From Brachypterus glaber (Eukaryota > Arthropoda > Insecta > Coleoptera > Kateretidae), in contig OY294044.1 of NCBI GenBank assembly GCA_958510825.1, positions 97,884,426 to 97,948,425 of the forward strand: a stretch of 64,000 nucleotides of DNA. The letters run 5' to 3'. Both the position numbers and the translations under genes were made by a program. Positions 1 to 64,000 of this stretch are shown piece after piece; position 1 is the stretch's first letter; the number at the start of each line of letters is the position of its first letter. The notes under the pieces were generated by a model, which had not been told where the DNA came from, searched no databases, and was given only the letters and a program-made list of their open reading frames with translations.

Positions 1-714
1 TTTCCAAAAACATTTTTTTATTGTTTTAATGAACTTAGACCTATATGGAAAGGTATTATTTTTTAGCAGCATTTTTTATAAAGATAAATGATTCATCAAT
101 TTAAAACCAAAAATAATAAAAAAATTGTTTGGTTTATTTTTGTGCAAAGTGCAACAACACAAAGAGTTTATGAAATAAAAATCAGAAATGGCAGGTAGAT
201 GAACAAAAAGTTTGATGTGTGGTCCACCATGTAAAGTGATTGTATTCGCAAAACTACTTAAAAAAAATTATTTGGTTAAAATATTGCTATTTCATTATGA
301 ATTATTAAAATATGTCACCAAATCCTTACCTCTGAGGTTTGAGGCCCCCTGGGCCAGGTTGGTCCACTGGTTAATCCAGTCCTGCCTTTTTCCATACATT
401 AATTTTACATAATTATATAATAGCGTGAGCGCATTACAAAATTATTACCAACTGATAATGATTACGATAATGTTCGCTTAAAATAATTAAGTTAGTTTTG
501 GGTTGCTGTGGTTTTTGGTCAAAATGTATCATCGGAAAACTTGTGTCTAACCAGAAAAACCAAAGTAAACGTATATTCGACTTCAACAACGCCCATATTT
601 AAAAGTTCACAAAAAAAAACTACGAGGTGAAACTACTGGCATGCAGACTCTGTGTACTACAGAAATCTATTATTCGCCGAAATTTTAAATATGACGTATT
701 TCCTAGCGGATCTG
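1..714. other. AT-rich stretch without recognised feature
   Basis: No coding region, repeat boundary or RNA gene could be recognised. The only sizeable open frame (212-412, 66 codons) has AT-rich codon use and no familiar motif, so I treat it as chance. Confidence 0.5.
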
Positions 715-1135
715 TTTATACGGTGTGTTACGGTGTAAACTCGGTGTAATGCTGATTACACCCAGTTTTCACGGAAAAACGGTACATTAACACGGGTGAT
801 TTGTGAAAATTTGAACTGTGGTTTACACTTGTATTACACTAATATGTCAACACTCGATTGACTGCGTATTAACACCGAATTTCCACTCGTGTTTTTGATA
901 CAGTGAAATTCCAGTGTAGACATGGTGTAACACCCGCTCATTTAAATTTAAGGTGTGATTCCAGTGTAATACGGTGTAACACCTGCTGTGGAAATTCGGT
1001 ATAAACACGATGTAACGCAGGAGTTTTTAGTCGTCATTGTGCCTACACTGAAATCCCACTGTAACACACCGTGATACTCCATTATAAATACCGTGTACTT
1101 TTTTCACATTTGCACGGTGTAATTTCAGTGTATAT
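715..1135. repeat. GTGTAA/TTACAC motif-rich tract
   Basis: The hexamer GTGTAA, its complement TTACAC and one-base variants recur about every 20-30 bases in both orientations, often as CGGTGTAA or GTGTAACACC. This clustering is far above what the AT-rich background would give. Such arrays are typical of subterminal transposase-binding regions in DNA transposons, but I see no terminal inverted repeat or target duplication, so the identity is open. Confidence 0.5.
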
Positions 1136-1470
1136 TAGCAATAGGGTACCAGTCATTTGTTCAACTGCAGCGATTGATAGAACTCTTGCTAGTACTGTAA
1201 TTAAGGTTGAGGATCGATTAAAGTTTGATAGAAGCTTCTCTCTCAGGATTACAACAAAGGAGGAAGGGAAAAAAATATTTAAAATTTGCGCCAAACGCTT
1301 TGGTGGCGGTACAGACGGCGTATGGAAGGCATCCAAAGCCTGGACTTGCAAAAGAGTTTTCCACTTGGCCGCTTTTCCACTGTCCTTTAAGCTAAGGTCT
1401 ATGTCATAAAGGAGGCGGCAAATTGCAGGGAAATAAAAGAGTACCGGGGACACGATGTATCGCGATGTGT

Positions 1471-1674
1471 ACATCTGCTAGGACAGTCAAGCAGCTCTAA
1501 AGGCATTGTTTAATCCCAGCACTAGTTTACCCCTAGTCAGTGAGTATGCAGAAGCCCTAAAAGAGTTAGCAAGGACCATGAAGGTGCCGAGTCATAGTGG
1601 AATTCCTGGAAACCACCAGGCAGATGAACTTGCAAGACTCGGATCAGGGATGGCCTGCACGGGATCGTAACCTA
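1471..1674 (+). pseudogene. LINE RNase H fragment
   Basis: Translating + from 1471 gives an RNase H C-terminal half: DSQAALKAL (third acidic block) followed by VPSHSGIPGNHQADELAR, with the HxG and final ADELAR Asp motifs of LINE-encoded RNase H. An in-frame stop precedes DSQ and another follows ACTGS near 1670. The last 30 bases match the start of the relic at 30400, so both come from one LINE family. It is a 5'- and 3'-truncated, dead copy. Two overlapping open frames just upstream (1071-1474, both strands) have no recognisable domain. Confidence 0.7.
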
Positions 1675-1712
1675 TATAGTAGTAGTAAATTTTTGGGTTG
1701 GTCAAAGCCGGA
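1675..1712 (-). repeat. Inverted copy of a LINE-relic 3' terminal segment
   Basis: About 40 bases here are the reverse complement of 30852-30893, the 3' end of the related LINE relic, including the TTTACTACTA-like tail. It abuts the + strand RNase H fragment in the opposite orientation. Confidence 0.55.
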
Positions 1713-1960
1713 CAACTAATCCGAATCTAATATGGTGGATCCAATATGGTGGATTAGATTTTTTAAAGTTTCTCGGATAATTTAATCCGCCATATTGAAT
1801 CCACCATATTGGATTCGCCATTTTGAGTTTGGGAAAACTGGCACCAGATTCGTAATCAGCCACCCCAAAAACCCGCGAGTACCAAGTTTCAAGCAAATCC
1901 GACCAACTGTAAAAAAACTAATCCGCCATATTGGATCCCCCATTTTGAAAGCTAGTTTTT
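1713..1960. repeat. Palindromic CCATATTGGAT repeat cluster
   Basis: Several copies of ATGGTGGATCCAATATGG and its complement AATCCGCCATATTGGAT lie in inverted order (1717-1760 against 1780-1825, again 1918-1945). The same AATATGG/CCATATT theme is in the interiors of the foldbacks at 50.5 kb and 53.2 kb, so this is probably a remnant of that family. Confidence 0.5.
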
Positions 1961-2089
1961 AAATTCTAACCTCTAATTCAGATTCAGCGACCCAAAATAC
2001 GTAGGAATTGACTATCGTGGTCTGCCGCACTCGAGATCTTTTTTTTTGTGTGCCGGTGGTATTAATATAAATAAATATAAATAAATATA

Positions 2090-2332
2090 CGGGGTGAATT
2101 TCAATCCATGGATACCCCCTAAAATGGATTTGTTTTCAATCCCATTGAAGCAATTTTTTATAGCTTATATTTCTTAAGAAGGGCTACAAATGTTTCCGAC
2201 GAAACCGGAAGTACAAAAAAATAATTTAGTATGCTATTTTGTATCCATTGTTGAGAAATATAAGGTATAAAAAATGCTTTGATCGCAATGAACCTAATTT
2301 TAAGGGGTGTCTATGGACTGAAACTCACCCGG
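2090..2332. mobile_element. 243-bp MITE, TA target, CGGGGTGA termini
   Basis: Left end CGGGGTGAATTTCA and right end TGAAACTCACCCGG are inverted repeats flanked by TA (2088-2089 and 2333-2334). Pairing continues inward: CCATGGATACCCCCTAAAAT near 2108 against ATTTTAAGGGGTGTCTATGG near 2297. There is no coding sequence. The TA target and GGGTG termini recall the CAGGGTG elements at 40.3, 43.6 and 45.9 kb, implying Tc1/mariner-type mobilisation. Confidence 0.7.
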
Positions 2333-3659
2333 TATTTCATAATTTATGCTTATAGAGTAAACTAACTAATAAATAGGATTTAATTAACGTATAATAAAAT
2401 TGTTATTTTAAATTCGCCCCGTAATTGTTTAAAACAAAAGAACTTTATACAATAAATATGAGATTATTTTATTGTTACAATAAATTAAATTGCTATTAAA
2501 ATATTTAATTGTTTATTAAATAATCGAATAACTTCTATTCTAGCTCAATATTGGTTGAAAATGCAATAATGATTAAATATTTATTAAGCTCTTCGCAATT
2601 TAATAGCTGAAAAATTATGATTTTTTTATTCAATTGTTTCTAAAAGCGACACTTATTGTTCATGCTTTACGGGCGAAAAGTTGAACTTTGTGACCCTAGG
2701 GCCAAAAAGTTTTTTTCGCCCGCTAACTAGGACTTTTTAAAAGAAGGTGCTTTACCTTTACTGTAATATCTATAAAGAAATATGACCTTTTGGTCTTGAA
2801 CTAACTGTTCTTTTTGACCAGATACAGTTATTATAATATTTTTATACAAAATAATTTTTCTATAACATAACCTCAAAATATATGTTAACTGATTAATCTG
2901 TATTTATCCACTAAAATAAATTAAAAACAAAAAATTTTAATTGTAAAATCAACTTTAATATTTATAATATTCATAGAACGGTTTCAGAAGTATTATTATT
3001 TTTATAACAGACACATTTTAACAGAACTTAATCACCAAGCTATAGCTTTTTTAATTTGAAAATGAAACCGCACGCAAAAGAAACGATTCAATTGTTTTTT
3101 TAGCGATTTGATTGGATAGCAATTTATCATGGATAACTAGATAAGTAATAAGACAGTAAAAAGAAATATTTTTTGCTATTTAAATTTATTTATATTTTAA
3201 TAATTTATTATAGTAACAATCGAATAAAAAATATTATATAATACACGGGCAAAAAGTTTAATTTCGATTTCGTAGGTTTATTAACCTCGGGCCGGCCCCA
3301 TCAGCCAGCCCTCGGCTTCTAAAAACCTACTCAATCGAAAAACTTAACGTATAGCCCTTGTATTATAAATAAACGTTGTTTTTTAGTGGGGGCCGTAGTA
3401 AAAGCATGTATGATATTTCCTTTTAAGCTTTCCAGCTTTTTTAATACGATAATAATAGGCCATAGGTTTTCAAGTTATGAGTCACACTATATACATAAAA
3501 AAAAATTAAAAACGCACGAGTGAAAAACATTGCAAAACTCGTTCGTCTTTTCCGGAGAAGCATCTACGCTTCTCTGGTGCTTATCTGCACACTATATATA
3601 CGTCGCTGTATCAAGCTGGTGCTTTTTGCTGGATCTTTCCCAGGGTGACAAGATATTTA
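2333..3659. other. AT-rich stretch without recognised gene
   Basis: No coding sequence or bounded repeat is recognised. A short inverted repeat (GGAGAAGCATCTACGCTTCTC) lies near 3556. Confidence 0.4.
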
Positions 3660-4400
3660 AACTTAAAAGCTAAATGCAATCACGGACCAGCCCCCCTAAT
3701 CATTTTCCAATCGGCAAATTTAGCTCGGGTAAGGGTCTTTACAGCGCAGTCCATTACCGCGACACCGTTACCACGCAACCGTTTCCTCGCAAAAAATTAA
3801 CGCGTATAGACTTTACCGCTCATAGACTTTACCGTGCATAGACTTTACCGCGCATAGACTTTATTTATCTATTTTTCTTTATACAGCGAGGTCTTTGCCT
3901 CTAGAACTTTCACAATTTCGAACGACATGACGATTAGTACTGATTAATAAAAATGAATCGATATAAGTTTATCAAAAAACAACACACGTAAAAAACCCAA
4001 ACACAGAAATGTGGGTACATTTCGTAAACGTTCCAATTTATCCAAAAAAAATACAAATTAAATATTTGCCCTCGGGTTTTGTTTGGAAAACTAAACCAAA
4101 CCTCTATCAATCCCGCGAAAAACCCTTACATAAAAATAAAAATAAATATAAAAAATTGCGCGGTAAACCATTTTTGCTGTAAAAGACCGTTCGCAGCAAT
4201 GAACTGCGCGGTAAGGGTCTTTGCGGTAAAAGTACATGCGTGCCAATGGCTTGTCGCGGTAATGGCGATCGCGGGAATGGCTGCGCGGGAATGGTATTAG
4301 CTGTAATTTTTTTCGCTGTAAAGTGCGGCGTCCATTTAGCTCGGAATTGGCAAATTTAGCTTCGAGTTGGCAAAATTATTTCAATAATATTTTCATCTTC
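3660..4400. repeat. Degenerate inverted repeat rich in GCGGTAA
   Basis: Outer blocks with GGCAAATTTAGCTCG (about 3713) and AGCTCGGAATTGGCAAATTTAGC (about 4339) bracket a region rich in GCGGTAA/TTACCGC. It contains a tandem array of about 16 bases, CATAGACTTTACCG, four times at 3801-3865. The blocks 3722-3775 and 4190-4290 read as rough inverted copies of each other. It is probably an old palindromic MITE; the ends are not exact. Confidence 0.45.
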
Positions 4401-4775
4401 AAAGAACCAATGTAGGCAAACGCAATCAGTGCATAAGCCAAAACATTCATCAAATACATACATTATTGTGGTAAATATTATATTAAAACTTGAAGAAAAT
4501 TTGTAGTACGCCAAGCAACACCGGTTTCGTGCCATGTTCTATCGTCTCGAAATTGTCCTGTTGGCAAATATGGAGGAGTATTGAACTTTTTTTTAGTCCT
4601 TAATTTTATTGAAAAAATATTTTTTTTTGTGGCAGTTAGCAATTTAAGACGAGTTGGCAAATTTTAAAGAGCGGTGACTTTTTTTTTGTCATTAATTTTA
4701 TTGAAAGCAGGAGGGACAAAAACTTTTTGTTTTGCAGTTGGCAAATTTTGTAGATGAGTCGGCAAAATTTATGTC
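4340..4775. repeat. Scattered GTTGGCAAATTT motif
   Basis: GTTGGCAAATTT or a close variant occurs at about 4349, 4363, 4655, 4736 and 4756, all in the same orientation. It looks like a decayed direct-repeat array adjoining the palindromic repeat to the left. Confidence 0.4.
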
Positions 4776-4934
4776 TTGCTCCCCTCAACCCCAATATATT
4801 TTCTTCGGCCCGTTCCTAAATGCAATTATAACTTCAACAGTTTTTCGAGGTGGAAGGAGAACCATAGTTTAGCACATCAGATTAAGTCATCCTAATGAAA
4901 CCTATTTATTTTTAATAAATTACAAAATGTATTT

Positions 4935-5345
4935 TTTTCACTACTAGCTTTAATGGTATGCCATTATTTATAATGTTTTTAGATTGTGAAATCAATTTTC
5001 TCCACCTATAGCAATAATAACTTTTTCTCTTCTAATAGGAGTAAATTTTATAAACAATTGATTTCTGACACTTTAGATGTTTCAGTTCTTTGTGCAACTT
5101 TCACTAATTAAAACCAAAAAAATAGCTTTAAATAACTTATTATTTATTAAATATAATTAATTTTGATTATTACCAATTAATACAATCAATAATTAGCTAA
5201 TAATTTTGAAAAAAAATTAAAAAAAAAACTAAATTTTTAAACGTATTTATTTGAGCAAATGTCATTAATCAAGGCTACTTGATTTTTATAAAAAAAATTC
5301 AAGAAATATAATTTCTGTTAATAATTTATTTTATTATTTGAATAA
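4935..5345. repeat. Dispersed repeat family R1, copy 1
   Basis: About 400 bases align with 20865-21255: the blocks CACTACTAGCTTTA, GTGAAATCAATTTTC, GGAGTAAATTTTATAAACAA, ACCAATTAATACAATCAATA and AAGAAATATAATTTCTGTTA occur in the same order and spacing. A short frame crosses the shared part, but most differences between copies change the amino acid, so this is a non-coding dispersed repeat. Confidence 0.65.
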
Positions 5346-5384
5346 AAATAGTTAATTAGTGCTAGTAGGGAAAAAACTAATATA

Positions 5385-5500
5385 TAAACTACGGTAGAGA
5401 AAACTAATATAGCCTCGCACTCTTAATTCCCTTCTGCTACGCAGCTCGGGATTTAATACGCTAGGCTATAGAAAATGTCTTCTCTACCTTGGTATATAAC
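5385..5500. repeat. Short dispersed repeat with CTCGCACTCTTA core
   Basis: Shares ACGGTAGAGAA, TAGCCTCGCACTCTTA and GTCTTCTCTACC with the inverted copy at about 42670-42785. Inverted GGTAGAGAA and TTCTCTACC blocks near the two ends suggest a small TIR element. Confidence 0.5.
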
Positions 5501-5717
5501 TACTATTTTTTTTTCGGGAATATAATATTAGGACATAATATTACAAATAATAGTACAAATGTTAGTACACTTGGTAAGACAAAGCACTATTTATCATAAT
5601 GTTGGTTTCAACAATAAATTAAATTGGTTATGATTCGTTAGATTGATTATTAAATAATTTATATTATGGTGGAGTGAAATTACGTATTTTTTAAATCAAT
5701 TATTATACTATTATATA

Positions 5718-6662
5718 CAGTAGGGGTGACCGGGGCTAATTGTCGCACTTTTCATTCAAAGTCAGTTTTTTCCTTTATTTTTGTTCTTTTTTAATTGACC
5801 AAATGGCAATTTTAGCTGCATGTTTCAGTAATATTATTATAAGATAAAACATGGAAAAATTTACAGGGTTAATACTAATGAGTTATGATTTTTTTTATGA
5901 AGTCTCGACAAATGCGACAACGTGCCCCGTCACGGGGCATGTTGTCGCGGCACTTAAAGTATATTTTTTTGAAGAAATATAAAGGTATTTAAAAAAATTA
6001 TAAATAACTAATAAGACATGTGCCTTTCCAAAAGCCGATTGGACTTTTATCTAACTTTTTACTCTTGTACCAAAATTGTCAACTTTATAATATATTTAAA
6101 TATATATAAATATTTTTCTACTTTTTTTTTTAAATTTAATTCAAATAAACGATTTTTTTTGCTACCCTATTAAGTTCCACTTTTTAACACAGTTTTGAAT
6201 AAAAAAATGCGAAAAAAGAAATGTCATACCATGAACATATCTCCAGATCATGCGACAACTAGCCCCAAACCAAATGCGACAACTAGCCCCAGTGGTCAAT
6301 TTTACCTTATGTATCAAGTACTGTCTAATTAACGAATAAACCCTCCTAAATGACAATATCAATAAATAATATACACCTTAAACTATTAATATACATATAA
6401 TTTTCTAATCTTAATATTTTAAATCACTCACAATAAGAAAAAATATTTACCACAAAAAAATTACTGGACGCTTTAATTTTTACATTTTTTAGATTAAATT
6501 GCTGCTCTTTTAACTTATTGCTTTTAAGTTTACAAATGATAAATGTCACTTTTGTTACGCAGAGGCCAATCTCGGTTTGGTGCAGAAAACTATTTTACTT
6601 TTTGAGATACAAGCACTTCTACAACTTACCCCTGCGACAACTAGCCCCGGTCACCCCTACCG
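5718..6662. mobile_element. 945-bp TIR element, CAGTAGGGGTGACCGGGGCTA ends
   Basis: The left end (5718) reads CAGTAGGGGTGACCGGGG followed by CTAATTGTCGCA. The right end is its inverted match, TGCGACAACTAG then CCCCGGTCACCCCTACCG. The motif TGCGACAA-CTAGCCCC recurs inside at 6252 and 6276, and a self-complementary copy (GTGCCCCGTCACGGGGCATG) sits at 5921. No transposase is encoded. I found no unambiguous target duplication. Confidence 0.75.
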
Positions 6663-6978
6663 TTTAAAAGTCACCCCGTCTTAACTTTTAAACGAGTTCA
6701 AATATCAACTTCTAATTTAAAACACGTATATAAGGCAACTTTACCATTTTTTTTACATTTTTGTATTTAATATATTTAACTGGGCAGGTATAAGATGGTT
6801 TTTTGTGGAAAGGGAAAACATGTTATTAATCATTTTATAAAACAAATCCTGTCCAGATTTAAAAACTAAAAATATCGAATATATGCCAAAAGATAGTTTG
6901 AGTTTTCTTTTTTTTGCGTTACAAAATTAAAGTTGATATTTCAAAAAGTTAAAAGGCGAGGGGGCTGACTTTAAACTG
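6661..6978. mobile_element. Foldback element, short diverged copy of the 62-kb family
   Basis: Ends GTTTAAAAGTCACCCC and GGGGCTGACTTTAAAC are inverted. Inner blocks CTTAACTTTTAAACGAGTTC, CTGTCCAGATTTAAAAACT and ATATGCCAAAAGATAGTTTG have counterparts in the element at 62043-62633. It directly abuts the preceding TIR element. Confidence 0.6.
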
Positions 6979-7520
6979 TACTATATAACTTTAGTAGCAA
7001 AAGCCATAAAATTTTATTTTTTTTTTCTGTGGCAAGTTCTTCCTAGTCCTTTTTTAAAAAATTATTAATTATTTTTATTTATTTTTTTTTCGTATTTTAG
7101 TTCCAATTTTGTATATTTTAATATTTTATCACTCTAGGTTTTTCTGGTAGCTCCACCTTTTGACTGCCCTTGCATAAAACCCTTTATAAAGTTGGGCTTA
7201 GCTTGAATTTAAAAAAATAAAACATAAGAAGTTATATTTAACCAATATTTTTAATTTTCTTCATAAACAACATTTATCTGTTAAAAATAGAAAATAATCT
7301 GGACTAATTTAATAAAGGCCAGTTTTACTTCACCCTATTCAGTATAATTTTATTTTAGCTTAGTTGTGGTTACAATACATTAATCATTAACAACGCAGGT
7401 TTACATCAGTTATAATCACAAATCTATTTCAGAGGGTTTTGTTAAATTCGTTACGTGTTATAATTTGAGTTTGATCCTTAGATCTTTTCAAAAATATTTA
7501 CACTTTATAATAAAAATTAT
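6979..7520. other. AT-rich stretch without recognised gene
   Basis: No gene or bounded repeat was recognised here. Confidence 0.4.
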
Positions 7521-7806
7521 ATTTATTTATTTATTATTATTTATTATAATTTATTTAGCGTATGGCATTATTGCCGGGGAGACCCACCGTAGTGGGTAGT
7601 TCCGGCGCCTGTTGCATCTTTAATCCTGTTTTAGGTAGTTAGTAGCGATGCCTACTAACCCAGGGGGACCGACGGCTTTATGTGCCTTCCGAAACACATG
7701 GTTACTGTGGAATTTTTATTTGAAAAATTTTTGTTCTCTGACCGGGGATCGAACCTCGGACCTCTTGGTTAGAAGACCAGAGTCTTCTCTACTGAGCTAC
7801 CACCGC
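7521..7806 (-). mobile_element. tRNA-derived SINE (family A)
   Basis: On the minus strand the element starts at 7806 with a tRNA-like head GCGGTGGTAGCTCAGTAGAG. It has an A-box-like TAGCTCAGTAGAG (about 7787-7799) and a good B box GGTTCGATCCC (7745-7755), i.e. an internal Pol III promoter. The anticodon-loop region reads CTTCTAA, as in tRNA-Arg(UCU), but the stem pairs poorly. A body of about 170 bases follows, ending in an A/T-rich AAAT-type tail (7521-7556). The head is not followed by a normal tRNA end, so it is not a functional tRNA gene. Confidence 0.8.
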
Positions 7807-8169
7807 TAATATTTATAAACGAGGAACTTAAGCAATTAAAAGTCAAATTATGTTTTTGATTATTTTTCACATAGGTCTAATTATACCGTGCGATAAAATC
7901 GGGTTGATATTTTAGGCATAAGATCTTTCCATGTCATTCGAAAATTTAAAACGAATTTAGTCCCCAAAGGGCTTCGCGATATTAGGTCATTTAAGCGATT
8001 TTTTTTTAATTTAAAGTTTCCAATTCACGCTAATATGCAGGAACCATTTTTTAAGTTAGCCTTTCAAAAATGCTTTTTTCGGAAATTAAGCCTGGTGCGT
8101 GCGAAACGGCGATCCCCGTGTACATTTTTGCCCAAACTTTCTTTTGCGTAACTTTTTTGCAGTTATTTA

Positions 8170-8290
8170 ATTCAAATCAAATCAAATCAAATCAAATTTA
8201 TTCATACTAACACATTTACAGTTATTTATAATTTTTAATAAAGCATAAACCGCCTAAGCCCAGGGCTTGTGTGCGGTATCTATAGATTAA
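8170..8290 (-). mobile_element. LINE-like 3' end with (TTTGA)n tail
   Basis: Minus strand: a GC-rich hairpin (8250-8277; outer ACCGC/GCGGT and inner AAGCCC/GGGCTT helices), then an AT-rich spacer and a (TTTGA)5 tail at 8171-8199. Simple-repeat tails preceded by a conserved hairpin are typical of CR1/L2-type LINE 3' ends. The hairpin is shared, with compensating changes, by the family B SINEs. No coding part is attached, so a SINE origin is also possible. Confidence 0.6.
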
Positions 8291-8394
8291 AATAAAGTTA
8301 CTTATTTAAATTTAAGTTAAAATATAACTTTAAAGTTAAAAATGCATAACAGAAAATAAGTCCAAATACACTGCCCAGTAAAAGAGCTTCACCT

Positions 8395-8990
8395 TCACCT
8401 CTGCGCGTGAAATGGATTTTTATTATCAGATTAACTTTCAGCAACCTCAAAAACACGAATATACCAATTATCACAAAAACTACTCCCAGGCGGGGAGAGG
8501 CGCTCTGGGGTGAATTTAGAAAAAAAATATCTTAAGATTTAGTTTTGGTGACCTCAAAAACCCCAATATGTAAATTTTCAAGTAAACTACCCCGCGCCCT
8601 CAGGGGATGGAGTTAGAATTTTTTTTATTATCAGATTCACTTTCAGAAACCTCCAGAACCCCAATATACCAATTTTCACGAAAACTACCCCCCGCCGCTT
8701 AGGAGTTGTAGTTAGATTTTTTTATTATCAGATTCACTTTCAGAAACCTCAAAAACCCCAATATACCAATTTTCACGAAAACTACCCCTCAGGGGGTGAA
8801 ATTAGAAAAATCAGATTCGTCGACCCCAAAAACCCCTATATACCAATTGTGATGAAAATATTAAAAATATTTAAAAATATTTACCCCCTCACCCCCAAGG
8901 AGTGGTGTTAGAAAATGTTTAATGTCAGATTTCATTTCAGCAACCTTAAATACCCCTATATAAAAGTTTATTTTTTTGTAAAAAAAAATG
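8395..8990 (-). repeat. Minisatellite array, about 85-110-bp units (array 1)
   Basis: Repeated units on the minus strand read roughly: TTTTCGTGAAAATTGGTATA, then GGGGTTTTTGAGGTTTCTGA, then GAATCTGATAATAAAAAA, then a C/G-rich CCCC..GGGG block. About five diverged units lie here; related arrays are at 26440-26810, 28600-28745 and 29060-29480. Open frames inside follow the repeat and are not genes. Confidence 0.65.
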
Positions 8991-9200
8991 TACTTTCCCC
9001 CTTGTCGCACACCAATGTTCACCAAAAACAATCCCGAGCGAGAACTTTTGGTAAGATACCTATATGCCAAATTTCAAGTCTCTAGCTTAAAGCTTTCTTA
9101 AGTACCGTGTTGACAAGATTCCCCGGACGCAAAAATAAGCAAAAAAAATTGTTGCTTTCCCGAAATTTTGAAAATTTACAAAATGGGAAAGCAAAAAGTG
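8990..9200. repeat. Partial foldback arm, AGAACTTTTGGTAA family
   Basis: Shares AACAATCCCGAGCGAGAACT, CAAGTCTCTAGCTTAAAGC and GCTTTCCCGAAATTTTGAAA with 25841-26410 and 28860-29000. It lies at the edge of minisatellite array 1 just as those copies lie beside theirs, so arm and array move or duplicate together. Confidence 0.6.
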
Positions 9201-10329
9201 CTTATGTCTACCTGTTTCGCACGCACTCTTAAATTAACCACTGATGTTAACGGATTTCATGCAGTGTTATTAGTTAAATTTGTTGCTAATACACTGATGG
9301 ATGGTTTATCCAATAATTAACACTAAACTAACTTTAAATTTTACCAGTGAAATGTTTGACACATTTTATTTCATTGTTTAATTCTTAGTGAGTATCGTGA
9401 TCAGGTAAATCAACCTACATAAGTTATGTAGTTAATAGTTATTTAAGTATTAAGGGCAGTATTAATGCACTTAAAGTGCACTTTACCAGTTGAGGATTAT
9501 TTTGGAGATTGAGACAAAGTCGAAATCTCCAATACTACTGAAACCGGTAAGGCACTTAATGGCCGTGATGCTGATTACGGTTTTTGCACGACCCAACAAA
9601 ATAAACATCAATAAAATTTATAAAAGTGAAATTAAAAATTATTTGATTGTAAAAATCAAGACAGTACCTTTGATAAAATTTAACTCTAACAACGGGTTGC
9701 TACGTATAATAAACAATGCTAAATTCCTAATTTTGTTTGACGTTTGTCCTGTGTAATATCTTTGCGAAATTAACATTTTTTGTAAAAAATGCGTCAAGAT
9801 GACAATTTTGAGCTTTAAGGTGCGAGGAATATAAGACTTTTTTGCAATTATACCCGAAAAAGTCCAAAGAAACAGAATAAAAATAGTTAAAAAAATTTCA
9901 AAACATGGAGCAGCGAAAAAAATATTTGAAAACATACTGTTGGCTTATTAATAAATAATTATTTCGTTAGAAGAAGAAACCTAAATAGTCCAATAGCGTT
10001 TAACAGTTATTGTTCCAATTGTAATTTTATATTTAACTTTAATAAAAACTAATTTAAAGCTTAAAAATTAAAAATTAGATTATTATTTACTTACCGCCTC
10101 CCGATCGGTAAGTAATTTACTTACCGATCAGCAATTTGTAAACATAAGCTGCTGTCATAATTAGGCTAGTAAACACATCAAGTTACCCGATCGTGCAAAA
10201 ATAAATTAAATTGAAAGATTTTTATCATTTTTACTTACTGCTAATATATTACGTCACACGTTCTTCACATTTACCTGAAAAAAAAATAAATTTATTAAAA
10301 TGATTTTATTATTTTTTATTAGTTTAATT
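9201..10329. other. AT-rich stretch without recognised gene
   Basis: Contains a small imperfect hairpin at 9470-9560 (AGTGCACTTTACC against GGTAAGGCACT) and an almost perfect palindrome near 10104-10131 (ATCGGTAAGTAA/TTACTTACCGAT). The 88- and 98-codon frames at 9490-9935 overlap on opposite strands and carry no recognisable motif. Confidence 0.45.
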
Positions 10330-11444
10330 ACACAGGACCACAAAAAATAATTAATTTATTTTTTTATAAACCAGAATAATTTTTTTCTACGTATTTTAAG
10401 GCGCTAAAAACGAAAATGGCTATGAACAAAATTGACCATCAAAGTCTTAAGATTATCCGCACAATGGTATTTTTTTGTATGCAGTCGATGCAAAAAAAAA
10501 ATCCGCAAGATAAAAGAAAAAATATATATGAAAATATTGCTAAATAAAAATGATTTATGTCATTACTTGCAATTTTAAATATCTGCCCTAGTTATTTTTT
10601 ATAGAGCCACAAATTCCAAATATGGCACTTTTTTCGTGTATTTCCGATATATTTCATTAAAAAATTATATAAATACAGATACCGCCAAAAATTTTTATAT
10701 GTAAAATACTACTAAATACATATGCTTTATTAAAAATTTACATATATTTTTATCTCCACGGAGAGTCGGGGGGTTTAAAGTTGCACAAAAGAAATATGTG
10801 TTTTTCTCAAGTTTTTTAGTGATTTAAACAAATTTGATAATTAAAGACCTCCCTGATCCCTAATTTGTTTCAAAACCACACGCACAGTGGCAAAATTTTA
10901 TCATAAAGCTGGTAAAAACTTGACGAAAACAGTGTTATCTGGTAAGGGTATTAGACATTTTAATGATATTTCTTTTGACATGTCCAAACTCCTGCTTACC
11001 CTCCACCACTGGAGATAAAAAAATATGTAAATTATTTAAAGAGCATATGTATGTATTAGTATTATATAAATAAATTTTTGGCTGTATATGTCTTACTTAT
11101 ATAAAGATTTTAATGAAATATATCGAAAAAACATGAAAAAAGTTTTATATTTGGACTTTGTGGTCCTGTAAAAAAATAACTAGGGTAGATATTTAAAATA
11201 TGCAGGTAATGGCATAAATAATTTTTATTTAGCAATATTTCCATATTTTTTAAATCTTGCAAATCTTTTTTTGGTCTCAATACATACAAAAAAAAAAACA
11301 TTGTGCGCTACATATATCAAGATTTTGAGGGTAAATAATTTTTTTCATTACCATATTCATTTTCAGTGCCTAAAAATACGTAGAAAAAATATAATATGGT
11401 TTATAAAAAACTAAGTTTATCTATTTTTGTTTGTGGTCCTGTGT
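10330..11444. mobile_element. 1.1-kb foldback element, ACACAGGACCACAAA termini
   Basis: Termini ACACAGGACCACAAA and TTTGTGGTCCTGTGT are inverted, and pairing continues through most of the element: CTACGTATTTTAAGGCGC (10389) against GTGCCTAAAAATACGTAG (about 11367), and CATATATTTTTATCTCCACG near 10741 against TGGAGATAAAAAAATATG near 11012. Each arm is about 500 bases. TTTAAT occurs just outside both ends, a possible target duplication. No protein is encoded. Confidence 0.75.
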
Positions 11445-11519
11445 CATTTAATAGCAGGTCAATAGAGTATAATAAAATACACCATGTTCATTGCACATAT
11501 CTATTAAATCTTTTCTCTG

Positions 11520-11615
11520 TTAGTGGTGTCCCTTAAGGGTCAATGCTGGGGCCTTTACTTTTCCTTTTATTTACTGTTGGCCTAAGTTTATGGAAATTCC
11601 CTAATAAAAAAGAGA
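11520..11615 (+). pseudogene. LINE reverse-transcriptase relic (GVPxGSMLGPLLF)
   Basis: The frame from 11523 reads SGVP-stop-GSMLGPLLFLLFTVG, i.e. the conserved RT block GVPQGSxLGPLLF with the Gln codon CAA changed to TAA. Only about 30 residues survive. It lies just outside the foldback to its left. Confidence 0.65.
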
Positions 11616-11860
11616 CCTAAAAACTATATTTGAACGTACCAATTGAATGGCTTATTACTTTTAGCTTAAATAAAAGAAATTGCTTTATATTATTATATTA
11701 GCAAAAAATACCAACTAACATTTTTACCAAAATTAATAACCAATTAAATTTAAAAAGTGCCGTTTAGGTTAAGTTTAGTTTATTAGTTTATTATTGCATA
11801 AAAATAAGTTGAAAGTGTGAATTCGAATTAAATAAAAAATACTTTATGGGAAAGTACAAC

Positions 11861-11872
11861 AAGAGGTAAATA
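11861..11872 (+). repeat. Target-site duplication, left
   Basis: AAGAGGTAAATA, identical to 12661-12672, flanks the ribozyme palindrome. A 12-bp duplication indicates insertion as a discrete mobile unit, and the perfect match suggests a recent event. Confidence 0.8.
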
Positions 11873-11899
11873 TTTATTATTCCATCAATCTATTTTCTA

Positions 11900-11984
11900 A
11901 TCATCGTACAGAGTGATATTGGTAGACTGACAGTTTCGGGCTGCTGGCCCTCTTCAGTACCAAGAGTCAACTCTGCACGCTGAT
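11900..11984 (-). ncRNA. Type I hammerhead ribozyme, left arm
   Basis: Mirror image of the + strand ribozyme at 12501-12585, read on the minus strand, with the same CUGAAGA and GAAA core and the same helices. Predicted self-cleavage lies between 11925 (C17) and 11924. A minus-strand transcript would carry this copy as active and the right-arm copy as antisense. Confidence 0.8.
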
Positions 11985-12256
11985 TAAGAAAACGTTTTTA
12001 GACTTTACTCGCAAAAGGAATATAGCCATTAGATTGATGTAGACCTGTGCGCCATCTATTTCTAGATGTAGACAACTACTCATACCTCTCCTAATCTGGA
12101 GACTTTGAATGGTAGCAAGTTGAAGACTTGTGTGTCTCAAGCACATAGTACTACTAACGGGTGGTTAGACGTAAAATTAGTAAGGACAGAAATTTTTAAT
12201 TTTAAACAAAATTATAAAAATATTAATATATTATTCCATCAATCTATTTTCTAATA

Positions 12257-12610
12257 AATTAATATTTTTATAATTTTGTATAAAATTAAAAATTTCTGTC
12301 CTTACTAATTTTACGTCTAACCACCCGTTAGTGGTACTATGTGCTTGAGACACACAAGTCTTCAACTTGCTACCATTCAAAGTCTCCAGATTAGGAGAGG
12401 TATGAGTAGTTGTCTACATCTAGAAATAGATGGCGCACAGGTCTACATCAATCTAATGGCTATATTCCTTTTGCGAGTAAAGTCTAAAAACGTTTTCTTA
12501 ATCAGCGTGCAGAGTTGACTCTTGGTACTGAAGAGGGCCAGCAGCCCGAAACTGTCAGTCTACCAATATCACTCTGTACGATGATTAGAAAATAGATTGA
12601 TGGAATAATA
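12257..12610 (+). repeat. 354-bp ribozyme-bearing repeat unit
   Basis: The start of the unit, AATTAATATTTTTATAATTT, recurs at 12611. The unit ends with GATTGATGGAATAATA. The left arm carries one inverted unit preceded (in its own direction) by the last 25 or so bases of another. Thus both arms are cut from a tandem array, joined head to head at the centre. Confidence 0.75.
12501..12585 (+). ncRNA. Type I hammerhead ribozyme, right arm
   Basis: Self-cleaving RNA motif. Core CUGAAGA at 12528-12534 and GAAA at 12548-12551 match the invariant residues. Stem II is GGGC/GCCC (12535-12538, 12544-12547) with loop CAGCA. Stem III is ACU/AGU (12551-12553, 12557-12559) with loop GUC. C17 is 12560 with cleavage before 12561. 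Stem I is UUGGUA/UACCAA (12522-12527, 12561-12566), then an internal loop (UGACUC/UAUC), then a second helix CGUGCAGAGU/ACUCUGUACG with one G-U pair. An internal loop in stem I able to meet loop II is typical of natural, fast hammerheads. I expect it to cleave unless folding in the palindrome traps it. Confidence 0.87.
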
Positions 12611-12660
12611 AATTAATATTTTTATAATTTTGTTTAAAATTAAAAATTTCTGTCCTTACT

Positions 12661-12672
12661 AAGAGGTAAATA
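12661..12672 (+). repeat. Target-site duplication, right
   Basis: AAGAGGTAAATA, a perfect copy of 11861-11872. Confidence 0.8.
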
Positions 12673-14399
12673 ATAACAATTCTGGTTTAATATAACTATG
12701 TGTAACCAAAGAACTACAAAAAGTATTATGTCGCCATCTAGTCACGTAGTTTTTATTTAGTAACAAAACTAGGTAATTTGACTGATTGCATAAACTATAC
12801 ACATTACAGTACAGTGCACTGTAACTAATTTAATAAGTAAATGATCTTGAAAAATAGCTTTCTTAAAATCTTCACTGGATATCCTACAGTCTCAAGTTGA
12901 CAAACTTAAGTGCAGCTTATTGGTATAAAACTTATTAGGTTATTTAAATTAACTAATGACGTATATTACCAACACTCGGTAACGTTTGATTATTTTATTT
13001 TAAAAAGTTAAATTTTTAGAAAATTTCATTATATTTAACTACGCTTTATCAATTAAATTTAATTTTATCCAAAATCTGGTTTATATAATTATATTTTTTT
13101 ATATCATAAAAATAAAATTCTCCATTAGAAACACTAATTTAAATCAAAATAATATAAATAAAATCCCACGCCAGCGGAAAATTATTTAAATTAAAAATGA
13201 AATAAGTAAAAGTTAATTCTGCTTTGTAGTATTTTTCAATTTTAGACTGCATGTACAGATTTTATTGCCAAAAAAAAACTGTTACGTCATTTATTTTACT
13301 TTTAGTTCCTAAAAATAAAGAGAGTTTAGGGGCCATTCATTAATTACATCACGCACTAAGAGGGGGAGGGGGATAGCTGTAACGTAAGGAAGTGATAAAA
13401 AGGGATGGAAGTATCAACCCACCGCACTATGTGTCCGGGAGGCTTTTTTGCATACCAAAAGTCGATTTTTAGTTTTGTGATTTAGGGCAAGAAAACTATG
13501 ACATTATATTCTTTAGACTTTTCTCATCATTATTGACCATTTTTATAAATTTAATTTAATATACATGGTAGTTACATAATATTTTTAGGAACGATGCATG
13601 AAAATAAAAATTAGACGCTATTTGTCAGGTTATACAAAAATAGTGGGTCTGTGGACACACTGTACGTTATACAGATTGTACTGAGTAAACTACTACAAAA
13701 CATGTTTTTTATGTATAGAAATTAAAAAATAAAAATTCATATTTTTTAAGGTGGTTTAGGGCCATCAAATATGGAGGCCTAATTTTATCTTGTTTGCCAA
13801 TACTAATATTTGCTGGAATTTTTTTGCTTGAAGTTGCGTAATTTCAAATTTTATTGAAAAACGTTGAAAACAGTTTAATTTACTAACCTGTTATAATTTT
13901 TTCCCCCCGATCTTTGCGCAACATTTTCTAAAATATATTTTTCACACGTTTTTTTTTATGTTTTTTGGTAGTTTTCGCCATTTTTTGTTAACATAATAAA
14001 GCAGTCGAGGAAAAAATTTCTTGTATGCTTTAAATGTATGCTATTATAAATGGCACTCTACAGTATACATAAAAAAGCAAATATTTTTTTAACGAATACA
14101 TTTAATTAATTTGTAATAATTTAACCGCTATGTTCCAAATGACTTAACATTTTCAGTATATTAAAAATTAATTAAATTTTAATTGTCCCGTCTTTGATGG
14201 ACTAAAACAAGGGTAAATTGAAAGAGTGTCAAAAATGTCAAAAAAATAAATCTGTTTCTAAACTTCTGAAAAATGTATTTAAGCACTGGATTTTAAATCG
14301 TTCGTTAGGAAGTGACTTAATTTAATAGTATATTACGAAACGAGTTCACAAACCTAGTTTTTAGTATACGACAGTGAATATTTTTTAACGAGGCAATAT
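12673..14399. other. AT-rich stretch without recognised gene
   Basis: A GC-richer block at 13328-13440 beginning GGGGCCATTCATTAATTACA resembles MITE termini common in insects, but no matching second end was found. No coding sequence was supported. Confidence 0.4.
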
Positions 14400-14545
14400 G
14401 GAAAATAGTATATTCCGCAAAGAGTGCGTAAACCTAGTTTTTAGTGCACGAAAGTGCGTTTTTTTAGGATGCGCATCCAAGTAAAAAAAGCACTCGATGT
14501 AAACTGAAATGGTTTGCGTCGAGGTGCGTATACTATTTTTCCTAC
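14400..14545. repeat. Short dispersed repeat, TAGTATATTxCGC family, copy 1
   Basis: Shares TAGTATATT, CTAGTTTTTAGTGCACGAAA, AGTGC-TTTTTT and AAAAAGCACTCGATGT with 34667-34790. The ends TAGTATATTCCGC and GTGCGTATACTA are inverted, so it looks like a small TIR element. A partial third copy may start at 14332. Confidence 0.6.
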
Positions 14546-14869
14546 GACTCAACACCTAAACATCTACTTACTAGGAAATAGTTATTTTTGTATTAAGAGC
14601 GCAAATGACTGATTTCTGCTTTAGCGTGAAATTTGCTGATCGAGGCGTCTAGCCGAGATCAGCAATCTTGCGAATCCAGAAATCACATTTTGCGCTCGTA
14701 ATACAAACAACATTTTTTCTACGAACCAAAATAAATAAATAAATAAGTATATAAATTTCAGACATTAAATTTATAACCTTACAAGGTCGCAGCACAATTT
14801 TCTGCAAATCTGGTAGAAGTAAAATCCTCATCACTGTCACTCTCCATAATTTCTTCATGGCAACACATA

Positions 14870-14885
14870 TATAACACCAATATTG
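14870..14885 (+). repeat. LINE target-site duplication, left
   Basis: TATAACACCAATATTG, identical to 20468-20483, directly abuts the 3' tail of the LOA-like LINE. Confidence 0.92.
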
Positions 14886-14992
14886 GTTATGGTTATGGTT
14901 ATGGTTATTAGGGTGGAGGGTAGCTATCTACACGCACTTAGGCCACTTAGCTGGGCCCATTGTACTACCTCCCTTTGGTCGCAGCATTTAAT
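14886..14992 (-). other. LINE 3' UTR and (ATAACC)n tail
   Basis: About 80 bases follow the ORF2 stop and end in four ATAACC repeats (14886-14909, seen as GGTTAT on +). The 3' end of a LINE RNA is where its RT starts copying; the hexamer repeats probably arise by slippage at priming. There is no AATAAA signal, in keeping with LINEs that lack poly(A). Confidence 0.8.
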
Positions 14993-17900
14993 TTAACCTC
15001 TCAGCCATCCAATTCTTTGAATATATCTAAGAAGATGTCTGGGAGTGATGCTGCTTATACCGGCCATGTCGAGCCAGTACTCGTCTAGCATGGACCCTCT
15101 TATTAAGGCTAACGCTGGACAGTGACATAACACATGTTCCATTGTTTCCTCTTCCATGTAGCATCCTCTACAGATGGGGTCGACTGGCTTCCCCATGATG
15201 TTAAGATGCTTATTTAGTTTGCAGTGACCTGTTACGATGCTTGCAAACTGTCTTAGGTTATCCCTTTTTAGTTGCATACAAAAGCGTGCTGTCTTTTCAC
15301 ACGGAGTGGGAAGGGCTGCTCTTGCATGTTTACAATCGTTTCTCGTAATCCAATTACGGGTGTGTTTTATGTGAGTTTCTTGATTAATGAGAGCTGTTTT
15401 AAAAGCGACAGATACAGGGATTATGGGCTCTGGACCAATAGGTACAGAGCCTGAGCCTGCTCGTGCCAATCTATCAGCTTCTTCATTGCCTACATTTCCA
15501 TTATGCCCCTTTACCCATGAGAGTGTAACAGTATTAGAAACTGCCGCTTCCTCCAGGGATTGGTGACATTCCAAAACTAGCTTTGAAGTAATTTTGAAAG
15601 ACTTGATTGCTTGTATGGAAGCTTTGCTATCCGTAAGAATAGTTATTCTTCTATTACTGATTTCCCTTTCAGAAATAGCTCTCGCAGCATTTGTTATGCC
15701 TATTACCTCTGCCTGAAAGACCGAGGCATGCTTGCCAAGGGAAATGCTTATTTCTAACTCTAGATCTGGGCAGAAAACTCCTGCACCTGATCCTTCAGTT
15801 GTCTTTGAACCATCAGTGTACATGACAATGTCAGGTACGCTGTCAGTTTCTTCTTTAGTGGAAGCATAAGCTTGGTATGATCTATTAAAGATATACCTGG
15901 GAGCAACTAGATCGGTCTGAGATTCAAGAATGGGAGCTTGTGACACAAACCGTTCAAGAATAGACTCATGTCCAGTACGCGTTCCTCTTGCATTCCACGT
16001 ACTATTTGCTTTCAGCCTAAGCGCTGTCTTTGCGGCCTCACCCTCAACAAAAATATTAAGGGGAGGAATACAAAGCAGAGTCTCTAAAGCTGCAGTTGGA
16101 GTTGATCGCATTGCACCGGTTATACTCATAAGAGCTAGTCTTTGAATATGATTTAGTTGCGTTCTTGCTGTAGTCAGTTGGGTTCTGGGCCACCATACAA
16201 CTGAGCCATATGTTAGCATAGGCCTTATGACAGCGGTGTACAGCCAAAGGGTGATCCTGGGAGACAAACCCCAAGATCTGCCCAGTGCTCTACGACACTG
16301 CCAAAAAGCTATGCATGCTTTTTCTGTTTTTTGCTTAAGGTGTGGTCCCCAACACAGTTTGCTGTCAAGAAGAATTCCCAGATACTTTACTTCTTTAGAA
16401 AAGCTGAGTTGTTTTCCGAAAAGAAATGGGACTTTGAGGTTTCCCAGTTTCCTTTTCTTAGTGAACAGGACCATCTCAGTCTTGGCTGGGTTAACCGAGA
16501 GAGAGTGATCATCACACCATTTCTGTAGAATATTGAGTGCGCGCTGAATGAGATCGCACAGCACGCTCTCAAAATTCCCTGTAAGTAGTATGACTATGTC
16601 GTCTGCATATCCTATTGTGTAGAAAGAATTATCGTTAAGGAGTGTTAATAGGCTGTCCACTACAAGGTTCCAAAGGAGAGGAGAAAGAACTCCACCTTGT
16701 GGGCAGCCTCTTGTTACAACTCCTCTTGTGATTAATCCCCCTATGTTTAGTTGAACTGCTCTCCATTCAAGCATGTGTTGTATCCACTCAATGAGTGTGG
16801 GTGATACACCATGTCTTTGTAGGGCAGTTTTAATGCTTTTAAAAGACGCTTTGTCAAACGCTCCTTCAACGTCGATAAACACAGAAAGTGTCGATGCTTT
16901 CAGTCCCAGGGATTTCTCGATTTGGGAAATTACAGCTCGGAGAGCTGATTCCGTCGATCTGCCAGGGATGTAGGCGTGTTGATTTGGGTGTAGTTTAACT
17001 CTAGAGAGTGCACCATCCCGAATTTCTTTGTCAACCAGTTTTTCTAACGTTTTTAAAAGAAAAGACGTCAGGCTAATTGGTCGGTAGGATTTAGCTAGTG
17101 AGTAGTCTTTCCTTCCAGGCTTAGGAATAAAGGTTACTTTAACTTCTCTCCATGCTTTCGGAATGTATTTGAAAGCTATACATGCCTGAAAAATGTGTTT
17201 TAGTGGACTGGAGATTATATCCAGGCCCCACTGCAAAAGCGCTGGGAATACTCCGTCCAATCCTGGAGATTTAAAGGGAGAAAAAGTCCCAATGGCCCAT
17301 TTTATGCGTTTCTCGTCAACCAGTTTGGAGGCCACTTTCCAGTCCTCTTTACTTGGAGGTGGAAGCGTATGTGGATGCCATTCCTGATTGGGAGTAATAA
17401 CACATCCTGGGAAATGAGTTTCTAGGAGTATTGTAGAGGTACTTTGAAGGTCATCTGTATATGAGCCATCATTCCTTTTAATACTACCTAGTTTCTGTGA
17501 TGAATCCTTGGAAAGGACTTTCTTTAGTCGGGCGGCGACCGTGGTAGATTCTATACTGCCACAAAAGTCCCTCCAAGCTCTCCTTTGATTTTCGCGAATT
17601 AATTTTTTGTATTCTTTTCGGTGCTCTGAATAAGCGGTCCAATCAGAATCCAACCGTGATCTCTTCGCCTTATTAAACAATTTTCTTGTTTCATTTTTCA
17701 GCTTTTGAAGTTTAGCACACCACCAGGGGTTAGTCAACTTCCTGTTTGCTGGAATTTTAATGGGACAAGAGTCCTCATATGAGTTAACGAGAGACCTTTG
17801 AAGATTATGTACATATTCTTCAATGTCGTTCGTTGAGTTAAAAACATTAGGGGGCTCCTTGACTCTGTTTTTCAGATGACTAATGAAAGCCTCCCTGTCT

Positions 17901-18622
17901 GTTTTCTTGGGGTTTCGATAGGCTTTTAACTCAGCTCTATCCAGATTTAACCTAAAGCGAATCCATCTGTGGTCCGAAAAGGAGGCCTCTGATGATACAC
18001 GCCAGTCAGTTATTTGTTTTGAGATATCAGAAGTGGCCAGTGTAATGTCAATTACAGTCTGACCCCGGCGTGTTACGAATGTAGGTTCGCATCCACGATT
18101 TAATATCTCTAGGTTTGTGCCAGATAGAAACTCTAGCATTACTTTGCCTCTTCCGTCGATGTTTTTGTTGCCCCACACAATGTGATGAGAGTTACTGTCA
18201 CATCCAACTATAAGGCTTTTTTTCTCCCGTTGGCAAAAGTTTATCAGGTTGGCAAGTTCCTCTGATGGAGGTTGCGTACCTGTATCTTGTGGGAGGTATG
18301 CCGATGCTATAAAAAGTTCTTCTTGGTTACCCTTTACACTATAGTTCATTCTCACAGTTGTTAGGTCAGCTGTGCTGAACTGAGTTACTAGAGTAGCTTC
18401 ATATTGCTTAGGTATGTATATACACGTCCTAGGCTTTTGAATATAGCTATTTACAAAAATAGTCCCTTTTAAGCTGCCGAAGCCGGAAACTTTCGATTTC
18501 ACAATCCAGGGTTCTTGGATTAGTGTTATTGTGTCCGCATTACTGTCCAGGTGACGGCAGATGGTAGCTACCGCCGCCCGGCAGTGTTGCAAGTTAATTT
18601 GTATAATCTCAAGTCCAGACAT
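14993..18622 (-). CDS. LINE ORF2 polyprotein: endonuclease, reverse transcriptase, RNase H
   Basis: 1209 residues. An N-terminal AP-like endonuclease (about 1-225) nicks target DNA: motifs IQIN (N10), LIQEPW (E37), GCDSNSHH (D142) and SFSDHRW (D217, H218). The reverse transcriptase (about 440-760) has KSPGLDG, SYRPISL, FIDVEGAFD (D584), RGCPQGGVLSPLLWNL and the catalytic YADD (672-675). RNase H (about 931-1055) shows YTDGS (D937), AEV (E972), TDSK (D998), KGHNGN (H1040) and NEEAD (D1050). A C-terminal CRGC..H..CHC zinc-finger-like motif (C1151, C1154, H1163, C1166/C1168) closes the protein. All catalytic residues are intact with no stop. The ATG lies 35 bases after ORF1 in a different frame, so translation probably reinitiates or starts internally. 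Confidence 0.95.
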   Translation of the reverse strand: MSGLEIIQINLQHCRAAVATICRHLDSNADTITLIQEPWIVKSKVSGFGSLKGTIFVNSYIQKPRTCIYIPKQYEATLVTQFSTADLTTVRMNYSVKGNQEELFIASAYLPQDTGTQPPSEELANLINFCQREKKSLIVGCDSNSHHIVWGNKNIDGRGKVMLEFLSGTNLEILNRGCEPTFVTRRGQTVIDITLATSDISKQITDWRVSSEASFSDHRWIRFRLNLDRAELKAYRNPKKTDREAFISHLKNRVKEPPNVFNSTNDIEEYVHNLQRSLVNSYEDSCPIKIPANRKLTNPWWCAKLQKLKNETRKLFNKAKRSRLDSDWTAYSEHRKEYKKLIRENQRRAWRDFCGSIESTTVAARLKKVLSKDSSQKLGSIKRNDGSYTDDLQSTSTILLETHFPGCVITPNQEWHPHTLPPPSKEDWKVASKLVDEKRIKWAIGTFSPFKSPGLDGVFPALLQWGLDIISSPLKHIFQACIAFKYIPKAWREVKVTFIPKPGRKDYSLAKSYRPISLTSFLLKTLEKLVDKEIRDGALSRVKLHPNQHAYIPGRSTESALRAVISQIEKSLGLKASTLSVFIDVEGAFDKASFKSIKTALQRHGVSPTLIEWIQHMLEWRAVQLNIGGLITRGVVTRGCPQGGVLSPLLWNLVVDSLLTLLNDNSFYTIGYADDIVILLTGNFESVLCDLIQRALNILQKWCDDHSLSVNPAKTEMVLFTKKRKLGNLKVPFLFGKQLSFSKEVKYLGILLDSKLCWGPHLKQKTEKACIAFWQCRRALGRSWGLSPRITLWLYTAVIRPMLTYGSVVWWPRTQLTTARTQLNHIQRLALMSITGAMRSTPTAALETLLCIPPLNIFVEGEAAKTALRLKANSTWNARGTRTGHESILERFVSQAPILESQTDLVAPRYIFNRSYQAYASTKEETDSVPDIVMYTDGSKTTEGSGAGVFCPDLELEISISLGKHASVFQAEVIGITNAARAISEREISNRRITILTDSKASIQAIKSFKITSKLVLECHQSLEEAAVSNTVTLSWVKGHNGNVGNEEADRLARAGSGSVPIGPEPIIPVSVAFKTALINQETHIKHTRNWITRNDCKHARAALPTPCEKTARFCMQLKRDNLRQFASIVTGHCKLNKHLNIMGKPVDPICRGCYMEEETMEHVLCHCPALALIRGSMLDEYWLDMAGISSITPRHLLRYIQRIGWLRG

Positions 18623-18657
18623 TGGGAATGACTATTTGGTGAGTTGAGATCCCAACA

Positions 18658-19881
18658 TCAACAGACCCCCTTATTGCTTGGAGGGCCGTCCTTGGCGATG
18701 GGGTCAGTGGATTCAGAGGTGAAGACTTCTTCAACCTCCATATCCCCCAGTGCCCCGCCTGATGTTGAAGCCTCACCCTCACCAGCCACTTCCTGAGGTT
18801 GGGCTTTTGTTAATTTAACAGTAAGGTAGGAAAATAGATATTTTACCTTACCTCCCCTACTGGTTATGGCTTGTGCGTCTTCCTCAGATATGCCGAAGAC
18901 AATAAGTTGACCTTTAGGGTCCTTCTTGACTTCCCTGTGGAAGACGCACCATTTTTTAACATTGGCCCATGTATTTAGACCTTCAAGGCGCAACTTGACC
19001 TTCTCCAGACCATCGTCATCGTTCGAGATCCAGATGGAGGCCTTTGTCAGCCTTGGAAGCTCGTCTTGAGGGACCACTGCTAGATTAGCTCCTTCCCATA
19101 AATCTCCCAGTCTGGGCACAGCGCCCTTAAGCCACGTGAGGGTACCGGAGTCCTCACACGTGATCCTCAGGATTTCGCCAGTGTGCTTCATACTGGAGAT
19201 TTGTGGGGGTGCTTTATTTTTAGCGGACAGAATTTCGTCCACTTGTTTTGTTAACCCTTTGACAACCAGGTCATACTGGGAGCTGGTTAGCTTACCCAGT
19301 TGGCTCTGCTTGTCAATGATGGCCACTTTCAGGTGCTTGGCAGCAGCCTGAGAGTAACCACTTGGGTTGATAGTAGGCCTATTAATGGATTTTTGCTTCT
19401 TCTTCTGCAATGCAGGAGAGGGGCTCGATCCATCTGACCTTATTCTTTTTGTGGCAGGAGTTCTTTCTCCAGCACTTCCACCTTTCGGTTTTAGCCCTGG
19501 TTTGGACCTACCTGCCGTATTTGCAGAAGATGACCCTGAGGGCTGCTGGCTAGACCCAGAGGTTTTTGAGGTGGCTTCTTGAGCCAGCCTCGCCTTCCTT
19601 CTGCGTTTCGCCTCAGCTCCACAGACTCTCTTCTTTTTAGGCTTCTCACTCGAACCGGGTGGAATGTTTCCAGTCCCAGTACCTGAGCTTGAAGCCTTGG
19701 GTTCCTCGGTGTTAGGTCGAACAATGTCCGTAGTCCCAACACTCGGGGGTTTTGGGTTTCCATCCAACAGGTTGCCTTTTGGCGTGCCTGTTGAAGGGCT
19801 GATGGGTTTGGTCCCACTTAGGTCATCTGACGACGGTCCTAAGTGGGATTGTGGGTTTTCAGGTTTTTTGTTAGATTCCAT
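18658..19881 (-). CDS. LINE ORF1 protein, DUF4780-like RNA-binding candidate
   Basis: 407 residues. Residues about 1-175 are low-complexity, Pro/Ser/Thr/Gly rich, with basic clusters (EKPKKKRVCG, AKRRRKAR, KKKQKS) that could bind RNA or serve as nuclear signals. Residues about 180-365 form a conserved-looking globular domain (VAIIDKQ, GEILRITCEDSGTLTWLKGA, ASIWISND, WCVFHREVKKD) that I recognise as DUF4780-like, a domain seen in ORF1 proteins of insect LINEs. The tail is acidic (GDMEVEEVF). No CCHC knuckles are visible. As ORF1 it should coat LINE RNA in the ribonucleoprotein. The start is the first ATG after the 5' UTR. The family name is from memory of the domain's look and was not searched. 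Confidence 0.82.
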   Translation of the reverse strand: MESNKKPENPQSHLGPSSDDLSGTKPISPSTGTPKGNLLDGNPKPPSVGTTDIVRPNTEEPKASSSGTGTGNIPPGSSEKPKKKRVCGAEAKRRRKARLAQEATSKTSGSSQQPSGSSSANTAGRSKPGLKPKGGSAGERTPATKRIRSDGSSPSPALQKKKQKSINRPTINPSGYSQAAAKHLKVAIIDKQSQLGKLTSSQYDLVVKGLTKQVDEILSAKNKAPPQISSMKHTGEILRITCEDSGTLTWLKGAVPRLGDLWEGANLAVVPQDELPRLTKASIWISNDDDGLEKVKLRLEGLNTWANVKKWCVFHREVKKDPKGQLIVFGISEEDAQAITSRGGKVKYLFSYLTVKLTKAQPQEVAGEGEASTSGGALGDMEVEEVFTSESTDPIAKDGPPSNKGVC

Positions 19882-20467
19882 GAACTAGTATATTGATTTC
19901 ATCCTTTTGGCTCCTCACCCTCCTCGGAGTCCTCACATCTGGGGACGTCATGTCACAACTGACACGATCGCCAAGGCTACCAAGAGGATATAGCCTCCAG
20001 GAAGGTGTTGCACATGAGAAGGTTGCGAGTCAGTCCTGAGATGACTCGGCCCCCTATGTGCCCCCTCCTCCCCAAGAGACTCACCCTGGTGACCCTCTGA
20101 CGGGACATCGCAGCCGATTGACCGAAATTGGGTTAGACTCCGGCCTCCCGTTTAGCTTCGTTCTAGGCCAAAGTGGTGTGTTGCTATTCGCTCAACCACC
20201 AGGACACTGTCACTCCACGACACGGGTATCCACGCACGGCACAAACACGTGGGGCTTGCTCGCAATGCACAACCCTCATTCATCCGCATTCTATGCAGTA
20301 GGGCCGACACGTGGGTTTTTAGGCCCAGGTCAGCCGGTCATCCCGCATTACTTGGATGAAATATTGGATCACACACTCTCCAACTCTGCAAAACCAAAGA
20401 GTGGAGATTTCTCCCCACTTTGGATTACGGATTTATCTATAGAAGAGATAGACCCAGTACCCGTGGG
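19882..20467 (-). promoter_or_regulatory. LINE 5' UTR with presumed internal promoter
   Basis: 586 bases between the upstream target duplication and the ORF1 ATG, G+C rich compared with the flanks. Full-length LINEs carry an internal Pol II promoter in this region so that the transcript starts at base 1 (minus strand 20467). I did not identify a specific initiator. An antisense frame of 146 codons (20058-20498) crosses the target duplication and is taken as chance. Confidence 0.6.
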
Positions 20468-20483
20468 TATAACACCAATATTG
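20468..20483 (+). repeat. LINE target-site duplication, right
   Basis: TATAACACCAATATTG, a perfect copy of 14870-14885, marks the 5' end of the insertion. Confidence 0.92.
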
Positions 20484-20744
20484 AGCACACGAAATTGAGA
20501 TTTGATTCAAAATAAATAATAATTTTATATTAAAAAAATGGCGGGAACACAACATCTTGTAGCATATACTTGACAGCTATTTTACGACTGATATGCCGGT
20601 TGCCTAAGCTCTAGCTCGCAAAATTCAATTTTGCGCTTGCTGTCATGGTAACGAGCAGAAAAGTAAAATGCTGAGAAATAGGTTATTTTGCGATCTGAAA
20701 ACTTCATTTGTTTTTGTAGAATTGTTAACTTTTCTATTAGATTG

Positions 20745-20835
20745 TAGAAAAACTATTGTTGCCTATGACAACGGATGGGAAGTGACGATCAGCTGATTTT
20801 ACATATCTGCTGTCAGAAAATTAGTAAAAGTCATT
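20745..20835. repeat. Dispersed repeat with ATCAGCTGATTTTACATATC
   Basis: Matches the inverted segment at 34848-34935 (GACAGCAGATATGTAAAATC, GTTGCTATAGGCAAC). Both lie near copies of the TAGTATATTxCGC repeat, so the two blocks probably belong to one larger MITE, interrupted here by the LINE insertion between 14.9 and 20.5 kb. Confidence 0.5.
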
Positions 20836-20837
20836 AT

Positions 20838-20856
20838 TATTATTATTATTATTATA
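20838..20856 (+). repeat. (TTA)n microsatellite
   Basis: Six to seven TTA units at the left border of dispersed repeat family R1 copy 2. Confidence 0.7.
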
Positions 20857-20861
20857 TACTA

Positions 20862-21335
20862 TTTTTCACCACTAGCTTTAGAACATACCTTTATTTATCG
20901 TGTTTTCAGACTGTGAAATCAATTTTCTTCACCTATAGCAATAATAATTTTTTCTCTCCTAGTAGGAGTAAATTTTATAAACAATTGATTTCTGTCACTT
21001 TAGATGTTTCAGTTCCTTGTGCAATTTTTAATAATTAAACCCAAGAAAATAGCGTTAAATAACCCTTTATTTATTAAATATAATTAATTATAATTATTAC
21101 CAATTAATCCAATCAATAATTAGCTAAATATTATGAAAAAAATTAAAAAAGAAAAACTAAATTTTTTAAACGTCAGTTGAAAGGATTTATTGATCAAGGC
21201 TATTTGATTTTTATGAAAATTTCAAGAAATATAATTTCTGTTAATAATTTATTTTTTTCTTTACTACTAGCTTTATTACCATTGTATACCATAATTTATC
21301 ATATTTTCAGACTGTGAAATCAATTTTCTTCACCT
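20862..21335. repeat. Dispersed repeat family R1, copy 2 plus partial second unit
   Basis: Aligns with 4935-5345 over about 390 bases. After it, 21260-21335 restarts the unit (ACTACTAGCTTTATTACCAT ... GACTGTGAAATCAATTTTC), so R1 can be tandem. The frame at 20775-21038 ends inside the repeat and includes a TTA microsatellite read as poly-Tyr; it is not supported as a gene. Confidence 0.6.
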
Positions 21336-21700
21336 ATAGGCATGGTGTATTTTAAGAACGGCGTAGCTCCGTTAGGAATATTTTTTTGACCAAGGTGCAT
21401 AGAATTTTTTTTCTCAGCATTTAATGTTAAATAACCACCCATTACTAAAATCTTTGTTTTTGGCTTTATAATGTTTTTATTTTTATTTTTGGTTCTTGAT
21501 GCGTAAAAATTTACTTTTAAATGCATTTATCTTCAAAACGGGTAATCCTGCGATGTTACACCACACATAGTTTTTTGTGTATTTTTATAAAAATAGTATA
21601 TTCCAGTAAGAAAATTTCAAAAAAATTAAACCGAAAAAAGTTTTAGGCAAAAAACAGAAAATCCACCCGGTTTCGAATTGAAATTTAATTTTTTTCACCC
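21335..21700. repeat. Single arm related to the DD41D/MITE inverted repeats
   Basis: The order of blocks (CGGCGTAGCTCCGTTAGGAA, AAACGGGTAATCCTGCGATG, AAAAGTTTTAGGCAAAAAAC) parallels the arms of 43573-45894 and 45897-46617 (AAACCGGTTAATCCTACGGT, AAAAGTTTGGGGCAAAAAAG). It seems to be one decayed arm of a related element. Confidence 0.5.
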
Positions 21701-21730
21701 GACTTGCGGAAACCAATAATGTATTCTGTA

Positions 21731-21996
21731 TGTTTGTTTTTATGTTTGTTTTTAACCTCGTACTATTCTACTTAATTAAGCATCCCCTAAGTCCAGGACT
21801 TGTGTGGGCTAGTAGTAGAGGGAACCACCGGCTTTAATTGACTTTCGAACCAATATATCTAGGGAGTACGCCTTCGCCAAATTTCAATTATTAATTAACT
21901 GAAAAAGGCAATCGGCGCCAGTGAGGTTTGAACTCACGATCATTAGATCAGTGTCAGGCTATATCGATGCCATTGACCACTGAGCTAAATCTCCCC
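21731..21996 (-). mobile_element. tRNA-derived SINE (family B), copy 1
   Basis: Minus strand: head GGGGAGATTTAGCTCAGTGG from 21996 with A box TAGCTCAGTGG and B-box-like GTTCAAACC, then the family B body, the stem-loop CCC-CT-AAGTCC-A-GGACTT-GTGT-GGG (21784-21808) and an A-rich (AAAAACA)-type tail. The head differs from copies 2 and 3 upstream of the B box. A 16-base segment of the body (GTCCGTTTCACTTATC in the other copies) is missing. Confidence 0.82.
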
Positions 21997-22139
21997 TATA
22001 CTTAGATAGGTTAAAATGTATATATGCTTGTATACTAATATATAAGTTAGCAGGTTTTTTGTTTAAAACAATTTGTTATGCACTTTTTAAAACTTGCCAA
22101 AATGAAATTTTTGCGAAATCTTCAAATAATTTGCGATTT

Positions 22140-22915
22140 TTTTTATGTTCTAACTTAAAAGGAGGGAAAATATAATTTTTATATTTTCTCCCAACTAGTA
22201 TTGTTTCTAAATATTATCAAAGAAAACCTCCAAAATTTCCTCAATTTTAGATACAATAAGTTTTTATCGGAAAAACAGGTACCGATTTTTTTCAAAGTTT
22301 GAGTGCTTTGAGCTTCTAAACCTCTAAACATTAATCGATTTGGCTCACCGTTTTTTACCAAGGAGCAACCTTTGAGCCAGAGAGCGTTTTCTACTTCGAA
22401 ATTCGGGATTTTTTGACACACCCTAGTAAATAGTAATGTAAAAACTATACTTTAATAAAAAGTTTATTTAAATTTTATTTATTTTACATCTAAATGCCAA
22501 GCATTTATCAAACCTCTTCCTTTTTTTTGTAAAGCTTGCAGTCGTTTTATAACAGGTCAATTCTCCATTTCTCTATAACATAACTGTTCATACTAACGAT
22601 TTAACAGTGAATCCGTCGGGATCAGAGATGGTTTTAATCTAGTGGGCAAGCGATCTTCCAAAACTTTTATATTTCCCTCGGGCTTTCAGGGTGGGTGGAG
22701 ACAACAACGTCTGTGTTTTGTTTTACCATCCCGACCCACTAAGTTACATTCGTTTTAGTGCCATATTCACTAAATCAGACATAAAACTACAAGTTTGTTA
22801 ATTGATAATGGGATTTAATTTACTTGCTTTTCATCTATTTATTTTATTACAAAGGGAAGTCCGAAAATTATTCAATTATGTATTTATTCTCTCGATAAAA
22901 CCTACCTTGAATATC
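22140..22915. other. AT-rich stretch without recognised gene
   Basis: The 80-codon minus-strand frame at 22179-22421 has no known motif. A palindromic core TATAATTTTTATATTTTCTC may mark an old repeat. Confidence 0.35.
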
Positions 22916-23397
22916 GTCGCCTTGCATACAAAGGGGCGTATCTCAAAAATCTGTATTTTACAGGAAAAACATTAATATTTGAAAATTTTGGCCCAAGAGA
23001 ACTCTTGCTGTGAGAAAACACTAGCGTCTGCGTCCCAAATTCAACTAGGTCTTTCGCACTGTTGCCAAATTGTGCAGATATGTTAAATCTTTGGTTTTTG
23101 GTTGCTTTGGTGTTTTTTTTTTTTGTAAAAATCACCAAAACAAACACCAAAACAACCGAAAACCAAAGCAAAAAAAAACACCAAAACAACCAAAAACCAA
23201 ATATAAATTAAATTGCAAATTTGGCGACAGAGCGAAGAACCAAGTTGAATGTGGGACGTAGACGTTAATTGAGAAAACGGATTGAAATTTCTGACTTTAT
23301 CTTTGGGTCTGTGTTATTATAAATTGACAGTTAAGTTTCCCAGTTGTTCAAAAAAATTAAAAATATTTGAGATACGCCCCTTTGTATGCAAGGCGAC
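22916..23397. mobile_element. 482-bp foldback element, GTCGCCTTGCATACAAAGGG ends
   Basis: Left end GTCGCCTTGCATACAAAGGG and right end CCCTTTGTATGCAAGGCGAC are perfect inverted repeats, continuing as GCGTATCTCAAA/TTTGAGATACGC. The arms pair on and off to a centre made of CCAAAACAACC-type simple sequence (about 23080-23200). The short frames here are by-products of that centre. No transposase is encoded. Confidence 0.8.
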
Positions 23398-23583
23398 TAT
23401 ATAATATCTCCAAATAAAAAGGAATATTAAAATTTTAAGAAGTCAATTTGTTTCAAAGAGGTGGAAAAGGACTCAAAGAAAAAACATCTATTGCCCCTTA
23501 GCTGGGGGCCCAGAAGCAAACATTTTAATATAGAGAAAGTGCAATTCTACTACAGAATGTTCACAATCAATGAGAAAATCTCT

Positions 23584-23646
23584 ACCAAAATGTCATATAG
23601 CTGCTATTTCACGCGTTTTTGCGATCATCAGTGAGCATATATTGGT
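23584..23646 (-). ncRNA. Type I hammerhead ribozyme candidate
   Basis: Minus strand: stem I outer ACCAA (23646-23642) and inner UCA, core CUGAUGA (23631-23625), stem II CGC/GCG around AAAAAC with a U-U mismatch at its base, GAAA (23610-23607), stem III AUAGC/GCUAU (four pairs and a CAG triloop), cleavage-site A17 at 23596, then UGA and UUGGU (23588-23584) closing stem I around a UAUAUGC/CAUU internal loop. All invariant core bases are present. The weak point is the U-U at 10.1/11.1, where a G-C pair is usual. It is probably the terminal repeat of another ribozyme-bearing retroelement; its ends are not defined. Confidence 0.7.
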
Positions 23647-23674
23647 ATGGATGGTTTCGCACCGACTTACCGAC

Positions 23675-24509
23675 TCACACAGGTAAAAAATCCCAAAAAA
23701 AAAAACGGAAAAAAATCATAAAGCGTTTAATGTTGAATATTTTTAAACCTTATAGTGTCCTCTAAATGATTTCAGTACATTTGTTTCAAAAATGTTTGCG
23801 ACCTTGCGGAAAAAATTAAATTTAAGTGGCACATTGCATATACAATATCTTACACTTAATTTTCTTTAGGGCTGTATTTTTTAAATTTTAAAATATAGCA
23901 CAAATATGGGTTATCAAATCATAGAAAGGTATTATCTCCATGACGCGTCAGGTAAAAAAATTGAAATTTTTAGAAAAAAATGAGATTTGATTTCTTTTGT
24001 ATATTTTTAGGTTTAAAACAATGAAATAAACCTAAACAATAGAAAACTACCAAAATATTCAAAATTTTCATTTTTTTTAAATTACGTGTTTTTTATTTTA
24101 GTTTTTTAACAGCCTAATTTGAAATTGAAAAAGTTATGTAACTTTTTATACTGAATTTGAATCTAAATAAAAAACACCACCATTCCATTTAAAAATTTTA
24201 AGTTACCCCCTCTCCCACCTAAGGGTGTGTATGACAAAAAAAACTGCTTTGATAAAAAGGTGTCCTCCTTCATATTAAAGCTTAGTACCAAATTTTAAAA
24301 ACCTATCTGTTACGGTTTCTGAGATATCGACTTGTATCCGTTTAAATGGCCCACCCAGTATACAGTGTGCCACTTAAATTTTATTTAGGTCGCAAACATT
24401 TTCAAAAAGATGTATTCAAATCATTTAGAGGACACTATAAGGTTTATAAATATTCAACATTAGACGTTTCATCTTTATTTTCCTTTTTTTGGAATTTTTT
24501 AGCTGTGTG
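23675..24509. mobile_element. Foldback element of about 835 bp
   Basis: Left TCACACAGGTAAAAAATCCC is inverted at right as GGAATTTTTTAGCTGTGTGC. Longer inner pairing: AACCTTATAGTGTCCTCTAA (23748) against TTAGAGGACACTATAAGGTT (24424), then AAATTTAAGTGGCACA (23817) against TGTGCCACTTAAATTT (24366). No coding sequence is present. Confidence 0.75.
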
Positions 24510-25840
24510 CGAATGTTGAAAATTTAAAATACTTATTAAAAATAAGTATATCTGTATCGAGAGCGTACAAATTGGTGGCGCCATCTAATGTTTGCACAAA
24601 ATTACTACACATTAGATGTTGGCAGATCTGTTTTTATTTAAAGAAAAAGTACTAACTTTTTTAAAACCTAGATGTTTGAATTCAAATTAAGAAAATAATA
24701 CTATGATACTTGGTTTTTTAGTTCTTTTCATATTTACCACAAATAATTTTTACTGCATTTCACAAGAGACGCACAATCATATAAAACTGAAGTTTCACAT
24801 ACGAGTAACCCAAAAAAAAACAACAACAAAAAGCATTTGTTGATAGCTCACAAGACACCCTTTATAAAATTTATTAAACTTTTCAGTCTCAAAAGTAAAA
24901 AACATTTAGGTTTTTTAATCAAAATGTATTAGATTATATTAGTGTTTATCAAAGTACTTTGGTGTTTATCATGACAACAGCAGTTTAGCCATTTTGACAT
25001 TTTAATCGGTGGCGCCATCTAGCAGAAATTAATGGTTTATAATGTAGACCAGTAATAATTAGTTTATTGGTCTCTATTTTTCATTACAGGTCAGTTCCAG
25101 GTGTGAAAACAGTGTGACAAGAAATCACGTGATTTCCGAACTTTATTAATACATGTAATGTATGTATTACATATACAGTTGCGAATAAAATAATAATTTT
25201 TGCATATATGCGCATGTAAATGAAAATTATTAAGGCCTTTTTAAAATCACTATAATGGCATATTATGCTATTTTAATTTCTTGTTTAATCACTTTATTAT
25301 TAAATATTTATTTTAATTATTGATTATTTTGGTGTAGATAGATAAGAAATAAGGAATGCAAAACCCAAAATTTCCCGATATTTTCTTTCGAGACTCCTAT
25401 CCAGAAATACTGGAAAGTCTTAAAAATTTTTAAAATAAATTACTTCAAAGAAACATTCGAAGTTTTTCGTGTTAATAACTAAACATTAAAAGGTTAAATC
25501 CTAAATGACTTTGCAGAAACTAGTTTATTTTTAATGATTCATTTTAGTGTGAATATTTCCACATTCGGCTTACGCTTAAGCTCTGAAAATTTTCTTCTTT
25601 AAAATATACTAATATACTATACTAATTGGAATGATGTCATTTTTAATTTCTCACTTCTCTAATCAAAAGTCATCAAATAATAAGTTTTACTAGCAAACTG
25701 CTGAACGGCTAATATCTGTCACTCGTCACAACTACCATTTGAGGTTAGAAATTGGCACAAAAAGTACACTCCCGCGCTTTTAAAAATCAATCAAAAGTAA
25801 TCATCTCCAAACATCCAAACGAGGAATGATTGCCAACCTA
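24510..25840. other. Gene-free stretch; two GGTGGCGCCATCTA motifs
   Basis: GGTGGCGCCATCTA occurs in direct orientation at about 24571 and 25009, possibly fragments of one repeat; GCGCCATCTA also occurs in the ribozyme element near 12050. No coding region was supported. Confidence 0.35.
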
Positions 25841-26410
25841 GCGAGAACTTTTGGTAACATATCTGTATGCCAAAATTCAAGTCTCTAGCTTAAAGCGTTC
25901 TTAAGTTATCGTGCTTACAAGATTTCCCGGACAGACCGATCGACCGATCGACCGACAATTTTTTTTTTGCTTGAAATTGATTTATATCGAAATAAAACGT
26001 CATAAAACGCAAAAATTCGCAAAAAAAAATTGAAAATTTTTGCATGAAGTGGGAAAGCAAAATTGACGCGTCGATATAAACAGAAATGAGTTAATTTGAA
26101 TTTGACTTAAAAAGTCGAACCACTGCATTGAGTACCAGTTGCAAAAAAAAGGCTGCAATAATTGCTTTCCCATTTTGAAAATTTTCAAAATTTCGGAAAG
26201 CCTTGTATTCGTGCAAAAATTTTCAAATTTTTTTTTTGTGATTTTTTTGCGTTTTATGACGTTTTATGTCGATATAAATCAATTTCAAGCAAAAAAAAAA
26301 TTGTCGGTCGATCGGTCTTTCCGGGAAATCTTGTAAGCACGATACTTTAAGAACGCTTTAAGCTAGAGACTTGAATTTTGGCATACAAGTATGTTACCAA
26401 AAGTTCTCGC
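25841..26410. mobile_element. 570-bp foldback element with GACCGATCGACC stretch
   Basis: GCGAGAACTTTTGGTAACAT at the left is inverted as ATGTTACCAAAAGTTCTCGC at the right. The arms continue through TCAAGTCTCTAGCTTAAAGC, CGATCGACCGATCGACCGAC and ATAAAACGTCATAAAACGC. The centre lies at about 26125. Arm fragments recur at 8990-9200 and 28860-29000. Confidence 0.8.
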
Positions 26411-26439
26411 TCGGGATTGTTTTTGGTGAACATTGGCGG

Positions 26440-26810
26440 CAAGGGAAAATGGGGAAAAATACATTTTTTTTAGAAAAAATTTAAAATTGCTATATAGAGG
26501 TTTTTAAGGTTGCTAAAATTGAATCTGATAATAAAATTTCTCTAACTCCACCCCCGAGGGGGTGAGGGGGTAAATATTTTGAAATGTTTTCCAAATTTTC
26601 GTGAAAATTTGTAGATAGGAGTTTTTGAGGTTGATAAAAATTAATCTTGAAATATATTTTTGAAACCCACCCCACTAAGGGGTGGGGGGTGATTTTTGTG
26701 AAAATTGGTATATTGACGTTTTTGAGGTTGCTGGAAGTGAATCTGATAATAAAAAATCTATTTTACGCGCAGGGGGTAAAATGGGAAAGCTTTTTTACTG
26801 GCAGTGTATT
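26440..26810 (+). repeat. Minisatellite array 2 (85-110-bp units)
   Basis: About four units of the same consensus as array 1 but in opposite orientation: GAATCTGATAATAAAA, CCACCCC..GGGGTGGGGG, TTTTGTGAAAATTGGTATAT, GTTTTTGAGGTTGCTG. It follows the right arm of the adjacent foldback. Confidence 0.65.
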
Positions 26811-27460
26811 TTTCTGTGTGTAGTGCGATATTCACAAAATCAAACATAAAACTGGATTGGTTCAACTTTGTAAATTGATAATGGAATTTAATTTACTCGA
26901 TTAAATTGGTTTCTATTTAATCCTTTTATAAGCGGAAGCTTGAAAATTTTATTAAGCTTTATTTAATTATTTTTGTGTTTTATGTAAGATTTCAAAATAA
27001 GTGCTAAATTTTAAGTAAAGCTTTTTTAACAGCTAGGTTATAAATAAAAGGTATTAAGCAATTATTATAAATTTGTTTTATACATGTAGCTGTATTCGGG
27101 TAATCCTGTTTATTATTATTATTATTATTATAATTATTATTAATTTTATTAAATTATTATTATTAAACAAAATATTTTGACTAATATTATTCTAGGTAGG
27201 TATGGATGTTTGCATAAAAATTGGACTTATTTTTAATTTTTACGGGTGGAAAAGCGTACTAAAATGTTCATATTTTATAACTGAACACACTAGTTAGAAG
27301 TGATCTATTTTTTACAGTAAAAAATGAGTTAATTGTTGTACGCTGGCGGCAGCACTCTTTGACTTTGATGGCAGCCATACTTCAAACTTGTTTGTCTATT
27401 ATGTAAACAGGTGGTTGACTCGAGATTCTGTGCAAAAACTTTGTGTGAAATTGATTAATA
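26811..27460. other. Gene-free AT-rich stretch with (TTA)n at 27113-27135
   Basis: Nothing bounded was recognised apart from the TTA microsatellite. Confidence 0.4.
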
Positions 27461-27583
27461 ATGATTGAAGAAGAATATATGGTTTATACACCTACAAATC
27501 TCTCAGAAATTGCAAATTCTACATTAGACAAGTCACCATCGAAATCGCGAAAAGATTTAGCCTACGAAAAAAAATTAAAATGA
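27461..27583 (+). CDS. Unrecognised 40-residue reading frame
   Basis: Starts MIEEEYMVYTPTNLSEIANS and ends in a Lys-rich segment KKLK before TGA (27581-27583). The frame stays open after the stop (AKEGLSLFRKGF), so TGA may be a changed TGG. Codon use looks more protein-like than the surrounding AT-rich DNA, and a G+C-richer leader (27340-27440) precedes it. It could be a first exon of a host or transposon gene, or chance. I do not recognise the protein. Confidence 0.25.
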   Translation: MIEEEYMVYTPTNLSEIANSTLDKSPSKSRKDLAYEKKLK

Positions 27584-27724
27584 GCTAAGGAAGGTTTAAG
27601 TTTATTTCGAAAAGGTTTTATTGGCCTATTTTAATAAAAAAAAAACATATTTATTTCTGAATAAATTAAATTCAAAAATGAATATTTAAAAAAAATATAT
27701 AGGATGCTTGAAGAAAAGATAGTA

Positions 27725-27845
27725 TGTTTCACTCAGAGGAAAAGTGCTTTTTTTACTCGTCTGTAGTTTCCGGACTCCGCTTCGCGTCTTCCGTTAATTC
27801 CACATAGTAAAAAAAAAGCTTCACTTTTCCTCTTAGTAAAACAAT
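27725..27845. repeat. Small palindrome, GAGGAAAAGTGCTTTTTTTAC
   Basis: CAGAGGAAAAGTGCTTTTTT near 27735 is inverted as AAAAAAGCTTCACTTTTCCTC near 27813, around a G+C-rich centre (CGGACTCCGCTTCGCGTCTTCCG). Confidence 0.55.
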
Positions 27846-28594
27846 ATATTATTTTTTGCATTTTCGGCTTAAGAATGTCATGAAACGTCAATAAAATGTA
27901 AACAAAGTGGGTGTTAAAAAAATGTTGCTCTGTCTGTCTGTGTCGGTCTGTATGTAATAACTTTTTAACGGAATGTCCGATTTGAAAAATTCCTTAACCA
28001 AACGATTCAAGACCTTTTCTATTTGCGTCACACCATATATGGTTAACATTAGCGGAGGGAAAGTGCCGCAAAATGGACAAAAAATATTTTAGCGATATCT
28101 CACTTATTATTTATCCTAGGACAATTTTATTTGCATAAATGAAAATAATTTTTAATTCCCTATAAAAACATATGTAATAATTTTTTTCTTATGACTATTA
28201 GTTTCCGAGATAGGGGAGAAGGTGGATGGTTCGGCCATGGGGTACATTTGGTCAATAGCATTTCTTCCAAATTTTCAAAATTATACAAAATTAAAAATAA
28301 AGCCCTTAAATACTTGAATAATCACATATAAAAGAGAGCTCAAACTTTCAAATGCTTTTTGAAAAATTAAAATCTGTTAATTAGGAGGCACTTGTTTAAA
28401 CATTTGTCGAACTTTTGCGCTTATAAACAATAAGAATAACTTTATGAATTTTTAGATGAATTAGTTGGCAATATATATTGAAAGTACTCTGAAAGACGCT
28501 TCTTTTAAAACAAAAATTATAATGATTTGTTCATTAGTTTCGAAGTTATGATCGTTCAAAGTGGACCGCCATTTACACTGAAACTAAATGGCGG
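27846..28594. other. Gene-free stretch with CTGTCTGTCTGT block
   Basis: Contains CTGTCTGTCTGTGTCGGTCTG near 27930, a motif also seen at 38164 and 56822 beside similar AT-rich tracts. No gene was found. Confidence 0.35.
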
Positions 28595-28745
28595 TCAATA
28601 TGAACTCCACCCCCAAAGAGGCGAGGGTAGTTTTCGTGAAAATTGGTATATTTTTAAGGTTGCTAAAACTGAATCTGACAATAAAAAATTCATTTTACGC
28701 ACGGAGGTGAAAAATGGGAAAGCTCTTTTACTGGAGAGTGTAATT
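28595..28745 (+). repeat. Minisatellite array 3 (partial)
   Basis: One to two units of the same consensus (TTTTCGTGAAAATTGGTATA, GAATCTGACAATAAAAAAT). The 116-codon frame 28527-28877 runs through it and is not supported. Confidence 0.6.
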
Positions 28746-28859
28746 TCTTTTAATAAAATTATGATAATGGTGCGGCCAGAAAAGAAAAGTCGGATAAAGC
28801 TACAAAGAAAAAACAAAAGAAAATTGCCCAAAACTACAGGAAAAGTGAAGTTAATTGAT

Positions 28860-29480
28860 ATTGCTTTCCCATGTTGAAAATTTTCAAAATTTCGGAAAGC
28901 CTTAGATTGCTTGAGAATGCTTTAAGCTAAAGACTTGAAATTTATCATACAAGTATGTTACCAAAAGTTCTCTCTCGGGATTGTTTTTGGTGAACATTAG
29001 TGTGCGGCAAGGGTGGCAAATGGGGAATAATACATTTTTTTACAACAAATTTAAAATTTCTATATAGGGGTTTTTAAGGTTACTGAAATTAAATCCGATA
29101 ATAACATTTTTCTGACTCCACCCCCGCGGGGGTGAGAGGGTAAATATTTTTAATTATTTTCAATATTTTCGTCAAAATTGGTATAGGGGATTTTAGGGTC
29201 GGCCAATCTGAATCTGATAATAAATTTTTTCTAATTTCAACCCCTGGGGTGGTGTGTAGTTTTCGTGAAAATTGGTATTTTGGGATTCTTAAGGTTGCTG
29301 AAAGGGAATAAATTAATACAAAAATTATAACTCAACCCCCTGAGGGGCGCGCCCGGGCGGAGGGTAGTTTTCGTGAAAATTTGTATATTGGTGTGTTTGA
29401 GGTTGATGAAAGTCAATCTGATAATAAAAAATCCATTTCAAGGGAGGTAAAAAATGGTAAAGCTGTTTTACTGGGCATTG
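28860..29480 (+). repeat. Foldback arm fragment plus minisatellite array 4
   Basis: 28860-29000 repeats one arm of the 25841-26410 foldback (GCTTTCCCATGTTGAAAATT, ATGTTACCAAAAGTTCTC). From 29060 about five minisatellite units follow. Arm and array again occur side by side, as at 9.0 and 26.4 kb. Confidence 0.65.
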
Positions 29481-30399
29481 TATCTTATATTATAGCCAAA
29501 AAAATAAAACTAAGGACAAAAAGTCTAAAAATGTACAATTAGATTTAAATAATAAAAAATCTATAATATAATCTATATAATAATATAATATATATATATA
29601 TATATATAAACACCCTCATTTTTACACCCGTCTTGAAAAGGTACCCGTTTCACGTTTTTTACCTTATGGAATAGACAGGCAGGCCGACATACGGAAAACT
29701 TTTTTAATATTTTTTACGAAGAATAAGCAAAAACAATAGTAGTTAATTAGATAAAATAGGTTTCCACATTTAGTGCGCAGTTTTAAGACTTCAAAATAAA
29801 TATTATGACATGCCTGCATTCAATAAATATTGTGTTTTAACTCTAAAAAGTTTAAAAAGTTTATATTCAAAACAGTTAATGTGTAAATTTAGTTTAAAAG
29901 TGCAAATTAGTTGACAAAAATAATGGTTTTGAAAAGAAGTAAAAAGTAATAAAACTACAATAAATAAAGTGTTGAAATAATTTGTTTTACAAGTAGAAAA
30001 GTTATAATGAGAATGGTTTCAAACTAAAACCTTTATCCTATGGTTTAAACTAGCTCTTTGAGTCTGCATTGCTTCGCATTTCATAAATCTGGACCCCGAA
30101 GGTAAATTACACCATGTCCATTTTTTGTGAAATAAAGCTATCACCATGTCCTTGATGTACATTTTTCGCTTTATATAGAGGTACAGATCACTATGTCCAG
30201 TTATAACTAGTTACTATAAATAACGGAAATAAGACACTGGAAAACAAAACCATGTCCATGCATTTAAAGCTAGAATAAAATCAAAAACTTGTTCTCCTGA
30301 TAAATTACGTTTTTTTGACATGGTGTCGTTTACCTCCGGTGTGCAGAAATAATAATTTAAGACAGATAGACAGTAAGATAAAATTTAAAAAATTGAACT
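29481..30399. other. Gene-free stretch; CCATGTCC motifs and (TA)n
   Basis: (TA)n at about 29588-29609. CCATGTCC or a close variant occurs near 30112, 30145, 30191 and 30250, with the inverse GACATGG at 30318. The function is unknown; it may be a decayed repeat. Confidence 0.4.
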
Positions 30400-30893
30400 T
30401 GAAAGACTCAGATCAGGGATGGCCTGCACGGGACCGGAAGCAGGCAAAGACCGCTCCCAATGAGTTATACCAAGCTAAGGACTTCCTGGCTGGCCCAAGA
30501 AAATCGAAAACTGACTGGTTGCTGGAAAAAGGAAGGACTGCACTCTGACAACTTGTAGGGGTTTTCACGGGTCTCTGCTAGCTAAGGAAGCATTAATGCG
30601 GATTCTAGAGAGTCCGCTATGCTCAGAGTGACGAGAGGTTAAAACATTTATTACTTAGCCTAGTGTGTCATATACGATAGGGTCAGGTTGCAAGTTTTTG
30701 AAACTCAAAGTCTCAACCAAGAAAAACTAAGACACCGTCCCTGGCCAACATCCTGACCTTTATTGAAAGGACGGGCCGGTTCAAGGAGGACTCAAATTAG
30801 TAAATGGCTGGGATTACCTAAGGTACAAAAAAGGTCATAAATGGCCTACTTGTCCGGCTTTGGCCAACCCAAAAATTTACTACTAATATAAGA
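30400..30893 (+). pseudogene. LINE ORF2 C-terminal relic (LOA/I-type)
   Basis: Begins with the same 30 bases that end the RNase H relic at 1471-1674. Downstream, a frame with several stops retains FTGLC-stop-LRKH, the counterpart of VTGHCKLNKH in the intact LINE ORF2 (14993-18622). The 3' end is TTTACTACTAATATA. It is dead and 5' truncated, and only distantly related to the intact LINE. Confidence 0.6.
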
Positions 30894-31313
30894 TAAAATT
30901 TAAATACAGTATGTAAAATTTTAATTAAACTAAGGCAATAAAAGTAGCATCAATGTTTCAGCGCTCGATTCGGCTAATCGGCAAGGCCCACTCGGCTCCA
31001 ACACTATTGCCACTCATATTGCCTTCGTCTAAACTTATATGTAAATATATAAAATTAAGTTTCAAAAATATGGATATTTTGTGGCCATACTCTGTACCGA
31101 AATAATACATGCCCATGTAATAATACATGCTTCTGCAATTTTACATTCTGAATATAAGTTTGTAATTTGAAAATGTAAATACTACGATTGAAATGTAATT
31201 ATTCATCCTAAAATTTAATCATACGTTTTAAAATTTAATTTTACATTCAAGATTCTATAAATATGGCATATTAAACGGTTATACATTAGGTAAGTTTCAT
31301 GATGCAATAAAGA

Positions 31314-32036
31314 CGTCTTTTCACGGAGCAATTTGTACGCAAGTTTGGTGCTATGCAATTTTGATGCCAGATATAGCATGAGGACAATTGCACATTAATT
31401 TTCTTTTTCACGAAGCAAGTTGTATGCAAGTTTGGAGCTATATATTGCAAGTTAAGCAGTGCTGCCAACCAGGCAATTTTGACATGCCTGCGATTGTTGA
31501 CAAAAACATAACCTAGCATTTGCTTTTTTAAGAAAGTGTTTTAGTTATGGCTCCGCTGAGACAGACCGGCCTATCATTATTAACATGTGCAATTGCTACT
31601 ATATTATTAAAAAGAAACTCTAAGAAAAGAAAGCCAAAATCACATTGAGTGAAGCCTTGGCTGGACAGAGGATTCGGAAAAAACAATAACGAGTTTAGGG
31701 AGTGTAGGGATTTAAAAAGCTTAAGAGATTACCTCCGCATGGATGCGGCCACCTTTTACAAATTTCTGCAGAAAATTTAACATAAAATTACCAAAAATTA
31801 TAATAATATCCAAAATGACCAAGTTTTGCCCGCATTGGTAACTTTTTCCAGGTTGGTACCACGAAAATAACCATAAAACTTGCGTGGAAATCGCCCAAAA
31901 ATAGAACATGTTCTAATAATTTGACGGCATGAAAATGGCCTCAAACTTGCCTGAAGGCATGCGCATTGCCTAAATCAGTCTTGCAACAAACTTGCATAGC
32001 ATCAAACTTGCGCACAAATTGCTCCGTGAAAAGTGG
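31314..32036. mobile_element. PIF/Harbinger-derived element, TTTTCACGGAGCAATTTG termini
   Basis: Left TTTTCACGGAGCAATTTGTA (31318) and right AAATTGCTCCGTGAAAA (ending 32032) are inverted, extended by CGCAAGTTTGGTGCTATGCAA/TTGCATAGCATCAAACTTGCG. A second direct copy of the left end (TTTTCACGAAGCAAGTTGTA) sits at 31409. The interior keeps a transposase fragment. The exact 3-bp target duplication expected for Harbinger could not be fixed. Confidence 0.7.
31547..31780 (+). pseudogene. PIF/Harbinger transposase N-terminal fragment
   Basis: Frame from ATG 31547 to TAA 31778, broken by TGA at 31646-31648. After the break it reads VKPWLDRGFGKNN, then EFRECRDLKSLRDYLRMDAA and TFYKFLQKI. This fits the N-terminal region of Harbinger nucleases, which have a (W)VRPWL..R, EL..D, Y..(F/Y)LRM....F..LL pattern. 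The catalytic DDE part is deleted. It lies inside the inverted repeats of 31314-32036, supporting a decayed internal-deletion derivative. Confidence 0.65.
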
Positions 32037-32335
32037 GTTTAAGAAATCAGCAATTAGAATCTATTAAATTTAAATTGAAACGATTTTATTATGTGTTTGC
32101 ATGGCACGAAATTTGCTTAATGTATGACTGCTTTAGAACCACTATACCGATGAAATAAAAAATCGCAATTTTTGTAAGCAAATACAAAACGTGAATTTTT
32201 TTAATTTCCATGATAATAACAATGCAAATTATATTATCTAACGATTAAATTCACAAAACTTACACTTGATCATGTTTTAAAATATTACAGGTCCTGTCTG
32301 AAAATTGGTTATGATAAAATAGTAAATATACATGG

Positions 32336-32599
32336 TTTTTTGTTTGTTTGTTTGTTTGTTTAAACTCGTACTTTTCTGTTTAATTAAGCATCCCCTAAGT
32401 CTAGGACTTGTGTGGGCTAGTAGTAGAGGGAACCACCGGCTTATACTGACTTTCGAACTAGTTTCTAGGGAGTGTCCGTTTCACTTATCGCCTTCGCCAA
32501 ATTTCAATTATTAATTAACTGAAAAAGGCAAATCGGCGCCATTGAGAATCGAACTCACGCTAGTAGGCTTGCTATATACACACTAGACCATGCCTCCCA
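32336..32599 (-). mobile_element. tRNA-derived SINE (family B), copy 2
   Basis: Minus strand from 32599: head TGGGAGGCATGGTCTAGTGT, B box AGTTCGATTCT, body, stem-loop (32392-32416, AAGTCC/GGACTT version with a CTA loop change), then a (CAAA)n tail (32336-32362). Very similar to copy 3. A short frame reads through the body and is not a gene. Confidence 0.85.
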
Positions 32600-33034
32600 A
32601 GTATTTTAACATTAATAAATAAAATTTACGTTTAACAAAATGATGATATAATTTATCAACTTTTAAACTTTACTATTGCGTATATTTAAATGAAAGTTAT
32701 CATTAACAATACAATTTTACAGTTCATAAAACGTAAATCTTGTAATTTTACACATGTTTTTTTTTCTTTTTATTAGTCTAATTTAAAATTTTATATTCTT
32801 TATTTTATATATATGTATAAAGAAGGAGCGGGTTATTTTTAGTTAATTTGAGCAAACAACAGATAGCAGTAAAAATAAAAGTAGAGAGGCAAAAATTTTT
32901 AGGGGAGTAAAATAAAGATGCGTCCTATCTCTCTTAATTTTCTATCTATGTATCTGTATATCTATACATCTGAATATAAACAAAGCAATAAATTATTTAA
33001 AAGAATAAAAGATTGTGGGATAAATTTAATGCCA

Positions 33035-33570
33035 AAAAATATACATACGTCATTTTGCAGATGGAATTGCGTTGTTGAAAAAAAAGGAGGTAGAAGAAGC
33101 GTTATTTGAAATTGGACAGTATATTAAGAGAAAATCGCTAAATGAAATAAATTAAAAAAATACAAAAACTTTAATTTGTGGAGAAACAAATCAAACAACT
33201 AATGGTCATATAAAAACTGGGGATCAAAACATTACATTTGCATATCAATGTGTCCAGAATTATAACCAAAGATTCTGTACAGGAAATATTAGGCGAAGAA
33301 TAGGGAAAGGAACTTGTAAAAAAATATAGTGAATAGTATACTAGTAGTACTCGTTTAAAATGTAGTCTTGTGCAAAGGCCTAGTTAGGAATAGGGCTTAA
33401 ACGGTGGAATACTTACTAACACGTGGGAGCTCATTAAAAGATGTTTTGGGGAATTATCTAAGGGTAAAAAGAAATGTAGGCAGGCCTTGAATAATAACCA
33501 AGGATGCAAGAGGAAAGCTACCTCTAACCAGTATTGGGACTGATGATGATGATAATAATAATGATAAATT
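33035..33570 (+). pseudogene. LINE reverse-transcriptase C-terminal relic (FADDIALL / IRRRI type)
   Basis: Shifting frames give ADGIALLKKKEVEEALFEIG (RT FADDIALL box with the second Asp changed to Gly), then NKTKTLICGE-like and IRRRIGKG segments, the order seen in LINE RTs with a C-terminal EIRRRI motif. The relic ends in a GAT/AAT simple repeat (33539-33570), as in such LINE 3' tails. Stops and frameshifts are frequent. Confidence 0.6.
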
Positions 33571-33861
33571 TAGATAATAGTTCTAGTATCTATAATAGCC
33601 TATTATAGAGAAATTATTATTAATAGGTAATTTCTTAATTAATAACACAAGTGATTGCAAAAACAGTTTTCGCAGTGTAAGCGGAGTATTTTGAAATAGG
33701 TGTAACCTGTTGTATGAAATTACCCGAAAAAAAAAGTTAAAACACTCTTCTATTTTATAAAAACGGAGAGTAGAATAATGCTCTTTGCACGAAGAATTCT
33801 GAGTGAATAATGTAGACTACAGGGGAAAAACAAAAAATATTCAGGAAGCGAAATTAATTAA

Positions 33862-34663
33862 AGTTTATTTTTTTAAGGTATAGTTATTTTAAATTTACCG
33901 CTAAATACTCCACAAATTCTGATTTACACTGAAGCATGTGGCTTGTTTTGAATGTCAACGTAACCAAGAAAAACTTTTGTATTTTATAAATGATTTATAA
34001 ACGACGTTAAACAGTATAAAACAAACAAATAAATGATTTTGTATGAACCAAACCAATAAATACTTATTCACATAATTTTTACAATTTTTCATGACAATTG
34101 TGTCAATTCGTAGGTTTTTATGATAAAAAGCATGAAATGTTAATTAATTAGAAAATCATTTATTTATCCTAGACTTGATAATCCTTATTTTTCAAAGCAT
34201 TTGGATGCTTAAATTCAATTAAAAATATAGGAGACGGACCTATGGAGGCTGTCCCTCAATTCGTTTCGTATACTCTCAGAATAATAATTATAACAAATTA
34301 TTTATTTCTTATAAAATGGATACACTCAGTTTTAGACGGTATTTAAAATTTATAATTTTTGTTTACTTACTTTATTTTTAATGATGTAAAACAAAGAGAA
34401 TTGATAAAGCTGTTGCTAAAAACACTTTTGTATTCCTGTAGAAACAAAATTGGCTTATAATATCGCTTTTATTCCAATATTAACTTAATTATTGGAATTA
34501 AATTAAGGAATAAACCGTTGTTTTTGTTCTCGTTAATGGCACATATGTCAACGTTTTACGGTTGTGTAGATTGGGCCTAGTCATTTCGCTTGCGACGCAT
34601 GCGTATCTTACGTTGTTTAGAAGCGGGAAAGTTTAAAATAACTATACCTTAAAAAAATAAACT
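33862..34663. mobile_element. 802-bp TIR element, AGTTTATTTTTTTAAGGTAT ends
   Basis: AGTTTATTTTTTTAAGGTAT then AGTTATTTTAAA at the left is inverted at the right as TTTAAAATAACT then ATACCTTAAAAAAATAAACT. TIRs are about 32 bases. The interior has no recognisable gene. It abuts the dispersed repeat at 34667. Confidence 0.65.
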
Positions 34664-34666
34664 GTA

Positions 34667-34960
34667 GTATATTACGCACCGAGTACGCAAATCTAGTCTT
34701 TAGTGCACGAAAGTGCTTTTTTACGAGGTGCAGCCGAGTAAAAAAACACTCGATGTGCAGTGAAATGGTTTTCGTCGAGGTTTGTATCCAAAAAATGCAA
34801 AAATGGTCTTAAAATTAGTATGTTAATTTAAGGTTATGTGTTTTACGTTTACTAATTTTCTGACAGCAGATATGTAAAATCAGCTGGTTGTCACTTCCTA
34901 ACCGTTGCTATAGGCAACAGGTGGAAAATAGACACTAACTACTAACTAGGTCGTAGGAAA
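34667..34960. repeat. Short dispersed repeat, TAGTATATTACGC family, copy 2
   Basis: Matches copy 1 (14400-14545) over 34667-34790. 34848-34935 matches 20745-20835 in inverse orientation. It ends near GGTCGTAGGAAAAAAAT, whose complement TTTTTCCTACGAC stands at the end of copy 1. Confidence 0.55.
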
Positions 34961-35499
34961 AAAATTAATATTTTAATCTCTAGATTTGAGAAAATATTGT
35001 AAAAAATAAAGTTTTGTATTTAATACATTAAGTATTATTAGGAAGCAAAATAGTTATATTTTACTGATCAGAAGACCTTAAAATTAATTATTTATTTTGT
35101 AGTATCCGAATGTGGAATAGTATGTCGTACTTCACGCATCAATCGAGCAATGGTCTTGATGCGTCTTCGAGCAGTCTTCCCCAAATGTACCTACCAAGGT
35201 AACGATTAATTCTGACTAGGACATTCTTTCAAGATATAGTGCGACTTTGATCAGTTTTCCACAACGGCCATCTTTTGAAGCAACCGGTACCGAGTACCAA
35301 AAAAAAAAAAAATTTAATGAAACAAAAAAAAGATCCTATATATAGATTAAAACGTACTATTTAAGTTCCGATAATATTTTTTAGATTTTTTTTGATTTTT
35401 TTTATAGCGTTTTGAATGGTTTTAATTTTTAATTAAGAAATTATTATTTTTCCAAATAATGAAATAAAGTTTAGGCTAACCATGTACATCATGTGTCGA
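34961..35499. other. Stretch without recognised gene
   Basis: 35100-35290 is richer in G+C than its surroundings but gives no convincing frame on either strand. Confidence 0.35.
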
Positions 35500-36993
35500 C
35501 ATAGTGTCTGTTTCTAACTACCGTCCAATTTCTTTACTACCTGTAGTATCTAAAATTTTTGAGAGGGCCCTTTTTAGTAGAATATCTGCATTTTTTGAGG
35601 AAAACAACTTATTTTCTAGTAGACAGTTTGGTTTTCGAAAAAACAAAAAACGATAGGAGCTATATGTGAGCTAATATCCAAGGCAATCGGAAGCTTTGAG
35701 GACGGTGGCTTTTTCCTTGTCCTTGCTCTTGGACCTGACCAAGGCGTTCGATTGTGTCGACCATCCCACCCTCCTAAAAAAATTAAAAGTTTACAATTTT
35801 AGTGAAACATCAATTAATATAATTAAGTCTTATTTATCCAACCGCTCCCAAATTGTTGAAGTCAATGGTAAACCATCTCAAGTAAAAAGTATAAATGTAG
35901 GTGTCCCACAGGGGTCTATTCTTGGCCCCCTACTTTTTTTAATTTATCTAAATGATTTTATTAATTGCTTACCTTTCGCGGATTGCATACACTTTGCGGA
36001 CGATACTACTTTAACAATCACGGGTAAATATATTTTTCAGGTCCTTGGGTGGGCTGCGCTGGCACAAGAGATTGCCGCGTCTTGGTTCGCTGCTAACAAC
36101 CTGTCACTAAATGACGCAAAGACTGAATCCATGCTTTTCACTTTAAAACATCAAAATTTTGAAACTGCCTCCAGTGTAAAATTTTTGGGCGTTTATTTAA
36201 ATCCCTTACTCACATGGAAATCTCATGTAGATCAATTAACAACCAAATTAGCCAAACAAGCTTTCTGTCTTAGAAACTTAAAAGACACCGTAACTACCCA
36301 AGTCTTACGTACTGCATATTTTGCCTCTTTCACTCCATTATGAGTTATGGTATTATAGCATGGGGAAATTGTGCGTTTAGTGACGAGGTTTTTAGCATGC
36401 AAAGGAGGGCCATCAGAGTGATTTCGGGTTTAGGTTTTAGGGATGATTGCAAAGAAAATTTTATTAAATTAAAAATTCTAACTTTTCCTTATCTTTATAT
36501 ATACAACTGTTTAATCTTTGCCTACCGCACCCGAAATGACTCTGAAACCTCCAAGGGCAATGACATACATGTTCATGATACCCATGATATTCGTCCTCAG
36601 TTCTATCGACTTTCAAAATCGCAAAATGGTCCTAACTTTCTTTCATTTAAATTTTTTAATAAACTCCCCATAAGAGTTCGCAGTCTTCCAGAGAAAAAAT
36701 TCAAAGAATGTATTAAAGATCTTTTAATTTCCAGAGCATTCTATTCTGTAAATGATTTTTTAAAACTAAACCTTACTGTTTCAGACTTTAAAATCATGAA
36801 TCCCAGTAATTAATTATTATTATTAATATACTATGTCTGCTTTCCTTGAAAGGCTTGTTATTTATTTATTTATTATATATAAGTTCTATAAGTTTTATAA
36901 GATATATAAGTTTTACAGTATTATGACTTATGCCATAAATTATTGTGTAATTTGTTAGGCATCAATAAAGATTGATTGATTGATTGATTGATT
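35500..36993 (+). pseudogene. CR1/L2-like LINE, 5'-truncated, frameshifted reverse transcriptase
   Basis: RT fragment on +: SNYRPISLLPVVSKIFE (from about 35513) and RQFGFRKNK, then LLDLTKAFDCVDH, NVGVPQGSILGPLLFLIYLN, HFADDTTL and LGVYLNPLLTWKSHV (35696-36343), then SYGIIAWGN ... FFNKLP to the C terminus (36340-36813). Frame breaks: a stop and shift near 35655, an extra base near 35708, a lost base near 36327. The FADD catalytic pair is intact. The 3' end is AATAAAGATTGATTGATTGA with a (TTGA)n tail (36966-36993). The endonuclease half is missing, as with incomplete reverse transcription. No target duplication was found. The clade is judged from motif style. Confidence 0.85.
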
Positions 36994-38992
36994 GTCTATA
37001 GAATTTCTATAATTTTTTTAAACTCTGTAGTCTCATACAATTAACAGAGTTTTAACAAAAAGTGTCAAATGATGGGTGTTTTTTTTTGGCCTGAACACTC
37101 ATTAAAGTTGCTGTAGCAAGAAAACTATCATTAGCTTTAAAATGATACTTGACATGAGGAAAGTAGTTCCTGTTGCAAATATCAAAGAACATTTAAATAT
37201 AGTTTTAGATTAAGAGATATTTGTTTTCTAGTTTCAAAATGTAACGTGTGTTAAAAAAAGAATGGCTGACAAGTAAACTGTTTGCAGTTTTGCTTTCACT
37301 AAATATCAGAAATATTTATTGCCACTAAAATCTCATTAAATCAAATATACAACTTTGATCGTTTTTTCCCTGAGGTCTTCATGTATAATCCCAAAGTTTC
37401 TTGCCACTAATTACCGTGAAAGCTTTTTTGGTATATAAGAAACGTTCCTTGTGATCTTTGTTGTTAAACCACCTTCTAATACGAATAAAACGACGATACG
37501 AACATCTTGTAACATTAAATTATATGTAACTGATACAAGAGACTTAATATAAAAAGCTTTTTTATTTTTTATTTAAGCTACTTTCCATTCAACTGATAAC
37601 TAAGTTTGGAAGTATAGGAAGCCACCTTACTTATTTTGCGCTCCTTTAAAAATTCTAACTTAACCTAACTTCCACCTAACCGCGAAGCCGCGAAGATGTG
37701 TTATGCTACGCATTTCATTATATACTATTCACAGTAGATGCTATATTGCATTTTCTCAAATACTTTAAAAAAAAAATAAAAAAATATATTTTTTTAAAAC
37801 TTTTTTTGGAAAACGAAAAATTTTTGAAAAAAACAATTTCGAAGAAAAAAATCCAAAAAAACTTTTTTAACATTTTTGAAAAAATTATGTTTAAATTTTC
37901 TTTCTTCGAAAACCCAAAAAATAAAAAATAAATAAAAAAAAAATATATTTTTTTATTTTCTTTTTGCGAAAAAATGAAAAATTTTGAAAATGATTTTTAT
38001 TATTTTTTTTAAGTTTAACCCCCCATAATTTTTTTTGTTTTTGGGGGATTACTTTCAAAACCAATAGAAATATTACCCTCGTAGAACTTGATTTTTCCTG
38101 AAAATTTCAAGTCGATCGGATTATTTGTTCTTGAGTTAACGTGTTTACAAAAATCGTAAAATCAGACAGACGGACGGACGGACAGACGGCCATTAAAAAA
38201 AAAGTTGCTTATTTTATATCAAATGATTTTTTGTCTGGACGATTTTTGAAATTTTTGGAAAATTCGAAAATACCGTACAATACTATTCTAGCGCAGACTC
38301 TGTAAATATTATATATAATAATGTGGTACTTACCACTAAAAAATGTGGTACTCACTTAAATATTTCCGCCACGTTAATCTAAAAATGTGACAATTTGTTA
38401 AAGTATTTTATATGCAGAATCCATCCATCCATTTTTTAAAATCATTATGTAAAATCAGAAATGTTTGGGGATTATAAATTGAAGAAAGAAATAGTAGCGA
38501 TTGTTCCTTTTAACATTAATTCCTACACAAAGTATTTCATGACTTAAAAAAAATGCCCTTACTTTAATATAATTTTCCTTGCTTTGAAAGAAACGCATTA
38601 AGAATAAGTACATGGAGTTATTAAAATAAAATAACTAATTTTTTCAAAATTATTTTTCACTAAAATTCTTTAATTTTTCCCATAAAAATTATTGGGCACA
38701 TACAATAAATAAACTAATAACTTTATTTTAAAAACGGTATTTTTTACTTCAAGCAGTTTTAATCTTTCGACTTGAGTTTTTATTTGTTTCAATTTATTCA
38801 AAAGGGTTATTTCGATATTCCAAAAAAAAAAATAATTATGCCAACTAGGGCTGCAGGTTCTTAATTTTAAAGTATAAGTGTTAACACAATTTTCATGTAT
38901 ATCTTTATTTAAGTAATATCTTGGTGGTGAGGTAAGGTTTTATATTTCTTTTAAGTTCTTTAGTATCTTGATAAAGGGTACGATGTAAACAA
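36994..38992. other. AT-rich, partly low-complexity stretch
   Basis: 37740-38030 is A/T homopolymer-like and makes a spurious Lys/Phe-rich frame. 38110-38190 holds TTGAGTTAACGTG followed by CAGACGGACGGACGGACAGA. No gene was recognised. Confidence 0.45.
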
Positions 38993-39522
38993 ACCGTGGT
39001 GTTAGTGGGCTCTGTGCTATACATTATAAGATATTTGGTAACATTGGCAAATTATAGTGATTCAAGCTATTTATTATTACATTACATGTTTGTTTACATT
39101 ACATGTTTGTTTAACCTCGTACTATTCTACTTAATTAAGCATCCCCTAAGTCCAGGACTTGTGTGGGCTAGTAGTAGAGGGAACCACCGGCTTATACTGA
39201 CTTTCGAACCAGTTTCTAGGGAGTGTCCGTTTCACTTATCGCCTTCGCCAAATTTCAATTATTAATTAACTGAAAAAGGCAAATCGGCGCCAGTGAGAAT
39301 CGAACTCACGATAGTAGACTTGCTATGCATACGCGCTAGCCACTACGCTATGCCTCCCATAAAGGGACACGATAACTAATATAACTAATAATGTTAAAAA
39401 TAAATTAGAAACGATTATTACAGACACGATTATATTTATTACAGGCACTATTATAAATTTACAGAAATTTTATTATATTATAAAATATGCCTTATAGCGC
39501 TCTTAGCTATATTTTTTCCGTG
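38993..39522. mobile_element. MITE family M, copy 1, interrupted by a SINE
   Basis: TTAGTGGGCTCTGTGCTATA at the left and TATAGCGCTCTTAGCTATA then TTTTTTCCGTG at the right. The body matches 41868-42291 closely (TAAGATATTTGGTAACA, ACTAATAATGTTAAAAATAA, TTATTACAGGCACTATTATA). The SINE at 39088-39359 lies between AAGCTAT and AAGGGACAC, which are almost contiguous in the other copy. Confidence 0.75.
39088..39359 (-). mobile_element. tRNA-derived SINE (family B), copy 3
   Basis: Minus strand from 39359: TGGGAGGCATAGCGTAGTGG head, B box AGTTCGATTCT, full body with GTCCGTTTCACTTATC complement, stem-loop 39143-39167 (CCC/GGG and AAGTCC/GGACTT helices), then AAAC-type tail with an ACATTACATG interruption. 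It is inserted in MITE family M copy 1. Confidence 0.88.
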
Positions 39523-39884
39523 TAATATCCTGGATATTTCTATTAAGGAAATAACGATTTTATACAAAACCGCAAGGCCTAAAAATAAAAGTGGGCGTCT
39601 GAAGTTTTATATTTTAGGTACTTTATTATTTTATTTAAAAATATTGTATTATATATATATCTTCAAAGAAAAACTTGAATCTTACTTTAAATGATAAGAC
39701 GATTTAGTCGAATTGATCAGAAGATTTGGTTTAAAAAAAAATATCCTATTTTTATTGCTGATAGTTTAGTGCATCTAAATTATATTTTTTAGAACTGTTA
39801 TTAACTTGTAATTAATTTTGATTGACCCAAATATTTAAAACATTTTTTTCCTCGATTCGTATTTTTTATAATTCAAGATTTTAA

Positions 39885-40000
39885 TAATAATATAATAATA
39901 ATAATAATATCATTTATTTCGAGAAAATGGTTTTAACACAAAATATAAATACAATGTAGAATAAAAACATTGAGCGAAATATTGTCAGACAGAAATTTAC
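39885..40000 (-). mobile_element. LINE 3' end with (ATT)n tail
   Basis: On the minus strand an AT-rich leader ends AAATAAATGATATTATTATT at 39887-39912, a simple-repeat tail after an AATAAA-like signal, as for the other LINE 3' ends here. The upstream extent is uncertain. Confidence 0.45.
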
Positions 40001-40254
40001 AATATTTTATACGCGTTAAGACACTATATAAAATTGTATTGTAATTTTAACTTTTACATTTCAGTAATAAGGGAATACATGTGCTAACGGCACCCAACAT
40101 CCGTGAACACAGAGTCATAGGGGTAAGATAGATACATAGTGGAAGATAATCGAAAATAAAATAGGGCACCACCTTGCTTATTTATTATTTTAGATGCTAT
40201 TAAGGTTAATAAGGTTATTTGGTGATTAGGCTGAAAGTAACAAAAAAGAATATA

Positions 40255-40368
40255 CAGGGTGATCAGTAACTTCCATGCCAAAATTTAAGACGTGATTCTA
40301 CATCCAAAAATATCAAAAAAATCAGAATCACCTCCTAAATTTTGGCATGGCAGTTATTGATCACCCTG
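40255..40368. mobile_element. 114-bp MITE, CAGGGTGATCA termini, TA target
   Basis: Left CAGGGTGATCAGTAACTTCC and right GGCAGTTATTGATCACCCTG are inverted, continuing through CATGCCAAAATTTAAG/CTAAATTTTGGCATG and GTGATTCT/AGAATCAC. Almost the entire element is two arms. TA flanks both sides. The ends match those of 45897-46617 (CAGGGTGATCCATAACTGGC), so it is a minimal deletion derivative of that family. Confidence 0.85.
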
Positions 40369-41867
40369 TATATGTATACAAAAAAATAGGTTTTTGTTTT
40401 CGTTTTTGTTATTCCTGGAGAAGTAAGATATAAGTATAAACTTCCAAAAATTAAATTTGATACAGGCCTGTGTACTTTATTTAAATTATTTTTTATATAA
40501 ATTCTTATAAAACCCTTGCATTTAAATATAACGCCTTGTATAAAGATTGATAAAATGAAGTCTGTATTTCTTTTAAAATAATAATAGAACTTGATTGCAT
40601 CGAATTAATTTAAAACCATTACGGACTGTATTTAAATTTGCAAATACATTTAGTTTAGAATTTATTTTGTTACCAAATGGCCTGGGAATACCACAATTTA
40701 TGCAGATTCAATCCCGTTCGAGAACTTTTGAAAGCATTTGCAAAATATATATTTTTTAGATTAGATGCTGCATTTTTTGTTCTCTTCTTTTTCCTTTGCT
40801 TTTAAATTAAATTAAAAAGAAATACAATTTTAATTTTTACAAAAACGCATGTTAAAATATACTAGACTTACAATTAAACTAATAAGCACTCTAGATTTAA
40901 AATGAAAATTTAAATTAAAACCCACCTAAAAGAGCAAAAAGGATAAACACCTGGTATTGTAACAGAGTGTTGACCCTGTATATATTAAGTATTTATATTT
41001 TTATTTTTATGGTTATTGAACGTGACAAAGTATTGTTCTTAACGGGCGGTTTGTTGTTTGTTTTTTCAGATGCTAATATTATTAGTATTTGGGAAGTTTA
41101 CATTTTTATTAGACTAATTAATTGGTTAATTCGGTTTTCTTAATTAATAAATATGGGAATATCTTTAATGATGTTGTTTTAGATACTGGCAATTATTAGG
41201 GACTTTTTGTAAAAATGGTGTTTTCTACTTCAAAGCAATGTCATGAAAATCAATATCAATCAATATGTAGAAGTAGTTTTTTTTAATCATTTCTTTTAAT
41301 TAAATTTGAATTCATTTTCAGTGATTTAAAATAATTTTTTTGTATACTTTTTGGTAGTAAACTCTTCAGATATATTTCGTTAATAGTTTTATGACTGGTA
41401 TATCGGCATCTCTGGGAAGGGACATTTTGCCTATTTTGAGTTATGGTTAAAAATGGGATTCAGAAATATGTAGTCATCTAGTAAAGTTGGGTCTTAAGAG
41501 AATTTTAGAATTAACGTAATATGTGAAAATTTAAAGTCGCGAATATAGATATATTTATATCTGAAGTGTAAAAATACTATTTTAGCTTCTTATCATTTCA
41601 AATTAAAATATTTTGTTGTTTTTTATTTGTTTTTAACTTTTCATTTTACTTTCATTAAATTCTTTGCATTGTTATTTAATCCTTTTGTTTTATTGCCAAG
41701 ATATACTTTAATTAATTTTAAATATATTTGAAGTTTTTTTAGCTTTCACATTTCTATATAAAGTTAGTGATATATGAAGACATCGAAGAAACATCTAAGA
41801 AAGTCAGATAAGTATTAAGTAATAATTAGATTCTTATATTATCATTTGTAATCATATGATATATGAT
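40369..41867. other. AT-rich stretch without recognised gene
   Basis: A short piece AATCCCGTTCGAGAACTTTTG at 40709 resembles the 25841-26410 foldback arm. Nothing else was recognised. Confidence 0.4.
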
Positions 41868-42291
41868 CACGGAAAGAAATTAGTGGGCTCTGCGCTATAC
41901 ATTATAAGATATTTGGTAACAGTGGCAAATTATAGTGATTTAAGCTATAGATTATAAGGGACACAATAACTAATAATGTTAAAAATAAATTGGAAACGAT
42001 TATATATATTACAGACACGATTATATTTATTACAGGCACTATTATAAATTTACAAAAATTTTATTATATTATAAAAATTATTAGCACGGACAATAATTAA
42101 ATCTATTTAAGCTATAAATGCCATACTATTTGTTATATTTTATTATTCACTAAACAATTAAAGTATTTCATATAAATTTTTACACTGACTGCCATAATTG
42201 TAAGAGAAAGCCTTGTATTTATATAATAAGCGATTATAATTTGCTTGGTATGTGTGTTATAGCGCTCCTAGCTATAATTTTTTTTTCCGTG
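41868..42291. mobile_element. MITE family M, copy 2 (empty SINE site)
   Basis: Starts CACGGAAAGAAATTAGTGGG and ends TATAGCGCTCCTAGCTATAA with TTTTTTTTTCCGTG. Termini CACGGAAA/TTTCCGTG and AGCGCTATA/TATAGCGCT are inverted. It lacks the SINE present in copy 1. No coding sequence is present. Confidence 0.75.
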
Positions 42292-42544
42292 ATATTGTGG
42301 TAATATTATGTAATATTATTACTGGTGGCACGCTACCCAAATAGCAACTATACAGCTATTTGTATTTGATACGTCTCCAAATAATAGTGTGTGGTTCTAA
42401 ATTAATGTCTTAGATAATTAATATTTTTGGCTTTAATTGGGACCAACGCGCTATTACAGTATACTAAATCGTTCACTATTTAATACGTTAACAAATTCTC
42501 AGTGTACGACAACTGCCGAAACTTTTATTCAGTTAAATTAATGG

Positions 42545-42785
42545 TATAGTAATAATTTTCACTATAGCCGTGCGCGCTCTCAACTTTAACCTTCGAAGGG
42601 TAAGCTTCGTTATGCAGGATGCATGCAAGTGAGAGGCACAATAGTCTATAGTATTTGCGCCGGCTATAATTATATACCAAGTAGCTCTAGAAGACACATT
42701 TTGTAGGCGAGCGTATTATATCGCGAGATGCATAGCATCGAGGGATATAAGAGTGCGAGGCTATAATAGTCTTCTCTACCGTGGT
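42545..42785. repeat. Dispersed repeat with TATAAGAGTGCGAGGCTATA
   Basis: GAGTGCGAGGCTATAATAGT and TTCTCTACCGTGG match 5385-5500. A G+C-rich left half (GCGCTCTCAACTTTAACCTT) and GCATAGCATCGAGG hairpin precede it. Confidence 0.5.
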
Positions 42786-43570
42786 TAATACATTACTTTT
42801 TTACTACTGGCAGAATTATTCTTATAATTTAAACATTTTTTATCAATAACTAACGTATTTTCTGGATCTTAATTAGCTGCAAAGAAAAGTAAGCTTTGAA
42901 ATCGCCATTATTAAAAACAAATGAATACATTAATTTATTTACTAAAAGTACATATTTAATAAATATCGTGTTATTGTCCATTATAATTAATTAATTTATA
43001 ATGTTTCCCATGTTATTTTTTTATCCAATGGCCAAAATATTGTTGAATTTTTTCCATCGAAGATTATTAAGTAAAGTCATGTTTTTGCAATTCCAGGAAA
43101 ATCAAGTGACAGTTATCAGTTGTTTATAAAATTAACTTCTACTAGAACATGCTTTTAGTGCATGCGCCTTCGCCAAATTTGTAAAAAAAATAAGCCAAGC
43201 CATAATTTAGGTCATTTTACAGGATATGATGCGAAAAATTGCAATTTTTTTATTTTTTCCTTTTTTTTTTTTGGGACCCAAAGCTTAAATTATTCTATTT
43301 GGTGTAATAAGTAACTAAGTAAAATTTTATCCAAAAATTGCAACATTTAGAGGTGGCTTAAAGCGACTAAAAGTGAGCGAATATAATTTAAAAAAACAAT
43401 TTTTTGCATAGGATGACAATTATATGCAGAAAAATGGATATTATTATAGTTTGTATGAATTTATAGTAAAAATCTGCAATATATTTATAATAATAAAAAT
43501 AATAACGCTTTGACCTATTGATAACAGTCAGGAAAGCTTCGGTCAGGCAAAAAGAATTAAATGTTTTTTA
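42786..43570. other. AT-rich stretch without recognised gene
   Basis: No coding or bounded repeat structure was recognised. Confidence 0.4.
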
Positions 43571-43572
43571 TA

Positions 43573-45894
43573 CAGGGTGTCCCTGAATTGCTTGGCCAAA
43601 CTTTACATACGGGATGAATGGCTCAAAACTGTTAAAAAAGTTCCTATAAACATATATCCTAAAACGACTATTAAGGGAGCTACGCCCCTTCAAATGGGGT
43701 TCCAAAAATTCGATTTTTATTTAAGAACTCAGGAACCCTTCGTGTTATATCAACGAGATATTGCATGTAATATATTATTAATAGGGCCTATCAAGCGATG
43801 GTGTTTGCATGTAGTTACTTTAAACAGGGGCGTCCGAAATGGGGGGGCCTTATCACTTTTTTGCCCCAAACTTTTTTCTGTGCAACTTTTTTGTAGATTT
43901 ATGATAAGAATATTATTCCTCAGGTAAAGGTACATAAAAAAGGTACTCTTATTGTAATACCGTAGGATTAACCGGTTTCGAGAAAAATTCATTTGAACGT
44001 TAAGTTTCACGCTTCGAGGACGAAAAATTAAATACTAAAATATTGAAAACAAAAATTTTAATAATGCGGGTTCTAGGTACATTAAAATTAATTTGGTTTG
44101 GCTCTTAGATAAAAGTCACAAATAAGTTAGGTTAGATCTTACAGTTAATTTTTTGCGTTCTGCGTTTTGTGAATATTTCATGTCATGATTTTTTTTCTAA
44201 TGGTTATGGTCCTGGCTGCAATTCATCAGCGTCTTTGTGAGAGAGGATCTTTTAAACGAAATACTGTAGATTGTGGGGTTCAAAGAAGCACTAGAACGCC
44301 GGCAGTTGATGAAGATGTTCTCAACAGTATGTCGGTATGGAGAGTGCATGAACAGCTTTACCCATATCACTTACAGCGAGTGCAGGGTCTTATGGGAGCT
44401 GATTTTCAACCACGAATGCTATTTTGTAACTGGTTTCTACAGCAGTGTATTAATCCAAATTTCCAATCTGTAGTGCTCTTTACAGACGAAGCAACATTTA
44501 CAAGGGATGCAATTATTAATTTCCATAATGACCATCAATGGGCTGAAGAGAATCCTTATGCGATTAGGCAATCAAGGTACCAACAAACTTTCTCATGCAA
44601 CATTTGGGCTGGGATTGTTGGCGATTATTTAATTGGGCCAATGTTTTTACCAGACAGATTAAACGGGCAAAATTATAGGGAGTTTCTGGAAAATGATATA
44701 CCCCTCTTACTTGAGAACGTCCCATTGGAAACGCGCCGTCACTTATGGTTAATGCATGGGGCACCAGCCCATTTCAGTCTTCTAGCTAGGAAATACCTCA
44801 ACAATAATTATCCGGATCGTTGGATTGGCAGTAGTGGACCTGTTGCGTGGCCACCGCGTTCTCCAGATTGCAATCCTTTAGATTTTTTCTTATGGGGCCA
44901 CCTAAAAAATCTTGTTTATACAACACCGATCCTCACCTTAGAAGACCTGCGCGAACGCATAAATGAAAGTTTTCTTGTAGTCCGAAATAGCCCCGGAATT
45001 CTTGAGCGAGTTCGGCAATCAATGCTTCGAAGATGCGCAGCCTGTACTGCTAGTGAAGGAGGACATTTCGAGCAATTACTCTAACCTTGTTGTTGTTGTT
45101 GTTTTTGTTGTTTAAAAAAAAATTGCTAATTTATTCCAATTATAAAATTAATAAGTAACTTTTTAAAATGCAATGCTTGGCCAATCATTTCAGGGACACA
45201 AAATTACAACAAAAGGATAAGCAGATCCAGGTTCAATGGATAACCAGGTTTAAGGACCATAACCATTAGAAAAAAAATCACGAAATATTCACAAAACGCA
45301 GAACGCAAAAAATTAACTGTAAGATCCTAACCTAACTTATTTGTGACTTTTATCTAAGAGCCAAACCAAATTAATTTTAATTTACCTAGAACCCGCATTA
45401 TTAAAATTTTTGTTTTCAATATTTTAGTATTTAATTTTTCGTCCTCGAAGCGTGAAACTTCACATTCAAATGAATTTTTCTCGAAACCGGTTAATCCTAC
45501 GGTATTACAATAAGAGTACCTTTTTTATGTATCTTTACCTGAGGAATAATATTCTTATCATAAATCTACAAAAAAGTTGCACAGAAAAAAGTTTGGGGCA
45601 AAAAAGTGATAAGCCCCCCCCCCATTTCGGACGCACCTGTTTAAAGTAACTACATGCAAACACCATCGCTTGATAGGCCCTATTAATAATATATTACATG
45701 CAATATCTCGTTGATATAACACAAAGGGTTCATGAGTTATTAAATAAAAATCGAATTTTTGGAACCCCATTTGAAGGGGCGTATTTCATCCCTTAATAGT
45801 CGTTTTAGGCTATATGTTTATAGGAACTTTTTTAACAGTTTTGAGCCATTCATCCCGTATGTAAAGTTTGGCCAAGCAATTCAGGGACACCCTG
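43573..45894. mobile_element. DD41D-type Tc1/mariner transposon with 640-bp inverted repeats
   Basis: Bounded by TA at 43571-43572 and 45895-45896. Termini CAGGGTGTCCCTGAATTGCT and AGCAATTCAGGGACACCCTG are exact inverted repeats. The arms run to about 44213 and from about 45253 and stay alignable throughout with few differences. Arms this long are unusual for Tc1/mariner elements. Between them lies a transposase-like frame. The arms include the first codons of that frame. Confidence 0.88.
44185..45084 (+). pseudogene. Tc1/mariner (DD41D spacing) transposase, catalytically defective
   Basis: 299 residues, open to the stop. DDE/D motifs: FTDEATF (D101), then LWLMHGAPAHF, where family members have DGAPAH, then SPDCNPLDFFLWG (D233). 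Position 191 is His (CAT, 44755-44757) instead of the second catalytic Asp; 41 residues separate it from D233, the spacing of the DD41D (rosa) group. HPYHLQRVQ-like (YPYHLQRVQGL) and the C-terminal GGHFEQLL are typical of the family. The N-terminal DNA-binding part is missing: the first ten codons come from the inverted repeat, and the linker after VDEDVLNSMS looks internally deleted. Excision activity is not expected. The start codon is arbitrary. Confidence 0.85.
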
Positions 45895-45896
45895 TA

Positions 45897-46617
45897 CAGG
45901 GTGATCCATAACTGGCATGCCAAAATTTAAGAGGTGATTCTAGATCCAAAAATATAAAAAAAGTTCCTATAAAGGTTGGTCCGGAAATGAGCCCTAAGGG
46001 ATCTAGGGCCCTTTAAAATTGTAATAAAAATAAGGTTTTTAATTAATAACTCGGGTACCGTTTAAGCTAGAGCGGCGAGCTTTTGCATGTATACTAGTAT
46101 TAATAAGGGCAATAAGTTTATGTTAATTTATTTTTTTAATTTATGCCCAGACGGACAAAATATATGAGGCTTAAAACATTTTTGCCCCAAACTTTTCTAT
46201 GTGTATGTTTTTTGGATTTGTTGTAAAAAATATAGATTTCTAGAGTAAAAATACATATAAAATATCATATAGTGTAACACTGTAGGAGCAACCGTTATCA
46301 AAAAAAATGCAATTAAGAGGAAGTAACATTTTGTGCCACCAAAAACGTTACTTTTTAAAAGGCTATTACTACTTTAATATTAAATTTAGGTGTTTTGGTG
46401 TATAATACTTTTTTGCTCAGTTTTAATTGAAGAATCACCCTGCAGCATTAAAATTTTATTGGTGCTTTTTTTTGTTCCCCATTCAATACGTCATCTTCGA
46501 AGGGCCGTAGCTCCCTTAGGGCTCATTTCCGGACCAACCTTTATAGTAACTTTTTTTCATATTTTTGGATGTAGAATCACCTCTTAAATTTCGGTACGCG
46601 AGTTCTGGAACAGGCTG
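45897..46617. mobile_element. 721-bp MITE, CAGGGTGATCC termini, sharing TA with its neighbour
   Basis: Left CAGGGTGATCCATAACTGGC; right end GTTCTGGAACAGGCTG is a diverged inverse. Arms pair well inside: TTTAAGAGGTGATTCTA/GTAGAATCACCTCTTAAAT and GGTTGGTCCGGAAATGAGCC/GGGCTCATTTCCGGACCAAC. TA is at 45895-45896 (also the right target of the DD41D transposon) and at 46618-46619. Inner blocks (GCCCCAAACTTTTCTATGTG, GTAACACTGTAGGAGCAACC) are related to the DD41D arms. No protein is encoded. Confidence 0.8.
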
Positions 46618-47166
46618 TATATTTTTTTTTTGTGATTTTTAAATGCAAGAAGCAGACATTTGCAAAAAACTGTCTCTTGGTCTCTATGTTGGTATGTATT
46701 ACTGGCAAATCGTATGAAAACCATATCTCAAAGAAGTGTTGAGATTTGAAATTTGGAATATGAGCAAAGTTTTTAGACTAAATGTTTTTATTGTGAATTT
46801 AACTGGTCAGAAGGCTAAAACTAGCGTTGCTAACTAACCTAAAAATCATTAATCCGTCAAATTATTTTGTTTTAAAAAAGTTGTGACTGGAATAAAAAGA
46901 ATAAATATAATGTTATAAAACTTTTTTAATCAATAAAATTGCTTTAAAAATAACTGAGATACATGTTGAAAAATAAGCTCGAGGCGTGCAATTTGGTGCA
47001 TCAAGGGGGTTGGAAAACATTTGAAGTTCTCTACTTGATACAGTTGAGAATTTTTTTTTAATTAAAATATGGTAATATGGTACTATAGAGTATAATGCAC
47101 TAACTGTAAGGACGTGGAACCTTCTAAACATTAAGCTTTTTGAGCCACCTCTAAATTTTAAAATTT
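46618..47166. other. AT-rich stretch without recognised gene
   Basis: No supported gene or repeat boundary. Confidence 0.4.
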
Positions 47167-47212
47167 ATTAATAAACAAATATCGGGACTAGGACTTTAAA
47201 TAAAAACACTAA

Positions 47213-47266
47213 CTTTTATGCACTAGCGACGTTTCGTCTTTAATCAAGACTTTATCAAGCTAAAAG
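47213..47266 (-). ncRNA. Hammerhead-like motif, left arm
   Basis: Mirror copy of 47568-47621 on the minus strand, with the same unusual core. Confidence 0.4.
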
Positions 47267-47567
47267 AGAGAAAAAGACCTTATGTAATAATAACATAAAA
47301 AAATATATAACTTAAAAAAAAAAATATTAAAAAAATTAAAAACGTCTACTTTTTAATCTTATGCCTAGATAATACGAAAAACATTTACCTTAGCATACTT
47401 AAAACACTACATTTAACATAAATATTATTTAAATAAACAATTACGAACAATAAACAAAACTATAGAACCGTACACGTAGACATATTTCAAATTAACTGTT
47501 TTTTTAATATTTTTTTTTTTAAGTTATATATTTTTTTATGTTATTATTACATAAGGTCTTTTTCTCT

Positions 47568-47621
47568 CTTTTAGCTTGATAAAGTCTTGATTAAAGACGA
47601 AACGTCGCTAGTGCATAAAAG
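47568..47621 (+). ncRNA. Hammerhead-like motif, right arm
   Basis: CUUUUAGC, then UUGAUAA in place of CUGANGA, one extra A, stem II GUCUU/AAGAC, GAAA (47599-47602), CGUC, then GCUAGUGCAUAAAAG. Stem I pairs AGC/GCU and CUUUU/AAAAG around an AGUGCAU bulge. Stem III would be the self-complementary ACGU, which forms only between two copies, as in dimeric Penelope-type hammerheads. Core bases 3 and 8 are U and A rather than C and G, so their tertiary pair could be kept. The extra A and the core changes make activity doubtful. Confidence 0.42.
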
Positions 47622-47667
47622 TTAGTGTTTTTATTTAAAGTCCTAGTCCCGATATTTGTTTATTAAT

Positions 47668-48294
47668 TGTATAATCAAAGGACACTAATATAATTTGATA
47701 GTTTAAAATTTATGAATATAATTTTACCCAGTTTTTTTCTACACCAAATAGAATAATTTGAGTTTTGAACCCCCCTAAAAATATAATTTTGATTTTTTTT
47801 TTTGCATCACCCTACTGCGCACTATTCTAGGTTTTTTTTAACGCTTTGTGTACCAAACCTAAACATGTATAAGCAATTCTTATAATGAAATTCCTTTGCC
47901 TTCGTTTATTTAGGTTGTTGATTTCACCTCATTCACGGGACTTTATTATGTTTGCAAAAAACACCCGCTATACAGGGTGATTAGGAAATTAGTTCATACA
48001 TTGTTTGACACACGGTTCTAAAGCTACCGATAGGATGCGGCTAAAAATTATACTTGAATATAAAATCTAAGTACGCACACGTTTACACTGAATTCGATTT
48101 AATCGGAACATTTTTTTTTGTTTTCTGTAGTTTTTTGCACCTACCTCCCCATTTTCTCTTAGTTTTTTTTTTTACCGTGTGTCAGTCTATAGCTACATGT
48201 GAGTCGAAAAATCACCTTTACAGCTAAGATGGTCCTTCAAAACTAACTAACTCCCTTAAGATCGATTTTTGGAAACAATTTTTATTGCATTATT
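47668..48294. other. Gene-free stretch; CAGGGTGATTAGG terminus at 47975
   Basis: TATACAGGGTGATTAGGAAA at about 47971 looks like a left terminus of the CAGGGTG family, but no right end was found nearby; 48690-48960 may be its other arm, separated by a LINE 3' end. Confidence 0.4.
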
Positions 48295-48299
48295 ATTAT

Positions 48300-48545
48300 T
48301 ATTATTATTTAATTTGTTAGTTAGTTTAGAACCATATTCAATTTCTGAGTTTTTGGACGAACCAACTGATTTTTTTAAATGTGTTATTTAATGTGTAATT
48401 TTTTTACCTTTTTATTTTTTTTAATTTTGTAATTTATATTTTTATTGTGTAATTTACTATTTTGTAATTTTGACAATATTTCATATTCAAAATTGTTTAT
48501 TCCAAGATACTTGAGAATGGGCTGTATTTTAATTTATGAAATAAA

Positions 48546-48576
<31 letters not shown>

Positions 48577-48590
48577 ATTTATTTAGGATT
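48300..48590 (+). mobile_element. LINE 3' end with (TTTA)n tail
   Basis: The AT-rich tract ends TTTATGAAATAAATGATTTA and a (TTTA)n tail at 48547-48590. The style matches other LINE 3' termini here. No coding part is retained. Immediately after it, GGAGAGCCCCAAATAAG resembles half of the hairpin at 54634-54680. Confidence 0.5.
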
Positions 48591-48639
48591 ATATTAGAGT
48601 CATGGAGAGCCCCAAATAAGCTTGATTTCAAATTTAAGT

Positions 48640-48970
48640 TTTAACATTTTATTGTCCTCTACGATACTACAACATCCCAATAAAACCAAAAAGTTTTGGG
48701 TAAAATAGTGATAATAATCCTCTCCCGTTTCGTTTGCTTCTATTTCTACATAAAATTAACATATAATGTTAGGCCTCATAAAAATAAATAAATCGTACGC
48801 AAAACCTCGTTGCTATAACTCAAAGAATTTCTGAGTTATTTATGAAAACCTTTTAAGGATACTTTACTTTACCAATCGTTTTGAAATTGAATCACCCTTC
48901 AAACGGAATAAGGCTATTTATAAATAACCACGTATGTAAAGAATGGATATATCTGAAAAGAAAAAATAGT
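48640..48970. repeat. Decayed arm related to DD41D inverted repeats
   Basis: Blocks AAAAAGTTTTGGGTAAAATAGTGATAA and AAAACCTCGTTGCTATAAC, then GAGTTATTTATGAAAA, parallel AAAAAGTTTGGGGC, ATCTCGTTGATATAAC and GAGTTATTAAATAAAA of 45590-45750. Confidence 0.5.
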
Positions 48971-49538
48971 TTGGGCAATTGATCAATTTATAAACAAGCG
49001 ATTGCGCTCTTATAGCTACCATTTTCCCCAAAATTTAACTGAAAAAGATGTTTTCAAGAGATTTCGAGGGGTTTGGCAAACACTGAAATTACTGTTATCA
49101 CAACTAAAACTGAAAACGTATGTCAGACAAAATAGCAGTAACAGAAGATAAGAAAATAAAATACACAAAACGTTTTGTAGACATATTTCTCTCTTAGCCC
49201 CTATCTTAAACGTGCTAGCATGACCAAAAGATGTATATCGATCGCACTGTATATTTCTAAACGTCCTACTTTAAATTTTATGTTAACTTTAAGGGATTAA
49301 ATATTTTTATATAAACAATGCATATAGCCGAACTATTCTCGCATTATTCTTATTCTCTCCTGTTATTACTAAGATATGTAAGTGGACAAGCAATTCGGTT
49401 AAAAAACAGAGTCAGATTTTTACATAAAACAAGTATTAAAATGGTAAATATACGAAAACAGCTTAAATGGTACAGGTACCTTTCGAGCTGTGTTCGCATA
49501 TTTACTGTTTTAATACTTATTTCATGTAACAGATCCCA

Positions 49539-50969
49539 GGTCTGGGTTCTGTTAACTGATTCTTACTTTACCTGATGCCTAGTTACCATCCTAATAATAA
49601 AAGTTTTCTACTACATACCGTTTTCGAGACAATTAATCTCAGACTTGTTAAAATAGACAAATTTATTAGAATTTAGACAGATTACACCATATTAGACTAG
49701 AATAGAATAGAATAAATTTTATTGCTTTAAAATGTTGTTACATATACATACATATAATTCACAGCAGACAAAACAAATGGTCAACAAAAAGTTACATTTA
49801 AAATGTTTTAAAAAGATTACATTCAATAATTTAAAAATTCATCCAAATAGTAAGGCTCACAGACCACTAAGTATTTAAAAATTAGGTTTTGGAAGGCGTT
49901 GGATCTATTCTCGTTCCTGATATGTTCAGGCAACTTCTTGAAGAAGGTAATGGCCGAATAGAACTATTTCTTTTCATAGGTTACCAACCTGTGACGTGGA
50001 AAATTAAATGTTTTTGTTCGAGTTGTATCACTGAATTTTAAGTAATTGAAATCATTAATATTTTTAAATATAAAGGTTAATACCTCAAATATGTATAGTC
50101 CTACAACTGTCAACAACACATTTTGTCAAAAAATTCCTCTACAACTTTGGTTATATTCCAAGTTTAGAATAGTTCTGGTGACCATTTTTATTTCATTTTC
50201 TCCCAGCTGTATTTGATATATGTCTTAAAGTACATTCAAATTTACAAATCGCCAGATCCTGGATCGGGTTCCTTTGGATGCTAGAAGCCGCGTAAAGGTG
50301 GTGAAATCGGATCCCCGAAAAATATATTTTTAACTTACCGAGTCGAACACATTACATTTATTACATTTATGGGTAAAAAAAAGTGGTAAAAAAGGCCTTA
50401 AAAAGTTTATTTGACATTTATGTCAACACCAATAAGTCTAAAGAATTTTCATTTAATCAAAATATCATTTCAGAAATTCTCACTTCTTTAAAAAAATTAA
50501 GTATTTAAAACTTAAAATGGCGGAACCAATATGGCGTCGAAATTTTAAAAATTTCAATATTTTTCGTCAAAAATTACTGATCAAGTATTTTTGAGGGCGC
50601 TGAAACCGAATCCGATGTTAAAAATTCAAAAATTTAAAATGACTAATCCAATATGGTATCATTTAAAAATTTTAATTTTTAGCAAGGGATTCAGCGACCT
50701 CAAAAATACTAATACTAATTTCGGCAAAAATATTGATTTTTTGAACTCCTATTTTGAATTATGAATTTGTTAACATCGGATTCTGTTTCGGCAACCTCAA
50801 AAACTATAGGATAACAATTTTTAAATATAATGTGTAATCTGTCAAAATTCTAATTCATTTGTCTATTTGTATCAATTATCTCGAAAACGGTGTGTAGTAG
50901 AAAAAAATTATTTTCAGTACAGTAACTAGGCATTAGGTAAAGTCAGAATCCGTTAATATAACCCAGGCA
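49539..50969. mobile_element. Foldback element split by a LINE 3' fragment
   Basis: Left arm 49539-49690 (TCTGGGTTCTGTTAACTGAT, TTTTCTACTACATACCGTTT) is inverted at 50820-50969 (AAACGGTGTGTAGTAGAAAA, ATCCGTTAATATAACCCAG). The interior right half (50500-50820) carries GGCGGAACCAATATGGCGTC, as in the foldback at 52929-53573. The LINE fragment 49697-50250 sits just inside the left arm and is younger. Confidence 0.65.
49697..50250 (-). pseudogene. CR1/L2-like LINE 3' fragment with (TTCTA)n tail
   Basis: Minus-strand frame 49968-49823 reads FYSAITFFKKLPEHIRNE, then SNAFQNLIFKYLV, then EPYYLDEFLNY and a stop: the C-terminal FFNKLP..IR...F...LL..YY...F signature also seen at 36.7 and 57.7 kb. The 3' UTR is about 110 bases with a TTCTA-repeat tail (49697-49712). 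It is 5' truncated; upstream coding is unclear. Confidence 0.7.
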
Positions 50970-51377
50970 CTTTAAAAAGTTTTTTATTTTGTAGAGCTGT
51001 GTAAGCGATACTAAACCAGCGTGCACAGCTGTGTTGTTCCGACAGGATAGAGCGGTGCGCTTAACTACTAATCGTCGGTTTACGGGTCTTAGTTATTACC
51101 ACTTGTCGAATTAAATTATTCAGGCAAAAATTAAAATTAAAAAAAAAACTATTTTTTTAGTTAAATATACCCTTTAAACTATAGCTACTTTATTAACCTG
51201 ACTGGCATGTCGATACTGGTTTTACATAGTGACTTACTTGGAACATGAAAAAAATATATTTTTTATGTATTTTTTATTAATTTTGTACAAAAATTGTTGT
51301 TTTTCTTTCATGTTCTATGTAAACAGAGCGTCAACATGTCAACATATAAACCGGTTAGTGAAATATGGTTTAAAGTG
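50970..51377. other. Stretch without recognised gene
   Basis: A weak inverted repeat (ACATGAAAAAAATA against TTCTTTCATGTTC) spans 51240-51320. Nothing else was recognised. Confidence 0.35.
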
Positions 51378-52322
51378 TATATTAGAGTGCCAGGTCAAAA
51401 TTAAAAAATTGATTTTTTTTGGGTCCCACTCCCTATATATGTGCATTTAGGTCAAAAACCAACCCTCAATTTTTGTAAGATTTTTAAAAAAAATATTTAG
51501 AGGTCGCGCCCAGAAGTTTTTTGATAGAGAAAATATGTTAAGCATTTTTATTATTATTTAAATATAAAAACGCTGAAATCAGGCGATTTTAGGAAGGGAA
51601 ATTATATTTGAATAATAGGGGAATATTCAAAAAAAAAACCCCTTTTACATGAAAAAATGCCGTTACCAGGGTAAAAACATTGTAAAAATTGACGTATAAA
51701 GCTTATTTATGCTATAAAAAAGGTTACTTAGAAATTTTTCTCATTGGTATTTTTTTTTAGAAATTCATTGATAAGTACCAATTAACTATTTACTTTTTTA
51801 AGAAAAAGAACAGGATGTCAAAAAAAAAATCACAAATCCCATAAAATGTAAAAAAATCACTTTATATTTGGCAAAAAAGCTTAATGATATGTACAAGTTG
51901 CTTTGAAATGTGTTTATTGTTATAACTGGGTGTTGCAGATTTCTTTTTTCAGATTTTTAAAAATAAATGTTCTACACCTTTTTTTGAAAAAAAAAACTTT
52001 AATGTATTTTATTAAATAATATAACATACTACAAGGCATTTGAAAACATAATCCGTTTTATTTTTGTAGAGGGGCATAAAAATTAAGAATATTTCTTAAT
52101 TATAATAAAACACTTTTTTGTTCCATAAAAGTCCAATATCAAAGTTTTTATATCCTTAAAAAAATAAAAACCCTAAAATTATTTTTTATTTAAAAAAGTT
52201 CGGGCCTCTAAATATTTTTTAAAAATTCTAAAAAAATTAAGGGTTGTTTTTTCACTTAAAGGAACAATTTTGAGGGGTGGGACCCAAACAATTCCGTAGG
52301 TCCTGAGTACCCTAGTGTATAT
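51378..52322. mobile_element. 945-bp foldback element, GGGTCCCACTCCC arms
   Basis: TATATTAGAGTGCCAGGTC at the left answers GACCTACGGAATT-type sequence at the right end (read inverted from 52321: TATACACTAGGGTACTCAGG). Further pairs: GGGTCCCACTCCCT/GGGGTGGGACCC, CAACCCTCAATTTTTGTAAG/AAAAAAATTAAGGGTTG, AATATTTAGAGG/CCTCTAAATATT. Non-coding. Confidence 0.7.
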
Positions 52323-52928
52323 TTATTGTAAACAATCGGTTTTGTTTTATTCTAATTTTGGTTTGACCCTGATAAATAAATGCTTCGAGTTGTGGTTATT
52401 ACTGTTGTATATATTCAAATAATTTTTGAATAATTATAATGGTGCAGTGTAAAATTATAAATATTTATTGAATCTTAAATCTTTCCATCTACCACTATGC
52501 AAAAGACCTACAAGGTTTGTTAAGACCTGCTTGTTAAACTAGTGATTAAAATTAATTCCCATTTTGTGCTGTCGGTGCTTTTAAAAATTAATTAACATTT
52601 TACAAGAAAGCTTGCTATATTTACTTAATTTTGTGCTGGCGCCGTACAAAGAGTATGTACAACTAACTTTAAATGTATTAAATTTTTAATATTATTAACT
52701 TTACAGAAGTTTTAGTCGAGCATCAGCTTAAAAGTAACTTTAATAAAAAGCAGACTGCATCCATATCAAATCTTACGTTTTTCTATTTTGCGACTCTTAT
52801 AAGCTATAATCACACGCATTTTGCGTGTTCTTATACGCCCAATGGGCGTCGCCCATAAGAAGTCTGTATTTTTTTTTCTTTTGGGTTGGCAACAGACAAA
52901 ACCTATCGCTTGACGTTTTCCGTGCAAA

Positions 52929-53573
52929 TGTCAACGTCGCACAGTGGGAATTTTCAAGGTTTTTTATTTTAAAATTCTACAATTTTAAATCGATCTCCCT
53001 ATTTTTTTTTTAATAACTTGTTAAAACTTGTACTTTCATAACCTACTGCTTCAAATTTGATTTGAGGCATAAAAATTGAGTGCTGAGAGGTTAAGTTCTC
53101 AGATTACAATTTTTTCATTTGTTTCAGAGAAGAATATTTAGGGTTTTTGAGGTTGCTACAAAATTAAAATTTAAAATGGCGTATCTAATATAGCGTCGAA
53201 TTTTTAAAGTTAGCGCGCGCCATATTAAATCAGTCATTTAAATATTCAATTTTTAACATCGGATTTGGTTTTAACGTCCTTAAAAATAATTAATCACTAA
53301 TTTTCGGCAAACAGTATTGAAAATTTTAAATTTTATTTTTTTTAGCAACCTTAAAAACCCTAAATATTCTTCTCTGAAATAAATGAAAAAATTGTAATCT
53401 GACAACTTAACCTCTCAGCACTCACATGTTATGCCTTAAATTAAATTTGTAGAATTAGGTTATGAAAGTACAAGTTTTAATGAGTTCTTTAAAAAAAAAT
53501 TAGGGAGATCGATTCAAAATTGTGGAATTTTAAAATAAAAAACCTGGAAAATTCCCACTGTGGAACATTGACA
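52929..53573. mobile_element. 645-bp foldback element, CACAGTGGGAATTTTC arms
   Basis: TGTCAACG..CACAGTGGGAATTTTC at the left is inverted at the right (GGAAAATTCCCACTGTGG, then ACATTGACA). Arms of over 200 bases include AATCGATCTCCCTA/TAGGGAGATCGATT and CTGAGAGGTTAAGTTCTCAG/CTGACAACTTAACCTCTCAG. The centre holds AAAATGGCGTATCTAATATA. A partial repeat of the right tip follows at 53574-53640. Confidence 0.8.
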
Positions 53574-53640
53574 TCGATTCAAAATTGACAGTTTTCTGGA
53601 ATATTCAAATAAAAAACCTTGGAAATTCCCACTGTCCTTC

Positions 53641-54170
53641 GCTTTAAAGTTTAATTTTCTACTTTCAGGGAAAAGAGAAGACATGACTCTAAAATATATC
53701 AAAATATCATTTGTTATTGGAATTGGCGAAAACGGTAATGTCAACCCGAAACCAAAATCCCTAAATAAGTCATCAATTTAAATGTAAGTTTTTTTTATTT
53801 TAGAGTAAAGTAAAGAAAATTGTATAAAGCACTCGTTTCATAGCACGTTTTTAGAGCACGAGTAAAAGTTTAGAAAACGAGCCGCTTGCGTATGTTATGA
53901 AACTAGTACTTTAATATACTATTATTGTAAAACCTATTATTATTAAAGCTATTTATGCAAATCTGTAACTGAAAAAAACTGTAACTAAGAATTTGATGAC
54001 ATAAAAAATGATTACAAAATTTTAGTTTCAAATTTCTCACTAAAATCAGTTACAATATTGCAAAATGGATATTCAAGAATGGTTACACTTAAAAGATCAT
54101 ATGGTCAGAAACACTCGCAGAACCATCTTTATGTTGGATATTTTTTAACTGAAGCAGTGACATTATATTG
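53641..54170. other. AT-rich stretch without recognised gene
   Basis: GCACTCGTTTCATAGCACGT near 53829 with GTTATGAAACTAGTACTTTAATATAC near 53893 is a weak inverted pair of the TAGTATATT kind. Confidence 0.4.
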
Positions 54171-54584
54171 AAAAGTTGTCCTATCTGCAAAAAAATCACT
54201 TTTTGAGATAAGCTTTACACTAGCCCCATTTGTCTACTAAAAAGAAAGGTCCTATCTAAAACCCAAATCCTAAAAATTAGTCTAACATATTTGTCGTATG
54301 TGGAAAAATTCAATGTTTTCCAAATAAAATTGTCCTAACTAGTCTTTACTAGACGAATAAGTCAGGACTTGGACTAACTTTACAGATCTTAGTAATTTGA
54401 TTGGACTTATTAGATAATTTTTTCCTAACTTTTTCTGATAGAACAAATGCATTTAGTATGACAGTTTTTTTTTCTGACAAAAAATATATACGCCATATTT
54501 ATTTAAACATGTTTCCAAAAAGTGCAAACAAAATAAAACTGGCAATATCTCAAAACATTTAATTTGCAGATAGGACAACTTTTT
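54171..54584. mobile_element. 414-bp TIR element, AAAAGTTGTCCTATCTGCAAA ends
   Basis: AAAAGTTGTCCTATCTGCAA at the left and TTGCAGATAGGACAACTTTT at the right are perfect inverted repeats of 21 bases. GGTCCTATCT recurs at 54250. Non-coding. Confidence 0.75.
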
Positions 54585-54599
54585 AGGGCAGTATAGAAA

Positions 54600-54725
54600 A
54601 AACTATTTCCTACTATTTATCTTCTCAACATTAATGGAGAGCCCCTAGCACAAGCATACGCTTATTTGGGGCTCTACATGACACAGTGCTGTATATAAAA
54701 TATCTATAAATAAATAAATTTAGTT
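54600..54725 (+). mobile_element. LINE 3' end with hairpin and (AAAT)n tail
   Basis: Hairpin GAGAGCCCC/GGGGCTCT (54634-54670) precedes ACATGACACAGTGCTGTATA and an AAATAAATAAAT tail (54709-54722). This is the usual arrangement of a CR1/L2-like LINE 3' terminus. No coding region is retained. Confidence 0.6.
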
Positions 54726-54880
54726 TTCTTAGTTACACTTTTGCATAAATAATAATAAATTTTATTTTGTCTAACATGCATTATTATTAAATTTTTTAGG
54801 TACCTTTCGTAGGGAAACCCCATGCCATTTGTAATAAAATTTAAATTTACTTTTCTAAAAATTGTTAATAATAATATTAA

Positions 54881-55661
54881 AACAGAAAAAAAAATCTGGC
54901 ATAGGACCAATTTTCTTAAGTCAATTTTGGGTCGTAGACTTTAAATCTGTAATCAGATTTTTCGGGTCACATCAGGATGTTTTCTATATTCACTTAGTTA
55001 ATTTATACTATTTTATAAATTTATATAAATAAATAAGTGTTTGCAAACCCAATTTTTTTTATTAGTACTACTTCGCTTGACAGACATGGTTTTGGATAGC
55101 AATTAACTAAATATCACCGCTGCCGACAACCAACTTGGTGGGTCCATCCCATACTTATATGCCGAGAGTCCGCCTGGCGGGCTCACTGTAGACTTGTATA
55201 TAAGTAAGTATCGTTTTAAAGCTTAAATCTTTCTCTACAAAATAAAAAAATCACTTTTCTAACTCTACTAAAAGAAATTAATTAATGAAAATTAATTCTG
55301 AACGCGACCGCTATGTTGTATACCAGCGAACGTGTTAAACTCGCTATTTTACTGACCCATTACGTTTTCATACTAAGTTTAAGCTTAAACCGTTTCCGAT
55401 GTATTGTACAAATATGTCAAATAACTATGACATGTCTTTAAAGCCTGTTTATTTTTTTATTTTCTGTATCAAATTACCTGTAAAATGATGAAAGTACCTT
55501 CAGGAAACATAGAAAAAAAATGTAAACTAGTGTGAATTGACAACTTTAAGTGCATATCGAAAAAAATCCTGACTTGACCCGAAAAATCTGACTACAGATT
55601 CGAAACTTACAACCCGAAATTGACCTAAAAAAATGGTCCGATGCCAGATTTTTTTTCTGTT
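54881..55661. mobile_element. 781-bp foldback element, AACAGAAAAAAAAATCTGGC ends
   Basis: Left AACAGAAAAAAAAATCTGGC and right GCCAGATTTTTTTTCTGTT are inverted; pairing continues through GTCAATTTTGGGTCGTA/AACCCGAAATTGAC and CAGATTTTTCGGGTCA/TGACCCGAAAAATCTG. TIRs are about 105 bases. The interior has a G+C-rich block (55125-55195) of unknown origin. Confidence 0.75.
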
Positions 55662-57289
55662 GTACTGTGTAATTTGCTTTTATAAAAGGTACAATATCTA
55701 TAATATTTAAAATTTAGTGTAATATTAATAATATTTAACGATTTAAGCAACTGTCATGTTACCAAAAAGTCTGCTGAACGGCACGACGCGTCGTGCGTCT
55801 TGTTTATAATTATAAACAATAATATAATATAATAATAAAAATTAAAATATACATATAATTTTAATGTCTTTTTTTAGATTTGTATGCTTTTTCAGATAGA
55901 TATCTATTACTTGATTTTGATCTTTATTTTCGTGATCGTAGAAAGAGTAACGCACATTACTCGAGTTGTAAAACAATTACGCACTTAGGAAAAGTAAGTT
56001 TTCCATGCGTGCGTAATTGCTCATTTACAACTCCTGTTGTGTAATATACTATTTTATCATATGTAGAATTTCTACTTTTCATTTCATATAGACACCGTCA
56101 GTAGTTCTTTAAGAAAAAGACTCTTTGTGCAAAATTGATCCAAGATAACTGAAGTATCCTTTGTTATATTTTATCTGCGTAATTTAAATTCTTTGCTCTT
56201 CTAAACGTATTGTTTACTTTTGTGTATAATTATCTTGAAAAACAAAAGATAATAGGATCTGCGAGTACGTCCAAATGTTTGTGAAGGTCATAGGCGGACC
56301 CGGGAATTTTAAGTGCTAACATTTCGGTTATAAGTAATGGGACACACACCATATTATTATAGGTTTACGAATCAAGTACTTACACGTAACCAAAACCCTT
56401 TTGCGATAGAAAAAAAATTGAGAACAATAAAATTAAAATTAATTTAAGGGAGCGTTCAAGTATTAAGTAACGCAAAATTTGGCCATTTTTGACCCCCCCC
56501 ATGTAACGCGGCGTAACATTTTCCAGGCCCCCCACCGTTTATTGCTTCCGTGTTTTAACCCAAAACCGGTCTGATGTAATTTCCGAAACCGGTTATTGGC
56601 TATGGTTTTCCATATCTAATTATTTTTGTTTGGAGAATTTAGTTAACTGTTAACCACGCCGTGTGCAATAAAATTTGCAAGGAATCCGTCTCTTTAGCCT
56701 AGATCATTGTTAAAAACATGATCCAATAAACATTTTATAAATTTATAATTTTTTAAGTGTTACGTAACATTTTTACTGACACCCACCCCCCTCTGTAACG
56801 CGGCGTAACGTTTTCGAGACTGTCTGTAGGTCTGTCTGTCAGTCTGTGTGTCAGGGAAATTTGTGACCACGATAACTCAAAAACGCTTTGGACCATAGGT
56901 TGATTATCCAAAGTTCTAGGCTGAGATTGTTTTTGGCAAAAATCGGATTGGGGTAAGGGGGTAAAATGGGGTAAGAACAATTTTTTCAATAAATTGTTTT
57001 TTTCAATTTATTTTTCGTTTTACGAAAAAATAAACTTTCTTTGAAAAAAAATTTTTTTATTTATTTTTTTTATTTTTTTTTCGTTTTTAATTTTAATGGA
57101 CCTAGTCCTATAGGGGATAGATAGTATTATTTTGTTGACAGCAGTATTTGAATTTTTATTAAAAAATAATTACCTATTTATAAAAAATTTCAAAATCTTT
57201 ATTAATCAATATTTTTTAATAAAATTAAAATCTTTTTAAATAATTTTTGCTTAGAATAACTTCCGTTATAGTGCTTTTTCTAACTGACC
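55662..57289. other. Gene-free stretch with small palindromes
   Basis: 55940-56050 holds CGAGTTGTAAAACAATTACGCAC inverted as GTGCGTAATTGCTCATTTACAACTC. 56445-56530 and 56750-56815 carry GTAACGCGGCGTAACATTTT in direct orientation. 56820-56990 has CTGTCTGTCAGTCTGTG next to ACGATAACTCAAAAACGC. No gene was supported. Confidence 0.45.
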
Positions 57290-58640
57290 CCCGTGTGCTA
57301 CTTGATGAAGACTCTTGGTAAGTGGTATCATTTTTTCAGTTTTTTGTGTAGATTACAAAAATCATTAATGGCTATTCAAACTCGGCGTTTGTTGTGGTAA
57401 GATAAAGATAAAGATAAAGATAAAGATAAAGTTAAAATCCCCCGTGGATCTAGAAAACTAAATATAGGGTCGTCAGAGTTGTATATACTTAAATACAAAA
57501 ATTAATACACATAGTATTATATGTAGATAAACACAGACATTAAAAATATTAAAATAAATAAACATTTAAATTGAACTATACAGAATTAAAATTTTCATTG
57601 AAATACTCCTCAAGAGAGTAATAGGCTTTTTCTAAAAGAAATTCTTTTAGTTTAACTTTAAAAATAATGTCTGAGTTTATGTTCCTAATTGTTTTAGGTA
57701 GCTTATTAAATATTTTTACAGTCATGTAATAAGGACTTTTTTCAAAAAATGTGGTGGTGTGTTTCGGAAAAGAAAACATGTTGTGGTGTCTTGTTACTAA
57801 ACCAGTGTTTAAATCAGAATTTTTTATAAAGAGATGACTATTCATACGTCCAAAAACACAAATATTATATATATAGAGAGAATAGATAGTTAGAATTTTT
57901 AATTTTATGAAATATGGTTTACAATGGTCTCTATATTTAATACTGGATATGGTTCGAACTATCTTTTTTTGTAGAATAAATGGTGGCGGCGGAGAGGAAA
58001 ATGATAAATTAATTTAAAATATATATTTTTGTGTTTTGTGCCAAGTTTTGGAGAAAACTTATATTGTGGGGTATTATTTTTTTCAGTTGTTTTATGTAGA
58101 TTATGAAAATCAATAATTATCATTTAAAGTCGGCGTCTGGTGGGCAGGGGAGGGGAAATGCAAAATTAACTAAAAATTAACATATTTTTTCTGGTAGGAA
58201 CTTTAACGAAAATCTATGTTGTGGGGTATCATTTTTTTCAGTTTTTTGTGTAAATTACGAAAATCAATGATGGCTATTCGAACCATGCGTCTGGTGGCCG
58301 GGGGAGGGGGAAATGCAAAATTAAAAATTAACATTTTTTTTATAGTGGGAACTTTAATGAAAACTTATGTTGTGGGGATTTATTCTTTTCAGTTTTTTTT
58401 TTTGTGTAGATTACGAATATTAGTGATGTCTATTCGAACTCGGCGTCTGGTGGGCGGGGGAGTTTGAAATGTATATTAAAAATCAACATATTTTTTCTAG
58501 TGGGAACTTTAATGAAACCTTATGTTGTAGGGTATAATTTTTTTTTAGTTTTTTGGTGTATATAATTTTTTTGTGTAGAATGCAAAAATCTATACTAAAA
58601 ATTAGTAATTCACCTCTGGTAGGCGGGGTGGAGGGGGAAT
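57290..58640 (+). repeat. Tandem array of about 145-bp units, interrupted by a LINE
   Basis: Each unit has ACTTTAATGAAAACTTATGT, TGTGGGGTATxATTTTTTTC, AGTTTTTTGTGTAGATTACG, ATGGCTATTCGAACTCGGCG and a G-rich TCTGGTGGGCGGGGGAGG block. About five units lie at 57300-57396 plus 57978-58045, then 58045-58200, 58200-58345, 58345-58500 and 58500-58640. Open frames here follow the repeat. Confidence 0.75.
57396..57980 (-). pseudogene. CR1/L2-like LINE 3' fragment with (TTTATC)n tail
   Basis: The minus-strand frame (57845-57576) ends the RT-type protein: HNMFSFPKHTTTFFEKSPYY, then KIFNKLPKTIRNI and FLLEKAYYSLEEYFNEN, matching the C terminus of the 36-kb relic (FFNKLPIRVRSLPE, AFYSVNDFLK). The tail is five GATAAA units on + (57399-57430). 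The insertion lies inside one unit of the tandem array; the unit resumes at GGTGGCGGCGGAG. Confidence 0.8.
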
Positions 58641-59039
58641 GGATCTCGATTACAGTATTCTTAAAATACATTCTAAATGTTTTATTATATTGATAAAGAA
58701 AATATACTTTTTTTTCAAGATGGTTGTAACATTTAGCGCATCACGACGATTGGTGCATTGTTATCGCGCTTACGATAACATGAAATTTTTATTGTATGTG
58801 TATTGTTTATTATTAACAAATAAACCTTGTAAACAGTTTTTCATATTTTTTTGATCATTTTATACTTTTCTAAACAATAAAATATTTTTCCCATTTAGCC
58901 CAAAACTCACCAAGTTTGTTTGTTTGGATATTTAAGAGACAGGCTCAGTGCATATGGCTCATTTGTCTAAAATATAATTAGTTTGAAGGATATTTGGGGG
59001 AGTGAGAGAGAAGGGAGGTGCGAGGGGGAGTAAAACTAG

Positions 59040-59640
59040 CTCACTGATGCTGAGAATGCATCTGTCCTGAATTGGTGGGTACCATTACTGGTTGAGGACG
59101 TTTTTGATCTTTTTGTGAGTGTAGTGGATTTCGTTTGAGATGAGGGGGTTTGGGTAATCGAAATTGTCTTGTAACCAGGGGGCATCGGGGCATTATCTGC
59201 GTACATTGTTTTGAAAGGCCTGAACTTTGGCTGAGAGCTTTTTGTTTAAGGTAATTTTGTTCCAGGCTGGGGCTCCGTAGAGGAGTACCGGCTTTAGGGT
59301 TTGGTTGTAAAGAAGAAGTTTGTTTTTAATGGATAGGGGGCTCTTTCTACCTATTAAGGGGTAGAGTTTGGAGAGGCGGCAGTTGGCTGTTTGCAAGGTG
59401 TTTTTGACATGCTGTAAGGTTTTTGTATATAGTAATGCCAAGGTATTTGGCATGGTTTTCCCAGTTAATGGCTTGGCCATTTACCTGAATGGGACCAAAA
59501 CTCAACTTTAAGACGATATCCTTCTTTAGATCTGGATTCTGCTTATCTTTGAATGTTTGGGTTGATTCCAGTAAAAACCCATTATAATACACACGGTGTT
59601 CTAGAAGAACTTTTAAATGACATGACAACTTCCATTTTTT
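59040..59640 (-). pseudogene. Jockey-type LINE ORF2 C-terminal fragment
   Basis: Minus strand, two frames joined by a shift near 59420: VNGQAINWENHAKYLGITI then KHVKNTLQTANCRLSKLYPL, IGRKSPLSIKNKLLLYNQTL, KPVLLYGAPAW and KVQAFQNNVRR. The YLGITIDKNLTW, LYxxLKPVLLYGAPAW order is the jockey-group thumb and C-terminal domain. After a stop the reading APWLQDNFDYPNPLISNEI continues the C terminus towards 59100. The 5' side runs into the left arm of the palindrome at 59588. Confidence 0.8.
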
Positions 59641-61098
59641 TTTCTTTTTGGAATTTGTTATATGAGCTCTAATTAAAAAAATAAGACCAAAATTTTAAAA
59701 ATCATTAGAGCCGTTTTTGAAAAAAATGTTTTTTTTTGAAAATATCTCTGATATTTTACGCTAACATACTCGGTTTGCCCTCGATGTCTCGGATTTTGAC
59801 CAAACATGGCATAATGGTACCACTAAGGTACCTAAGCACTCCATCCAAATTTTTTTCAAAACGGTCTATTCGTTCACTATACTGGGTGTCCCACCAAGTT
59901 CTTGAATTAGCTTATCTCCTTTATTTGAAAAGGTATTAAAATTTGCAAAAAATAGCATTAAATTAAAGCCAAAGAAGATTTTACTGACTTATTCAAAACC
60001 GCCCCTTGCTTACCCACTTCCGTGAAACTACCCCCAACTTCTGTTTTTCAAATAGCACCCCTTGGTTCTTATTAAAGACTATGAAAGTGCACTTTATACT
60101 GAATTCAACCATTTATTATAAGTGGTATCTTAGATTTTAAGGGGCTCTAAATAACAATTATTATTTATTAATAGAAGGGTGGTATTTAAAACAAAATTGC
60201 GGGTGGTTCCAGGAGACTGGGTTGTTATGAGTTGGTTTTGAATATATTAATCAATTTAACGTAAGTTTTTGGAAAATTTTCTGGTTAAATTTAAAATGAA
60301 ATGTGCTTTTATATTCTTTAGTAAAATAGGGAAGTGCTATTTAAAAAACTAGTTGGAGGTGGTTCCAAGAGGGTGGGTAAATAAGGGGTAGTTTTCCATA
60401 TGTCAGTAAATTCTACTTTGACTCCAATTTCATTTTATTTTTTTTTAACTTTTTTATATTTTTCAAATAACGGAGATATAGCCCGTCTAAAACCTGGTGG
60501 GACATTATTATTACTAAATAATAATTGTTATTGGAAGCCCCTTAAAAGAATAAGATACTATTTATAATACATGGTTTAATTCAAAATGAAATGTAATTTC
60601 ATATTCTTAGATAAAAATGGGGGTGGGAAGTGTTATTTGAAAATCATAGGGTGGGGTGGTTACAAGGGATGAGTAAGCAATGGAGGGGGGGTGAATAAAT
60701 CAATAAAATCTTTTTTGTCTCCCATTTAACGCTATTTTTTACAAAAAATTGACCTTTTCAAATAACAGAGATATAACTTGTCAAGAACCTGGTTGGTGGG
60801 ACACCCGGTATCGTGAACGGATGGACCGTTTTGAAAAAAATTTGGATGGAGTGCTTAGGTACCATAGTGGTACCACTATGCCAAGTTTGGTCAAAATCCG
60901 AGATATCGAGGGCAAACCGAGTATGTGCGTGAAATATAAGAGATATTTTCCTAAAAACACATTTTTTTCAAAAATGGCTCTAACTATTTTTAAAATTTTG
61001 GTCTTATTTTTTTAATTAGAGCTCATATAACAAATTCCAAAAAGAAAAGAAATGGAAGTTGTCATGTCATTTAAAAGTTCTTCTAGAACAGCGTGTAT
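59588..61098. mobile_element. 1.5-kb nested palindromic (foldback) element
   Basis: Outer arms of about 340 bases: ACACGGTGTTCTAGAAGAAC (59591), AAATGACATGACAACTTCC and CTCGGTTTGCCCTCGATGTC are inverted at 60908-61098 (GATATCGAGGGCAAACCGAG, GGAAGTTGTCATGTCATTT, GTTCTTCTAGAACAGCGTGT). Inner termini CTGGGTGTCCCACCA (59884) and TGGTGGGACACCCGG (60792), next to TA, bound a core. The core has a third copy (CCTGGTGGGACA, 60495) and an inner inverted pair (AAGGGGCTCTAAATAACAAT/ATTGTTATTGGAAGCCCCTT). Non-coding; the frame at 60749-61015 is arm sequence. Confidence 0.75.
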
Positions 61099-62042
61099 GG
61101 TCTGTGTCCCATTACTTATAACCGAGATGTGACTATGGTTGGATATCTGGATCCGCCGCTGGTGAGGGTACAGTTTAGGAATTAATATTGTTTGCCATGC
61201 GAACTTTTGTAAGGTTAAATATAAATAGGCCATTATCCTCCAAAACTTTACACAACCTTTTCTTTAAAGGTTTAAAAATTATGGTGAATTATAAAAACTT
61301 ATAACAGTTATGGATAGTCTTAATAATCGGAAAAAGTAGTAATAGTAGCCGGACTTTAGTTATGAATAAACTAAATATGGATTTTAAAATTCTAGAAATT
61401 CTGGGTGTAAACCTTATTTTCTGAAGGTTTCTAGTGAATATTTACCATTTAGTATTTTTTTTTTGCCAAAAAGTCAAAAATTAAATTTTGACTTTTGAAT
61501 CGAGTTGGGTCTCATATGAAAGATCTTTCATTATGCATCTCAAAATTTTTAAAAAACATACAAAAATGTTGACAATGACATTTTTAAAAAAGTGTATTTT
61601 TTGTATATTTTAAAAATTATGAAAGTTAAAATCCTGGAAAAAATCATGTATGATTTAAAGAAAACTATAGAGGAGTGTAGGCTGGAGTAAAGGGGCCAAA
61701 CCACATTTTGTATTAAGTTGATAACTCACTAATTAAAGCTGCAAATGGATGAAGGTGTAATACTTTTAAAAGTTCTGAAATTTTCAAAGAATGAAGACCC
61801 TTCTACAATAATATCATAGACATTCTAAAGTGAAAAAAAAGTTACATAATAACATCATCTACCTGCCGCTTCAAGTATAAATAAATAAATAAATAATACT
61901 CTAAAAAAATAAAAAAATGCTCTATGGGTTTTTGAGCTAGAACTCTTGGACATATGGAATGAAAACGAGATAAGTTAAAAAACTTGATACGAAACCCAGA
62001 ATACACGAATCTACCAAAGTTTTTTATTAATGCATATACAGA
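61099..62042. other. AT-rich stretch without recognised gene
   Basis: Only short uninformative frames; no bounded repeat was found. Confidence 0.4.
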
Positions 62043-62633
62043 GCGGTCCAAAAGTCACCCCCCCCCCTCTTAACTTTTGAACCAGTTGAGATATCGACTT
62101 CAAATTTGGAACTTTTAAATAAGACAACTTAAACTATCTTTTAGCATATATTTAATACTTTCAGCTCTTAAAATGTGGACAGGGGGGCATGGGGGCACAT
62201 TTTTTTTAAATGGAAAGGGGGTAGTGTAATATTTTTTCATATTTTTAAATTAAAAAAAAAAATTGGGTTTTAAATGGGATTGAAAATTCCTCTAAAAAAA
62301 ACAAATAATTTTTTAAAAATGTCTAATTTCATCATAAAAAAATGTTAATTATACCATTAAACTAATTTTAGTTGACATAAATAAAAATTTATAAAAATTT
62401 ATAAATGTTTGTTTAAAGAGATAATTTTATAAGCTTTAAAATGATGTACCACACGACCCCCCTTTCCGTTTAAAAAAATTTCCCCCATGCCCCCCTGCCC
62501 ACATTTTAAGAGTTGAAAATATCAAATATATGCTAAAAGATAGTTTAAGTTGTCTTAATTAACAGTTCTAAATTTGAAGTCGATATCTCAACTCGTTCAA
62601 AAGTTAAAAGGAGGGGGGTGACTTTTGGACCGC
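62043..62633. mobile_element. 591-bp foldback element, GCGGTCCAAAAGTCACC ends
   Basis: GCGGTCCAAAAGTCACCCCC and GGGGGTGACTTTTGGACCGC are inverted; arms of about 180 bases continue with TTGAGATATCGACTTCAAAT/ATTTGAAGTCGATATCTCAA, TCTTTTAGCATATATTT/AAATATATGCTAAAAGA and CAGGGGGGCATGGGGG/CCCCCATGCCCCCCTG. A diverged short copy is at 6661-6978. Confidence 0.82.
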
Positions 62634-63790
62634 ACTTTTTACCTGTTATAATGAAAAATCTAAACTGATTTCTATTCATGTGTTAAAAGGTGTAGGTCAT
62701 AGTTATCTATTGTGTTACTTTTTTTAATATGGGTCAGTAAAAATCTATTTTCCAGTATAAAAATAATAAGAAACAGCTGTTTTCTGGTAGGAAAACAAAA
62801 ACCATATTTTAATAACATACTTTGTTATAGTTTCTTTTTTCAATATAACGTTTTCCGAAAGATGTTTGTTCGATATAAGTTTATTTGTGATTTTGTTTTT
62901 CTTTCTTTATAATAAACCAATAGATGATTACAGTCTGCTTTCTAAACAAAAGGCCACAAATTTCTCTTAAAAAGGGATAACTTTTCGTATAACATAACCC
63001 TTAACTACTGCTTTAGAAGAAATGGGGACCTGACATTTTTTGTAAATTTTTTTTATGTTTTCGGATACACTGAAAAAAGTTATTGTAAACTAAATCAAAC
63101 AATTAAAATATTCGAAAACATAGCGAATCCTAAAATCGAAAGTTATTTCTAATAATTATCATATATAAAAACTTGTTCCGAATTTAATTTTATTTAAATT
63201 TTTTGGTTCCAGTGCTGCAAAAAATTTTAGGTACAGGAATACTGGATTTATTTTCATAAAAAAAGTCCAAACCCTAATCTCTTGTTCACTCTCTTATTTT
63301 GTCGTACAATATTTGCATGAGTTGTCGTTGATAACACCGGTCCACAAAAACAATTTACGTCAATTACTCTTAACCAAACAATTGTTTACTTAAATATTTT
63401 TGGGCGCTGAAACGAATTTGACAATGAAAAACCTCGCTGATCTCCAAATGACCTCGCTTCCTAGGTAAAAGTTACATTTTCAGTGATATTTGGATAAATT
63501 TGGTAGCTACACTTAAGTGCAAAAAAATCGATCCACACCTTAAATGCAAATATGTTAATTTTACAGCAAATAAATTAGGTCATATGTTGCCAGCAAAGAA
63601 AGTGGTAAATTTAAATCAGTACTGTAAATTCACAGTTATCAGTAAAAATGTGAATTTTTATTTTGGTAATTTTACTGCTATTATTATGGTAATTTTCGGG
63701 ACTGTCTGTAAAAGTGCTGGGTTTTTGGACCACATGCATGAATTTTAATGCAAAATTATTGTACCGACAGGAAAAGAGCTGAGATTTTAA
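62634..63790. other. AT-rich stretch without recognised gene
   Basis: No supported coding region or repeat boundary. Confidence 0.4.
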
Positions 63791-63796
63791 TAAACC

Positions 63797-63890
63797 CAGT
63801 AATAATAATAATAATAATAATAATGCATTTATTCCAGTCAAAAAACCATATAAAAATAAAATATACATTTGTACATGTAAAAAAGTAATT
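63797..63890 (-). mobile_element. LINE 3' end with (ATT)n tail
   Basis: Minus strand: TTTTTTGACTGGAATAAATG followed by (CATT)(ATT)8-type repeat at 63801-63826. An AATAAA-like signal then a trinucleotide tail, as at 39.9 kb. No coding part was seen. Confidence 0.45.
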
Positions 63891-64000
63891 ATGAGAAAAA
63901 AAAAAAAAAACATACGGTAGAAGTAACAAATTATCAAAAGCAGAGGCGGCGCCAGTTAGCAATAACTGGAGAACTCCAAAAGATATCAGATTGAACTAGA

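Follow-up and report, generated by a model that had tools for sequence, protein, structure and literature searches.

Head-to-head insertions of a hammerhead-bearing, retrozyme-like unit in Brachypterus glaber and their likeness to resident Penelope-like elements

Architecture of the insertion

The window, that is, the whole 64-kb stretch of Brachypterus glaber DNA analysed here, contains a 788-bp insert (11873-12660) between two direct 12-bp copies of AAGAGGTAAATA (Table 1). Two inverted arms of 362 nt (11872-12233 and 12252-12613), separated by a spacer of 18 nt, are 99% complementary, with 3 bases differing between the paired parts. The arms are built from a unit with a period of 354, which we numbered from the first base past the ribozyme cut (u1). 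The left arm, on the minus strand, runs from u24 to u53 of the following unit (384 nt), and the right arm, on the plus strand, runs from u46 to u102 (411 nt). The right arm has an additional 49 nt (u54-u102) beyond the end of the left arm, and the left arm has an additional 22 nt (u24-u45) before the start of the right arm. The longest ATG frame, present once per arm, encodes 59 aa, and no poly(A) was seen at either end of the copy. A sequence-only reading of this stretch had described a genuine insertion with a perfect target duplication and with 354-bp units in partial tandem, and both points hold: the two 12-bp copies are identical and both arms exceed one unit. This copy forms a near-perfect palindrome, with a ribozyme in each arm, because both arms happened to exceed one unit.

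Table 1. Coordinates of the features of the copy in the window
Feature	Position	Strand	Remark
Target-site duplication, left copy (AAGAGGTAAATA)	11861-11872		last A is also u53
Site-A arm, cDNA start at about u52, round more than one 354-nt unit to u24	11872-12255	-	
Type I hammerhead, left arm; predicted cut between 11925 and 11924	11897-11986	-	descriptor
TAAT overlap (microhomology) at the head-to-head cDNA junction	12252-12255		
Site-B arm, cDNA start at about u100, round more than one unit to u46	12252-12662	+	
One complete 354-bp retrozyme unit	12252-12605	+	
Type I hammerhead, right arm; predicted cut after 12560	12499-12588	+	descriptor, fold
Right-arm hammerhead core, CTGAAGA and GAAA	12528-12534 and 12548-12551	+	
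Target-site duplication, right copy (AAGAGGTAAATA)	12661-12672		first AA is also u101-102

Predicted hammerhead ribozyme

A hammerhead descriptor (core and stems I-III) had just two matches in the 64-kb window, one in each arm, compared with 1 match in total across 100 dinucleotide-shuffled versions. This agrees with the type I hammerhead that had been proposed earlier for each arm, and the cut predicted then for the plus strand falls at the same position in our analysis. Stem I has 6 bp at the core and is longer past an internal loop, stem II has 4 bp and stem III has 3 bp. Base 7 of the core is A, not U; position 7 of the hammerhead core is said to accept any base. In the covariance-model scan suggested earlier, the Rfam hammerhead models stayed below threshold on the window ribozyme, and a single Rfam model, RAGATH-1-hammerhead, appeared at 21.3 bits (E 0.076, 101 nt), under its cut-off of 56.3 bits. 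The lowest-energy fold was a competitor at -37.6 kcal/mol, compared with -31.3 kcal/mol for the enforced hammerhead. Since Rfam scores lie below the cut-off and the competitor fold is favoured, the predicted ribozyme rests on its motif and on its conservation in the family. The better evidence is this family-wide conservation: the core is intact in 92 of the 94 units that cover it, and at least one intact unit is present in all 40 genomic copies described below. The exact ribozyme pattern gave 0 matches in prokaryote and viral contigs.

A complete core in both orientations was present in 12/40 copies, so the two-ribozyme layout follows from arm length. The two opposed ribozymes had been read as a co-transcriptional switch, an idea that we could not support: an equilibrium calculation at 19 nascent lengths had the right arm paired with the left at every one, so the complete transcript is expected to fold into a hairpin that blocks the ribozyme. 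There is no sign of a selected function. As speculation, small RNA against the family might be a product of such whole-locus hairpin RNA.

The family in the genome

Searching the 648-Mb genome (842 contigs) for the exact ribozyme core revealed 3433 matches (1774 + 1659), with 0 matches for the reversed-pattern control. The genome search for other copies of the unit, recommended in the sequence-only reading and conducted with one arm, returned 511 candidates, 40 of which were scored; it gave 40 distinct copies once double views were removed, 35 of them head-to-head. Rows L018, L024 and L042 show L001, L003 and L043 a second time or in cut form and were dropped ahead of the counts. Full-length matches among the scored candidates were 99-100% identical; the family is abundant and its copies are young. 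The 354-bp unit is AT-rich, forms arms of up to 5.5 units and contains no frame for a reverse transcriptase (RT) or a GIY-YIG nuclease, and an LTR layout was absent from all 40 copy maps.

The 40 copies were chosen by likeness to the whole unit starting at site A (Table 1), and the sample is therefore biased to young copies with a long A arm. A positional sample, less biased on arm length, was made up of the first 100 ribozyme cores on contig C1, which form 66 clusters. Among these, opposite-strand neighbours were head-to-head in 13 cases and tail-to-tail in 0, and same-strand neighbours were spaced by exactly 354 nt in 18/21. The longest array among the 100 cores has six cores in a row at 354-nt spacing (G000:C1:9959768-9961564). 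Provided that the ratio of 100 cores to 66 clusters is typical, the ~3400 cores of the genome would amount to about 2000 copies. Copies were fetched for 10 of the first 11 clusters, one three-core cluster being omitted for its size. Half of these 10 copies are visibly head-to-head (L075, L077, L078, L080 and L082); the remaining ones are single-armed or degraded, and two of the single-arm copies (L076 and L079) end near site B.

Anatomy of the insertions

In 35 of the 40 copies, an antisense segment is followed by a sense segment, with the 5' sides meeting mid-copy; our script called the other five (L008, L009, L013, L017 and L022) not head-to-head. Target duplications of 12-16 bp were likewise present in 35/40 copies, and duplications of at least 10 bp (n = 37) had a mean GC of 15%. 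In a control with displaced boundaries, the duplication finder reached 12 bp in 0/119 cases.

The trimmed outer ends fall in two narrow groups, u49-54 (site A) and u95-101 (site B), for which bins of 46-56 and 92-104 were chosen post hoc. A 10-18-bp duplication accompanies 32 of the head-to-head copies, and 29 of these have both ends inside the bins. All 29 combine one A with one B end (16 A-B and 13 B-A; A-A 0, B-B 0), an outcome that independent, equal choice of the two sites would give with a probability of 0.5^29. The head-to-head copies outside this count are three of 35 that have no 10-18-bp duplication (L004, L011 and L039) and three of 35 with one end outside the bins (L014, L023 and L040). 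By eye or with slightly wider bins, L004, L011, L014, L023 and L040, as well as the interrupted copy L013, also fit A plus B, and L039 does not resolve into this pattern. The copies that resolve thus have two exclusive start sites. In the positional sample, duplications of 14-16 bp flank two head-to-head copies, whose ends are 45/97 and 46/96; on the A side, 45 and 46 lie slightly under the observed A range.

The inner ends are scattered across the unit and differ from copy to copy. Inner junctions of the 35 copies have a 1-8 nt overlap in 24, are blunt in 4 and contain 1-12 nt of filler in 7. Mean homology at the filler-free junctions (n = 28) was 2.5 nt, versus 0.75 nt at random, and 0/5000 resamples were as high. 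The arms run across the ribozyme cut and range from 44 to 1958 nt for A and from 22 to 992 nt for B, the A arm being the longer in 24/32 copies of this biased sample. At the target, T was found at +2 of the cut in 26/29 cases on the A-primed strand and in 22/29 on the B-primed strand; the +1 base is partly fixed by duplication trimming, and the target signal is weak.

Because both flanks of a head-to-head insert join cDNA beginnings, both cut strands appear to have primed reverse transcription, and because the ends of the copies that resolve are always one A and one B, each target strand appears to have primed its own cDNA. The palindrome itself had been regarded earlier as the mobile unit. 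This part of the sequence-only reading is not borne out, since the inner junctions vary by copy and the palindrome would arise at insertion through priming on both strands. An assembly artefact, named there as a possible refutation, is unlikely and was rejected given the many copies with different junctions and duplications.

One copy, L013, contains ~430 bp of unrelated sequence (1864-2294) between retrozyme parts, apparently within one target duplication. Comparable captured sequence is described for Penelope pLTRs (PMC3846280, partial text).

Uniformity of units within copies

Sites that vary between copies include u186 (T/A) and u234 (A/G). At six chosen variable sites, copies with mixed units numbered 0/33, 0/18, 0/18, 1/24, 2/29 and 1/38, compared with permutation means of 4.5-12.8 mixed copies, and at each site 0/2000 shuffles were as low. 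The recurring minority base at u100, u105 and u336 is that of L043, so the result depends mainly on u60, u186 and u234. A minority base is common to both arms in eight copies (L001, L015, L025, L027, L029, L036, L039 and L041), and in L035 it is present in two of three units. L043, with its 5.5-unit arm, is uniform at 5/6 sites and has one odd unit at u234, and the arms of L040 carry different bases at two sites, which indicates that two RNAs can be used. At sites read in at least three units, 8 substitutions were present in all units, 35 in a single unit and 2 in an intermediate number; only a few of the remaining, mostly single-unit changes recur in a second copy.

The units of a copy are uniform as if both cDNAs had been copied round one RNA circle from two starts. 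Gene conversion between arms, or linear multimers from a uniform locus, could mimic part of this uniformity. As an alternative with the same priming of both target strands, the template might have been linear RNA, a multimer read from tandem genomic units and left uncut. The first 100 cores include tandems with as many as 6, and in an in vitro study of Penelope, ribozyme cutting was unnecessary and the main substrate was unprocessed RNA (PMC11167929). Nevertheless, the family-variable sites are uniform within a copy and other changes occur mostly in single units, and the ribozyme core has remained intact in all but two of the units covering it. We consider a linear template unlikely and prefer the RNA circle.

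Resident Penelope-like elements

A search of the genome for GIY-YIG gave at least 125 matches (150 scored of 419 candidates), including several open frames of ~680-813 aa, which is Penelope size, and one longer frame. The 813-aa frame of L074 contains RVT_1 and GIY-YIG domains. This locus has a partial tandem copy (period 3228) with a hammerhead-like motif in each repeat; its inverted arm enters a masked stretch, and its tandem repeat stops 68 nt beyond the hammerhead-like cut, which we placed by the NUH convention. An inverted segment was found in 16/31 fetched GIY-YIG loci, and 13 of the 16 entered the duplication test (L047, L069 and L074 were left out). A duplication of 11-18 bp was present in 10/13, and the displaced control reached 11 bp in 2/39. 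In all 10 loci, only one arm carries an extra tail of 26-37 nt (the sense arm in 6, the inverted arm in 4), and the distances from the hammerhead-like cut to the ends are 50-68 and 83-100 nt, in comparison to about 51 and 97 nt in the retrozyme. For site A, the distance of ~51 in the retrozyme compares with 50-55 in one Penelope group but 62-68 in the two others; in the first of these groups (4/10), the three displayed copies have a degenerate hammerhead-like core.

The 354-bp unit differs from these elements in having no frame for the RT and nuclease that Penelope elements encode (period 3228 in L074), and its hammerhead, with a 3-bp stem III and a loop, is unlike the minimal hammerheads of the resident Penelopes. 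Of an autonomous Penelope-like partner, the search for which had been suggested earlier, there are candidates: residents with RVT_1 and GIY-YIG domains are present, but convincing similarity of the unit to one Penelope family was not found, the matches being mostly weak and AT-rich. A diverged relative of the stem I region of the ribozyme (37 nt, 86%) lies in L047 at 325-420, ~0.9 kb from the GIY-YIG frame and on the opposite strand.

The Penelope enzyme of Anolis (PAc) cuts and extends both strands and starts reverse transcription inside the RNA, and the Penelope tail is the stretch between two start sites (PMC11167929). In the Anolis element the cut lies 26 nt into the ORF and the start at 111-118 (PMC11167929), from which we computed a distance of 85-92 nt. 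The same in vitro study found the start site to be no different between strands, which counts against the present reading. The Anolis enzyme prefers ATT in AT-rich DNA (PMC11167929), to which the +2 T of the retrozyme targets bears a loose likeness only. Penelope elements have a hammerhead just upstream of their ends, and both strands are cut and extended, as we propose for the retrozyme (PMC11167929). Head-to-head arms with duplications of 8-10 bp, like the retrozyme copies here, are known from Penelope of Adineta vaga (PMC3846280, partial text), and Penelope elements with inverted pLTRs have a 31-bp tail on one arm and partial tandems (PMC3846280, partial text; PMC11167929).

Other routes to an inverted copy

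LINE-1 twin priming likewise produces two cDNAs, one per strand, head to head within a duplication (PMC2837659, partial text), and a rare event of this type by a LINE enzyme might have created an inverted copy. The 5' part is inverted and the 3' part in sense orientation, as in twin-priming products, which share the target duplication and the junction microhomology, and a LINE frame with RT and endonuclease domains is encoded in the window (14993-18631). However, twin priming is a variant outcome for LINE-1, with poly(A) as the usual start of one cDNA (PMC2837659, partial text), whereas both retrozyme starts are internal and fixed and the ends of the window copy lack poly(A). Head-to-head copies are moreover common here, both in the biased sample (35/40) and in the positional one (5/10), and the two fixed internal starts and the one-arm tail match the resident Penelope copies. 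We regard twin priming by a LINE enzyme as very improbable. A one-off event of this kind had been considered for the window copy because one arm continues the other modulo 354, overlapping it by 8 nt; this contiguity is absent in other copies, was taken as coincidence, and the reading was rejected.

Snap-back copying, in which a self-primed second strand would make one arm from the other, follows the self-priming proposed by Arkhipova and colleagues for Penelope palindromes (PMC3846280, partial text). Against it, there are large differences between the arms across copies, in how long they are and in where they end inside the insert, and the outer ends are fixed starts on both sides. Each arm of the window copy has bases absent from the other, so neither was simply copied from the other; we rejected snap-back copying as scarcely credible. 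A foldback DNA transposon or MITE with long terminal inverted repeats and a ribozyme by chance has practically no likelihood, even with other long inverted repeats in the window (e.g., 43571-44213 and 45253-45896, 96%), since the inner ends are variable, units are in partial tandem and uniform within a copy, duplication length varies, and the two fixed ends differ by 46 nt with no constant terminal inverted repeats.

Probable priming on both target strands

Based on the anatomy of the copies, we consider it probable that the window contains an insertion of a non-autonomous retrozyme of the animal type, made by copying an RNA circle into both target strands through Penelope-type priming. By analogy with published animal retrozymes, a transcript of tandem units would be cut by its hammerheads into 354-nt monomers that are closed into circles. 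A Penelope-like enzyme, with a telomerase-like RT and a GIY-YIG nuclease, would then cut an AT-rich target, the strands being cut 12-16 bp apart, and each target 3' end would prime its own cDNA on the RNA. To judge from the copy ends, one strand would start at site A, ~51 nt past the cut, and the other at site B, ~97 nt past it. The cDNAs would run round the RNA, which we infer to be circular, for the up to 5.5 units seen in the arms, and would be joined head to head, at a point that varies and in most cases across the few bases of microhomology observed at the junctions. The later steps of the Penelope insertion reaction are described as not yet validated by the authors of the Anolis study (PMC11167929). 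The head-to-head layout, the two exclusive start sites of the copies that resolve, the target duplications, the uniform units and the matching layout of the resident Penelope elements are direct observations; the circle, the Penelope enzyme and the ribozyme activity are put forward as the probable means.

Animal non-LTR retrozymes resemble the window unit in their type I hammerhead, non-coding repeats of ~300 bp, occurrence as dimers to multimers and low GC (PMC7229834, partial text). The window family has the features of the class, namely a predicted type I hammerhead, a multimeric unit within ~170-400 bp, a GC below 50% and no protein. The target duplications of published members exceed 4 bp, compared with 12-16 bp in 35/40 copies here, and these members are described as tandem repeats, unlike our head-to-head copies (PMC7229834, partial text). 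PMC7229834, as far as its text was available, describes neither insertions of head-to-head layout, for which a term search also gave 0 matches, nor pairs of start sites, nor units that are uniform within each copy. Plant LTR retrozymes are likewise gene-free mobile elements with hammerhead-delimited circular RNA, but differ in having a type III hammerhead, LTRs, a size of ~700 nt, 4-bp duplications and a proposed Gypsy helper (PMC7229834, partial text). The sequence-only reading had seen a likeness to both Penelope-like elements and retrozymes, and unit, ribozyme and head-to-head layout agree with it. It knew of no described class with this arrangement; the partly available sources give no retrozyme counterpart, but tailed head-to-head copies of Penelope are known (PMC3846280, partial text).

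For animal retrozymes, a circular RNA intermediate and a Penelope helper were proposed by Cervera and de la Pena in 2020 (PMC7229834, partial text). Both the circle as template and the Penelope enzyme stand as hypotheses (PMC7229834, PMC7761336, partial texts), and the repeats show no conserved motif that would reveal the helper (PMC7761336, partial text). Taken together with PMC8969392, PMC12910113 and PMC11722881 (partial texts), the papers cited here cover animal retrozymes, these proposals and tailed head-to-head Penelopes. In the open-access literature, as available in part, we found no work that joins retrozymes with tailed head-to-head Penelope copies. The anatomy of the copies bears on both hypotheses and makes them testable; together with the likeness to resident Penelopes, it supports a circular-RNA template and a Penelope helper, as judged from the genome sequence. 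It also suggests a simple rule for insertion, in which two different fixed sites each give rise to the cDNA of one strand, and places the Penelope tail and inverted repeats in the same frame as the retrozyme insertions.

More tentatively, and with somewhat less than even confidence in the reading as a whole, retrozyme and Penelope RNAs may share a two-site loading device set by the distance from the hammerhead. Two enzyme subunits would hold one RNA, at ~50-68 nt and at ~83-101 nt past the cut, and one cDNA would be made per target strand, always one per site. If so, the hammerhead would be both the maker of the circle and part of the landmark by which the enzyme recognizes the RNA. Animal retrozymes would then be parasites with circular RNA, for which priming on both strands is the regular mode of insertion.

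Other features in the window

A non-LTR retrotransposon lies on the minus strand at 14993-19884, with a 1212-aa frame (RT, endonuclease and RNase H) and a 408-aa frame (DUF4780). At 43571-45896 there is a DNA transposon-like element with terminal inverted repeats of ~645 bp at 96% and a 303-aa frame (44173-45084), which gave no Pfam match at 0.001 and which we take to resemble a Tc/mariner transposase. A perfect inverted repeat of 169 bp (47167-47335 and 47499-47667) has a spacer of 163 bp. The only tRNA match in the window, tRNA-Ala at 39285-39357 on the minus strand, falls inside a repeat, perhaps a tRNA-derived SINE, of which the window contains at least two further partial copies (21730-21940 and 32353-32586).
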